Of a stretch of DNA of 64,000 nucleotides, positions 1 to 64,000 are shown piece after piece. The stretch comes from Bolinopsis microptera (taxonomy: Eukaryota > Ctenophora > Tentaculata > Lobata > Bolinopsidae). The notes beneath the pieces were generated by a model. That model was not told where the DNA came from and searched no databases. It was given only the letters and a program-made list of their open reading frames with translations. The DNA lies in contig NC_087083.1 in assembly GCF_026151205.1 (NCBI RefSeq), positions 5,496,460 to 5,560,459 of the forward strand, read 5' to 3'. The translations under genes and the position numbers were made by a program. The first letter of the stretch is position 1. The number at the start of each line of letters is the position of its first letter.

Positions 1-47
1 ACAGTAGGCCACAAGTAGAAGGCGTCCCTTGTAGTGTTTGTTTTAAT

Positions 48-374
48 ATGTCAAACAATGACGGAGGTGATAATTTGAAAAGTAGATGCAACAAAATTTT
101 ATCCGAATTTGCTAATAACGAGTTAGGTCGTGGAAAGAGTTTTAAGGAAATCCATGAATGCATATGCAGGACTTCCTACGAAATTCTTTCTAGCTACGAT
201 AAAAGTGTCGAAAATTTCGAAATATCTTTGAGCGAATTAAAAGTGGAATTTGAGCGGTACAAATCGGAACTAACCATCAATGTTGCAAAATTCAATGATC
301 ATTTAACCGAGGCTAGTGCGCTTATCCACTATTATATGGCAGTGGTCTTTCAGGAAGTCAGGTCGAGAATTTAG
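48..374 (+). CDS. Short open frame upstream of the 973-codon protein; possible N-terminal part of the same element
   Basis: A 108-codon frame starts at an ATG in a reasonable context and is rich in Glu, Lys and Ser. Residues about 60-95 look helical and coiled-coil-like. It overlaps the start of the larger frame in another reading phase. Just downstream (375-408) a 17-bp unit beginning ACCGTACTATATTTT is directly duplicated. The protein reads like a genuine N-terminus rather than chance translation, and in related animal proteins a Glu/Lys-rich N-terminus is common. How it connects to the next frame (short intron, separate protein, or change of frame) cannot be decided from sequence alone. 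Function unknown. Confidence 0.4.
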   Translation: MSNNDGGDNLKSRCNKILSEFANNELGRGKSFKEIHECICRTSYEILSSYDKSVENFEISLSELKVEFERYKSELTINVAKFNDHLTEASALIHYYMAVVFQEVRSRI

Positions 375-3237
375 ACCGTACTATATTTTGCACCGTACTA
401 TATTTTGCACTGAATTTTCTAAAACAGACATCGAGCAACATCTGTCTAATCTACCAGATTATCGCCACATTAAGTCATCCGATCCAAATATTGAGCTTGG
501 GGACCTGTTTAATGAATACTGTTCGCACGTCCTTACGTACCATTTCGAACCAAGTTTCTTTAAACTGGGTACAAAATATAGTTTAACTGGCCCTAAAGGA
601 GGGAAAAGATTGTCCGATTATGCACAATCTGTCTGCTTAAATTACCTTTTACTTCCGAGAAATCATGGTATTTACAGTGAGTTAAGACCCATACTTGCTG
701 TCCACAGTAATGCTCGGACACGCTACAAGCCCCACCCTCTAGTTGACGATCTTTATATCCCAAGAATTCCTAGTGTCGCTGATGAAAAAGTTGAAATACT
801 AAGAGAACTCCAATCAATTTTGCTGGGGACTCCCCAGATACCACTTTTGTATGAAGGTTGGGATTTGGTTAAATCATGTCCTAAACAGGTAGCAGCTAAC
901 TCACGATTAGTTGACCTTATGTCAATTAGAGAACATTCCCTAAGTTTCCAGTCTGGTAATAATTTCTTGAAGGCCAAACCAAAAGAGCATTACCAAAATT
1001 TGTCGATTGACGAGGTGAAATGCACCTTAAAGAGTTATAGTTTGATTTGTGAGAGCGACTTCCAAAAATACGACGAAAGTTTTCTTAGAAAAAAACTTGA
1101 AGAAGCTGAGTCTACAAGGAGCTTTGCAATGTGGTATGATCACGCCGTTATTTTAAACAGAAGTTACATCCTTTTTGTCGTTTGGCTTTTATACAGCAAG
1201 TCCCTTTACCAATCAAATGATCTATGTGAAGGGGATTTACAAAAAGCTGTCGAGCAAATTTACATCCAATATATAGCTAAGTCGCCTTCGACAACCAAAA
1301 GCGAAGAGGCATTACAAGAATTTAGAACTAACCAGTTAGCTGCCTTTAAAGTTACAATTAAAACAAACTGCGGAATCGAATTCTCGGACAGATTAAAATT
1401 TGTGAATGGCGATGCGCCTGTAAGGAGTGTTGAGAATGGTTCAAACAAGAGTGGACCGTATCGTAATCCTACCTTATTAGAATGCTTCCCTATAGATCAT
1501 TATGAATATTACGAAATTGTAAAATTTGAACACATGACATTCGACAAAACTACAAAACATGCTAATAAAGGTGGGTTCTTCGAAAATCCTGAAAATCGCG
1601 GAAAATCGCTACAAGATTTAAAAGATAAACCCGCCTCAGCATTAGAACTAATGAAAATAAGATGGCCACATAAGCGTCTTGATAATATGAATAGCGAACA
1701 GATAAAAGAGTTTTTGAAAAATGACTTAGGGGGTATAAGGCGACCCCCTATTCTATTCATGGCTACTCCTGATAAATCACCTGAAGAAATTGGTCTTGAA
1801 GGGGCTGAACTTTTGGGAAATGAATGTCTTCATGGTCTCAGAGGCGAAACCCTCAAATCATTCAAACACATTCCAGGACCTCAAGGTGACGGACCATTAA
1901 AATTAGTACATGAGATTATATCCAATTGTTGTAATTTTGATTACGGATCAAAACACGAAAAATCTGGCGAGTCAGTTTTTAAGAATTTAATTGAAATTGT
2001 CCAGAAACTAGAAATGAAATTATTTCCAGACGGGTTGTCCTGTAATATTTGCGGGGATATTTTTACTTTGTCAATTGTGACCAAGTGTCCTAAATGCCTT
2101 TATTATACTTACTTCAGAGCACTTCTAGAAATTCATATATTTGGATACAAAGATGAGTCTAAACGGTCAGGTGCCTCCACATTGCTGCTTCATAATATCA
2201 TTTTTGTATGGTTTAAAACTTTGAAAGAAATACAGATTACGATACCTACTGCTCTTAAAGTTATTAATTCTATTTACTTCCTCGGCATAGTTTACTACAT
2301 GGGTCCAACATTCGAACTTACTAACTTTTTGTCAGTGCATGCCGGACGCATGGAAGATATTTTTCGGCAACTGAAGGTCTCTGCTCACAGTTTTACCAAT
2401 CGAAAACACTTTCAAGAGAGTTTCCTGCTTAATGTCCTAAAACGTCAAGAAATCTCCAGATACTTTAAAACTGCAAACAATTTCAAAACTTATCGTAGCA
2501 CAGTTTCTTCTGCCATCACTGCATTTCATCAAAGAAGTCCTATTCCTGACATTGTTTTTACCAAAGAATTTATAACGTCCAACATCCAAGACTTTGCAGG
2601 ACACGTTTATCGCATTTCAAATTTTGTCGTTTCCAATACTAATGAACGATATATGAGTTTGTCCTCGGAAAACGACCTTAAATTCTTTTCCTCTAGAGAA
2701 TGTCGCTCAGAAAACTGTCTGTCATCATGCCCACCATGTTTATCAAAGTTATTTCCTGATTTCCCAATCCACAATATATTGACATCAACGATTGAGATAA
2801 TTCTAAATACCAAAGCTGCTATCTATCAGAAATTTGCTTGCAACATTTTTGTCAATGGTGGGGTAGATTTCTCCAATTTGTGTAAACTATTAGGTCAGGG
2901 CCCACTATTAACACCTGATATCATAACGTCAAGCGAAATAATAGAAAATATTAACATTGATAGGGAAAATCCTAGCAGACAAAAGCTGCCAGCAAACTTT
3001 TCGTCAATGTTGAAATTATTGATTGAAATGTTTCCCTCTGATCCTGAAAAATACGATAAGCTTAAACACAGCAACATGGCTAAATGTATTTCCAAAATTC
3101 TTAACGCTGTCCCAGATGAAATTATTCACTTAGACAGTAGTAGTCGCAGATTAGCCTTGGCATCATCTAGTTGTATTAAGGATCCAAAAGACAGTAATAA
3201 TAATAGACAGCATAATGAATTAGCATACTATAAGTAG
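316..3237 (+). CDS. Large unclassified, probably transposable-element-derived protein (about 940-973 aa)
   Basis: One uninterrupted frame of 973 codons; the first 35 or so may not be translated because they overlap the preceding frame. Visible features: a W-x-D-H motif followed by a hydrophobic stretch near residue 272, a GDAP motif near 370, a SAP-like helix pair before IRRPPILFM near 475, an ECLHGLRGE motif near 505, and a CxxC...CxxC zinc-ribbon-like knuckle near 576-594. From memory, this order (W-x-DH, a 'GD' strand, SAP-like helices, E-x-LH-x-L) matches large unannotated proteins repeated in coral, sponge and fish genomes; this was not checked. It has no recognisable host function and no introns. 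No terminal repeats were found around it. It may be a recently active unclassified element or a captured copy. Confidence 0.55.
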   Translation: MRLSTIIWQWSFRKSGREFRPYYILHRTIFCTEFSKTDIEQHLSNLPDYRHIKSSDPNIELGDLFNEYCSHVLTYHFEPSFFKLGTKYSLTGPKGGKRLSDYAQSVCLNYLLLPRNHGIYSELRPILAVHSNARTRYKPHPLVDDLYIPRIPSVADEKVEILRELQSILLGTPQIPLLYEGWDLVKSCPKQVAANSRLVDLMSIREHSLSFQSGNNFLKAKPKEHYQNLSIDEVKCTLKSYSLICESDFQKYDESFLRKKLEEAESTRSFAMWYDHAVILNRSYILFVVWLLYSKSLYQSNDLCEGDLQKAVEQIYIQYIAKSPSTTKSEEALQEFRTNQLAAFKVTIKTNCGIEFSDRLKFVNGDAPVRSVENGSNKSGPYRNPTLLECFPIDHYEYYEIVKFEHMTFDKTTKHANKGGFFENPENRGKSLQDLKDKPASALELMKIRWPHKRLDNMNSEQIKEFLKNDLGGIRRPPILFMATPDKSPEEIGLEGAELLGNECLHGLRGETLKSFKHIPGPQGDGPLKLVHEIISNCCNFDYGSKHEKSGESVFKNLIEIVQKLEMKLFPDGLSCNICGDIFTLSIVTKCPKCLYYTYFRALLEIHIFGYKDESKRSGASTLLLHNIIFVWFKTLKEIQITIPTALKVINSIYFLGIVYYMGPTFELTNFLSVHAGRMEDIFRQLKVSAHSFTNRKHFQESFLLNVLKRQEISRYFKTANNFKTYRSTVSSAITAFHQRSPIPDIVFTKEFITSNIQDFAGHVYRISNFVVSNTNERYMSLSSENDLKFFSSRECRSENCLSSCPPCLSKLFPDFPIHNILTSTIEIILNTKAAIYQKFACNIFVNGGVDFSNLCKLLGQGPLLTPDIITSSEIIENINIDRENPSRQKLPANFSSMLKLLIEMFPSDPEKYDKLKHSNMAKCISKILNAVPDEIIHLDSSSRRLALASSSCIKDPKDSNNNRQHNELAYYK

Positions 3238-3279
3238 GATTACGGACTCAATTGAACTCATAACTTCATAAGCACCAAA

Positions 3280-3489
3280 TTGTTATCTTACCAAAAAGAC
3301 ATCGACAAACTATCAGGTGCCGTAGATAAATTAATTACTAATAGGCAATCAACCGATTCCATTGAGGACAATCAGTTTGTCAAGAAACTTAGAGAAAAAC
3401 AAAAATTAAAGCTCATAGCTCTCGAAGTCTTGAACAAGCTCACCTATGAAATTAATACTCACAATTATTTTATGTACAGATCACTATAA
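3280..3489 (+). CDS. Small Lys/Glu-rich open frame just behind the large protein
   Basis: Sixty-nine codons begin 43 bases after the stop of the large frame. The predicted peptide is charged and helix-prone (KKLREKQKLKLIALEVLNKL), like a coiled-coil tail. It could be a C-terminal exon or a trailing piece of the same element, or chance. It starts at a TTG, not an ATG, in this phase, which weakens the case for an independent gene. Confidence 0.2.
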   Translation: MLSYQKDIDKLSGAVDKLITNRQSTDSIEDNQFVKKLREKQKLKLIALEVLNKLTYEINTHNYFMYRSL

Positions 3490-4914
3490 ATATTAGAGCA
3501 AGCAAGTCCTTGTAACCTATTTTGTATCATTCAGTATGATTTATTTTGTGTCGATTTCAAGTATTATTTATTTTGTGTCAATTGTTCGGTGTAAGTATTA
3601 AATAAGTCAGATTGATTCTATTGCAGTTATTTTATGTATCGTGACAAATTTATTTTATGATTGATTTATTCCAAGTTAAGTCATTGCATTTATATTATTT
3701 TTATTACATATTTTTATCTTGACTAAATTCAACAAAATTCAACGAAAATTTGTCGAGCAAAACATGTTTACATGTTTTTGAATCCAATGGAGTAGTTGCG
3801 AAAATTATTTGTTTATTATATACATTTTTAACATTATTTTTGAGAGAAAGATTGAGAAATTGACTGTTGTGTGAGGAGCCATGAAGTACTCATTGAGTTA
3901 AGATCACCTATTCGATCCTGCTAGTTGTGTGGTTGAAAAACACTGCATTAGGCTAGATTGTGGATCATAGTGTTGAGCTGGCTCAATGACTGCCTTGGAA
4001 TTCACACCAGGAAGGAAATGAGCTACCAAATTTAGTTATGAAAGATAGGGAAAGGATTTAATGTAGTAACTTACATTTTTACAAAGTAGTTGGGAAGTAG
4101 TTGCTAAATAAATGCAGGGTAAAGTTTAGTTGGTGTAGTAAAAGTATCATGTTAAGCTTGTTTTCTTCTGGAAAAGGTCAGTGTCTCGTTTTATTATTAT
4201 TTTATCGTCTGTTATTGTAATTATAAGAATCATAATTTTGTAACGTTTTAAATCATTTGTAAAAACATAACAAATATCTGATGCTGCTTTAATAGGTAAG
4301 ACCTCCTCGTTGGTAAGCAGTGGGTGATGCAGATTTTGTTGGCTATGATTAACCGTTTGTGGGATAATGGCAGGGAGTTTATCCTTATTTTCACGTTTCA
4401 CAGTAATCGAATTAACATTTTGCTCTTAGAACATTCGCTCGAGAAATATATTCCCTGCCATTGCTCATTTAATGCTGTAAAACATCATCTACAAGCTTGA
4501 TGTTTTACAGTATGTTATTTTTCCAGCTACAATTTTTGTATTAGCAGACTATACCTTATTTTATTTTTAAATATTTTAACTGTATTTTAAGTGTGAGTGC
4601 AGAATTGAACTGTGTTGATATGTTCCTACAAGATTACAACTGGTTGTACTGTAAGTCTTCTGAGTACCAGCTCAGTACCTCTCACCTTCCTGGTAGAGAA
4701 AATCTGACTTTGCCACAACTACGTTCATATTTTGTACAATACAAGGTGATTTTCATTCAGTTTTAAGTCTGTTTAGTAACATTTTAACGTGAATATGACA
4801 TCACCTGACTATCAGCTCTGTTCTATGCTCATTGAGAACGTTCAAATCAAATTACAACAAGATTGTCATTTTTTCCGATTCTTGGAATATAGTTTAATAT
4901 TTCATATCCCTTTT
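3490..4914. other. Intergenic AT-rich stretch without recognisable gene
   Basis: No convincing exon, RNA gene or element was seen. The only structure noticed is a short palindrome at 4475-4510 with 13-nt arms around a 10-nt spacer. Confidence 0.5.
4475..4510. repeat. Short palindrome
   Basis: CTGTAAAACATCA and its exact reverse complement flank a 10-nt spacer. It is one of several short palindromes in the window. Confidence 0.7.
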
Positions 4915-5085
4915 TGAATGGTGATTATGTTATTTAAAATAATCTTATCTTAACTTCAGACAGTGTTTCGGAGGGTGACAGTTCCTTCGCTTAAGTACAC
5001 CAAGACTTCTTTTGAGATGAGGATAAGAATTAGGACCGGTGTCCAGCTTTCCCTGTACGAAAGGTAAGTTATGTTTATCTCTGAG
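4915..5085 (+). repeat. Left copy of a direct flanking repeat around the 184-bp array
   Basis: The stretch beginning AATGGTGATTATGTTATTTA recurs, diverged, at 7712-7880. Both copies carry the landmarks ATCTTAACTTCAGACAG, GGGTGACAGTTCC and GAGATGAGGATAAGAAT, and both contain GGACCGGTGTCC. The two copies bracket the tandem array and its nested insertions. Confidence 0.75.
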
Positions 5086-5249
5086 AGCACGTTTCCTTGA
5101 TGTGTGTAGTGGATTTCACAGGTGTAGTGGATTTTTGTTCCGGGGTAGGTGAGACATGTTTTGGTGGTTAAATAGTTAGTACCTGTCTCAAACCATCAGA
5201 AAACCGGGTTTCGACCTCTTGACCCACTCAGGCAACTCCCAGGGGCCAC

Positions 5250-6158
5250 TTACTTACTTACTTGTACTTGATTAGGTCTCCTCAATCATTCGAGTGGCCT
5301 GCACCAATGAACTCCCGTTTGTGACGTATCATCTCCCTCCAAAGTTTGCGGTCACTAGCCATCTCGCTCGCTCCTTCTAGGTCTATGTCAGTGTTTCCTG
5401 TAAACGCTGCAGCATCTTCCAGCAAACATTTCCTCCAGTTCTTTCTTGGACGGCCCCTAGATCTTCTCCTATGGGCAGGGGTCCAGTTAAGCAGGTACTT
5501 AGGAAGCCTAGTGTCTGGCATTCTGGTGACATGGCCAAACCAACGCAGGCGGTTTGCTCCTATGTACGTCTCTACTGGATTTATCTTTGCACGCTCCAGC
5601 ACTTCAGTGTTTCTAACCCGATCGAGCCATCTTATCCTAAGTATTCTCCTCAAGCAACGCTGATGGAACACCTCAAAGCGATGTAGCTGCTTTTTGGTTG
5701 TGTTCCAAACCTCACTACCATATAGCAATATTGTCAAAACCGCTGCCTTATAAATCCTGATCTTTGTATAAGACTGGATGTTGCGGTTTTTCCATATATT
5801 ACTCAGTTGATTGAAGGCTCCGGAAGCTTTCTGAATCCTCGCTGACAGCTCACGGTCGATAGTACCGTCGCTGGAAATAATTGTACCTAAGTACGTAAAG
5901 TCACTAACTTGCTGCACTGGTGTGTCTTCAACAGTGATGTTCACTGTGGCTTTTTTCGTGTATGGCCGTTGAGAGGTTGCTTTACCAATGACCATAGCCT
6001 CAGTCTTTTTACCATTGATTCTGAGACCTCCCTGGGCACCATACATACACAAAAGGTCAGTTGTTTCTTGAAGACCTTCCTCGCTGTTATCCAGTACAGC
6101 CATGCCATCTGCATAATCTGTATCTAACACAGTGATATCATCAACAAGCGGACTGATA
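5250..6158 (-). mobile_element. 5'-truncated LINE (RTE-like non-LTR retrotransposon), C-terminal part of reverse transcriptase
   Basis: The minus strand (5282-6158) encodes the end of a reverse transcriptase and the domain behind it. Visible are the YADD-box region, here reading DYADGMAVL, so the second catalytic Asp is Gly. There follow FTYLGTIISSDG, YGSEVW, RCLRRIL, and the LRWFGHVTRMPDTRLPKYLL and GRPRKNW motifs typical of RTE-type and related LINEs. The element ends on the minus strand in (AAGT)n, visible on the plus strand as ACTTACTTACTTACTT, a common RTE-type tail. GGGGCCAC flanks it at 5242-5249 and 6159-6166 as an 8-bp target-site duplication, the left copy being array sequence. The fragment is 909 bp, so most of the 5' end was lost at insertion. 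Given the changed YADD box it is inactive. Confidence 0.85.
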
Positions 6159-6782
6159 GGGGCCACGCCAATCCCAAAATTACTCCAATCTAGGACAAAT
6201 CAAGGCTGTAAAATGTTACCCCTGTAGTGGATTTTTGTTCCGGGGTAGGTGAGACATGTTTTGGTGGTTAAATAGTTAGTACCTGTCTCAAACCATCAGA
6301 AAAACCAAGTTTCGACCTCTTGACCCACTCAGGCAACTCCCAGGGGCCACGCCCATCCCAAAATTACTCAAATCTAGGACAAATCAAGACTGTAAAATTT
6401 TACCCCTGTTGTGGATTTTTGTTCCGGGGTAGGTGAGACATGTTTTGGTGGTTTAATAGTTAGTACCTGTCTCAAACCATCAGAAAAACCGGGTTTCGAC
6501 CTCTTGACCCACTCAGGCAACTCCCAGGGGCCACGCCCATCCGTAAATTACTCAAATCTAGGACAAATCAAGACTGTAAAATTTTACCCCTGTAGTGGAT
6601 TTTTGTTCCGGGGTAGGTGAGACATGTTTTGGTGGTTTAATAGTTAGTACCTGTCCCAAACCATCAGAAAAACCGGGTTTCGACCTCTTGACCCACCCAG
6701 GCAACTCCCAGGGGCCACGCCCATTCCAAAATTACTCAAATCTAGGACAAATCAAGACTGTAAAATTTTACCCCTAGCTGTA

Positions 6783-7643
6783 TAGTAGAGGCTCTTACGG
6801 GCAAAAAGACGTGTTTTCTGCTACGAGTTTAGAGACCTAACCGCTAATTGGACACAATAGTATGATGTCTAAGGATCGATAATATGTTAAGAAGTATAAA
6901 TTTGGCCTTATTAGTCACGTGCTATACCAATGCGCGTTTTAAACTTTGACAGTCTATTACTCTAAGGCAAATAGAGTAATTATATTCATATTTTGTCAGC
7001 AATAAGATCACATTATTTTCTATTTAGTGTGAAAATATGAGCTAGAACGGACATAATCTCGCTGAGTTATAGCTGTTTGAAATTTATGATGAACGCGCGG
7101 GTGCCAATTGATAACAACTAAATGCTTTTGCGCGTAGTGCGCGTCGAAAATTTGGCAAAAACGCTTGCGGAGTGAAAATATTCAAACTTCGATAAAGTAT
7201 ATTAAGTGGGTACTTCTCGGAAAGGAAAAATTTAGGCAAACACGATGTGACTATTTTTGGGTTGATTTAATACAACTGCAAAAAATTATTCAAACTTCAA
7301 GCAAAAAAGTCAAAATTTTTACCACTTTATTGGATTTTTACCTCAGAACAAATAGAGGGATTTGTTTTATTTTTATACAATCTTGTGCGGCTGTCTTTTA
7401 GCTATCTTTATGCAAGTTTTGCCGACATGCCAACAAAATTAACTTGCTCAAAATATCAAAAAACATGGTTTTTTGGCCTATTTTTGGCCCAAAAATCGGT
7501 TTTTTGCGATTTTACCCCAGAACAATCAGTCCAATTATCTTGAAACTACTTTCAATCGATTCTACGGTCAAAAATACGTCTAGAAAGGTGTATCTGGGGT
7601 CCCTAACGTATCGAGCAGACAATGCCCGTAAGAGCCTCTACTA
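6783..7643. mobile_element. Non-autonomous DNA transposon with 21-bp perfect terminal inverted repeats
   Basis: The ends TAGTAGAGGCTCTTACGGGC(A) and its exact reverse complement bound 861 bp that interrupt the fourth/fifth unit junction of the 184-bp array. GTA occurs on both sides (6780-6782 and 7644-7646), consistent with a 3-bp target duplication. The interior is AT-rich and has no transposase-like frame; the small frames inside are short and featureless. The superfamily is uncertain: a 3-bp duplication suggests PIF/Harbinger or CACTA-like transposition, but GTA is not the usual Harbinger TWA. Confidence 0.8.
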
Positions 7644-7711
7644 GTAGTGGATTTTTGTTCCGGGGTAGGTGAGACATGTTTTGGTGGTTTAATAGTTAGC
7701 ACCTGTCCCAA

Positions 7712-7880
7712 ATGGTGATTATGTTATTTATAATAATGTTATCTTAACTTCAGACAGAAATTCGAAGGGTGACAGTTCCATCTCTTAAATACACCAAAAC
7801 TTCATTTGAGATGAGGATAAGAATTTCATTTTGGACCGGTGTCCGATGGAAGGGAAGTTATGTTTCTCTGTCAGCTTGCC
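7712..7880 (+). repeat. Right copy of the direct flanking repeat around the 184-bp array
   Basis: Partner of 4915-5085. It begins directly where the last, truncated 184-bp unit stops. Confidence 0.7.
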
Positions 7881-8092
7881 AAATGTTTTCTATCCTTCAC
7901 TGCAATCGTCAAAAACACGTAAGTATTAATATGATCTTAAATTAAGAATTCTATAACAGACGCGCGCGGCCCTGAATCTTACAGTGCCTCTATGTCAAGG
8001 TGACACCCTTTTCCAGCCATTCCATATAAAAAGAGATAGCTTAATTCACATTCTTCTACTGTTCTAGCAAGTTTTTGACTACAAGTAGTAGT

Positions 8093-8154
8093 AACTGACG
8101 CTATTTGCTTTATACATCATAAGTTTATGATGTATAAAGCAAATAGCGTCAGTT
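8093..8154. repeat. Perfect 62-bp palindrome (30-nt arms, 2-nt loop)
   Basis: AACTGACGCTATTTGCTTTA is the start of the left arm, and the right arm is its exact reverse complement ending GCGTCAGTT. The perfect match means the arms are recent or are being corrected. No gene was found nearby. Confidence 0.9.
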
Positions 8155-8431
8155 AAGTAAAACAGAAAGCGCGCGCACATACGCGCATATTTTCTTTTTG
8201 GTTGTATTGTCGATATTATGTATTATTTATGTCTACCCAAATTTTTTCAGGGAGTCTACTTAAAGATCATGAACATTTTCAACATTCGTCTGAATAAACT
8301 GAAGGAACTGTAGCGTAAATATATCTGCAAAGACAGAACATTCTAACTTACTCACCGGATTGGATCGAGCTGTTTTGAAATGTGAAACAAATGAGTAACC
8401 TATAAATATTTGTTTTATTAGAATTGGTTTA

Positions 8432-8719
8432 ACCCCCCAGTTCCATGGCCAGATATTATGCCAAATTATTAGACGGAGGTCCATTCCCCGTAGATCATCT
8501 CCGGAGATGATTCTCCGGCTCCGTCAACTGTATAGTTTGACGGAGATTAAGCTCTGAGCTCTCCGGGAATTTCTCGGAGATTAATTCATACAGAATCATA
8601 CAGAATCAACAAAATTACCGTAGATGGTCTCCGGTCGTGGAACTGCAAACCGGAGAAATATCAGTAGACGATCTCCGTCTAATAATTTGGCATAATATCC
8701 GGCCGTGGAACTGGGGTGT
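8432..8719. mobile_element. MITE-like element with about 45-bp terminal inverted repeats
   Basis: The left end runs CCCCAGTTCCATGGCC then ATTATGCCAAATTATTAGAC. The right end is the near-exact inverse, finishing GGCCGTGGAACTGGGG. The interior has inverted TCTCCG/CGGAGA motifs. No coding capacity was seen. Superfamily unassigned because a clear target duplication was not found. Confidence 0.75.
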
Positions 8720-8770
8720 AAGGAATTGCTTTCTTATGATTTAAATTATTTATAGCGTTATAGGGCCCTG

Positions 8771-9115
8771 AAAGTAGATGTTTGGGGCCGTTCACATTAC
8801 GTAATCGGAGCCCAATCGGAGAGAGAGGCGGTGTTTATATGATAACGTTTGTGTAATTTTAACACAATAACTAACTCGTAACTGTAAAACTGGTTATATA
8901 GGGAGTAAGGGAGCTAAAATAGGCTGAAAAGTGATGTCTTAACATATGATCGGAACGACTCTCAGCTGTTTTATTGTAATTGGTGTATCTTGCTCTTATT
9001 ATTTAAATTTTAGCGTTGTCATGTAGGCCCTGAAAGCAGATGTTTGGGGCCTCGGGCCATTTACATTACGTAATCATTGCGAAGAGAGAGGCGGTCTTCA
9101 TATGATGTTTGTTTG
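8771..9115 (+). repeat. Local duplication of an 80-bp motif
   Basis: GCCCTGAAAGTAGATGTTTG...TTACGTAATC...GAGAGAGGCGGT at about 8766-8845 recurs at 9028-9105 with small differences. It is a diverged direct repeat, probably part of a repeat family. No gene found. Confidence 0.6.
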
Positions 9116-12100
9116 TGTAATTTTACGAGCCAGATGTTTTGTGTTTGAGTCAAAAGTTCTAAATATTCTGTTACCAGTGCACAGCAAGTTCATCGAGTGT
9201 AGTATGAACTTTCAGCACATAAGATAAGAACTACTGAGCAGCTGGATAGTTACTCATTCAGATGTGAAATCATTGTACATTTGTTTAATCGAAAGACGCT
9301 CTCAATTTTGTTCAAAACAGTGTTCACTTCAATTAAAATTAATGGGATCCACCTGATTATCCCAAAGCAACAAAATGGACAGAAAAGACTATAACAGTTT
9401 TGGAAACTACTTCGTAATAAGTGCTGCAGGCGATCGGCAAAATACGTACTCTTATCTTCACGCGCATTTCCAAATATGGTCATGCATGATGACGTCACAC
9501 GCATAACAACGGGTTTATTTTGCAAAGTTATTTTTCTAGCTTGTTGCGCGCAGCATCAAAAACAGTTTTTCTGTAATAACTTTTTAAAATGAGAAGCCCC
9601 AATTTTCCTCCTGGGGAGGTAACGTTATTTTTACAAGACGAACATTTTGCAAAAAACCGGAAGTCGCTATCTTTTTTACTTCCGAAGTTAGGCCCCTAAC
9701 GGTTAGGTTTCCTGGGTCGGCGCGGCACGGTAGAACATTCCGCCGATCTAAAGGTGTCGATGTGAGAAACCTCATTGAGTGCGTGGCGCGGCACAGTAAC
9801 GCATCGCGCTACAATAGTTAAGGCGCCCCCGCTCCACTCAAAAAGCGCCCCCCTTTCTGGAGCGCGTTTGCTTCGCTCGCTAGATTTGTCCGATCCGAGG
9901 GCCATTGCAATTTTTATTTTAAAACGGACCATGAGCTGCCATGAATTGACATCGTAAATTAAGTTATAGACCTAATAGTGCATGTACAGTGGGGTGACAT
10001 ATGTTTTCTTCACTTTTGAATGCGCGCATTGTTGCGCGCGAGTTTGCGTGCACATCACGCGATATTGTTAGCAGTGAATGTAATTACGAGTCTGGAAAAT
10101 TTGTTTAGTGCGAGGTCCAGACCCTTTGGCGTATTTGTAGTAAATTTTGTGAGTACGATGTAACATTTCTGACACCACTTAAAACTAAGGATTAGGGAAG
10201 TCTTCACAATATCCAACTTAGCATAGAAAACTTATAATATCTCTGGCTGAAAATTGACAACTCTGACGGTATTTATTTTAATCAACTGAGAAACATTTGG
10301 TCTTGTTATTGTAGGTTTACAACCTACCAGGACGCGCGCCGAGTTGGACTCGTCGACGGTCTAATACATGGAACAAATATTTTACGAGTATCACCCGTTA
10401 AGTCTTGTTACCATGTCAATTTTATTGTAATCGAACAATGCAGTACAAAGATATTCCGTTTTAAACTTCATGGTAATGTTAAAGTAGAGACAAATTCTTA
10501 GCTTGCTATTAAAACATATGCTCCTTCATAAATATTATCACTATCGTGATCAAACCCCTTATTTAAGGGCCTGCCGGTCTCTTCTGAAGTACAAATGAAC
10601 CTAATTTCTACCATACGAGAAAAGTTCCGAATTTTTGAATTTTGTAAATCGGTGGTCCGGAGCGGAGTTATGGTTTAATTAAAATTGTTAGCTTAACACT
10701 GTTTGTATTGTCATTATCAGAAGTGACGAAAACGTGTGTCACCCCACTGTATCATGTACAGCTGGTTCATGATGCAGATTTGGTTATACATTTGGTTATA
10801 CATCATATATATCTTAAACCCTAAAAGGTCATGGAGTGCTTGTTGGATGGGGGTCTAAACTGCTTTTTGTTGTGATGTGATTTAGTGGTTTTATATATAT
10901 TATTACAATGGGTTTTATTTTTACCTCAGTTTTTAAATTTGTACCATTTTTACAGAATTTTGTATATAGGGTCATTGCTATATTATGTGTATATTGTACT
11001 TGAATATTTTTACGTCAAAAAAAGTTGGTTATACAAAGTCAGAATTTTGTTCGCGTTTCGTTGTCGTTTGACATTAGACACAACATTCGAAACAGCCGTT
11101 TGGTAATTTGCCTGATTAGTGGTGTTTAGTGATAAACAATGAAACAATTTTGTCTGTGTATCATATTAAAGTTAGTATTACGAGGAGAACTGTTTTAAGC
11201 TGCTGCATATTTTATATAAAATTATATTATGTTAAAGTTGGTCATGTAACATCAATGGGATAAATTATCAAATATGCCGTACTTAGTTTACGCGAACATT
11301 CAGTTGAATGTATGTTGTTATAAAAATCTTCACAGCTGGTCGAATATGCAGAAATGCACTGGCGGTGTACAATTAATATTTAATACAGAGTTGTCTTAGC
11401 AGTCTCTACTTTCTTTTTAGCGTAGTCTTTATTACGAGGAACCGATTCAGTGGAGATAAGTCAATTTTGTACGACTAATTTTAGTCAAAGTTTAGGCTAC
11501 GATGAACGATGCCGTTTCTTACTTGTCGCAGGTTAATATTATTCATATGTTATTGATATAAGAATGATAACTGTGTTCAAAGAATGAGGAGTGTTGGTTG
11601 GCGTCTTGTAAATGTGTGTAGACTGTAGATGAGAACATCGATAGAATAATACTGAATAGTATAGGTACTGATCATGATTGGTAGTACTCTCGAGAAATTA
11701 TGTAGTGTTGTTAGTGTTGTTAGTTAATTTCGTTCTGTATTGCAAAGGTAAGTTTGTAACATAAAGTGGAATGTTAAACTCAATGCAATTGTGAATAATG
11801 GTGCGGATGGAATAAATCTGATCAATACATGTGCATGAGCGGTTCCATCTGAACCCATACTGATTCTCCCTAAGAAGACACTTCATTCCAACATCCAGCC
11901 TCTTAAGAAGAACCATTTGAAACCAACCATTTGAAACCAACCATTATCATTAGATGCTTAAACTAAGACTAACATACATGTGGATCGAGGAATAGACAAT
12001 TTTTGTCTTTTTACATCATTCACCTATATAATGACTGATATGCTGAATTTGGGCACTCGGGACATGATTAAATGTAAACAGTACAAGTAAATTTGTTGTT

Positions 12101-13029
12101 TTCTTGAAAAATGTGTTGTTTTCTTGATAAAATTTTAAGCTGTGTATAACTGTAAATAATATTACTAACGTAATTCCAAAGTGGGCATCTATGTAATTTT
12201 CAACATTAATTGTTACCTTCATGCCCACAGTTCACTGTTAAATCATATCTTATTTTATCACTCATTAATTTATTACTTATTATGTTTTACAATTTACATG
12301 CTATATCCGTATGTCCCCAGAAGGGTGTTCTTCTAACAGTTTTCGACTGACTTGAATGTCCTGCACAGCAGATTGAAGCTTCTTAAATTATTTTTTATTC
12401 TTATTGTATTGCTGTGTAAATTTGATTCTAATTCTAATTCTAATTCTAATGTGTGACTTTTTGCTAATAGCTGGCACACAGACATGTAGGAATTAGTTTA
12501 AAGACACAGCCAAACATTATCTTGTCAATTAAAAAACACATTAAAAAACACGCCTTGATCTTTTTAATATTTTGACAAGAACCATTAATAGAGCAGATAT
12601 CAAAATGACTTTTTGCTGAATTCTGTCACCTACTGGAATTGCTAATGATGACTTAAATGCTGAAAGCAGTTACTCACTTCTATCTATCAGTGTAATGGGA
12701 ACGATTTTTGAGCAAAATGTAACGAAATTGATGAAATTAGTCATTTGGAGGTTAAAATGGTTCATATTCTGCTTGAGCCTGGAACTTCGTTTTTTCAGAT
12801 CACAACTGCTGAATATTTTCACTTCATCTTATGTACATTGTTCAAATGTATGGTTGCACTTTAAAAAGTATTTTGACTTTTTCCTCATTTTGTGCACTCT
12901 ACTTTGAAAAAGGTAAAATCTGCAAAACAGTGTCACTTTTAAAAAACGTGTCCTTTGACCACCGACAAACTTTCACCCTGCGACCACAGGTTTTCTAATA
13001 TATATAATTTCAACATCATTATAGCTAGG
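9116..13029. other. Long gene-free stretch with dispersed repeat fragments
   Basis: No conserved protein was recognised in any frame. Two segments recur elsewhere in the window. 9763-9812 (GCGGCACAGTAACGCATCGC) is repeated in inverted orientation at about 26610-26660. 10313-10400 (GACGCGCGCCGAGTTGGACT) is repeated directly at 26358-26455. A short (TCTAAT)n-like run lies at about 12423-12450. Confidence 0.5.
10313..10400 (+). repeat. Dispersed repeat, copy 1
   Basis: Contains ACCAGGACGCGCGCCGAGTT and CAAATATTTTACGAGTATCA; both strings are found again at 26358-26455. A shorter relative is near 26985-27040. Probably fragments of one interspersed element. Confidence 0.75.
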
Positions 13030-13038
13030 ATACAAGTC

Positions 13039-16000
13039 ATGGACTCAGATAATTGTGAGAGCTTGAATGATCATAGTGATGCTGAGAAAGAGATGAACTC
13101 AGATAATTGTGAGAGCTTGGATGATCATAGTGATTCTGAGGAAGAGATGAACGTTGATGTACAAGAGAAGAATGAGTATAATTTTGGCTTCTTTGAGAAA
13201 CTTTTGAGTGTGCTTTCTCTTACTGTGAGGAAAAACTTGTCGCATACTGCTGTTGACGAGCTGCTTCATTCGACGGAATTGTATAAAGGTGTAAATTTGG
13301 AATACAAAGAGCTTGAATCAGTATACCAGATGCGGAGATACATTGATAGAAACATGCTACGTCCTAAAGTTTATTATCTTTGTCCTTCCTCAAACTGCTC
13401 AGGGTCATATCTGGAAGAAAGTGTTCCAAACAGTTGCACCCAAGAGGATTGCAATGAAACGTTGGTAATAGAAAAGCTTAGAAAGAAGGGACAGTACTTT
13501 CTTTACACACCTTTGGCAACCCAGATCAAACAGATTCTTGAGATTGTAGAGATGGAGAAAATTATGAGCGACTATCTGGATGGAGCTGTGCTACAAGGAA
13601 TGCAATGTTATCCTAACAGCCTGAGAAACATCTTCTCATCAAAAAGGTCAGTTCCAAAATAAAGGCAAGACTAGGTGGTAAGGTGGTAGGAGGTCAACCT
13701 TGAATCGTCATTCTCGACTACAAATATCCAATAATGATTTTTTGACAATAGTTCTATTATTTCTAGTGATCATCAGTTACCTCTTCTGCTAAGTTTTGTT
13801 TTTCACTATGTTTAGCACCCTAGGGTGACCAAGAGTCAGGTGAAAGTTTGGTATTAAGTTGATTTGTTCCAAAATTTCATTAAGCTGACTGAGGATCTGG
13901 TTTGACATTTTTAACATCCTTTTCAAGAGAGTGCCTTTCTACCAACTGAAACCCTCAATCAAGACTTTTCCATCAGAAAATTGCTTAGGAATTAATTATC
14001 AATTATCCGAATTAATTACAGCATCTGTCTTAAGGGGGCCGGGGGGGGGGGGGGGGTCTTCACCAAAATTCTCTCGAAATTGACTTTATAGTTGTTCCTG
14101 ATAGAGGGGAGTGATATCTATCAGCTGTTTTTGGTCCCATGGAAAAATATTGTTCCTAGCCGAAATTATCGCCTATCAAAGGTCAGCGCTTATGTGTAAT
14201 TGTATTGCGCGAGCGATTTTCAATTGCGCCCCCTGAAAATCGAGTCTAAAAATCTATCTTCTCCTACATTTTTTGAGCAATCACCCTGAAACTTTCAGGA
14301 TATGTTCTAAGGACCATTTCAAAGAGATTGTCGGGCCAGAATTTTGAGATAGGCCTTAGAACATTTTTTATTCGATTTTGAAAATCTTGGACCTCGTTTT
14401 TTGACGATTTTTTCAGGTCCAAGATTTTTAAAATTGAATAAAAAAAATCTAAGGCCTATCTCAAAATTCAGGCCCGACAATCTCTTCTAAATGGTCCTTA
14501 GAACATATCCTGAAAGTTTCAGGGTGATTGCTCAAAAAATGTAGGAGAAGATAGATTTTTAGACTCGATTTTCAGGGCGCGCGATTGAAAATCGCTCGCG
14601 CAATACAATTACACATAAGCGCTGACCTTTGGCAGGCGATAATTTCGGCTAGGAACAATATTTTTCCATGGGACCAAAAACAGCTGATAGATATCACTCC
14701 CCTCTATCAGAAACAACTATAAAGTCAATTTCGAGAGAATTTTGATGAAGACCCCCCCCCCCCGGCCCCCTTAAGGCTTATATAGTGGTACTGAGTCAAA
14801 ATCATGTGCTCAACAACTGGTTTGCGATATTGTGTAGGAAGGAATTAGATCTAATGACTTTTATGTAGATACGTGTAGTTTATTTATCTTTTAGATGACG
14901 CACGCACTCATTCAAAGTGTTGGCAGGGCGTATATTATGTTTTTCTCTGCTATTTGAAGCAATTTCTTGGCTAAAAATAGAAAAGCTGATTTACCGCATA
15001 CCCCGATTTATGATGCTATTTTCCTTTTCCAAAAAGTGGGGTAAATTTGGGTTTTCCAGTAAGAAACCAAAACATTTTACACATGTGTCATTCGTAAAAA
15101 TCTTTTAACCCAGTTATATACTGCATTGGCTATCTTGTGGTTTTATAACCCAAATCTTCATTCCAGGTACCAGGAACTGAAATTGTTGGATGGTAGAGAG
15201 AAGTTTGACCCAAGATACAACCTCCTTACTTTAAGTCTCAACTTAGATGGTGTTGAAACCGCAAAATCTGCCAGTAACTCGCTTTACCCAGTGCAGGTAT
15301 TATTATTGAATAATTAATTTTTCAAAACTGATATTACTTGTACATACTCTTCAACAGAGGGTTCCAGGTGATGCAGGTTTGAATCATCAGTGAATGCCCT
15401 CCGCCGTGTTTGAGGTCCCGGAAGTGCTTCTGGACAGCTTGACATGGATGGAAGTTGCAGTTTCTAACTTCCCATCGAGGCAAACTCTTCAGTAACGAGT
15501 TCATTACAGCTTTTTCAGAATGAACTAAAATAGTACCAGTGTCTTCCGGACAGTTCTGGATCTGGGCCGCAAGGAACTGTCCAGTGTCCAATTATGTGTC
15601 GGAAGAACGGGATTTCAACTATTTTTGCGGATATGTTGGATATAAATGGGGGGGGGGGGGGGGGGGGGGGGGTAAATGCTAGGCCCGGCCTGGAGAGCAG
15701 TGCTCTACTTTTCCATGACAGAGTAGTTTGTGGGAGCTTATGCGACAGGAAAGGAGTTGTAATTCTGACATTTTAGTCAGTTTATATGTAGACACTGCAC
15801 TATAACTTAATAACTATTGAGTAGTGATGCCTCACTACCAGAACCACAGACACGAGCCGGGAAACTTTCCCCAAAATAGCAAGGATGCTCACCTGTACCC
15901 TACAAGCTCTTGCACATTGCTATCAGTCGTATCAGTGCAAAATTTCGACTTTCCTCATTAAACCATAAACTTTATTAGGTCTAGGTAATGTACGACTTTG

Positions 16001-19000
16001 TAGCCGATTTCGTCTGTATCATTAGGATTTGAGTCGCTCAGGTTTTTTTATCAGAAATTTTATGTTAAAATTTGTACCTAACTTAGGGTAATTTGTCAGT
16101 AATTCAAGGAAACGAATGAGTGATATGAAAATTAGCCCGTAAAATTTGCTTCAAAGCTTGTTAGTACTTTGCATTAGTAATATTACATAAATTTAAAATC
16201 TAGCATTAATCTCATGGTCAAATTTTTCAAGAATATCTACTATAATAGTCTAAAACTAGTTGATAAAACTTTTTTTGAAGAACTAAATTCCAGAAGGGAA
16301 GCCATCGAAATCGTCAAGTTTATTGATAGTCACACCATTGCTCATGCTAGTGCCACCATACCAACCGTCAATGTACTGCGATGCTCTATTAATGTTTTAT
16401 AGTTATTCAAGTTCCTAGCAATACAAACTTAAAGATTAAAAAAGATTATAACTTAATGATAGAGGATCATGTAGTCACAATGCCCGTAGTATTGAGGTCT
16501 GACTGTATGTAAGTGTGTAGTGTTGCCTGTTGTCAGGCCCCTCTTTGGTACGGTTCAGTACTTCGATGCAATTGTTGAACAAATTAAAAAAGGTGGTAAG
16601 CTGGTAAACTGGTACTATTTTTGAAGGAAAAGGGGGTGGTTATTGCACTCGGTTTCGTCTAAAGCGGTTATTTCGTGATCGTAATTTGTACATGTTTGGC
16701 TGTGCCACGTGCAATTACTTGACAATTGTGCGTATAATTGTTATCAATCCTGCAATGAGGCAGATAGATTCACATAAATTGATACTTATCAATCACAGGT
16801 GATCATCAATGAAATGCCGGAGTATGTGAGGCGTAAATTGATCCTCTGCCCTGAGCTGTTTTTGAAAAACAAATCAAACGACACCGACTTCAATCATCTT
16901 GTTTTGAAACCGTTGGTACTGGAGTTGCGCAAATTGAACGAGGAAGGAGTGGAGTGGTACTCCAGTTTACTGAAGCGCAGTGTTAGGACTCGTGTGCTGG
17001 CGTTTTCAATGAATGCAGACTCAGTGATGAAGCCTGAGCTTATCTGCATTCCAGGTAAGGTTGTGAGTTAAGATGCTCCCATATCAGAGGGTTTGTAGCC
17101 TGTGCAGTTTCTCCTTATTCCCGTCAATCCTAATTTTTTTGGTCATTACTTAGATTGAGTCCCACTTTTTTTCCTTGGTAGTTAGTCGGACAGTCTGTAT
17201 TATAGGAGTCACATGTTTTTTTCCTTATGGTCTCGTTGTCATTATTCATATTTTCTACAGTGTGTGAATATTTATCTTACAATTGAAGTGATAAATTTGT
17301 TTCGGCTTCCTACCTACCAACATGGGGGGGGGGGGGGGGGACATAGGCGGACATAGGCGGACGTGACATAGACGGACATAGGCGGACATAGGCGGACATT
17401 AATGGACACCTAAATTGCTAAATAAAATGTTCAATTTTTGCTGTTATAGGGGGATCATGTTTTTTGTCCCTTCGGTACCCTATATAATAATTTTGAAAAC
17501 GGACAAAAAATAGAGCGGACAAAAACGGACAAAAATGGACAAAAACGGACAAAAATGGAAATAACATTTAGATGCTTCCTCCTCCTACTCTTCCTCCTCC
17601 TCCCCCTGGGTCTTCCTGATCTTCCTCAGTCCTCTTCCTCCTCCCCTCCTCAGTCCTCCTACTCCTCCTCCTTGTCCTCAGTCCTCCTCATCAGTCCTCA
17701 ACAGTCCTTCTCCTCCCCAGTCCTCCTCCTGAGTCCTCCTCCTGGGTCCTCCTCCTGGGTCCTCCTCCTCTTCATCCTCCTCCTCTTCCTCCTCAGTCCT
17801 CAGTCCTCCTCAGTCCTCCTCCTCATCCTTCTCCTCAATCCTCCATCCTCCTCCTCAGTCCTCCCCCTGTCCCCCTCCTCCTCTTTTTAAGTCCTCCTCC
17901 TCCTCCTCCTCCTTCTCAGTCCTCCTCAGTCCTCCTCCTCCTCCTCCTCCTCCTCTTCCCTCTCAGTCATCCTCCTCAGCCATCCTCCTCAGTCCTCCTC
18001 AGTCCTCCTCATCAGTCCTCCTCCTCCTGGGTCCTCCTCCTCCTCTTCATCCTCCTCCTCTTCCTCCTCGGTCCTCAGTCCTCCTCCTCCTGGGTCCTCC
18101 TCCTCATCCTTCTCATCAGTCCTCCTCCTCCCCAGTCCTCTCCCAGTCCCCCTCCTTCTCCTCCTCCTATTCAGTCCTCCTCCTCCTCCTCCTCCTCAGT
18201 TCTCCTCAGTCCTCCTTCTCATCTCTCCTAAGTCCTCCTCCTGAGTCCTCCTCCTGAGTTCTCCTCCTCTTCCTTCTGAGTCCTCCTCCTGAGTCCTCCT
18301 CCTCCCTCTCAGTCATCCTCCTCAGTCATCCTCCTCAGCCATCCTCCCCAGCCATCCTCCTCAGCCATCCAGCTCAGTCCTCCTCCTTCTCAGTCATCGT
18401 CAATCCTCCTTCTCAGTCCTCCTCAGTCCTCCTCCTCCTCCTGGGTCCTCCTCCTCATCCTCCTCCTGGGTCCTCCTGGGTCTTCCTGATCCTCCCCAGT
18501 CCTCTTCCTCCTCCCCTCCTCAGTCCTCCTCCTACTCCTCCTCCTCGTCCTCAGTCCTCTTCATCAGTCCTCAACAGTTCTCCTCCTCCCCAGTCCTCTT
18601 CCTCCTCCTGGGGCCTTTTCCTGGGTCCTCCTCCTGGGTCCTCCTCCTCATGGGTCCTCCTTCTCCTCAGTCCTTCTCAGTCATCCTCCTCAGCCATCCT
18701 CCTCAGCCATCCTCCTCAGCCATCCTTCTCAGCCATCCTTCTCAGCCATCCTCCTCAGTACTCTTCAGTACTCTTCAGTACTCTTCAGTCCTCAAAATGT
18801 TTGTCCGCTAATGTCCACCAATGTCCGCTAATGTCCACCAATGTCCATCCAAGTCCGCCAATGTCCGTCCGGGTCCGCCAATGTCCGTCCGAGTCCGCCA
18901 ATGTCCGTCCGAGTCCGCCAATGTCCGTCTGAGTCCGCCAATGTCCGTCCGTGTCCGCCAATGTCCCAAAAAACAGGTTTCATTAATATTTCAGTTCATT

Positions 19001-22000
19001 TTCCCCTAAATTCGATCTAGAAAATTCCGCCAATTGGCTTTTATTATGATAAAACGGGATACAAATTTTAACGTGGCATAATCGGCGTATCGTAGACAGA
19101 CTACTAAAAAGGCGTGTGTCAATAGAAGTTATTTCCTATCGTAGTATAGTATTCATTACAGCTTTTTGGATCTTTTGCTCTTTTGTAACATAGAGATTTC
19201 AGAGGTTCTTATCACTCCACATTGCAATGTAATGCTCTGATTAATCATCCCTTCAGTTTCCAAAAATCTGGTTAAATTCAACCCCTTAGGTCACGCTGGA
19301 AAATACAGTTGTCCGGTATGTACTAAACAAGGAAAGTCTACCACGATGGGGAAAGGGAGTACAACAGGTAGATATGATGTTATTATGCAATATGTATAAT
19401 TTGTATATATAGCATATACAGGCTATTCAATCGGTTAAGTCGGTATTCGGTAAACTGGGCTTTTAGGTACAACACCGACAGGCTATAACATATATAAGCC
19501 GGCTTATGACCGGCTATAAGCCACTTGATTGTCTAGCTAAGCGACGGCTATAAGCCGGCTTATAACCATTTTGGGGGCAAAAGTGCTTATAGCCGGCTAT
19601 AAGATACTGAGGCATTTTGAACGACTTTAAGCTCGATTATAATAGCCTAACGGTGAAGTGCCTAGATGCCGTGGCAATTCGGTAGTGTGGCAAAGCACGG
19701 TCAACGCACGGTTAAGGCACGGTTAAAGCACAGTTAAGGCACGGTTAAGGCACGGTTAAGGCACAAGGGTTACATAAGGCACGGTTCTTAAGGCACGGTT
19801 AACGCACGTTAACTGTATATGCTGCTTGGGGCTGGCATGCCCCTTAGCATAGATTCAACGTAGGTTTTACTTCGTTAATATGTTCAAGATTTGTCTTTAT
19901 TATCAGTGTTGTGACAGTGCTGCCAAAAATCAGTTTCAAAAATAGTTTATAGCATTTTCTCAATATATCACACCATGTTTAAAAGTAAGACTCAACGTTG
20001 ACTCATGACTGACCGAGGCCAGGTAACTGTGCAAACGTTTGGCTTGTTTCTCGGCCTGTGTTGGCCCAATTCGGATACTTCTGCCTAATATGAGTTGCCT
20101 ATCATACTCACTCGAGGAATCAGTGAAATGGAACAAATTCTTAGCTCAAATCGAAATTTCATGGTGTGCATTGTCTTTTGAAGCTTAACTTACACCAAAA
20201 CTGAAAATGGGACATCTAGCTTCTCAGATATCCGAGATATAGAGATATAGGACATAAAGTAATAATTCGTTACAGTGAGATCACCTGTTTAGGTGGCAAG
20301 CGAAATGCAGCATGGGAACCTTATTATTAACTGCGTGATTACGCAATCTTGTCATGTTATGGTGTTTTATCAAGCAGCAACCTTATCAATTTTGCTCACG
20401 AGCTTCACAAAACACTCTGTTGTTTCAACTTCGTTTGGCATAATTTTTTCAGGATCGGTTAAAAGGTTGTCGCAGTTGCGACAATTTTAACGTGTTCATG
20501 AAAGAGCAAACAATCAAAACAAGGTCGATAGGATTAGGGTGTGGTCCTGAATTACGGATTTTCACAATTTAGGCGATTAATCCTCAAATGAGTAGTTTCA
20601 GTATGTCGTATGCAAAGTTCCGAGCCTCTGACATGAAAAATGAATCTGAAATATTGCAATAAACCCAAACGTTTGCACAGTAACTTTTGGACCCATATGA
20701 TGTACCATTCTTAATTTAGATGATACAGTGTTGTGTATTTCCTCATTTGTTTGGGGATCTATTATTATCATCTCGAGAACCAAAAGGTCTCAGTCATTGT
20801 GATACATGTCAACAATGTTGCGAAATACCGTGTCACATTGCCACGTTCATTACCCTATTAGTATTAGGCACTGGCGATTTGGTTTCTTTTGCTACTTGGT
20901 TTATTGGATCAATAAATTTTGCCTCTGATCACGTGGCGAATCACGAACTCCAAGTTCATGTTTAGCCTGGCGCCTGCTTTTGTATACAGCAAGTGGTCGT
21001 CAAATTGAGGGTTGCTGTCTCAGCAACACAGAAATTTATGTGTCTGAGTGAAGTCTGTGAGTGCCGCACCGGAAAAAAGTTACATGTTTAAAGTCAATTT
21101 TTAAATGTCTAAATTCAATGTTAATCATTTTCATTAATTCATTAATTCATCATCATTTTTACCCAAAATCTTACTTTTACTTTTTTTCCAGTTCAAGTAC
21201 CGGAAGTTGATAGTCACGACAATCTAGTCACTTATCCACTACGATCTGTGTCGAGTATAGAGGTGGGTGAATATGGATACGAGGGATACCCCCTGCTTAC
21301 TGCTGTGCCGGAGTTTCCTGTTTTCAAGTGTCATAGCATCGATTATATGAATTGTATTACACTGGGGGTGTTTGCAAAGATCTTTAGACTGATTATGAAA
21401 ACAGTCGGAGGTGCTGGAGAATTGCGGGTAGCCCAAGCAACTGTCAACATCAAAGGATACACCGGGATAGAACATGGTCCCCGATGTACATCGGACTTCG
21501 CTCACTACAAAAGTAGTGAGTGGAGAGATTGGGGACTACTGTTCTTCCCCAAAACATTCGAGGTGCTGATCGACGAAAAAATGCTGCAGAAGGAATTCTT
21601 TGAGAACTTTATTGATTTAACAGTAGGGATGTCTCTTCTGTTGAGCGATGATATAACAGAGGACAACTTGGTTCAAGCAGAAAAATTTCTTAACAGATTT
21701 TTTATTCAGTTCTGTCGGCTGTACGGCGAGAAGTATTGCGGCTTCAACTTCCACCTAATCACTCACTTGGTCGAAAAGGTGCGGTATCTTGGACCACTTT
21801 GGGCTACGTCCCTCTTTATTCACGAGGGCTTTAACCAAACCCTATTAAAGTGCTATCGCCCAGGGACCTCAGGTCTTAAGCAAATGGCAGAAAGATTACA
21901 GCTGCGACTGACCGTGCTGCAACTTTTCTCCTTTGTTTCGGCCAAGAAGAAGGACAGTATAGCTTGCAAACTTGCCGAGCGAGTATGGTTTCCATTGGAG

Positions 22001-22507
22001 CAGCCTGAAATTGATGTTGAGACCAGCTCATTGTTCAAAAGTGTAACTTTGTCTGAGTGGAATGTATGTCAAGAAGTGAAAGTAAAGCTTACCACTCTCT
22101 ACAATGCTGATATCAGCGATGAAGTAGTTATATACGACAGGGTTAAATACAAGAGAGACATTTTTAGTACTGGTCGTTACTCAGGCGGTAAAAACTCTAA
22201 ACGAATTGATCACTTCATTTATTGCAAGGACTCTTCCCAATTTGGTAGAATAGACGATATCATAGTGATAAATGACGAAACATTCATAACTTATGCTAGG
22301 CTTGTCGTTGACAACAATTACGATTTCAACATTTTTCCGAGTAACATCAGGGATATCCCACATATTAAACGTTGTCAGGCGACATCAGAAACAAATGTTC
22401 TGAAACTTAGTAAAACTAACTTAATTTTAAAGAAATGTATTTGTCTTACCCTCAAAGACAACTCCATAATGCTTGGCTATATGCCATTTCCGTCGGAAGC
22501 CTCTTAG
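13039..22507 (+). CDS. Five-exon CACTA/EnSpm-like transposase-derived gene, open reading frame complete (795 aa)
   Basis: Exons by GT-AG sites and phase: 13039-13646, 15167-15296, 16799-17054, 19290-19367, 21192-22507. They sum to 2388 nt, and every junction keeps the frame. Exon 1 has a duplicated acidic 18-residue block and a zinc-ribbon-like cysteine set. Exon 2 has TLSLNLDGVETAKSASNSLY, exon 3 an INEMPEYVR helix, exon 4 YSCPVCTKQG, and exon 5 SIDYMNCITLGV, SSEWRDWGLLFFP, and FNFHLITHLVEKVRYLGPLW followed by FIHEGFNQTLLK. This order is that of large animal transposases of the CACTA-like group. Candidate acidic catalytic residues are D230, D408 and E569 (inferred from motif position). The start is the first ATG behind an AG acceptor at 13028. 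Introns hold a foldback, a MULE piece and minisatellites, yet the exons stay open, so the gene may be domesticated. No CACTA termini were seen. Confidence 0.75.
14034..14770. mobile_element. TTAA-flanked giant foldback element (two arms of about 360 bp)
   Basis: The element is one near-perfect inverted repeat. It starts GGGGGCCGGGG plus a G-run, then TCTTCACCAAAATTCTCTCG, and ends with the inverse, CCCCGGCCCCC. The centre lies at about 14394-14414. TTAA stands at both ends (14030-14033 and 14771-14774). The arms carry no coding potential. It lies in intron 1 of the transposase-derived gene. The TTAA flanks suggest piggyBac-type mobilisation (inference). A second foldback with the same end design is at 49753-51112. 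Confidence 0.85.
15360..15565 (-). mobile_element. MULE (Mutator-like) transposase fragment
   Basis: The minus strand reads an IQNCPEDTGTILVHSEKAVM segment followed by a SLLKSLPRWEVRNCNFHPCQ segment and AVQKHFRDL. This matches the MULE transposase core block, usually TDFE-x-A-x(2)-NA ... V-x-GC-x-FH-x-CQ. The usual acidic residue before FE is replaced in this copy (HSEKA). Only this part remains, so it is a fossil within intron 2 of the CACTA-like gene, on the opposite strand. Confidence 0.6.
15650..15672 (+). repeat. Long poly-G tract
   Basis: An uninterrupted run of about 22 guanines. Other long G or C runs occur at 14041-14056, about 17325-17340, about 48949-48970, the tips of the foldback at 49753-51112, and 55079-55095. 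Confidence 0.8.
17325..18970 (+). repeat. Composite repeat: GGACAT-type arrays inverted around a 1.2-kb pyrimidine tract
   Basis: At the left, after a G-run, GGACATAGGC repeats (17341-17400), followed by GGACAAAAA(C/T) repeats (about 17500-17560). The middle (about 17570-18785) is almost pure C/T, built from TCCTCC and CAGTCCTCC units. At the right (18797-18970) AATGTCCGCC-type decamers repeat, which is the inverse complement of the left array motif. So the two ends are inverted repeats made of short tandem units. It lies in intron 3 of the CACTA-like gene. The long C/T run makes the coding strand pyrimidine-only for over 1 kb. Predicted short frames here are repeat artefacts. Confidence 0.8.
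19430..19815 (+). repeat. Two short tandem repeats
   Basis: 19480-19610 has CCGGCTATAAG / CTTATAGCCGG units in both orientations. 19686-19810 has an 11-bp unit GGCACGGTTAA repeated about ten times with variation. They lie in intron 4 of the CACTA-like gene. Confidence 0.75.
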
Positions 22508-22912
22508 TGGGACTAGCTTTTATTTGGAGTTAAGCAATGATTTAGCTTCGTGCAAATTGTGTTATTTTGGTCCAGTGAAATTTAAAGTGTTACATTTAAG
22601 AACAGAGAGCAACATTTCAGTAAGATTTATTTGCTACTTTCAATCATTGGTGATTGGTTTTTATCTTATCTAATTATCAAATGTTCCGGTACACTCTTTT
22701 GTACTTTTTCATAACGAAATTGGCGGGAAACAAGCGTTCTAGTTTCTTCTCTCGTCAAAAGAGCGGCAATTTGACTGTCGAAAGGCGGGATTGTGTCGGA
22801 TGTTTATTACGCGTAAAGCGCGAGATGTTTTTTAAGGAATATAACAAAGCGACGCACGCGCGTTTTGTTGCGGCGTGTGATCTTGAATCAATTAAGATCA
22901 TAGGCCTGGATT
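22508..22912. other. Sequence behind the transposase stop
   Basis: A 92-codon frame (22654-22932) shows no recognisable domain and starts at a non-ATG or weak context; it probably includes 3' UTR or element end. No polyadenylation site was assigned. Confidence 0.3.
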
Positions 22913-22976
22913 CAAGACTGGAAACCAGATGATATTTTTGACCCCTTTCAAAAATATCATCTGGTTTCCAGTCTTG
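22913..22976. repeat. Perfect 64-bp palindrome (29-nt arms, 6-nt loop)
   Basis: CAAGACTGGAAACCAGATGA begins the left arm; the right arm is its exact inverse. The hAT-type element that follows begins only 8 bp past its end. Confidence 0.9.
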
Positions 22977-22983
22977 TTTTCAG

Positions 22984-23271
22984 CAGTGGCGTAACGTTGC
23001 CTGTTGGCGCCCCCCTGCCGAAAAGGCGCCCCCCTGTTGGCGCCCCCTCTCCTTTTGGTGCCCCTCCCTAAAATTGAAAAAATTAGGCGATTTAAGAGGA
23101 TACGCCGGTAAAATCTCTAAAAAAGTGTGTATCTAGAGCAAAACGCGCAGTTTTGCTAGTACTTTAGTTAAGTTTTCGAAATTGACCCACATTCAAACGA
23201 CGATTTGGCGCCCCCCTAAGACGGCGCCCCCCTGCACAGCAGGGTCAGCAGGGCCCTTCGTTACGCCACTG
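22984..23271. mobile_element. hAT-type MITE, 288 bp
   Basis: Ends are CAGTGGCGTAACG and CGTTACGCCACTG. GTTTTCAG is duplicated exactly on both sides (22976-22983 and 23272-23279), the 8-bp target duplication typical of hAT. The interior is GC-rich with GGCGCCCCCC blocks and has no coding capacity. Confidence 0.92.
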
Positions 23272-23735
23272 GTTTTCAGTAAATTAAGACAACTCGACCA
23301 ACAACAACAGGCAACACGTGTTTATTGTACTGTATAGAGTAATTGATATCATTTCATGCATGTTTTAGTTGTTTTGTAGTTGATAAAATTCGACCGAGAA
23401 AAATCGTCAGATTAAACAAGTTTTCATTTCTCACGGGGCAGAATTAATATCATGATTGAAGTTAGATTTCCTCTTAATTGAACATACAAATGTCAAATGT
23501 ACTTCCCACAAGTTACCCGCGTTTTTGTCGAATTAATGTTAATGTCTTTCATGTTAATGGATTTTATTTGCTTTCGGGGCCGGGATACATTATTATTCGT
23601 TTTAAGCTCAATCGTTGCTAAAATTTGCTAACATCTTGTTACATTTGTTTATGTCAATTTGTCCTTGATAAATGAATATATCTTCACTTCTCTTAAACTA
23701 ATAATAAAGATACGTTAACAAACCCAAACTTAATT

Positions 23736-24223
23736 CGCTCCTACTAAATCGCTCGCCCAAATTTGAAGAAAATTCTTGTGAAAAGGACCTTTTTGCATGA
23801 AAGTTATCTTGATCGGTGTATTTTTGGACGCTGATTCCGAATCACCCTCCATGACGTAGGGTTAAAATGCTTCCCTGGAGAGTTATGGGCAAAAATCCGT
23901 TTTGGTCACGTGACAGGCTAGTAAAACGTGAATTCGATTATTTTTGTATCACGTTGCGACCCCCACGGTCGTTTCACTATTTATCGTCCTGACGATACAG
24001 GGGGAGCCGCGCACTTCGTGCGCGGCGGGTCATACAACGTATGACAAGATTATTTAGGGCTCGGGTTAGGGTTAGGGTTGTGGTTAAGAATATCTATAGC
24101 TTCGGGATTATGTTTAGGGTTAGGGTTGGGATTAGGGTTTATGTAAAACCGTTTTGTACGGCTGCAAAACCAAAAAAAACCAAAGTCACGTGAAATTTTT
24201 GGGCGAGCGATTTAGTAAAAGCC
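23736..24223. mobile_element. TIR element with 9-bp target duplication (MULE-like MITE), containing TTAGGG-like repeats
   Basis: Left end CGCTCCTACTAAATCGCTCG and right end CGAGCGATTTAGTAAAAGCC are imperfect inverses sharing ACTAAATCGCTCGCCC. AACTTAATT occurs on both sides (23727-23735 and 24224-24232), a 9-bp duplication as in MULEs. The interior has a degenerate TTAGGG run at 24052-24140. Its left interior (GTATTTTTGGACGCTGATTC) is related to 27588-27680, a second fragment. No transposase frame. Confidence 0.7.
24052..24140 (+). repeat. Degenerate telomere-like TTAGGG repeats
   Basis: Several GGGTTAGGGTTAGGGTT units with interruptions, inside the TIR element. They look like internal satellite sequence rather than an old chromosome end, but the motif is that of animal telomeres. 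Confidence 0.6.
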
Positions 24224-24667
24224 AACTTAATTGCATGCATTATGAAAAAAGTGCCACGCCCTATTTATTAGGGTGTTAAATGATAATGCTTGTAAAAATT
24301 TCTGATCTGTCAAACGAATTTAGCTTTCATTTTAGACTTCACGTCTCCCGAAATAAAACTGCGAACAAAGTGAAACAAGGAACTAAGTAAACTGTAAAAC
24401 CAAATTTTCGTCACGCATTGGACTTTATCAAGGTTACACTGAAAAGGGGAGGTTTGATCTCTGAACCAGAGAGTGTGGTAATAGGGTTAGGAAAGTAAAC
24501 ATACATGCGACAAAGATCAGGGTTATCATTAGGAAGAAAATTTCAGCAAAATTTATAGAAAAGGGGTGTACACATCCATGCGAGAAAAATCGGGTTGCCA
24601 ATAAGAAAAAATCACAACAGAGAAAGTTTACAACCCTCAGATCAGCGTAGTAAAAGTGTACTAGAAA

Positions 24668-26260
24668 TTAGTCTGTAAAACCGTTTCCACGCATGTTATT
24701 GATTTTCGGTTTAGTGTGTTCTATTGCTAAGCCTTCTCTTATAAAGGTATCTAAGGTATCCTTACATTGTTCTGATATGCTAAATTCGTAGTTTTCGAAG
24801 AATTTTGCTAAGTCTCTTTTTCCCGATATGGGAGTGTAGTGTGGGTCGTCTGCTCTGCGGTGTTCAGCAGCGTGGTATCCTAGTGTGGTCCTGCTGTTGT
24901 TGAGTCGGAAGCTAGACTCGTGTTCGTAGATTCGACCTCTAATAGGTCGTCTTGAAGCTCCTATGTACAGATCTCCGCATTTCTTACATTTTGCTTTGTA
25001 CACGTAGTGTCGGGTGGTACAGTTGAGATCTGCCTTGCAGAGTTCGCACTCACATATCTCGTCTTTAGATGGTGTGCTGATGATGCTCCTGACAGCTTTC
25101 CCCGCCTGTGTCACTACTCTGGCGTTTATTCCCAGTTGCTTGATCGATGAGTTGACTCTCCTGGTAAAGCTCTCGTTAATGTACGGTATCTTCAGGATAA
25201 GGTCGGGTTCTGGCCGGGTTCTCGTGGGGTCGAGCTTGTTAGTACTTCTAGTCTCTCTAGAGCTTGTAACATGTGTTTTGTCACGACTTCTTTGGGATAT
25301 CCGGAGTTTACGATCAGGTGAGTTTTCAGTTTTTCGAGGTATGCCCAGCTGTCATCCTTGTATTTGCAGTTGAGAACTATCCGCCTAGTCTCCGACCTGA
25401 TGATGTTTGTTTTGGTGACTAGACTACAGTGTGAGTCGTAATGCAAATATCTTCCAGAAGCCGTAGGTTTTTGGTAGTGAGTGAAGGATATTTCATTGTT
25501 CTCTTTTAGCTCAATGGTGAGATCAAGGAAAATGAGCTTTCTATCTTCTTGAAGTTCGCTGGTGAAGTTTACATAGGCCCAAACAGAGTTCAGATTGGCT
25601 TTGAATTCCTCGAAGTCTTCGGCGCTTGACTTCCAGAGTAACCAGGCGTCGTCAACGTACGTGGAAAGGCACTCCGGCTTGTGGGTACTCTTTTCTGCTG
25701 CTATATTGTAGGTGTAGTCGACGATGATTTCTGCGTATGCGCCTGAACTATGGGACACAGTGCCGATACCCTGTTTTTGTAGGTAGCATTTGTCGCCTGC
25801 TTTGATGTAAGTGTGGTGTAGGACAAATTCGAGCATGGAGACAATATGTGAGGGCGAAAATCCGTACAGGTTAATATTTTCTTTGTAATCTTCAATGTAC
25901 GATAGTATGACTTGTAAAGCTCTCTCGTCAGTGGGTAGAGTAGGGTACATGTTCTCCACATCAAGGGATGCTTGGAAACTGACACTACTGGTTACGGTGA
26001 TGTTGTCAGGATAATATATAAGTGTTGCGGAGCTTAGTGAGAAAATCTTTTGTACTTTTGACTCGGTTTGGGAGGAGCTGATTAATTTGTATCAGTACTT
26101 TGCTCACTACCATGTCGAGTTTTTCTATAGCACTGTTGTTGATAGGTTGTACTACTCAAACTTTGGTGTTGGGAAAGCTGGGCTTGTGATCCTTAGCCAT
26201 TGGGTAGAGTTCTGGGGCCGACGAGTAGTTGCTTAGAACGTGTTTGATCTATTTGATCTG
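24668..26260 (-). mobile_element. Penelope-like retroelement fossil (reverse transcriptase plus GIY-YIG endonuclease)
   Basis: On the minus strand the upstream part (about 25192-26260) is reverse transcriptase, with the YVDDAWLLW palm motif, FLDLTIE and a thumb-like helical stretch. The downstream part (24668-25114) is a GIY-YIG endonuclease with YVYKAKCKKCGDLYIGASRR and a following EH, preceded by a cysteine pair. This RT plus C-terminal GIY-YIG order defines Penelope-like elements. The 5' part of the element was not found, and the copy is broken in a few places. Age: old but not ancient, since motifs are readable. Confidence 0.85.
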
Positions 26261-28573
26261 TCAAAGAAATTCTATAGGTCGAACATAAGTGTATAAATAT
26301 ATTCATGACAAGAAGCTCAATTGATGTTCTGAACTGATAGCAAATGGTAAAATAGCTGTAGGTTTATAACCTACCGTACCAGGACGCGCGCCGAGTTGGA
26401 CTCGTCGACGGTCGAATATATTTGGAACAAATATTTTACGAGTATCACCCGTAAATAAAATAGGTACCAAGAAGATTTAATGGTCCCATTTTCAGTAAAA
26501 CATTTTATTTGTTTTGTAGAATGGCCTATTCTTGTGTCATACTTGACTTAGAAAACGCTGTCTTCTTTCGTTCCTGTGATTGTCTACTAGATATATATGA
26601 TATTTGTAGCGCGATGCGTTACTGTGCCGCGCCGCGCACTCAATGAGGCTTCTCACAGATCGGCGAGATGCGCTACTGTGCCGCGCCGAGCTGAGATGAA
26701 TTGACATCGTCAATTAAATATGATATATTTGATCATTACTGATAAATAGAGTTGTGATATTTATAGACTTATCAAGCCTTTTTTATGATCCAAAATGGCA
26801 ATATCTAGTATCTGAAAACCATAAATATTGACTTATCAAGTTGTGCATCTTGCCGATCTAGCGAAGGTGGTTGCGAGAAGAAATGTTTAATAAATGCACG
26901 GCGTAGGAATGTACAAGCAAAAACAAAAAAGGATACCGTATTGTACCAATTGTTTGTAACTTACCAGCAGTCAAAGCACGCGCACCGTGAGTTTAAGGAA
27001 CAAATATTTTACTAGTCACTAGTATCTGCACCCGTTATAACATATAATGGTTAAGTTCTTGCTCTAGTCAGAAGTACGCGTAGACTCGTCACTCATGGCT
27101 AGTTGAAGTCTTATATTGAGTAAGCTAACCATATATGAGTAAGCTAACCATGAATTGTTGTTGAAATTGGATCAAGGGAAGGTTACTCAATGAGCATTTG
27201 TTTCAAGAATTTTGTACTGGCCAAGATTAGCGCTAAAAAACCACCCTACAGTCGGCACGCGCGGCTTACTGTCGATGGCGCACTACCTCATATACGATAT
27301 AGGGCAGGGCGATTCCTGATGAGTTACACACGTACTATATTACTCTTGCCTCACGTTGTAGGCCCGCCGCGCGGATGTAACGTGACTTTCACTCCAATAA
27401 GTGAAACACGAAATGATTGATACATGTTTCGTATCCAAATATCGCGCGCGAAAAGTGGCTTGCAACGTATGTCAACAGTCAACGAAATGACAATGGTATG
27501 GGGTCACGACGTGATACAAAATCAATCTACACTCGATCATCGAGATTTTTCTAAAAGGGCCCCAGACAGCTGAAACCAACCTGCATCGATGTATTTTTGA
27601 ACACTGATTCCGAATCACCCCGGCCCACATGATATAGAGTTAAACATCAAAATGCTCCCCTGGTGAGATATTTGCTCTAACCAAACCGGCTTTGCGCTTG
27701 CAGTAACAAACACGTCACGTATCACGTATACTGACGCGATATATTAATAGCCCGCATGGCCAATGCCATTGGCAATGGTTAGGTGAAGCGAGATATCGGC
27801 TGAAATTAGTTATTTATCGTGTCTGTCAAGGGTGGAACTGTGAATTATGAATATGTGATTGCCAGTATAGTCACGGTGTCCGTGTATCAAACTAAGCTAA
27901 TAATATGAGAAAAATCAGCTTGAAATTTCCTCAGAGTTCAGTGCCCTATAAAAGATGTGGTCCAGAATTACACCCAAAACGTCTAATCAAAATAAAACAT
28001 TTTTATTATTAATTGTAGAAACAAAATCTAAATAAATATAAGATAAAGTTACGTAAAAACTGACAGAAAGCTTAATAATTTAGATAAGCGTAAAAACCCT
28101 TCATATTTTCAGTATATTGAGCATAGATGATTGTCAATGTAATTTTATTGACCAAACAAAGAAAATCATATTGTAAAAATTTTCTCAGCAGGTGTTGGAT
28201 AGGAGGAACCAGTTTCGCATTCATTTTGATTAAACAGATGACCAACTTAACACGCATCTATATAAATGTGCGTATTAAACAACAATGTTATTATAGCAAT
28301 AATCAACATAAACCGAAACGTATTAACAAAGCATATCAATATTTACATTTTATAATTTTCTCTACTAACCTATCTGATGAATCGAAAGCATGATCAAACT
28401 TACAACTAGAGTTAACGAAAATAGAAAATCACCTAAGTTTTTTATTGAAAAATTTGTGATTTTCGGGAGCAAAAGAAGAGTTCAGAGCTATTCTTATTTT
28501 TCCTATTAATTGACGAGCAGAGGACAGGTCACACAATGGTCACATGGGTCACAGGTAAATGAGGATCTGATCA
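26261..28573. other. Gene-free stretch with dispersed repeat fragments
   Basis: Holds the second copy of the 10313-10400 repeat (26358-26455), an inverted copy of 9763-9812 (26610-26660), a further related fragment (26985-27040), and a fragment of the MULE-like MITE interior (27588-27680). No exon was recognised. ACAD8 ends at 28574. Confidence 0.5.
26358..26455 (+). repeat. Dispersed repeat, copy 2
   Basis: Matches 10313-10400, including ACCAGGACGCGCGCCGAGTT and ACGAGTATCACCCGT. Confidence 0.75.
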
Positions 28574-31500
28574 TTAGAGATGTTTGAGGAGGTCTCTAGC
28601 TACCAGCATGTGCATAACCTGGAATAGTTTTAATAGTTCTGGGATAGTATCGGGTAGTTAATTAAAGGTATCATGGTAAACAATAACATATAATTAAGGC
28701 AAATCATGTAATGTAACGATTTATTATAAATCGTTACACTTACATGATTTGCCTTAATTATATAAAGTGGATTTATAGAATTACATTTAAACGATTCCAG
28801 ACTTCGTTGGATCTGGAGTCTCCAATACAATTGCAATTTCTTAAATTTGTTTGCTGAATCTGTCGATGTAGCTCGACTTATCTCCCAGAAAAAAAGGTTC
28901 ATAACTCGGAAGTCTAACCTTGATCCAAACTTTATAATAAAGTTTTGATCAATGTTAGACTTCCAGGTTAAGTAGTTGGTAGCATCGTGAATAAACTGAG
29001 TTAATTCACGATGCTACCAACTATACTATACTACTTAAATATTACAATTTCTCTTACCTCGCTTGTTCCTTCCAATATTCTGTGTACGCGAGAGTCCCTC
29101 CAGAACTGCTGAACCGGATAGGACTTCAGGTAACCGTAACCACCGTGCAGCTGTAAAGCGTCATCACACACCTGCAGGTATTAGGAATGTAATTCAGGTA
29201 ATGTAGGTAATGTAGGTAATGTAGGTAATGTAGGTAATGTAGGTAATGAATGCAATGAAGGTAAGAGAGAAAGTTCCGAAATATAAGAGGTATAGGGAAT
29301 ATTAATATTATATAGGGAATGTAGGGAAAGTAGGGATGTAGAGATGATAACGTTATTACGAGGTTTAGGGTATCACATGATTAGTAATAATACAAGTAGG
29401 ATTTGGGAATGTCGAGGAAACTAAAACTCAACGTTTGTCCACTTTGACGTAGACGGTGTTTGAGAATGTAAATAACCTTGAAAAGTCGCTCTGTAGCGTA
29501 CAGCTTACACATAGCGCACAAGGCTACTGCGTTGGGTTCCTTCGAGTCCAGAGATTTAGCTGCCTGGGATAGAGTCGAATAAAAACAAACAATCGATGAA
29601 CTAAAAGGGTTATTTGAGAAAGCTATGACGATGTAATAATCGCTATTTAGCAAAAGTTGAGTGTAGTTCCCCGCACCTGTCTAACAATGAGCCGCGCGGT
29701 GGTGAGCTCGGTGGCCATCTCCGCCAGTTTAAACTGAACGTGTTGGTTAGCGTTGAGAGGCTGGTTGAAAGCTTTGCGGTCGTTAGTGTAGTGTAAAACA
29801 TCTTCTAAACACTGCTGTGCTGCACCTGTAATATGCAGTTAGAGCGAGAGACTCCAGCTAAACACTGCTGTGCTGCACCTGTAATATGCAGTTAGAGCGA
29901 GAGACTCCAGCTGAAAGTTACGAAACCTTAAAATCTTTCAATCTTAAAATTTCTCATATTTTAAAATAATAAAACAAACATTGACCCGAAAAAGCTTAAA
30001 CTATACGGGCACCAACTTACCTAGACTGCAGGAAGCAATGTTGATGCGGCCCCCGTTTAAACCATGCATAGCAAGGTTGAAGCCCTGTCCCTCCGCTCCC
30101 AGTAAGTTTTCACACGGTACCTCTACATCGTCAAAGTTTACAACACAAGTTGGCTGATTGTTCCACCCTATCTGGGGAATATCTTTATTTGATCTATAAT
30201 TATTATAAATTATTAAAAATAATTAATCATTATATTAGGGGTCGTTCAAATATTATGTAATCAATTTTTTGATCGTAACCAGCGTAACCAGTTTTAGACA
30301 TAGCTATTGTGTCAAAATTACACTAGCGTAATCATTTGGAAAGATATTTTACTAATGCATTATGATTTTCTGTTGTAGTACCTTCTTTTCTTTCTGTCCG
30401 TATGATATCCCAGGAGTGGCCGTGTCAATTATAAGAGCTGACACCCCTGAAGAGACATGTTCATTGTTCAGGAATTAGCACACATTCCAGCAGGTAAACA
30501 TAGATTAGCACTCTGACCAATTAAGTTATTAATATTGGAAAAGAATTAAATTTTGAAATACATTTTCGGATTTCATATGATGAGCGCCAACTTTTCTTAA
30601 TAGTTTTTATTTCAAGAGTATTTGCTTTTTGAGCAGATGTCCTGATCACGAGATATCATACTGGTAAACTGCTCCGCTCTAGATCAGGTTGCGCGGCTCC
30701 GATCAACTAACATGTGAAATCTGGAGCCGCGCAATCGTATCTGCACTAAAAAGTGGTCGAGTTCTGTCTTACCTTTAGGGCCTTTCCCTCCCGTCCTCAG
30801 CATGACAACAAGCAAATCTGTAACTCCAGCACCCGATATAAACGCTTTTGATCCGTTCACTATGTATTTGGATCCTGTAGAATGTAGATATCAATATCAG
30901 TCAATTGTAGCATTACCATCGCTACCAGCTTTGCAACTTTCAGACGTTGCTCACTTTAATACTTAGAATTTGCGAAGCGTGCAATTAAACTCGAAAAAAA
31001 AGAAGAAATTAAATTTCCAAGAGGAAATAAACCGTCAGTAGTAGCTCGAGTAACCAGAGCAGCAGCATCACTCCCGGAACCCGGTTCAGTGAGACAGTAA
31101 GACGCTAACTTCTCCATTGTACTCAACTCAGAACAGTATTTCGCTCTCTGATCCTCCGTTCCGAATGTGTCTATCATAGCGTTCACCATACTGCGCAATT
31201 TTAGTTTTAGTTGCGCTTGATTAATAATGAATTTGGTTTGCGAAATAAAGTTTATTAGTAGTAATAACGTGAATAACGTAAATAAATTTAAGAAAAGGAC
31301 TTGATTTGATTATTAAAAGGTTGATCAACATATCGATATGAAATACTGCCATGAGTAGAAATAGAAAATCTTATGTACAATGTACAATGTACATGGTTAC
31401 TTTAATGAACCATAACGTTTGTATAATTAGCTCATAGCTTAGCAGCGAAGTAGAAGTTTTAGCGCATGACCCCGAATAACTAAAGCCTTTAAATATATTA

Positions 31501-33978
31501 GCCTATATTGATTGTATAAATATAATATCTACTTTAAGTCCTACTTGTGAATAGTGATGTAAGAAGCAGTGGTCACACACCCCTGACTAAGGGCCTCAAA
31601 TATTACACTCCCGTCGTGTCTTGGTAACGATAATCCTGGAAGGATTGAAATACTTTAAAAGTTTAAAAAAGGGGAAGGATTCTACCCATTACTCCTGAAA
31701 AAAGTGATCGAACAGAAACAATTAATCAGGTAATTATAGCCTACAGTTACTACTACAGTTACTACCACAGTTACTACCACAGTTACTACTACAGTTACTA
31801 CTACAGTTAGCAGTATATATAGCCTACAGTATTAATCATCTACCCAGGTTATATTATTATTATAATTCAGCCGCAGAAAAACTGGCCTCTATATTTTGAG
31901 ATTTTAGTGTAATCTTCAATTAAAATTCCAAGCTTTGCTACTCCTCTCCAGTGTCTTAGTAAGACTCTTAGTAAGACTCTTAGTAATTGACTCTTACCTC
32001 CATAGTCGGGAGAAACAAACAGTCCACCAAATCCTAACTCAGCGCTCTTCTTGATAGTTTCTATCGGGAACTCTTCCTGAATAGTGTACAGTTTTTGGTT
32101 CAGTTCTTAATCGGTTTCTGAGATGCTTGATTTTCTAATTACTGTTAAACATCGCCCAGTCAGCGTTCATTGAGGCGACAGGAAAAATTAAGAAATCAGA
32201 TTCAGTCCTAGGTTTATTCATCATTATATTAGTCTACTGATACATCGAAAGGACACTTGCTTTTAAATGTAGAATTCTCCAGCTGAGAGGATTAGAGTTA
32301 AGATATAACGGGTCCTAGGGCACAAGAAAGGGTTTCCTGGAATCTGGATACTAAAGAATGGGCTGTTACGTGTCACGTGGGCTCCAGAAAAAACGGGACA
32401 AAGTTGCACCTTTGAGCTAACCAAGCTGTGCAACACATCCATTAGAGGTTAATAGTTAAAGTGCACACTGCACACTGCACAGCTTTTAATTAATATTTAT
32501 AATTGATAATAAATATTGTAGGTGAGTTCTCAGTAAGATCAGGATATCCAACACAACTCTACAAAAATCTCCAGTAACCTTACAAGGATGATCCCTAGTT
32601 GGGCTAGGAAACAAAGAATTCAAGTAAAAAAGAGGAGTAATTTGCCACTCATCGTCAATACCAGGAGGCTCCTATCACAGGACGCAAGTGAGAAGGAAAA
32701 CCTACCCTGCTTCCCACGTAACAGAGCCTGGTGTTCAGGGCCAACTGGTCCTGCAAACACCCAAACTGTAAGTCACGTGGGCGTCAGATGTAAGTCACGT
32801 GGGCGTCACGTGGACTCATGTGATCCAGGGTGAGCTGTTCTATTGGAGGGAGGATGAGAAGTGATGGTGTGGAGACACGTGTCAGCTGTATTCGTGGTCT
32901 GTAACTGTTGGACCAGCGCGTGGCAGGCCTGTTTTGGTGGGTGTGTTGGGTTTCTTCTGACAGAGAATGACGTTTGACAGGAATACCAAGTATCCGCCGT
33001 GGATTATCCCAGAAAATAGATATCGAGGGAGGAAAGGGAAATATACACTATGTCGTCTCTTGAGATTCTGAGAATGTCCTGTCTGGAACAGATTCAGCAC
33101 AGGGAAACAGATGCGAGATCCTTTTTAAAAAAGAAAACGGGAGGCCCCAGTGGAGCTAGGGTAGGGATATGGTTGGGGTTAAGATCAAGGTAAGGGTCCT
33201 AGGGTACAAGGTACTGGGGGCATGAACCCACTTGCTAATAAACTGACAGTTAATTAACTAATTATCTAATCACGTGACATCTACTAACCGAAAGGTCCCA
33301 AATCTGCATGTAAGGAGCTAGTTCTGTCTTGGCAAAGTTCAGGGCGGCATCTCTGTATTCGATCTGGTCGGTTGTCAAGCCAATGTTCGCTGAAATTAGG
33401 ATTTGAGTTAGAAAAGTTTCAGTCAAAAATGTTTTCATCAGTGCTGGTTAGAGACAGGAAATAATTTACATGTGCAATTTTTGATTGATTACAGAAATCG
33501 ACGATATCAGTGATGACGGTAACCGTTATAATCTATGATTTATTGAGATGCTTTGGCAATGTAAATTTGGGTAAAGTTTTCAAAAGATACGATGAAAAAT
33601 TTGAAACATCACGAAATATTATACGTGAAATAATACTAAAATTAAGAGATTATGTTGTTGTATTATTATTAAATCTTTGGAAAGCCTATCATAAGTCAAC
33701 AGATATCAGTACGTCCATCATAGGCTGACCATAAAAATTCTGACAAAACTGTCATCTCCATATCACACTTGTTAGTCTAGCATTTGGAGTCGGCCCTCAA
33801 ATAATTACAAGAAAACGAGTATCTGCGCTATATACCTCTATATAATCATAAAACTGCAGAGAAATAAACGGCGAGTCACGTGATTGAAACACTCACGGTC
33901 TATACAGGACGAGCTGATCCCACGTGCTTTAGCGAGCTGCTGAAGAGTGGGTCTGATGCACCTCCGCACACAGAACAT
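28574..33978 (-). CDS. ACAD8: Isobutyryl-CoA dehydrogenase, mitochondrial (acyl-CoA dehydrogenase family member 8)
   Basis: FAD enzyme oxidising isobutyryl-CoA to methacrylyl-CoA in valine breakdown, in the mitochondrial matrix. Twelve exons: 33978-33897, 33389-33289, 32076-31998, 31635-31545, 31190-31033, 30874-30773, 30446-30382, 30171-30021, 29825-29677, 29563-29477, 29171-29058 and 28618-28574. They total 1224 nt in one frame (407 aa; human is 415). The start begins a basic presequence ([20 protein letters not shown]). [61 protein letters not shown] and [12 protein letters not shown] follow ACAD8. ILEGTSE near the end holds the catalytic Glu of the family. The last exon is only 45 nt ([14 protein letters not shown]). 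The donor after exon 5 (GTTTAT) is weak. A duplicated acceptor lies before exon 9. All key motifs are intact. Confidence 0.95.
28690..29023. repeat. Three short palindromes in a row in the last ACAD8 intron
   Basis: 28690-28760 (arms TAATTAAGGCAAATCATGTA..., one-base slip), 28908-28964 (GGAAGTCTAAC...GTTAGACTTCC, a few mismatches) and 28973-29023 (TAGTTGGTAGCATCGTGAAT..., nearly perfect). The intron separates exon 11 from the tiny exon 12. Confidence 0.8.
29188..29250 (+). repeat. 10-bp tandem repeat GTAATGTAGG
   Basis: About six near-perfect copies just upstream (in gene sense) of ACAD8 exon 11. Confidence 0.85.
29805..29910 (-). repeat. 53-bp tandem duplication covering an ACAD8 splice acceptor
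   Basis: 29805-29857 and 29858-29910 are identical or nearly so. Each holds the intron end, the AG, and the first 20 or so bases of exon 9. The correct acceptor is the copy nearest the exon (after 29826). Use of the outer copy would add 53 nt and shift the frame. Confidence 0.85.
30238..30345. mobile_element. Fragment of GGGGTCGTTCA MITE family
   Basis: Starts after a TTA with GGGGTCGTTCAAATATTATG and has TAGCTATTGTGTCAAAATTA, as in the complete copy at 59896-60064. Lies in ACAD8 intron 7. Confidence 0.6.
31745..31812 (+). repeat. 12-bp tandem repeat ACAGTTACTACT
   Basis: About five copies in the ACAD8 intron between exons 3 and 4. Confidence 0.85.
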
Positions 33979-34150
33979 TCTTTCAGCTAGAGAGTTAATA
34001 AAATTAGAAGGTTATTAACTTAATATTAACTTAACAACTTTCAAAAATTTCAATTCAATCAGGAATCAATAATTTCTTGAAATATGAGAGACGACACATT
34101 TTCATTGTATCAAAACTAAAATTTAATAAATTAGTATAAATTATAAACAA

Positions 34151-34186
34151 ATCCGAATACCACTAACGCGTTAGTGGTATTCGGAT
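34151..34186. repeat. Perfect 36-bp palindrome without loop
   Basis: ATCCGAATACCACTAACG followed directly by its exact reverse complement, centred on ACGCGT. Lies between the ACAD8 start (33978) and the uS17m stop (34472). Confidence 0.9.
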
Positions 34187-34383
34187 AACGATACATGAAG
34201 TGTTGTATATATTAGTAGGCCTCCAGGAGAATCTCATTGTTCCTACTAAAGTTAATCCTAATCTTGATTGCAATCACGCTCTTATCATCTCAACAGAGTA
34301 AACATTAATTTATACTGTGCTGGGAAGTTCTGATTTCTGGGACCACAGAGATCTAGCCTTGCAATGCTTGGAGTTAAATGCGA

Positions 34384-34454
34384 TGACGTCACATGTATCT
34401 CTGATGACGTCACATGTTTATTTGGTGACGTAACATGTTAATCTGGTGACGTCA
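34384..34454. promoter_or_regulatory. Four CRE-like sites (TGACGTCA/TGACGTAA) spaced exactly 21 bp apart
   Basis: TGACGTCA at 34384 and 34405, TGACGTAA at 34426 and TGACGTCA at 34447, within a 21-bp tandem repeat. TGACGTCA is the full palindromic CREB/ATF site. The array lies about 400-475 bp upstream of the ACAD8 start codon and just beyond the uS17m stop codon. Two helical turns of spacing would put all sites on one face. Promoter function for ACAD8 is inferred. Confidence 0.5.
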
Positions 34455-34471
34455 AGTCATCACGTGACACT

Positions 34472-37400
34472 CTAGTCCTCGTCCACATCGTGCGCCCTCT
34501 TTCCGTACGCTTCCACCTCTAGAACGGAACGTGTTCCCTTAATCGTCTTCAGGTTTTGGGTAAAGAGGAACTCTGACATGTACGCTGGTCTCGTACGGGT
34601 ATCTTCCAGCCTGTGAGAGTTTTGGTAATTTATATAAATAACCATTTAGATTACTTAATAAAATTACTTACTTAGATTACTTAATTATATTACTTAGTTA
34701 GTCTGCTAAATTATATTGTAAAACCTCCATCGTGAATATGGGATTAAGTTAGTTTATTCGATGGAAATAATTGTCATATAATATTTAAAAAAATAAAAAT
34801 AATGTGTTCATATTTGTGCGCTTTTGTTAAATTTATTGCTCTGCTAAAATCTGATGAAATAACTCTTCATCAGGATTTAGGGATCGTTCACAATTAAGCC
34901 ATTTTAGACCAACTCCCCGTCCATAATAACTTTTACAGCGTGACATGGTGAAATGACGTATCTTAACACGAGGTCGGCTCTTATCTTGTTACTTCTTAAT
35001 AAAGTAAGAAATAAGGAAACTTAAATAGCATGAAATTGTCTAAAATAGAACGCGAATGTTAACCCATTAGTCCCAGACCGCAAGACACTGCAGAGAAGAT
35101 CTGACCTGTTAACCTAGTAACTAGTAAGTGACCACGTGATGACCATATAAGGAGTATAGTAAGTAATAAAGTTGAGGGGACCCAGAATACCCAGAAAATA
35201 AGACGCGGATGTGACCGGAACCTAATAAAGTACAAGGTACCCAAAATACCCTGAAATTATTGTAAATAGGACGCGGATGGTACCCCATTAGTCCTATATT
35301 TCTGATATCATCACTGGATTTACTGCAGCTCTTTTTAATGCAGGATGAGCTAGACAGGCCCAGGAAGTCTATTAATGTTACACCAGGAGGTACAACCCTC
35401 ATTTACTGCGGAGTTTGGGGAAAGGAAACACCCGCGGTAAATCAGGGTTCGCGGTAAATTGTTTTACTGTGCGAAATTATTAACAAGGAACGATACGACA
35501 GTTTGTCCAAAAGGTGACGGAATCACTTAGGACGTGATTTATCCTTGAAAACGTCATCAGATTTATCTTGTTTAAGCTAGGCCATCACTGTTTAACATTT
35601 TGGATGTGGTCACATAACGTGTTGATAAACATAAGATAATTTTAGAATTTCTGAACTCTCTCATAGTAAGTTTTGTGAGGTCACACTTGAAACACCCTGC
35701 TTGAACGATTTAACTTTCATCTCAAATGTTGAAATAACTAACCGCAGACACTAACCTAAAGTTCTGACCGGATCCTAATAAGGAAATACTCTGAAATTGT
35801 CTTAAATAAGGCGCTGATGTTACTAGAATTTTACCAATCTAAAACGGGAAGTCGAATCCATTTTGATATGTTAGGTGGATGGTGGATGACGGTTCAGTCT
35901 ATAATTAGGGTATCTCTAATTATCTAACCGACTCTGTGGAAAATATGGGACACCGAGTCTAATAAGTACAAGGAAACCAAAATGCCTTGATGCATCAAGG
36001 ATCCAAGACTAATGGGGTGTTATCCTCGTCCTATTTTGAACAAATTCAGGGTATGTTGGTTTCCTTATTTCGTACTTTAATAGACTCCGAACCTATTTAG
36101 ATATTTAAACAATATTAGGTGGCGGGCACAAGGTGGCGGGTGCAAGACGGTTCATATATAATAAGGATATTAGAAACCTACGTTTACATTACCCTACATT
36201 AGCGTATGACCTCCAAAAAAGTGCGAAAGAAATGTGCCAGGCAGCAGTTACAGCTGGAAACTCAAGATTAAGTTTTAGGATTGACATTTTACGTTATATA
36301 TTATATATTATTTCAAGTACGTACTGGGAAAAAGCTCTTATTTTCTCCGTAATTTCCAAAGGTCCCTCGGTGAAAATTTCATCGGACACAAAAATATCGT
36401 GAACTATTGAACTAACTAAAGTAAACTATTGAACTAAGCTATCGATGGGTATAAATTCAATTGAAAAAGCTGTAATTGAAGAAATAAAACATATCCCATA
36501 TATTACCGTACTCGACTTGCACATTCAACAGCATTTCATAGTGTCAAGTTATGTAGTGTTAAGATGAGGACCCTCGTCCCTCATTTTTAATTTTACCAGC
36601 TGTTTTGCTTTGGGATCATTTATTTGAACTCTAACTTTTTAAAGGGTTAGGAGACAGAACCAAATCGCGTCTCCGAAGATTTCTAGATTTAGAGTTACAC
36701 TCTTCACAGAATTTGTTAATAAAATTCAGACTTTCTGTAGAGGAAAGTGAAAAACAGAACAATAAAGGTTGACAGCCGGTAGGATGGTGGGACGGTGTGA
36801 AGGAGGGGGAGGAGGAGGAGGAGGAGTGTTATCAGGTACAGAGTCAATATGGAAGACAATCAACAAAACAGCTCCAGATCAGCTGTCTGTGAAAAAGGTA
36901 CAGATTTTAAATTACCAGCTTTTCAAAAACTTGGATGATCCGAGAGCCCGGTTCAAAGATTTCAACTTAAATATTTTGTCCGTTTTTAAATGTCAACTCA
37001 TCAGGTAGACCTGCAGTTGGAAATAAACAGAAAAGAGCACAGAACAGATGAATACGAACTCGACAAACTGATCGTGCGGCGAGGCCAGCATTTCCAGATC
37101 CTAATCGAGCTAGATCGTCCTTACCGACCAGACTCAGACTCCCTTGAAATCTACCTGATGTACGGTCCCAAGCCTCGAGTCAGCAAAGGAACCCTTGTAA
37201 AACTCTGTCCAAATAAAAGTGACATCAACAACAGCAAGTACTGGGCCATGAAGTTGGACGCGGGACCTGAAGAGGGTTTCCTCCTTGTCCACGTAATGCC
37301 GGGTGTTACTTCCATGGTGGGCGAGTTTAAGATAGCAGTGGACTGTTTCACGGGCAAGCAGCTCACCAGGTTCCAGGTAATGGATCCGGTGGTGGTGCTG

Positions 37401-40400
37401 TTCAACGCATGGTGTCCTGAAGATCAGGTGAGGAATCAGGGTTAGGAGTCCGGTGGGGTGAGGTGGTAGGTCAGGTAGAGAAGGATCAAGTTCTATATAA
37501 TCTGACAATTATACACACATTGAAGAAACCACCTCCCACCAGGTGTACATAAAGGACGAGAAGGAGAGAGAGGAGTACGTTCTGAATGATATAGGACGAG
37601 TCTACGTCGGCTCCATCACCAACGTGATAGGTAGGCCCTGGATATTCGGCCAGTTTGACGACACCATGCTCCTAGCTGCCCTATACCTCCTGGAGTCTGG
37701 AGACTGGTTATCAGACCAGAACAAGGGGGATGTTGTGGAGGTTACCCGTGCCTTTACCGCCCTGGTGAACAGCTGTGACGACGACAATGGAATTCTGTGT
37801 GGCAATTGGAGCGGGGATTACTCAGGTGGAGCACCTCCTACCAGCTGGACAGGCAGTGTGGACGTTGTGGAGACGTTTTGGAAGAACAGGCCTCAACAAG
37901 TTAAGTTCGGGCAGTGTTGGGTGTTTTCGGGTGTTCTGACCTCCTTGTATCGGACTCTTGGTATTCCGGCGAGATCAGTTACAAACTTCTGCTCTGGTCA
38001 CGACCACGATGATAGTAATACGATTGACATCCACTTCGACCATCTAGGGAACAGTTTATCTGATTATGATGACAGCACGTGGAACTTCCACGTGTGGGTT
38101 GAAGCATGGTTTACGCGCAGGGATCTACGCAATGCCAAGTACGATGGGTGGCAGGCGCTTGATGCTACACCCCAAGAAGAGAGTTCAGGTAGGATGCAGT
38201 GTGGACCTGCTCCTCTCACTGCGGTCAAAGCGGGGGACACTAACACCGGCTATGATGTAGGCTTCGTGTTTTCAGAGGTTAACGGCGATATCGTGTACTG
38301 GATAGTCGAAGAGGACGGAGATATGAGGATAGCTAGAGTTGATACAAGTGGGGTTGGGAAACTTGTTGCTACAAAGGCAGTTGGAAGCTCCGAAATGGTG
38401 GACATCAAACATTTGTATAAAGCAGAAGAAGGGTCTGCAAACGAGCGCGAAGCAGTAGGCGCAGCAGCCTGCCAAGGCGCGCGCGGAGCTTATCTTGAGG
38501 ATTACTACAAGAACAACACTCTGAGCGAGGAGATGAAGTTTTCAGTGAATATAGGAGAAGTGAAGTTGGGGGAAAGTGTAGTGATTCAGCTGGAGGCTAA
38601 GAATACTTCCTCGGAGCCGAAGACAGTGAAAGTGGTAATGACGTGCAGTAGTTGTACTTATATGGGCAGGGTTTTGGGGGAGCTGAAGAGAATGCAGCAT
38701 ACCCTCTTTGTACCAGGTTATTCTAAATTTGTTTTTAACTTCTAGATCAATTTAGTGGTAGAATTTCAAAAGAAGCGGATTTAGTAATCCCTATTTATTC
38801 CCTGGTTCTTTCACTATAAAACAACCGATGCATAATGGCAAACGAGTTCATGATCTGGTCAACTCCAGACCAAATTAAAACCCAGGAGTCTAATTTCCCA
38901 CTAAATTTGACTAAATTTCACTAAATTTGACTATAATATCCCAGAGCGTGACACAAGTAAATGTGCGCTGTACCTCTCCCCCGAAGACTACGTTTGCAAG
39001 ATGACCCCAGACGGGGCTGTAAAGGTATCTGTGAGAGCCGCGGTGGACGGAACCAACCAAATCTACACAGATTCAGAACAATTTGACTTCAAGAAACCCA
39101 GCATCATCCTAACCCCCTCAAGTAAGCAGGTCCAGAAGGGACACAGCATAAAACTGAAGATTCAGGTGCAAAACCCTCTGAAGGTGCCCCTCAAGAATGG
39201 GAGGATTAGGTTGGAGATGGCCAGGAACTTGAGGCCGGTGAACGTGAACTGCGGGACAGTGAAACCTAAACATAAGATGTCAGCTACGGTGACAGTCCAG
39301 GCTAAGAAAGTGGGAGAGAGACAGTTTGTAGCTACCTTTAATTCCAATGAACTGATGGATATTCAGGGGGAATGTACTGTTAATGTGTTCGAATAGTAAA
39401 AATGTTCCAAAAAGTGATTACGTAATATGTGAATTGTGAACGACCCCTAACTAAACGTAATATTTGAATTGTGAACGAGGGGAAATTAATACATCCGCAC
39501 AATAGCTAACTATAAATTAAGGGAACAGTGTTAAAGGCTACTGAAAATGTTTTAACATTACTAATTACTAGTTAAAATTAGTAATTATTAGTCCCCCATG
39601 GACTGAACGAATGAAACTTTACGTTGGGAAATTACCGTTAGTTTTATTTTCTCGTTGCTAATGGTTCAAATAATTAATTAGTAATAAACAGATATAATAA
39701 ATATAAGTAATAAAGATCCGGAATTGCAGAAGTTATGAAGATCCGGAATTGCAGAAGTAATAAAGATCCGGAATTGCAGAAGTAATAAAGATCCGGAATT
39801 GCAGAAGTAATAAAGATCCGGAATTGCAGAAGTAATTAAGATCCGGAATTGCAGAAGTAATAAAGATCCGGAATTGCAAAAGTAATAAAGATCCGGAATT
39901 GTAGAAGTAATAAAGATCCGGAATTGCAGAATTAATAAAGAACCGGAATTGCAGAAGTGAGAAAAATCCGGAATTGCAGAAGTAATAAAGATCCGGAATT
40001 GTAGAAGTAAAAAAGATCCGGAATTGCAGAAGTAATAAATTCCCGGAATTGCAGAAGTGATAAAAATCCGGAATTGCAGAAGTAATAAAGATCCGGAATT
40101 GCAGAAGTACCTGTAGCTGGATGGTTTTTCACTGCGGATCCACACTTTTCCATTATAATGGTCCGTGTATCCTTCTGCTCTGGATAAAAACTTTAAAACC
40201 TGAAGTGGAGAGAACCTTGATTTAACTTTCTAAAGTAAAAAGTACCACTACAAATTAAGTTCCTCTGATGTGTCACCCTCTAATTAATAACTTAACCGAC
40301 CTGATAACTTAACTAACCTGATAAGGTTTACCATGGTATTGAACACCGTGTGGTGGAGTCCTGGGGTTTATCATCACCTCATCTCCGATATAACACTCCT

Positions 40401-42207
40401 GTCCTGGATCGTGTACGTGTATCTGATAATATCATCATCTTATTTATTAGGAATTTTGAAATATCTAAAACCAGCAAATACTAGCAGGTTTAGTACTAGT
40501 AGTTAGAACTAATTTGCCACAAGCATTTCTGTGTAGGAATGTGATGTGCATAGTCCCAGGCACCACCCAAAGAGTTGAAATGGTAGATCTGATGGGCACA
40601 CCTAAAGATATATTATTTTCGGCACCTACGAACAAACTTTTAAAATGTATTTGCGCCATTAGGAAAGCACTCAGAAGCTCAACTATATAAAAGATTTAGT
40701 ATCAAAACCATTAACAAATCTTAGAGCGGAAGAGTCACATCTCCAAATCTGTAAACCCACATTAAAGGGCACTTATTATTTAAACGTTGTAAAGAACAGC
40801 CCAGCCAGCAAACCTTAGGAGTCGTCCACGTGATTTTCTGGGCTGCCCAGTAATACAGTGCAGGGGCTTAAAATGGGTGGATCCAACGATTTTAGCTTAC
40901 CAGGATAATTATTATAATCTTACTTTTTAAAACTTACTACGCCCTAACTTTTAAAAATGTCTTTAACCCTAAATAAGATTAAAGAGAAATCATGACATGG
41001 AAAAAAGTAGCACTTTATAGGCACTTTGTAGCATTTTATTGTTAGAGATACGATTGTGTTACAGTTTAAACTTTTTAGAAGCAAGATCATAAAAATAAAA
41101 TAGAATTAAACTCATAATCAGTGAGTATTGATTACAAGGTGACGTATACGAGCTAAATCCGGAGAAGCTTATACAGTTTCATGTGTAATTATTAAAGCTT
41201 CTACAGAATCACAGAGAATCGTTACCCAGTTACTAGTTAAAATTCACATTGCATGTTTTTACTGAAGTAACGAGTTCTTCAGAGCAGTTATCTAATTGAT
41301 GGACTGGATAAACGAATCAAGTACCCTTTGTGGCCTGGATCACCAGAGATCCAAGATATAATCTTGCAATCAAGGAATGTTACAGGTAAGTACTAAGTAA
41401 TTCTACCGAAAGTAAACGTTTCACATACCCAGTGCTTGTTCTGGTAAACTCTGTGTATTTCAGGGTGTATTTCCGTATTCTCAACCTGTCAAATTATTAA
41501 TTCATTGATAAATCATTAATTAAATATTAACCAAATATACTTTACAACATTCAGACTCTCCCGATAAAAAACAAACAGCGATACTTAATTTATAGGTAGG
41601 TGAGATCAATCTCCGCATTTTTAGCACTTCGAGTGAAATATAAACGAAAATTTAAAACCACATGCACATGACGTAATAACTACGTGACGTAATAACTACG
41701 TGACGTAATAACCACGTAATAACCACGTGATAACCACGTGATCCCTCACCTGAACTACACAAGTACGAGGATACTCCGTTCTGACTACTCGACCCAAGTA
41801 CACATTCAGTTTCGGACTCTCTTTAATAGCTAGTGGAAAAACCTGCGATAATAAAGGATATTAGGCAAAACTTGAGGAAAAAGTTGTTGTGGAATGTGGA
41901 TAATCTTACTTTACAGACCAGCTTTTAATAAAAAATCAGTTCCTTGACTTTACCTCACGATTTTTTAGAACTTCAGAACTCCTTAATTAATAAACAACTA
42001 ATAATTAATGTACATAATGAGTATCAGATGATATCATTGGTTAACAAATCCCTCTGAATTAAAGCTTTAGGTAGACAAAATGTCTGCTGCCCAAAATATC
42101 TGATTTACCTTTGGTGCGTCTCGTAACCGGGGGTTCTTGTCAGGGTTGAAGAAAGATGGATATTTGTGAGAGATGAGCCATTTCATTCGGGAGCGAGGAA
42201 TTGTCAT
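34472..42207 (-). CDS. MRPS17: Mitochondrial small ribosomal subunit protein uS17m
   Basis: RNA-binding OB-fold protein of the mitochondrial 28S subunit. Exons: 42207-42109, 41842-41750, 41485-41429, 40422-40318, 40199-40111, and a likely last exon 34610-34472. All phases fit (193 aa). Residues 44-117 carry the S17 pattern: LNVYLGRVVRTEYPRTCVVQ, then HPEIHRVYQNKHWIHVHDPG and QECYIGDEVMI, matching bacterial GxVVSDKMDKTxVV ... HPLYGKxxxxxKKYxAHD ... CKxGDxV. The N-terminus (MTIPRSRMKW) and a C-terminal extension go beyond bacterial S17, as usual for mitochondrial forms. The last exon is assigned by phase and by a clean AG acceptor, not by homology; it lies beyond a 5.5-kb intron that contains the transglutaminase gene on the other strand. 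The first five exons are firm; if the last exon is wrong the gene ends near 40 kb. Confidence 0.85.
34611..36783. other. Non-coding part of the uS17m last intron, with degenerate repeats
   Basis: Diverged copies of a roughly 75-bp motif (CCTAATAAAGTACAAGGTAC, GGACGCGGATG, CCCATTAGTCC) occur at about 35040-35300 and, weaker, at 35760-36080. No exon was recognised. Confidence 0.5.
36784..39396 (+). CDS. Transglutaminase (protein-glutamine gamma-glutamyltransferase)
   Basis: Ca2+-dependent enzyme that cross-links proteins through Gln-Lys isopeptide bonds. Four exons, 36784-36897, 37005-37427, 37543-38716 and 38945-39396, join in frame to 720 aa (human TGM2 687, TGM1 817). Order: a Gly-rich start (MVGRCEGGGGGGGG), an N-terminal beta-sandwich (VDLQLEINRKEHRTDEYELD), the catalytic core, and two C-terminal beta-barrels in exons 3-4. 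The triad is visible: Cys304 in GQCWVF, His362 in WNFHVWVEAW and Asp386 in GWQALDATPQE, with the usual spacing, so the enzyme should be active. The start is the first ATG in the frame that matches the family; there is no signal peptide, so a cytosolic or non-classical extracellular role is likely. The paralogue cannot be named. It lies within an intron of uS17m, on the opposite strand. Confidence 0.95.
39397..39450. mobile_element. End fragment of GGGGTCGTTCA MITE family
   Basis: GATTACGTAATATGTGAATTG then GTGAACGACCCCTAA, the inverse of the family end, directly behind the transglutaminase stop; it may form part of the 3' UTR. Confidence 0.5.
39700..40108. repeat. 25-bp minisatellite (AAGTAATAAAGATCCGGAATTGCAG)
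   Basis: About sixteen copies with few changes. On the minus strand it begins at the donor of uS17m exon 5, inside the last intron. Because 25 is not divisible by three and the unit has no stop on the minus strand, exon 5 reads on through the array as a repeating hydrophobic peptide (FCNSGSLLLLQFRIFITSAI pattern) for over 100 codons. A real protein extension is unlikely. Confidence 0.9.
41669..41745. repeat. 16-bp repeats with TGACGTAA and CACGTG
   Basis: TGACGTAATAACTACG units start at 41669, 41685 and 41701 and grade into AACCACGTGAT units. The array ends just past the donor of uS17m exon 2 (in the intron). Confidence 0.7.
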
Positions 42208-44859
42208 GGCTAAAAAGTAGAAGTGGGAGTTTTATTCAATTCTGCGTGTGGTCACAAGTTTTGAAGTTTCAAAATATTCGCTTAATTTTTATAAGTGAAA
42301 CACGCTCAAACAAATCAGACGTTTTTTCGAAATCTATTATTTTATGATAATTGGGCGTCGGAGGAAAAGGTATTGTATTTTAATGGTACTTAACAACGTC
42401 TCATAGTCTGATCTTCTGTATTGTGTAGTTTGAATCCGTTTAAACTTGGATTTATAAGTAAGTGATGAAGGACCGTGAAAATGGAATTCAGTTTTGCAAA
42501 CCAAACACTAGCATACAAAACACCTTATTATATACCATACTTGGAATTCTTCAAGAGCCAATAACCTGGGGGTTGCAGTATCCAAGCTACCCAAGCTCAG
42601 TCATACCTTAAAAATCAGCTACATCTAAACTAATAGTTGTATTTTCATCAAAGATTTTGGTGATTTTGCGGCCTCATGATCGGTTGATTGGACAGCCCGC
42701 CATACTAAATGGGGACATGACGAAACTGCCACATCATCCAAATAAGGACTTATGACAATCCAAGCTAGGGATATGTATACGGGGGTCTTTCAAAACGGAC
42801 CGGACATTTTCCGTTAACTTTTTCTTGCAATTATGACATGTTAATTAAGTCTCACATACGGACACGCGTTTTGGTCGGGGTGGGAATTAGAAAATAATTT
42901 TCAGCCCTGAGGATCGTGGTACGACTGCATTATCAGTATTATGTTGACGATCCCTCAGGGAAATTCCCATTACATATTTTCAAACCCCAAAAGATCTTCC
43001 CATTCAAAAACAATTCAAGAATCCCTAGACCTGTGAAGACTCAGAAGAATACGAAAAATACTAAACATGCCATGAAGCATACTGAACATGCCATGAAGGG
43101 CCGCCCAGAAATTTCATTCCAAATAGACCTCTCAACTTTCCATCCTCTATTTGGACTTGTGCATCACTGACGGCCAAATTGTGGAATTTCCCTGGACAAT
43201 CCTACAGTCTTCTGTCTGTCCGCATAACATAGGCGGGCGTAAATGTCGTAAAAATGAGCAGCTCATTATTTAATATGACGGCTCTATAACCAGCCCTATC
43301 ATCAATCATCGCGTACTTCATACATTCACTCTTACCATAAAAAGAGTTCCGCGAGTGCTTCATTTCATGATTTATCACTCTTACCATAATTGGAGTTATC
43401 GTCCAGCGGATACTGTAGGTTCAATTAGTGGGGCGGAGGCTGGGTGAGGAAACCGCAGAACGGGATACTGGAGGTATAGTGTCTCGTTAACGAGATATCG
43501 AGGAGAGAGGGCGTGAAACACCCGGAATAATAAATTCAATTTAAATACTTCTGGCATAATTGGCAGGAATTTATTGCGGAACAGTATGGGTATAGAGTGG
43601 TAGCAGCAGGGCTGGAGTGAGCTGCGGGAGACGAATTGTCTGTTAAGTAGTTGAAATGACGTCAGAGGTCGGTGAGGTGGAGAAAGGTTCTGTCTTATAC
43701 TGCGATGAAAGGTTTGAAATTTCGTCAAAGATGTAGATTGTGCGTTGAATTGTCGAAAATAAGGGTTTAAGAAAAGAGAACAAAAAGAGCTGTGAGATGT
43801 ATTGTTGTTATATTGTTGTCCCAATATATTCCGAGGCTGAGTGAAGTTTGTTTCCTATCCCCATATTTTAGAGGGCGAGGTGCTCTGCAGCGACAGGATC
43901 TGTCAGGACTGAGAAGTATGTAAATTAGGCGATAATGGAAAATTCTAGAGTAATTCTCGGTGTGGTTATCAGTATAATTATCATGAACACGTACTGGTGA
44001 CGATTTCAAGTTCTTGTTTACCTCAAAGTGTCGTACAGAGAGAAAATTCAGCGTACTTTTGACTTTCAAAGTTGGGATTCTTTGCTCATTTAGGAAGTCG
44101 GCGCCGATTGAAGCTTAAATTAGCAACGCAGGGCTATTAACAATAATAATATTACCAATCCGTCCCTTGTTAATGTCTCATGTTGTGATTTATAATGGAT
44201 GACGGAGCCTACCATTAATGAGTGCTTTACTAAGACGCATTCCCAGACACATTCCCGGTCACTTTCCGATCACATCTCATGCGCAATATGATGTAATCGA
44301 TCCGTGAATTTATATTTAAATTAGTCCTTTGGATTTAGTTGAACTATGATGCATGCTCTTACGTAAATGAGCCTTTTCCTGGTCACCTCGGGCGGCTTCA
44401 AGCCCCAAAAATTAACTGGAAAAAAGAACACCGCTGGACTGATGTTACCTGGCATTCCTGGAACCTATTAGCGGAAGTATAACTATGGACATTAAGCCTC
44501 TTTGACTAAAGATCAACGGGGCTATTAAGTTATTTAACTGCCCTTACCCCTCGCGGGGGGTTAAATTAGCAAATTGCGCTTGACAACACGGAAGGCATTC
44601 CATAAATAGTTTTCGGAAAATATGGTGACACGCCAAGCATTCCTTAGCCAGTCGCATTCCTTAATTAGGCACGACGTCGCGCTATATGAATCATTTCTCG
44701 TCCAGCTCAAATCATTAACGTTGTTCCCAAACTGAATTGTTTTTGAAATCTCGCCAGTATCCAGCGACCAACTCGAACTTTAAAGACTAGCTCAACCACC
44801 ACAAGCCAGGTAACCGGAACTCAAAATAATCTAGATAACGAACCCCACTTCTTCGCGAT
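42208..44859. other. Intergenic stretch without a convincing gene
   Basis: Only one weak coding signal was seen (43396-43824, listed separately). The region 42900-43200 has a short Lys-rich frame with no recognisable domain. Confidence 0.4.
43396..43824 (-). mobile_element. Possible LINE (CR1/L2-type) 3' coding remnant
   Basis: The minus strand has a frame with EVFKLNLLFRVFHALSPRYL then VNETLYLQYPVLRFPHPAS. This recalls the 'FKLLLLTFKALHGLAPPYL' stretch at the end of CR1/L2-type reverse transcriptases. Only this short block matches by eye, with no YADD box or tail, so the assignment is weak. Confidence 0.25.
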
Positions 44860-45270
44860 ATGGTTCTACATCAGACACTCTTCTTGATCCCCCTACTCCT
44901 TGCTATCAGCCACTCTGCTCCCCTCAGGAGCTCCTCCAAGTACCAAATTCAAGATAATGAAGACTCCGAACCCTCTCTAAGCAGACACTCTAGGGAAACT
45001 CTAAGCAGAAGAAACTTTCCTTCCCAGGAAATCCTAGCAGAGCAGCAGAGCTTTGGCACAGTTCTAGGTCCTAACCCTGAAAGAGGGATCTTCTCAGAAA
45101 CTCGACCAGTCCAACACAACCATGGCCTCGTTCTACAAAGACGATCAGCGGACAGGAGGATCCATCACAAGACGAAAGGAGCAGAGAAACGAAACAAAAA
45201 CCACGATATTCCAACCAATAAACTGGGATTCTTCTACCATCCAGGCAAGAAAGGAAAGAGGAAGGGTTAA
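44860..45270 (+). CDS. Secreted precursor, candidate neuropeptide or peptide hormone gene
   Basis: Uninterrupted 136-residue frame with a clear signal peptide (MVLHQTLFLIPLLLAISHSA, cleavage likely after HSA). The rest is hydrophilic and rich in dibasic sites: SRR, QRR, DRR, EKR and a terminal KKGKRKG. Between the EKR site and GKKGKR lies an 18-residue stretch, NKNHDIPTNKLGFFYHPG. It ends in Gly before Lys-Lys, the usual signal for a C-terminal amide, predicting NKNHDIPTNKLGFFYHP-amide. The layout (signal, acidic spacer, single terminal peptide) is that of simple neuropeptide precursors. No known family was recognised. The start codon context is CGATATGG; no intron is needed. A long AT-rich 3' region follows. 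Confidence 0.6.
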   Translation: MVLHQTLFLIPLLLAISHSAPLRSSSKYQIQDNEDSEPSLSRHSRETLSRRNFPSQEILAEQQSFGTVLGPNPERGIFSETRPVQHNHGLVLQRRSADRRIHHKTKGAEKRNKNHDIPTNKLGFFYHPGKKGKRKG

Positions 45271-48200
45271 AAGACTTTAGGAAGTGTAGACTATTTGATG
45301 AGAAATTTTTTGTTGTTAAATAATATCATATGCTCGGTTGTTAGGTATTGTAAACTAGTGCGGCATGTATCAGATAGATTTTTGCGTTGTTGAAATTGAT
45401 TGGACGATGTTAATTTAAGTCGCAGTTATGTTAAAGGGCGTTATTTAATGATAATAGAAACGTAGGACAAATAACAAACCCTTTTCGAGTTAGGTATGTA
45501 TTTGCTTTGAGTTATTTTGATGTTTACAGATTATTTGTGAGTTATTTATTTATTATTAAAGTTGTTCGATTATTTAACTTTCAAGTAAAATATTAACTTG
45601 GATTTAAAATATATTTGTATCATTACTTGTATTCGCCCGATCTTAAGTTGCTGATAAATCTAAAATAATTAAAATTAAGTAAAAAATAAAAATATTACGT
45701 GAATAACAAGCGATCTTGGGAGGGCTTTTACGGGAAGGCTTTTAGGGAATGTTAAGTCTGCTTCTCATAAAATTCCAAGAATAAAGAAAATGTTCTCCTT
45801 CTAATATTCGAATCATCTCAGTTAAGAACCGATTTAGAAAAAAAAATCCGTTTAAGACTTCACCACAAAAGCCACTCTGACAAGAGCAATAAATTTGATA
45901 TAAAAGCAACTGTAAGGGTAAAGCAATTAAAATAATATTTAAAGTGTCGGTGTGATGGATACATAATTGATAATATAATATCTGGTCTCTCCAACATAAT
46001 TCGGAACTGATCGGGTCTTGTGTTTTTTTCTGCTGATGGCAATTACGAAATGACTTCTACAACCTCGAAGAACATCGAAACAGCTAATTGTTTACATCGA
46101 ACAAAATCAAACAATCTGCCTCACAACCTATCTGTAGATACTGTCCTAACACAGTTAACTTAGTAAAGTAACAATCTGCCGTCACAACCCATCGGCCACC
46201 CGAACTCTAATCACAAGGAAATATCTCACAAACTTACTGAACCAACAATCTTCACAACCCATCTGCAGCCACGGCCCAAACTCCAAGCACAAGTAAACAT
46301 CTCACAAACCTACTGATAAAAAGGAAGGTATTCTCTACCATGTGTTACCTATTATCATGTCTTATCGTACATTTTCCCCGTTGCAACTGTGAGATGTAAA
46401 GTTTTGTTTTGCTGCCGTCCCTTCGTCGGACCCACACTTCGCCCGTGTTGATTGCACTGATAGTTGCGCTGAAAGTAGAGAGTATTGTAATTATTATTTA
46501 GTGGAGAGTTGAGATTTGAGAAGCACCACGAAAACTTGCGCTGAAATTATATAATTTATATACAATTTACAGGGCGTATATATATTATATGCTTTTTGCT
46601 TGAATTGTCTGAATTGTGGAATGAGTAAAAGAATTTCTGTGATCTTCCATCTAGCATTCAGATCAAACACAATCGTAATTTTAGCAGATAACTTTATTGC
46701 AGTTTCCTTCAATCATTTTATCAATTTGTAATATTTACATCAATTCAATTCGGAGTATCGAGTTGGTTGTAAACCATATACGTTCCGACCATAGGGTTTT
46801 ATCCTCTTCCATGATTTTATCCAAGTCCCAAAAATAACCTAGACCTAAAAAAATCCAGTTTTCTGTGTGTTCGCTTAATTCTCAGCTAATCGAATCTATG
46901 CTTATCACAAATCACATTCGATCTAAAATCTCAATCAATTTAACCAAAAAATATTTCAAATACTCGACACTTTAGTGACACAAGTGTTAGTGACCACAAT
47001 TACAAGATTTATGTAGTTGGGCGCATGGACTATCTCAGAATCATTGATTGTTCAATTCAATTCTGTGGCATGCTTAGAATAGAAAGCTATTTTTGATCTG
47101 GACCAGGCTGAAAGAGATGGTGTGAAACTGTTGAAGTATCAATCTTAAGGAATGCTAGTTTCAAGGGAATGAGACATGAATTTATCTACATTTATGAATT
47201 AAGGTGGGATGAAAAGGTGAAATCATTCGATTTGCTAACCAAAAAAATTTCAACTGACGTACAAACTACAGTATCAAGGTTCATACTCGAAATTTCGCAG
47301 GTCGCCCAGATTATTCAAGCATGGCTTCCGTGGAAATAAAATGATTTGACACTTAAGTTGGCCCTAGATAAGTGGATTAGTGGTGTAACCGTGTAACGTA
47401 ATCTCAAGTAGTTGAGGTAAGAGGAGCATACAAAACTTTGGATTCCTAGACTCGAGGTTTTCTTAAGAAGAGGATTGGATTGACAGTTCATTCACAAATT
47501 TAAAGGAGGACAAGGTCCCACAACAGATTACCATGAGGGGTGTGTCTGCTAATTAGCTACTTAATTGCTGATTAACAACAGTTTCCAGTAGGTCCAATGT
47601 GGAGTATTGTTGGCTGGAAGTTAAAGCGGATATTTTCTTTTCTCACGTCATTACGACATACCTACTGCCCAGTGGTCTGTTGTCGTGAGATTGCCATATC
47701 AGGAATGTGCAATCGAAGTATCATATATTTTGAATTGCCCTGGCTATGATTCTGAACATTCCTGGCTCAGGATCGTTCACTTACGAAAGCCAAAACATTA
47801 TTTTAGATCATCTTTCCTTACATCAACGCGTATCTCCCCCTATCTTTAACCTAACACGATGGTTGCCCCCCCCCCTCCCTAATTTGGATCACAAACTCCA
47901 CTTCTGTTTTCGCACCCGAACTTTTGAGAATTGTCGGAAGAATAACGAAGACATTGATCAAAAACGAAATCTTTAAAATGTACAGGTTTGAATTTGTCGA
48001 ATTGAGCTGTGTCACAAATTCACAAAAACTCTGATTAAAATTATGTTTAAGTAAATGGATGATATTATAGCGAAGCAATTTCTGTCCAGATCCAGACAAA
48101 AATACACCTTGAACTATCAGTAACCACAAATGTGCGTTATTGCGGTGATTTATTGAAAAATAGTGTAATTTGCATACTTTTAAAAACCTGTGTCGAACTT

Positions 48201-48653
48201 TATGGCGATTGGCTTAGTTGTGTAACCAGAATCCTGGAAATTTAAGGCTTTCTCCCAAATTTCTAATCTTATTTCGACCAATTTATTTTGAGCAATTTCA
48301 GCGAGACAGTTTTGATAGATGGGATTTAAGAAACTAATTCATGCACAATTTTTCATTTTGATTCAGAACTGTGTCTCAAAGGACAATTTATTTGAGTTCA
48401 GGTACAGATTAAATGACACAACAATAGTTTTAAGACACAAGGAAAGTGAATCACAGATTTAACTACAGGGTGTTTAAAAAACGGCAGCCAACTGATTCGT
48501 GTAAATAACGGTGTGAGAATGTCATCACAGGGTATGACCTGGAGTCCGTGAACACATTGTCAGACCATTAGATCATTCCAGTACGTGTGACAGCCTCATG
48601 ATGCTTTTTTAGGATTCATCTCGATGATTTGTATGCAATCGGCTTGTTCTTGG
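45271..48653. other. Intergenic stretch without recognisable gene
   Basis: AT-rich. At 46106-46320 there are about three diverged copies of a 70-80-bp motif (ACAATCTGCC...CACAACCCATC...ATCTCACAAAC). No exon or RNA gene was recognised. Confidence 0.5.
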
Positions 48654-48877
48654 CAGTGGCGTAACTTAGGGCCCCGCAGACCCCGCTGTGCGGGGGGGCG
48701 CCGTATAAGGGGGGCGCAATTTTCCTGAATTTTAGGCCCTTTCACTGAAAAACGCCTTGTTTGTGTATTTCCCTGTCCAATTTAGCGTTCGGTCGACGCG
48801 AAAAAAATATTTGGGGTACCCTTTTTTGCTTCAGGGGGGCGCAAAAAGCCTTAGGGGGCGAGAAAAAAAGTACCCGA

Positions 48878-48914
<37 letters not shown>

Positions 48915-48996
48915 GGACACAAAAAATTTTAGGGGGGCGCTTTTTGTCACTGAGCGGGGGGGGGGGGGGGCGCCAAAAGGCAAAGTTACGCCACTG
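48654..48996. mobile_element. hAT-type MITE, 343 bp
   Basis: Ends CAGTGGCGTAACTT and AAGTTACGCCACTG. GTTCTTGG is duplicated exactly (48646-48653 and 48997-49004). The interior has GGGGGGCGC blocks, a T-run of about 30 and a G-run. Related by its ends to 22984-23271. Confidence 0.93.
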
Positions 48997-49752
48997 GTTC
49001 TTGGTCTCAAAGTGCTTAAAAACATCACCTTTGTCGTGCAGTGTGCAATTTATTGCGGGTTTCATGTGCTGACTTGTTGCTTGATTGGCTCTAACAGAGC
49101 TGCTAACTCTTTAGCATGAGTACCGGGCACCGTATCAGTTAACGGGGTGATCAGCCGACCCTACGAGCTGCCTAGAACCTGCAGCTGACTAGAACCTGCT
49201 GGCAGGGTGGATCTCGTGATCCTCACGTGAGCTAGAGCCTTGGAATTTTGAGAGTAAATTTGGTTTACAGGAACAGGATGTAATAATTTTAAACGGCAAA
49301 ATGTGCTCAGCAGCGGCTTCACCAGCTCTTTAAGAAATTCAATCAGGGCACATCTGGCAGAAAAATGGATGGGCCAAATTAACAGGTTCCTGATGAAGAT
49401 TTGTACTGAAATTTTCAGCACAGATCCTGGAGCATCATAACACAGGACTTAAGTAGTTTCAGGTTATAAGGTTAAATTTGAGGCGAATTATGAACGAAAG
49501 TTACTTGGTCGTCTTTTTTGGGACACATTACGTTCACACATTTGGCTGTAGTTCTGGTCTGCACAATTGCGCGCGCGCCACAAACTACCGTGCGCATGCT
49601 ATAAAACGTTGTTTCATTGAAAAATAAGCGTTCGGATTTCGCGCTTACCTTCATAATTTGGGAAATCCATGATTTCAGGGACTACGTATTTGTATATTTT
49701 GCATAATTTCACGGAAATACGCTTGAGCCTTAGGTAATATTTGAAAACTTAA

Positions 49753-51112
49753 GGGGGGGGGGGCCAATGGATATTTTTTTGTGAAACTTGATTTCGAGAT
49801 AGCAGTTGACCAACAAACTAAGACCAGTGACCGAACTTTTGAGGGGGTCCCGGACCCCAACCGCCAAACGGTGCCCGCAGGGCAGCCACGCCCATATTTG
49901 GTCCAAATTAGGCCCAATTTAGCCAAATACTCTGAACATGCCCAAAACCCAAATTTTAGGTGCTCTACTTGTAGCTAATGGTCTCTTGAAGTCGTATATG
50001 AAATTTCATCAAGATTGGACAAAAAATGACTGAGTTATGAGCCAAAAACCATATGCCCATATTTGGGCATACGCACCAAATTTGGTAGATTTCGTCCCAT
50101 AAATTGGTCAAATATCAATATTTTTCACTGAAACTTACTTTATATGAAAGGTAAGCCTAAACTACATATTCTCTGTAAGTTATAGCTTTATATCTGTTTA
50201 AATGTGGATACTAAGGCGAAAAGACCACAAAAAATGAACTAAATTGCCCATATCTTGGTTCGCGATATTCGCGGAATTGATCTCATTAAAATTGTAACAA
50301 CTCGATCAGTTTTCAAAATTTTTCCATGAAATTTTCGGAATCGACTTGAAATCGCATTTCCACCTTAGTTTGAGAACAGATTTTTGATTAAGGCCTCAAA
50401 AAAAATTTGGCGGCCAAATTCTGAATTTCTCCGGGAAAATTTTGGAATTTGGCCGCCAAATTTTTTTGGAGGCCTAAATCAAAAATCTGTTCTCAAACTA
50501 AGGTGGAAATGCGATTTCAAGTCGATTCCGAAAATTTCATGGAAAAATTTTGAAAACTGATCGAGTTGTTACAATTTTAATGAGATCAATTCCGCGAATA
50601 TCGCGAACCAAGATATGGGCAATTTAGTTCATTTTTTGTGGTCTTTTCGCCTTAGTATCCACATTTAAACAGATATAAAGCTATAACTTACAGAGAATAT
50701 GTAGTTTAGGCTTACCTTTCATATAAAGTAAGTTTCAGTGAAAAATATTGATATTTGACCAATTTATGGGACGAAATCTACCAAATTTGGTGCGTATGCC
50801 CAAATATGGGCATATGGTTTTTGGCTCATAACTCAGTCATTTTTTGTCCAATCTTGATGAAATTTCATATACGAGTTCAGGAGACCATTAGCTACAAGTA
50901 GAGCACCTAAAATTTGGGTTTTGGGCATGTTCAGGGTATTTGGCTAAATTGGGCCTAATTTGGACCAAATATGGGCGTGGCTGCCCCGCAGGCACCGTTT
51001 GGCGGTTAGGGTCCGGGACCCCCTCAAAAGTTCGGTCACTGGTCCTAGTTTGTTGGTCAACTGCTATCTCGAAATCAAGTTTCACAAAAAAATATCCATT
51101 GGCCCCCCCCCC
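49753..51112. mobile_element. TTAA-flanked giant foldback element (two arms of about 668 bp)
   Basis: A nearly perfect inverted repeat. The left end is a G-run then CCAATGGATATTTTTTTGTG; the right end is its inverse, ending in a C-run. The unpaired centre is about 50422-50444. TTAA stands on both sides (49749-49752 and 51113-51116). The arms differ at only a few bases, for example in the AGTTGACCAACAAACTAAGA segment, so insertion or arm correction is recent. No transposase is encoded; a 65-codon frame appears identically in each arm. It lies about 45 bp past the last recognised BRMS1-like exon. Confidence 0.9.
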
Positions 51113-51157
51113 TTAACGAGAGTACGAAAATAGTTGAAAATACAAAAGAAGAACTTA

Positions 51158-53383
51158 CTACAATGGCGACGATCCAATCTTGTCGATATAAACTGAGGAG
51201 CCAATAGCGAACCAGTTCCCTTCGTAGTACAATTTGCCGTCCTCGAACTTTGCTTGTCTCATATCGTTACTGCTAACTGAATTAAGGTGCTCTCTGGTTC
51301 TTCGGCGTTCTTTCTTCAGATGCAGAATCTGTAAGGGGAGGATTGTATAGTAGAAAATAAGGGCTAAAAATAAAAAGATAAAAGATAAAAATACGAAGTC
51401 TCACTAAAATTATAATTCTAAGTCCGAGAAAAGTAAAGAAAGTAAAGAAAGAAAACCTGCTTCACAAAGTTGATATCTTCGATAATATCTTGGTCTGTTA
51501 ACATATACACGACGTATGGGCCCTTTACTCTGACGGGTTTTCTGTGTGAGATACCTGACGTGCGCTTCTTACGTTTACCCAGGTTCTCTATCCAGCGGTC
51601 TAATGGGGTAATTAATGTCACGTGATGAATATTGAATAAACCAGTAAAAATATAGGTAAAAATGTACAGCATACCATCCATGAATATGAATACAGCTATT
51701 TTTATTGAGGAATAGGAACCTATGTCGACGTTAGAAGGTGTGCGATTGTTCATTACTTCCGTTATCTTATCCTCAATATCATCTCGTACACTGTTAAACA
51801 ACAACAGCTTGTCTTGCTGAAATAGTTTAGAATGTTTCTTATCTTCACTTAGGGAGGCGGGGGAATGTTGGAGACTAAAACGAATAATCCAGTATTGTCG
51901 GGAATGTTAGCCAGTTATTACATAATATATATATATATATTATTTGTAGTTAGTATTCATACAATTTGGCTTACTGAGTACAGTATAACATGATGTCAAA
52001 AGCAAGATAGCGGAAAACTGTAAATAATATCACATTATAATCACCTCCAACTGTTCTTTACAGCTCTTCTTTTCAGCTTCAAACTTGTTATATACACTCT
52101 CACATTGTAGCTGCTTCACCGTCTCTGAAGAGTACAAAACTTGGTAAACATTTGAATAACCTATATAATAATATATATAATACCCACTCCATACCCATGA
52201 TAGAACTTTTAAATGCTGTCTCCCAGTGGAAACGTGCCCAGTTACTTAGAGAAACTGGAAAACACCTTAACAGATTTGGGCGAGACATAGCAACAAAAAC
52301 GCATTATTTGCAGGTGATACCAATATTAATCTCTCAGAATACGGCGTAAATGACTACTAAATATGTTGACCTTTTTTGCAGAGTATGGATTCGCTCCAAC
52401 AATCTCGCATACCCATGTTAGAACTTTTAAATGCTGTGGACTTTTACACAGAAGTAGAACATGGTGTCTGCACTGGTACTCAATATCATTAAACGATTCA
52501 ATAAATTATCATGGTAGTTGACTGCCACAGTGTCAGGTACAGGCAATAACGTTTGAAAACATTATTTTTCAGATAAATTATCGTGCTACCACTCTGAATT
52601 GAGTGTTGATTGCTAAATAACAGTTTTTCTCTCCTAAAAAAGCAGTCAGTTTAGATTTTACCGTTTATAAGAAGTTTGTCCTCGCCTTCAGCCGTTAACT
52701 CTCTCAGAGGTTTCAAATACTCCTCAGCAGATCCTGTGAAGTTTTAACATTCAGCAAACTATATACAGTTTCACTTTCGATCTGAGTTTCTCCTTCGTTT
52801 TAACATTCAGCAAACTATAAACAGTTTCACTTTCGATCTGAGTTTCTCTTTCGTTTTTAAATTAAAGAATAGCTGTGTTGACTCTTTAAAGAGGTATATA
52901 TATTTTCACAAATTTAATTCAGACTATCATTACCTTTTTTGACTTCCTCAATTTTTTTCTCAACTTGGCTTATCCTATCTTTGTACAGCTGTTCTTTAAG
53001 ATCGGTGAAATGTTTCTCTATTCGTGCCATACTGAATTGCGCTTCTTTTTTCCTCGTCTGGTCCATCGTATCATCTTTAATTAATTAATTACCAATGTAA
53101 TTTATCAATCAATTGCTAAATCAATTTTGTCAAATTTATTTGTAACCTTTAAATATATATTGAACTCTTTCTTTTTTCATCAAAGTTTTTTATCTACTTA
53201 AACTTAACATCTAATACTCTAATATATCTGTTAATTACTGATTAATTACTGATTAATTACTAATTAATTACTAATTATTATACCTGAGTTGTCGTCCTGT
53301 TCGCACGAAGAATCAGAACCGTGAGATTCCGAACTATCCTCGTCCACTGCACTTCCTCCCCCTCCTTCTTTCTTAGATGTCAT
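51158..53383 (-). CDS. BRMS1L: BRMS1/BRMS1L-like subunit of the Sin3-HDAC corepressor (Sds3 family)
   Basis: Coiled-coil adaptor that holds histone deacetylase and Sin3 together in the nucleus. Seven exons: 53383-53284, 53074-52934, 52733-52662, 52124-52045, 51816-51720, 51599-51457 and 51328-51158, in phase. Acidic Ser-rich start (DEDSSESHGSDSSCEQDD), then RIEKHFTDLKEQLYKDRISQ VEKKIEEV, the Sds3 signature, EEYLKPLRELTAE, a coiled coil, GKRKKRTSGI, RVKGPYVVYMLTDQDIIEDI, and KLYYEGNWFAIGSSVYIDK. The last exon stops at TAG directly after SSPL, giving 267 aa; human BRMS1L (323) continues with a DEVWFKRPDGSK block. TTGTAGTAAGTTC also contains a good donor (GTAAGT) overlapping the stop, so a further exon may exist beyond the foldback element, but none was found. 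BRMS1 versus BRMS1L cannot be separated. Confidence 0.92.
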
Positions 53384-53495
53384 GATCACTAACTTGGAAT
53401 GCTAGATCAGTGATATAGAAATTAGAACTATCTAACGTCGTATCTTGTAAGATATTTCGTCTGATAATTGTAAATCACAGTTTGTTGATCATCAC

Positions 53496-53699
53496 CTGTG
53501 GTCGACCGGGGGCAGGATTCTGACCGGGGCCGGGGCTGGCCACTGAGAAATGCACTGGTAAATGCATGGTTTTTGGCCGGGGCCGGGGGTAAATTTATTG
53601 GTCGGGGCCGGGGTTTACCCCCCGGGGATTGCCAAATTTTGACCGGGGCCGGGAAGGGCCGGGGGTTGTGATTTTGGCCGGGGCCCCGGTCGACCACTG
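53496..53699. mobile_element. hAT-type MITE, 204 bp, in the BRMS1-like promoter region
   Basis: Ends CTGTGGTCGACCGGGG and CCCCGGTCGACCACTG. ATCATCAC is duplicated on both sides (53488-53495 and 53700-53707). The interior is GGCCGGGGCC-rich. It ends about 113 bp upstream of the BRMS1-like start codon, so it may be part of that promoter or 5' UTR. Confidence 0.88.
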
Positions 53700-53707
53700 A
53701 TCATCAC

Positions 53708-54521
53708 GAAGTTTGTCGATAGTAGATAAATTATTTTCAAAGTTGAATTTGAAATCGAATAAAGTATACTGCACAATATATAATTAAATAATAGATTATA
53801 ATAATATAGTATACCATTGGTAAAGATTTAAAGCGAGTAACACAAACAGAGTCAAATCGTGAAATTATAAATATTATAGCCCATGTACATACTTGGATCT
53901 AACTAAGGCAACTTGGCAGAAAAAAGATAACACGAGCAGTTATCTCTCAGCTGATCTGGGTTAGAGATCGCGATATATAAATTAGTGTAGATTTAACTGA
54001 ACAACAGTATGTTATTTCGAGTTTAATATTTTAATTGTCAAATTGTATTTTCTTAAATTCATATGATATACATGGAAACATTGACAAATTTACGAACAAA
54101 TAAGTTTAAAGTCGTTTTAATCATAATCATGAACATTTAGTGTTCATTAAATCTTAGGAGTTTGGGTTTCTATTGACATTTGACTTCTGAAACACATCTA
54201 TAAATCTGGCACAAGTGGAGCAGAAGCTTATCAGTTTAAACGAAAGTTTAAATATGAAGATATAGCCTGTTGTAACTTTTGTTATCAAGTGACCTCTAGC
54301 TTTTAATCCGTTCACATTAATGACGGGCGCTTTACAGAACAAACGGAAAATGTAAAGAAAAACAAGAGCATTTAAATTCAAATATAATATAAAACTCTCA
54401 GCAAATTTAAACAGAGGTTCGTCTTCGTGGTGGAGAACAGTTCCCTGCGTGCTAACATTCCCACCATTCCTCGGCTGGAATGTTCCCACTGTTTGGAATG
54501 TTCCTGACTATATGTCATACG
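53708..54521. other. Intergenic stretch between EMC3 and BRMS1-like genes
   Basis: No exon was recognised. A 111-codon minus frame (54154-54489) has no known domain and overlaps the likely EMC3 3' UTR. Confidence 0.5.
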
Positions 54522-56888
54522 TTACAGTGCTTTCTGTGCTATTTGGTAGCTAGAGTCGACGGAGTTGTTTTTATATAGTATATGGTCTGTTATGTTCTCT
54601 AACGCCCATCTGTGATTCCGGACCTGAAAGAAAATGTTTATTTAAAATTGAAAATGTTGTAAAATATGCTCTCTTAAACTTTCGACAGAATTGAAGGTTT
54701 TATTCGAAACACGCCAGAATCTTGAATTGATTATTGCTGGAACATCGGCAATATTCATAAATCATAAATGTGTTTGATTATTGATTAAACAGAACTAAAA
54801 ATTTAAATCAGAACGAACATCCAAAAAACATCCTGAGAAACGAAACTCAGCAACAAACAGAAACTGTAATTGCAAAGGATAAAACAATCATGGATTTACA
54901 AGAATCAGTAAAAATGAGTAAAACAAAGTTCACCTCGAGAGCCTCCCACTCCTCCTTGTAGGCTTTCTTCATATCAGGAGGTGCTCCAGGAGCAGTCATC
55001 TGAGTTGCCATCATCATGCTCTGGTCAGCCTCGTTATCTGGCCCTAAGGGGAGGGAGATATGATTATATTAAGGGGCCGGGGGGGGGGGGGGGGGTCTTT
55101 AATCAAAATCGCAGTCTTGTGAGAAGAACACCGTGTACAGTACCTTTATCGGGGAGATAAGGAGTTAAGATAAGAGTTACATTAGGGGTCACGTTCACAA
55201 ATTACGTAATCAGCCGAGGGCTAGGGGGAGGAGGGTTTCCAATTGATTACGCTAGTGTACTTTTGACACAACTGAGACTATTCAATGGTCTACTCAATGA
55301 TCTATTAGCGTAACTAGATACTCAATCTAAAAAGAACGTACCCAGGAACAGGGAGTAGATGCTGCGGAGACCGAAGACGTTGATAAAATACCAACTAGCA
55401 CTGCTGACCCAACTAGCATCAAGAGTGGTCAACTGGACACCTCTTTGCAACATGTCTTTAAAACGGAGGGTAAGAGCAAACGGCACCTGCCATGGATACA
55501 GTTAACTACCAATCTATGATTTAGGTCAAGTGATGATGACTGTTTTTAGTGCCGAACAATGTGAGTATCGCAGCTTTAAGGCCACATTTCAGCTGAATAA
55601 CTAGAGTTAGTATTGATTATTTATGTTAAAATACCATCGATTCAGTCGGTATTTGATGAAGTTTAAAGAAGTAACCTTGGTAGTGACGAAGCCAGAGAAG
55701 GTCCAGTTAATCCATCCTCCAATCACGACCATTGGAATCATATTTGTCAAATTACCTGAATTGAAACGTGGTTAATTTTACAATAAAGACGGGTTCAAGT
55801 TCTGAATCTCGGGAAGCGGTCTGAGAAGCAAGCATCAGGATTTGATCCAAAATTTGATCTTTATGCTTTTATACTGTCCTAGAATATCAAGACGAGCTTT
55901 CGAAATAGATAATATTTTCCGAAATTATGAAACCTTTCATCATGTCAGCCATCATTGAGGGATCCGTCATGGGATTAGCGGCAGCTGGAGATGTCTTCTC
56001 TACTTTCAGTACCTGGTAATGATTATTGGTATTATAATCCTGAGGTATAAAACCACTAAGTGACAGTCTAACTATTCTTAAGATATTGCCGATTTGTGTA
56101 ACATGGACGACTGCACAATAGATAGGACATACAGCAAATTTTACAAATTTACACTCTGACGATTTATCTCAAACATGACTCTATATCACTGGTGGATGTA
56201 TGTTTACCACGTAGTTTAGAGAAAGGAATTAGGAAACAGCCGCAAGAAATCGGGGTTTGCAGAATTGTTCACATAATGGATGTAAAATGCAACTTGGGAA
56301 AGAAACAGCCACAATAAATTTGGGTGCGGTACTGCGGTAAATGTGCGGTTTTACAGTATTTTTAAGATGTAAGTTAATGTGACCCACCCCGTTAGCGCCG
56401 TTAAAGTATTGTCTCCTCATCATGAAGGCATCCCTAGGAATGTGGTTACCGTTCTCTCGTAACAGACGTGCACGACGTAGTAAGTGGGTATCTGCTACCT
56501 GGAGGTGGATATTAATTAATTACCTTAACTAATTACTTGGTGGAGGATATTAATTAATTACCTTAATTAATTACCTGGTGGTGGATATCAATTAAAAAAC
56601 AGTTTTATATTTCAGCGTAAGAAAAATGATTTTTATTTACGATGTTTGATTTTGTCTCGCAAGAATAATGTAAAGTTATTTTTTTAAAAAGTAAGCGAGA
56701 ACTTAATTTTAAAGTAATTTAATGATAAATGTGCTTTAATTCCCTCAAACCTGTGAGAGTACAGTTTTCTTGTCACTCTCCAACAGAATAGTCACATAAT
56801 GTCTGATCAGCCCAACAAAGAGACATATCATAACGATGGGTATGAAGACATACAACCGGATGTTGGGATCTAGGAGTAACTCTGCCAT
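54522..56888 (-). CDS. EMC3: ER membrane protein complex subunit 3
   Basis: Core insertase subunit of the EMC (Oxa1/YidC superfamily), inserting transmembrane segments at the endoplasmic reticulum. Seven exons: 56888-56751, 56498-56388, 56012-55934, 55755-55676, 55486-55342, 55043-54934 and 54623-54522. They total 765 nt in frame (254 aa; human 261). It follows human EMC3 throughout: [90 protein letters not shown] and [12 protein letters not shown], with transmembrane helices near residues 10-30, about 120-140 and about 165-190. The N-terminus is one residue-pair shorter than human. Intron 5 (between 55043 and 55342) holds a solo foldback tip and a MITE fragment. Complete and probably functional. 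Confidence 0.96.
55073..55125. mobile_element. Solo end of a TTAA foldback element
   Basis: After TTAA (55069-55072): GGGGCCGGGG, a G-run, then TCTTTAATCAAAATC, close to the tip of the 14034-14770 element. No opposite arm was found, so it is a remnant, in an EMC3 intron. Confidence 0.6.
55195..55330. mobile_element. Fragment of GGGGTCGTTCA MITE family
   Basis: Begins GGGGTCACGTTCACAAATTA CGTAATCAG after TTA and contains a G-rich centre, as in 59896-60064. In an EMC3 intron. Confidence 0.55.
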
Positions 56889-57539
56889 ACTATATCAGGA
56901 TGTATTGTGAGTGGGGAAATTCAGAGTTTATTTAATTTTAATACAAACATTCAAATTCTAGGATATTAGTTATTTTATTTTAAAAGATGCGATTACAGTG
57001 AATATGTTTTCAAAATCGTTAGACTCTATAAATGAAACTAGTATTTTAAGATGAAAATTAGTACAGCAAACTTTAAAATAAAATATCGCTTCAATGAAGT
57101 GTATAATGTACAACTAATGCAAACAGTCATTATTCAAAAGCAAAGAACAGCAATTAAGATGGTATACTGTTCAAAAATCGAGAAAGCAAAAGCATCATTG
57201 GATTGGGCACGGTTCTTTTTTTCCGAAGTAATATGATCGAAAAGTTCTACGATAGATGTAATTACGAAAAAAGAGCTTCTGAAATCTGACAGCAAAGCCG
57301 ATCCTAAAATTTCGTGGCATCTAAATAAGTTATTTATCGTAGGACTTCAATCGATCTATTTACCACGGCATGATAAATATACATCTGGACACTGGTGGGA
57401 TTGACGTGACAGAGATTAAACAATCAGCTAATTCAAGCATTGACCAATCTAAACCCAGAATCAGTGTCACGTGTCATGAAAAATATGACTTACCTCCCCA
57501 CAGTCCACACGAAACATACTACCGAAATAACATAAGAAT

Positions 57540-59813
57540 TCACGAGTTACTCGTAGCAGCTTTTCGAACCAAATCCATGGCATTAATTCTAAGCAACATC
57601 GACATGACTTTTCGAATCGCTGTTTTGTGAAGTTTTCTATCAGATTCAGTGGCACACTGACTCTGCTTTCGTTCGATTATTTGCACAAGCGAAGCTAAAT
57701 ACGTTGCAAATGACACTAACTGGGGCAGAAGTTTATCTGATTTCTCGAACCACGAAACTGGGAATGTTTTTATGATCATGTCTATTTTTTCAACGTTGTC
57801 CATGTGGTTTTGAGAAGTTTGAAGGAAAGCAACTAAGTGTCGGTTAAGCAGACTGTCCACTGCAAGCTTGAACACGATGGCTGAAGAGAGGACTCCTTCC
57901 CACAGCAGAATGTTTTTTAATATTTTGATACATTTTATGTATTGAAACGTTAAAAATTGTTCCACTTTGGAGTCTGGGTTGGAAGATCTCTCGGCTGTAA
58001 ACGGTAAAAACGCTTCGTGTATTATCAGCTGTTCAATCTGATGCTGTATTGCTTGAATAAGCTTGTCCTTCTCGGCTGATTTCTTTTTCTTAGGGACATA
58101 GTCTTCAAACAGCAGTATTAAAAGTTCAATCAGCCGTTTTGTTTGTTGAGTTGAAAAAGGATCCCAGCAACATTGCACCAGTTTAGCAACTTTGGGGAGG
58201 AGAACTTTGTTGACAATTATAGGGATTAGATTAGTATCCGGGTCATCGGCAGAAGGGTCATGGCTCTCTGTATAACCATACGTCATGAGGCAAAGGAACC
58301 ACGAATACTCCTCAAAGTTCGGGCAACTCGGCTGAATGGGATTCCAGCCTAACATCTCCAAACGTAAAAGAGGCGAGAATACGAGCGGAAGGCACTGGGT
58401 AATGTAGGCATTTTTGTAACTCTCACTTTGCTGGAGCTTCCACTTTTCGAACTGCTGTTTGACAAAGGTTATCTCACTGTATTCATTCCTGACATCCGTC
58501 ATTACAGACTCAGATTGGTCCACAATAGAATTATACTTCTCCACAAACTCTTGTTCGACTTCCTCATCGCTGTCTGGACATATTCTGGGGATTTCTGAGG
58601 GTTTGTTGTATCGAGAGTCGGTCTGACCTTTTACGACTCCGACTTGGATTGACAGCCGCTGTTGTACCGATCTCCTCAGATTACGACAATCATCACATCG
58701 TTTTTGAAACAGAGCGTATATCTCATTTTCAACCTGCTCTATGGAGTCAATTTTGAGGCTGAGGAGTTTAGAATAATCGTTGATGAAGCATTTAGTTTCT
58801 TGGTAAAATTCGAAAGCCTGGGACAACTCAGCAACCTGAAGCTCGTGCTTTGTGATGTTTTGTTGGGAATTTTCCAGGGCTCTTACAGTTGATTCCAAAT
58901 CATGGTCACTCTCAGCGACAAGCGATTTCAAGGAGTTGAGTTCACCACACAGTTCATTTGATATAGCATCAATTGTGACGTTGGGCATTGTAAACTTCGG
59001 AATATAATCTTTAGCAGATACCCTCTCTTGAGGTTTCTCGGTGTAAGCATTTTTGTGATCAGTTATTTCTGTTCCAGTGTTTATTGAAGCTCCTTTCTTC
59101 ATCTGTTCCTTCTCCCACCTCAGGAACTCCTCGTCTTTCTCCTCGTCCATAATTATGGCTTCAACATCATCTTCCTCAGTGTGAACCTTCATGTCCAACC
59201 TCTCATCTCCACTATCATCATCTTCTCGTATGAACCTGGAGTTGTCCCGTTTGAACACAACATCGTTTTGTGTTCTACGATTGTGGACAGGTATGTAGGA
59301 GTCAGCAGTTTCCTGTTGACGGCGTGCTTGTTCTCGCTTCTTTCTTGCCTTGTGGATGGCAGTAGCATCAGGAATGGCGGAGGCTTTGCTGACAGGGCCA
59401 GGTTCCACGTACTCAGGATCTGGTTCGTAACCAGGGTCTGCTTCGTTTGACTCACCATCGAGATCCATATCATCCATAACGATGAAATCGTCGTCATTGA
59501 ACGATTCTGCTGGCTGTTCTGTTTTGATCTTCTTGCTTTTCTCACGTTCTCGCTCACGTGCAAGCTTTCTGCTAATACTGGACTTTTTGACTTTGAAGTC
59601 CACCTCAGCTTTTATTTCATCATCAAAACTCAATTTTGGCATTTTTTCCTTACTAGATTCACGGTCAGGCTTGTCAGATTTCTTCGATTTAGATTTCTTT
59701 GCATGACCTTTGGTAGTTGGTGGAGGAGTAGAAGCTGAATTCTTCCCATCGTCCTCATCTTCACGTCGCACGCGTATGTTTGGGCGGTGCTTCTTTTTGT
59801 TGAAACCAAACAT
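57540..59813 (-). CDS. PAXBP1: PAXBP1/GCFC1-like spliceosome-associated protein, single exon
   Basis: GCFC-domain protein; relatives sit with the lariat-spliceosome disassembly factors, and in vertebrates PAXBP1 also links Pax3/7 to histone methylation. One uninterrupted frame of 757 codons (human 917). The start MFGFNKKKHRPNIRVRRED matches the basic N-terminus (MFRKARRVNVRKR). Then come acidic and Lys-rich low-complexity stretches (1-200), AIPDATAIHKARKKREQARR (the helix before the core), SYIPVH and RFIREDDDSGDERLDMK, a coiled coil at about 285-390, and the GCFC domain (about 425-740) with CLPLVFSPLLRLEMLGWNPI and WDPFSTQQTKRLIEL. The end (MSMLLRINAMDLVRKAA) aligns with the usual C-terminus. 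Neighbours have many introns and this gene none, suggesting wholesale intron loss or a retrocopy. No poly-A or target duplication was found. The first ATG is used. Confidence 0.93.
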   Translation of the reverse strand: MFGFNKKKHRPNIRVRREDEDDGKNSASTPPPTTKGHAKKSKSKKSDKPDRESSKEKMPKLSFDDEIKAEVDFKVKKSSISRKLAREREREKSKKIKTEQPAESFNDDDFIVMDDMDLDGESNEADPGYEPDPEYVEPGPVSKASAIPDATAIHKARKKREQARRQQETADSYIPVHNRRTQNDVVFKRDNSRFIREDDDSGDERLDMKVHTEEDDVEAIIMDEEKDEEFLRWEKEQMKKGASINTGTEITDHKNAYTEKPQERVSAKDYIPKFTMPNVTIDAISNELCGELNSLKSLVAESDHDLESTVRALENSQQNITKHELQVAELSQAFEFYQETKCFINDYSKLLSLKIDSIEQVENEIYALFQKRCDDCRNLRRSVQQRLSIQVGVVKGQTDSRYNKPSEIPRICPDSDEEVEQEFVEKYNSIVDQSESVMTDVRNEYSEITFVKQQFEKWKLQQSESYKNAYITQCLPLVFSPLLRLEMLGWNPIQPSCPNFEEYSWFLCLMTYGYTESHDPSADDPDTNLIPIIVNKVLLPKVAKLVQCCWDPFSTQQTKRLIELLILLFEDYVPKKKKSAEKDKLIQAIQHQIEQLIIHEAFLPFTAERSSNPDSKVEQFLTFQYIKCIKILKNILLWEGVLSSAIVFKLAVDSLLNRHLVAFLQTSQNHMDNVEKIDMIIKTFPVSWFEKSDKLLPQLVSFATYLASLVQIIERKQSQCATESDRKLHKTAIRKVMSMLLRINAMDLVRKAATSNS

Positions 59814-59895
59814 TAGTCAGTGCTGAGGATGTAATGGCAAATGTTAGTACTTAACTTTATCAGGTGAGAGGTAAGACATTTGCACAATTTTCTTA

Positions 59896-60064
59896 GGGGT
59901 CGTTCAAACATTACGTAATCAGTTTTAGGCCAACTTTTAACCTCCTCCCCCCCGTGATCAGTTTTACAAATAGCTATTGTATGTGTTAAAATTACATTAA
60001 ATCATTTGGAAACCCCCCTCCCCCATCGGCTGATTACATAACATTATGTGGACGATGCGACCCC
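59896..60064. mobile_element. Complete 169-bp MITE, PIF/Harbinger-like
   Basis: Starts GGGGTCGTTCAAACATTACG and ends TGTGGACGATGCGACCCC, with internal inverse GATTACATAA. TTA flanks both ends (59893-59895 and 60065-60067), the 3-bp TWA duplication of Harbinger. It lies just upstream of PAXBP1. Relatives are at 30238, 39397 and 55195. Confidence 0.7.
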
Positions 60065-60067
60065 TTA

Positions 60068-61104
60068 TTGTATTCCAAGGAGGTACCACTCAGGTTACAG
60101 AATAACATTAATATATTATAGAGCAAGAGTACAAATAATGACTCAATGGGTAATTTTACTCACTGTACATGACACACAGTCGGAAATTTTACATATAGAA
60201 ATACTGTGAACAATAACAAATCCAGAAAATTATAATAAGATCACAGTAAGTGTAGGATGAATAACAAAATTAACTTTTCTCTTTTATTGGAAAATTCTCC
60301 AAAAAAATTCTTTCTGAGTTCACAGCAGCTTAGTCTGAAAGTAAAAACCCTGGAATCACTTGTTTGGCGAGTTGCGAGGAGGAGAGAGGATTTGCAATTC
60401 ACAGTTTCAGAATATGCATTGTATCTTTTGGCTAGATCACACATGTTAGAGATCGAATCGTGAACTTATCATTCTAATTTCTCAAGAATGTATCCCAGGG
60501 TTTTACTGTAAATAACAAAATACCTCGAAGTGCCTTTAAAAATAATTTCTTGAAAGAAAAACTCGATTAAATTCAGCCATTAAATAGCGCAGTGCAAAAT
60601 AATTCGTGAAATTTTTTAGTCTATCATAAAATAGTGACATGGGTAATGGGTAAATTAAGTATGTCATAACCCACAAGATGACGATATAAATTATTTAAAT
60701 TAGTATTATAATCCATTTGAAACACATAGTGCATTGCATTCAAAAGGTTCAAAATTCAATTTGACACATTTACCATTTTAATCTTTGTCGAACTGATGAA
60801 AAACTAAAAAGGTATGAGTAGAAAATTTTAAAACATGCATAATAATTTATAACTGATATACGTAATCATAAGTTAACATTTGAAATAAAATTGCAAAATT
60901 TTTTTGGTTAGCCTTATTATAGTCATAGTGCATCAAGACTTTTCAAGAAATTTCCCAGACTAACATTAACTCAAAATATATGACACTTTGTCTGCAATTT
61001 TACCTGACCGAACGACTGACAGTTGTAAGGTCTTTTAATGAATTCATATAATATGTAATATGAATATCTAATCACGTCATTCCATTGTAAAATTAATGTA
61101 CAAT
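60068..61104. other. Intergenic stretch without gene
   Basis: AT-rich. A 68-codon plus-strand frame at 60257-60463 mirrors an equally long minus-strand frame and has no known domain. It lies between the PAXBP1 5' side and the sororin 3' end. Confidence 0.5.
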
Positions 61105-62842
61105 TCACTCAACACAAAGTTCGAAGTCTTTGTATTGGTCGTAGTCCTCGCGGTGGTCTTCAAGCCACTTGTTGTAATCCTGGGATAAATACCGGTATTA
61201 TGTAACAAATTAACAGAATTCCAGCGTCTTTTATTTTAAAATTTGTGTCGTTTTTATACCACATTATAATAAACATTATTATCACAGATAAAGTTTATGA
61301 CCAGGATCATGCACGGCTTTCTCTTGACTGTATTTGTTACTAACGACTTAATCATGGAACACTGTGGCTGCTGTTTGGCTGCAGGTTACCAAGCAACTCA
61401 AGAAAACCCTACCATGGTTTTAGCATCAGCATCCTTTTTCGAGTTTGATTTGACAGCAGGCTTAGCTTTGGGCTCCCAAGAGGACTTTTCGCTGAGAGGG
61501 TAGAGGGTAAACCCTGCTTCGTCGGCTGATTCTTCGCTATCGTCTGGAATATGGGAGAGGTAAAAGAAAATCTGCCATTAATGTCACCAAATACAACATG
61601 TGCTTTTATTAAAATAAAGATTATGAAATATCATGAGAAAATAAACTAACCTCCAAATAAAAGGGATGAATTTTGAGCTTCCTCGCCAGTTTCTAAGGTC
61701 GATTTTGCCTTGAAAGTTTGCCGTAATGGCGTCTTCAAGAGAGAACTATTTCCACCCTTCTTAGATTTATCACCTTTCTTTGTTGCTGCCTTACTCTTTT
61801 TGGGCTCAGGCTTTTTAGCAGGTTTTGTCTTTGGCCTTTTTGGTAAGGATTTGATCTCTGGTTTCAAAGCAAGGTTGGAGTAATTCAAAGAGTTTTTCTG
61901 ATCAGGTTTTCCAATAGGACTCATCGGGCACTCGAACAAGTTCATACTCTTTTCCAGTGTCTCAAGCTTTTCAATTTCTTTCTTGGATGCAACAATGGGT
62001 GAGATTCCTGCGAATAATGGGTACTGAGATTTAACATTTTTGTCCTCCACGGCAGAAGGTATGCCCCCCTCGCTGCTCCTTCTCTTTTTCTTGTTCAAGA
62101 TCATAGAGCACACTGATAGGGATTGTTCTTGGTTTTGGACTTCTGCTGCTGCCTCCACACTTACACGTTGTTTTCTTGTACAGGTGGATTTTGGGATTTT
62201 AAATATTTGATTGGGAGAACGAGGTTCTGGTTTTAAAGAAAGTCTCATCGGAGATTTGGAATCTTTTCTCTTGGATGGCTGAGGGCTATTGGGGCTTTTA
62301 ACTTTGACTGGGGTTGCAGGCTTTTCTTTTGAAACTGTATTTTTTCTTTTGGGCGGAGTCAAAGGAACATCAGGAGCCAGGGAAGCTTGTTTATTTTGCT
62401 TCTTGGATTTTGTATTTGTTGCATTGTTGAGACGCAACACAAACTCATCTGTTCCTGGATCAGTGCTGGACTGCCTTCTTCCCACCTCATAGACTAAACC
62501 ATCAGGTGTTACTTTCGTTACTTCTTCAGAATCAATGCTCTTGTCAAGTCTGCTTCTCTTACTTTTCCTAGAACTTATTTGTTGTTTACTTTCTGTTTCT
62601 TGTTTCACTTTCTTTGGTAAATTATCCGGATCTTGCATTGGTTGTTTCCTCCTTTTTGCTGCTTTGGGTGTGTTGCTATTTGTAAAGCCAGTCTTTCCTG
62701 GTGACTTGGTTGTTGGAGTTTCATTTTCCTTGTCCGATTTTTTGGGCGTTTTTGTTTTGATTAATTCCACAGCAGTATGTTCTTTGTCTTGTGCTACGTT
62801 ACATTGCCTTTGCAACCGTGGCCGTCTTCTCAAGGTTACCAT
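61105..62842 (-). CDS. CDCA5: Sororin (cell division cycle-associated protein 5), cohesin protector
   Basis: Sororin binds Pds5 and blocks Wapl, so that sister chromatids stay joined until anaphase. Exons 62842-61651, 61543-61413 and 61179-61105, 1398 nt in frame (465 aa; human 252). Most is basic, disordered and Ser/Thr-Pro-rich, with a KEN degradation box (KSDKENETP, near residue 38). Two blocks identify it. LFAGISPIVASKKEIEKLE near residue 275 matches human LSGVSPVVCSKLTEV. The last exon, DYNKWLEDHREDYDQYKDFE then LCVE, matches the human C-terminus DEWAAAMNAEFEAAEQFDLLVE residue for residue in spacing (W, aromatic, F-x-L-x-VE). Invertebrate sororins are usually hard to recognise. The start MVTLRRRP has a good Kozak context (GCGATGG); an ATG 33 bases upstream (62875) is in frame, but an AG acceptor lies between them. 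Confidence 0.88.
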
Positions 62843-62875
62843 CGCCTGATCTGAGATAAATTGATAACACCGCAT

Positions 62876-63199
62876 ACCATAAATGTGAAACGATTTAAAA
62901 TTATTTATTAATGCTATCAGGATAAGTATAGCTCCTTATATCAACACTAAATTGGAAACAAAATTAGGTTAACCGTTCTATCAAGACAGTGGACTCACAA
63001 AATTATATTCTTATATTCAATTCATGAAAGTCATCTTTGAAACTAAACAAAATTCAATCGATAATATGCAACACTCAAAAACCATATAATACCCGTGCCA
63101 TGCTCATTATATAATATTAAATATACAAAATGTCATGGTATTCTCAAAACAGTCAATAGCTAAGCTTATCTGTAACAGTTTATCTACTAGATCGAAATT
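62876..63199. other. Intergenic AT-rich spacer
   Basis: No exon or repeat recognised between the sororin start and the next gene's likely stop. Confidence 0.5.
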
Positions 63200-63905
63200 T
63201 TAATCTTCTTCCGTGGGATCTAAAGAAGCTAGAATCATTAATTAAGGCTTAATACACTGACATATATCCCAACATTTCTGGATTCAGTAGCGATGAGGTT
63301 AAGCATCTTTTCTCCGGTGTCCTCTATCACGAGTAATGTTCCAGAAGGGAGGTGAGTTTTGCAGGATCTATCCATGAAGTTTATCCCCTGTTGTGGTTTG
63401 GCTTTTATTGGTTGAGTAAAAAAGGTTTAAATGTAGCAGGTCTACTTAATAACTAAGGTGACAGTGTCTGTAGCTCTTCAGATCTGGTTAATTATTACAA
63501 TTAGCTATTTAAATAGTCATATTTTATGATAATCTACAATATGGTATCTGTATTATCCGTGTTATCTGCATTTCCACGAAGGTAATTATTAAACATTACC
63601 TGATTAAGGTAATTACTAAACATTACCTGATTAAGGTATTTACTAAACATTACCTGATTAAGACTGTCAGTCCAGAACCAGATCACATGAAAAGCTCGCA
63701 GACCTTTCTTCTGTCCACGTTTCAGGTAGAATTCTGTGTTATCGTTCGGCTCCTGTATAAACAGGACCATGTCTTCGTGTGGGATATCAAATGTAGTCTC
63801 TGGGATGGAATGCTTCATTAAGATTTTAAATATTATATGATGTTTCTGCAGTCCCACATAGATTGAAAAGGTGAAAAAGCTCAAACACAAATAAAGTTGC
63901 TGCAA
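63200..63905 (-). CDS. 3' end of an unrecognised multi-exon gene (runs off the window)
   Basis: Three exons can be joined in phase: one ending at 63654 (or 63627, or 63600), 63387-63258, and a short last exon 63228-63200 with stop. Encoded features are a hydrophobic segment (LYLCLSFFTFSIYVGL, if the upstream part is exon), then ETTFDIPHEDMVLFIQEP, GQKKGLRAFHVIWFWTDSLN, HLPSGTLLVIEDTGEKMLNL and an acidic end SLDPTEED. Frame is kept at both junctions (phase 0, then phase 1), which supports a real gene. I do not recognise the family. The upstream part lies beyond 64000, and the boundary of the first visible exon is uncertain. Confidence 0.5.
63582..63662 (-). repeat. 27-bp tandem repeat (three copies), each with a splice donor
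   Basis: Units 63582-63608, 63609-63635 and 63636-63662. On the minus strand each contains CTTAATCAG|GTAATG. The three donor positions leave exon ends at 63654, 63627 and 63600. The unit is a multiple of three, so each choice keeps the frame and adds nine residues (VMFSKYLNQ, VMFSNYLNQ). Confidence 0.9.
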
Positions 63906-64000
63906 AGATATCTATATAATATCTGACATAGCTATAATGGATCCTGGTGGACGAGGAATAGGAATTGATGTGTGGACAATCTACAAATTATCAAATACGT

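Follow-up and report, generated by a model that had tools for sequence, protein, structure and literature searches.

Tandem alternative 5′ splice sites, in which at least two consensus donors stand at one exon end, include the GYNNGY class. Internal tandem repeats at exon-intron boundaries have been described in human duplicated genes (PMC2812944), intron sliding is reported in Drosophila near intron pairs (PMC2891723), and short repeats can make introns (PMC4974935), as do 24-nt repeats in fission yeast (PMC3629103). Boundary repeats, sliding and repeat-made introns are known from these papers, and the array described here, in which a 27-bp unit carrying a splice donor is present three times, is a further case of a known kind. 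It lies near the end of a 64,000-nt stretch of Bolinopsis microptera DNA (C12:5496460-5560459), the whole of which was analysed and is referred to as the window. A published annotation drew on both RNA-seq and Iso-Seq reads (PMC10232365). The array resembles the human repeats in that a tandem repeat spans an exon-intron boundary, where it can change splicing or add repeats to a protein; the human repeats, as presented in PMC2812944, are supported by transcripts and were compared between paralogues, whereas the ctenophore array is known from the sequence of one genome. With tandem 5′ splice sites and the Drosophila sliding cases, it shares equivalent donors whose spacing is a multiple of three and a boundary that is movable in frame; it differs in consisting of three near-identical 27-bp copies, read in one species. 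Repeat-made introns also involve a short tandem unit with an AG/G[TC] word, which reads AGGT in the review and AGGC in PMC3629103. There, however, a new intron arises, whereas the array places extra donors on an existing intron, at a position common to canonical PLOD. Intron gain by tandem duplication does not fit this locus, since steps of 27 or 54 nt are shorter than the shortest reference intron and the intron position is common to the PLOD gene on C6.

A sequence-only reading of the window had described a 27-bp unit repeated three times, with almost no change, at 63582-63662. This is what we find on the minus strand: in the register in which the unit starts CTTAATCAG, copies 1 and 2 differ by one base, copies 2 and 3 by one base and copies 1 and 3 by two (Table 1). 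Tandem Repeats Finder (TRF) reports 63579-63662 with a period of 27, 3.1 copies, 96% matches and a score of 154. A search with a 62-base query from the array, in which very common words were skipped, found one place in the 264.65-Mb assembly (232 contigs). The 21-base core with up to one mismatch occurs at three places in the genome, all within the array; with three mismatches allowed there are 16 places in total, the same number as for the reversed control. A single genomic place, with near matches at the level of the control, argues that the array is not due to chance. A dispersed repeat or mobile element was rejected because the unit has a single genomic location. The triplicated donor is real and local and is probably recent, and its location at the end of a coding exon is plausible.

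Short tandem arrays are frequent in this region, TRF giving 54 rows over the 64 kb of the window. The 9-mer AGGTAATGT, which is also found in the array, is repeated 7.7 times at 29196-29264 of the window and lies, on the minus strand, just upstream of CTGCAG and an open frame that we take to read like acyl-CoA dehydrogenase. At L002, repeated words around AAATCGGGGTTTT occur at 5370-5490 and 6900-7200, beside a run of about 25 G. Two long open frames of the window, at 307-3237 (976 residues) and 21146-22507 (453 residues), had no Pfam match. On the minus strand, a 429-residue frame at 61646-62850 has strong acceptors at 62850 and 62845 just before an ATG at 62842, with an AATAAA at 62909 upstream; to judge from these signals, the acceptors could be a trans-splice acceptor or reflect an operon-like arrangement.

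Table 1. Coordinates of the array and of the predicted exons and signals around it (positions in the window)
Feature	Position	Strand	Basis or remark
Predicted penultimate coding exon, with donor 1	63654..63799	minus	acceptor 6.41, donor 8.44, spliced alignment
Predicted intron of 266 nt for donor 1 (239 nt for donor 2, 212 nt for donor 3)	63388..63653	minus	coordinates
Predicted last coding exon, phase 0, then stop	63241..63387	minus	acceptor 7.24
AATAAA, possible poly(A) signal 3′ of last exon	62904..62909	minus	motif
Repeat copy 1	63636..63662	minus	carries donor 1 (exon end 63654)
Repeat copy 2	63609..63635	minus	carries donor 2 (exon end 63627)
Repeat copy 3	63582..63608	minus	carries donor 3 (exon end 63600)
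CTT microhomology bounding array	63579..63581	minus	equals first 3 bases of copy 1 (63660-63662)
GGTAAT/ATTACC as inverted words (copy 1 deviates by one base)	63582..63655	minus	array self-folds as RNA

Each copy holds the donor CAG/GTAATG, and the exon ends of 63654, 63627 and 63600 given in the earlier reading are exact. All three ends are in phase 0 and, as that reading had also claimed, are open into 63387, up to a stop directly after 63241. Splicing from any of the donors would give an open product, since the unit length of 27 is divisible by three and no in-frame stop occurs in it: the insert peptides, VMFSKYLNQ and VMFSNYLNQ, are free of stops and would lengthen the product by 9 residues with the end at 63627 and by 18 with the end at 63600. 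Frame-keeping duplication of a donor had been called rare, a view that our counts and the donor-bearing arrays elsewhere in the genome (see below) weaken. A 27-bp unit taken in the same register stays open at 21 of 32 other donors of this genome; when units of 15-60 bp are chosen freely, 23.5% of the 40480 choices keep both frame and openness.

The strength of the splice sites was assessed with donor and acceptor models built on 32 of the 35 introns that spliced alignment gave for five CCT genes in the same genome. Three of the 11 introns in the CCT8 alignment were dropped before model building for their poor sites; this alignment, in which just 149 of 514 residues are identical, is the source of 8 of the 32 model introns. 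Each of the three array donors scores 8.44, the scores being equal because eleven identical bases surround each donor. This value is in about the top 1% of GTs in the window (fraction 0.01) and is reached by 15 of the 32 true donors when left out, while no other GT from 63900 to 63200 scores above 3.76, the value of the next best. Three consensus donors at 8.44 are thus found at one exon end, as in tandem alternative 5′ splice sites. The acceptor at 63387, with a score matched by 19 of 32 true acceptors, is the top-scoring acceptor from the array to the next gene, and that at 63799 is matched by 20 of 32. The reference introns (n=32) span 106-2399 nt. An ATTAAA is also present at 63204. The 54 bases at 63653-63600 have a GC fraction of 0.259 and a codon score of 0.01, which is intron-like, compared to 0.442 and 0.38 for 63818-63654; this difference speaks for donor 1 being the older end of the exon. 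Exon 2, beyond the intron, has an unremarkable codon score of 0.13, and 29% of 1723 open 49-codon frames are as good.

The exon ending in the array had been taken to start at ATG 63818. The three donors and the acceptor 63387 stand, but the start is probably another: the exon most likely begins at the acceptor 63799, and 63799-63654 is most likely the next-to-last coding exon in a divergent PLOD-like gene, the upstream exons of which lie on the same strand past the end of the window. The putative exon at 65909-65749 weakly matches procollagen galactosyltransferase 1 (COLGALT1) and LH3 (E 0.0008-0.003), and the viral protein R699 also matches it (E 0.0025). A joined query matches, over 106 residues, the open frame of a paralogue at C1:2952225-2952557 (37%, E 1.7e-13) and also matches canonical PLOD on C6 (36%, E 3.3e-6). 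These matches to C1, C6, LH3 and COLGALT1 indicate a relationship to the PLOD family in the glycosyltransferase/accessory part. In Pfam, the joined 263-residue reading, made without exon 64194-64027, matched no PLOD or glycosyltransferase family and gave one below-cut-off match at E 0.13; the gene was absent from the eight genome matches of a human PLOD query at E up to 1. The HxD motif (RPHHD) and a distal His of PLOD are iron-binding. In the alignment both are absent here and in the C1 paralogue and present in C6 PLOD, and because HxD is absent we refer to the gene as PLOD-like and not as a lysyl hydroxylase. The paralogue, at C1:2951904-2953220, is a 454-residue open frame in one exon.

The identity of this gene and its exon chain are supported but not proven. 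Spliced alignments, with the C1 paralogue protein as guide together with the splice-site model, were run at four settings. Exons at 65909-65749, 65513-65412 and 64741-64561 were found in all four and one at 65135-65078 in three; an exon from 64194 was also found in all four, its end varying between 64091, 64078 and 64027. The join of 63799-63654 to 63387 was recovered by the looser pair of settings, the two stricter ones ending at 64091, and the loosest setting reached 63387 via a zero-length step at 63599. When the tail of the guide was shuffled, 1 of 300 scores reached the real 80.3 (mean 52.3, sd 8.0). As many as 105 of the 300 shuffled guides also led to the junction to 63387, which is therefore drawn by the site model alone. 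With human PLOD guides, alignments at low penalties wandered via weak sites and mostly missed the last exons. Two introns are common to the PLOD-like gene and C6 PLOD: one of phase 1, after PLFT here and after PLLS in C6, and one of phase 0, at Q/GIN here and at Q/GGG in C6. A third, of phase 0, roughly agrees (LK/RM versus WL/DM), and the C6 introns after INFQ and VRDVD and the intron after LFNI of the PLOD-like gene lack a counterpart. The shuffled-guide test and the two shared positions support the PLOD-like exon chain.

In the part that would hold the C-terminal lysyl hydroxylase domain, the last exons alone are not significantly PLOD-like: of 2000 shuffles, 658 were as good as the joined tail against C1, 1542 against C6, 1618 against PLa and 275 against PLb. 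In a gapless test over the junction, 83, 477 and 427 of 500 shuffles were as good against C1, C6 and PLa; against PLb only 18 of 500 were, yet this match fell outside the expected register. The distance between anchors is 113, 122 or 131 residues here (+0, +9 and +18), 112 in the C1 paralogue and 124, 124 and 127 in the others of the family. These lengths are in or near the family range of 112-127 and do not decide among the donors. A return to the family length through +18 was considered and then abandoned once exon 64194-64027 had come to light.

The array is predicted to fold on itself as RNA. Folding of 63570-63680 gave -27.2 kcal/mol (z -3.19), with none of 200 shuffles as stable, and the same stretch folded as DNA had a z of -3.36. 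The single-copy hairpin is weaker in copy 1 (-2.5 kcal/mol) than in copies 2 and 3 (-6.4 kcal/mol). For donors 1, 2 and 3, the probability that the U1 site is open was 6.2e-4, 3.5e-5 and 6.4e-5 with 150 bases folded, compared to a median of 6.0e-3 for the reference donors, of which 1, 0 and 0 of 32 were below these values. With 250 bases the probabilities were 1.0e-4, 5.7e-6 and 3.3e-5, with 0, 0 and 0 of 32 lower; with 80 bases they were 3.0e-2, 5.6e-4 and 1.3e-2, with 20, 0 and 16 of 32 lower, so that donors 1 and 3 are at this span as open as ordinary donors. Compared with the U1 sites of donors 2 and 3, that of donor 1 was more open by approximately 18-fold and 10-fold over 150 bases, and by 18-fold and 3-fold over 250 bases.

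We consider it probable that the array is an amplified boundary of the divergent PLOD-like gene, at which three identical donors would add 0, 9 or 18 residues, with donor 1 as the original one. The amplified segment of 27 bp lies over an existing exon-intron boundary and is made of 9 exonic bases ending in CAG and 18 intronic bases. Its three copies would have arisen when replication or repair slipped, not long ago, from one CTT microhomology to another, a step in which the GGTAAT...ATTACC hairpin probably assisted; the hydroxylase part of the gene would have lost the iron-binding HxD motif. Whichever of the three donors is spliced to 63387, the reading would then stay open, the protein having its basic length or being longer by 9 or 18 residues. 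Donor 1 (63654, +0) is expected to be the original exon end and to give a main product, donors 2 and 3 being minor or variable. We infer the slippage origin, its recency, this order of preference and the use of any donor from the features described above. Literature searches on competing or duplicated donors listed no paper on three identical donors, which is weak evidence of absence; in PMC1877881, elements set between competing donors shift the choice of donor, and the part of that paper on which we draw holds no rule for identical ones.

It is also possible, at somewhat short of an even chance, that a single donor is used and the other copies are silent. This could be the first donor, the rest being plain intron, or the last, the array being exon as far as 63600. 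Such a reading agrees with the amplified-boundary explanation on the nature of the array and differs on its function. The intron-like composition of 63653-63600 speaks for it, and the hairpin favours donor 1. A rule that gives preference to the intron-proximal site among identical donors would favour donor 3 and hence the +18 product. On the other hand, the shared bases around the donors give them equal scores, and no sequence feature makes one of them clearly dominant. If at least two donors are used, the locus would be a natural test of how the spliceosome selects between identical donors spaced at 27 nt, whose local RNA structures already differ, and would show that minisatellite slippage can alter protein length, or move an intron, with the frame intact. 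If one is used, it would illustrate the ease with which an animal genome rich in repeats acquires decoy donors. We regard as quite unlikely a bolder version, in which the array is a live intermediate of frame-keeping intron sliding, a polymorphic and hairpin-prone minisatellite whose copy number in the population sets a graded protein length in 9-codon steps.

The remaining alternatives concern the gene, the route of splicing and the assembly. A separate small gene of 104, 113 or 122 residues from ATG 63818, as modelled in the sequence-only reading, is unlikely; the frame is open from this ATG through the array and, of all six frames of the stretch, is the one with the highest codon score, but the predicted protein has no paralogue in the genome at E up to 10 and no PDB match up to E 1 and E 10, its 104-residue form has no Pfam match above the cut-off (only DUF5733, E 0.082), and the acceptor at 63799 (6.41) has phase 1, matching the upstream same-strand donors 64027 and 64561. 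Joining of the exon to the downstream gene through the acceptor at 62845 (phase 0), instead of or besides 63387, seems improbable. The acceptors at 62850 and 62845 score 8.08 and 7.66, and the latter runs in frame into the frame at 61646-62935; however, the AATAAA at 62909 intervenes, the downstream frame has its own ATG, and the position and phase of 63387 are common to C6 PLOD. That the copy number is an error of assembly is very unlikely, as the copies are non-identical, although miscounts of short tandem repeats do occur. Least credible of all is recursive splicing of zero-length exons, with the inner CAG/GTAATG serving as acceptor and donor. For the inner CAGs the acceptor scores are 6.01 and 7.58 and the donor score is 8.44, and the loosest alignment setting stepped from 63654 to 63599, but the steps would be 27 or 54 nt against 106 nt for the shortest of the 32 reference introns.

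Donor words in tandem arrays are found elsewhere in the genome. Pairs of CAGGTAAGT 10-40 bases apart gave 496 matches, compared to 0 for the reversed control; CAGGTAATG pairs gave 346 (27 in the control) and pairs of a point mutant, CAGATAAGT, gave 100 (3 in the control). Counted by eye, 12 separate arrays occur among the matches listed of the 496 (C1 to C10:1.5 Mb), whereas the mutant forms 11 on these contigs and 15 when its 100 rows are taken together. As the mutant count is similar (11 versus 12), there is, among the matches listed, no clear enrichment of donors in arrays over the point mutant. Fourteen loci taken from the 496 fall into six arrays, of which that at C4:1262426 looks like an array at an exon end and that at C4:3730100 may be one; Pfam found no family in the exon pieces of either. 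At C4:1262426-1262554 an open frame appears to end where a series of eight GTAAGT begins; their spacing of 20 bp is not a multiple of three, and another open frame follows after an acceptor. At C8:7268823, C1:891031, C1:19562328 and C3:16372942 there are minisatellites of 37-45 bp whose units run from GTAAGT or GTAATG to CAG and resemble tandem mini-introns.
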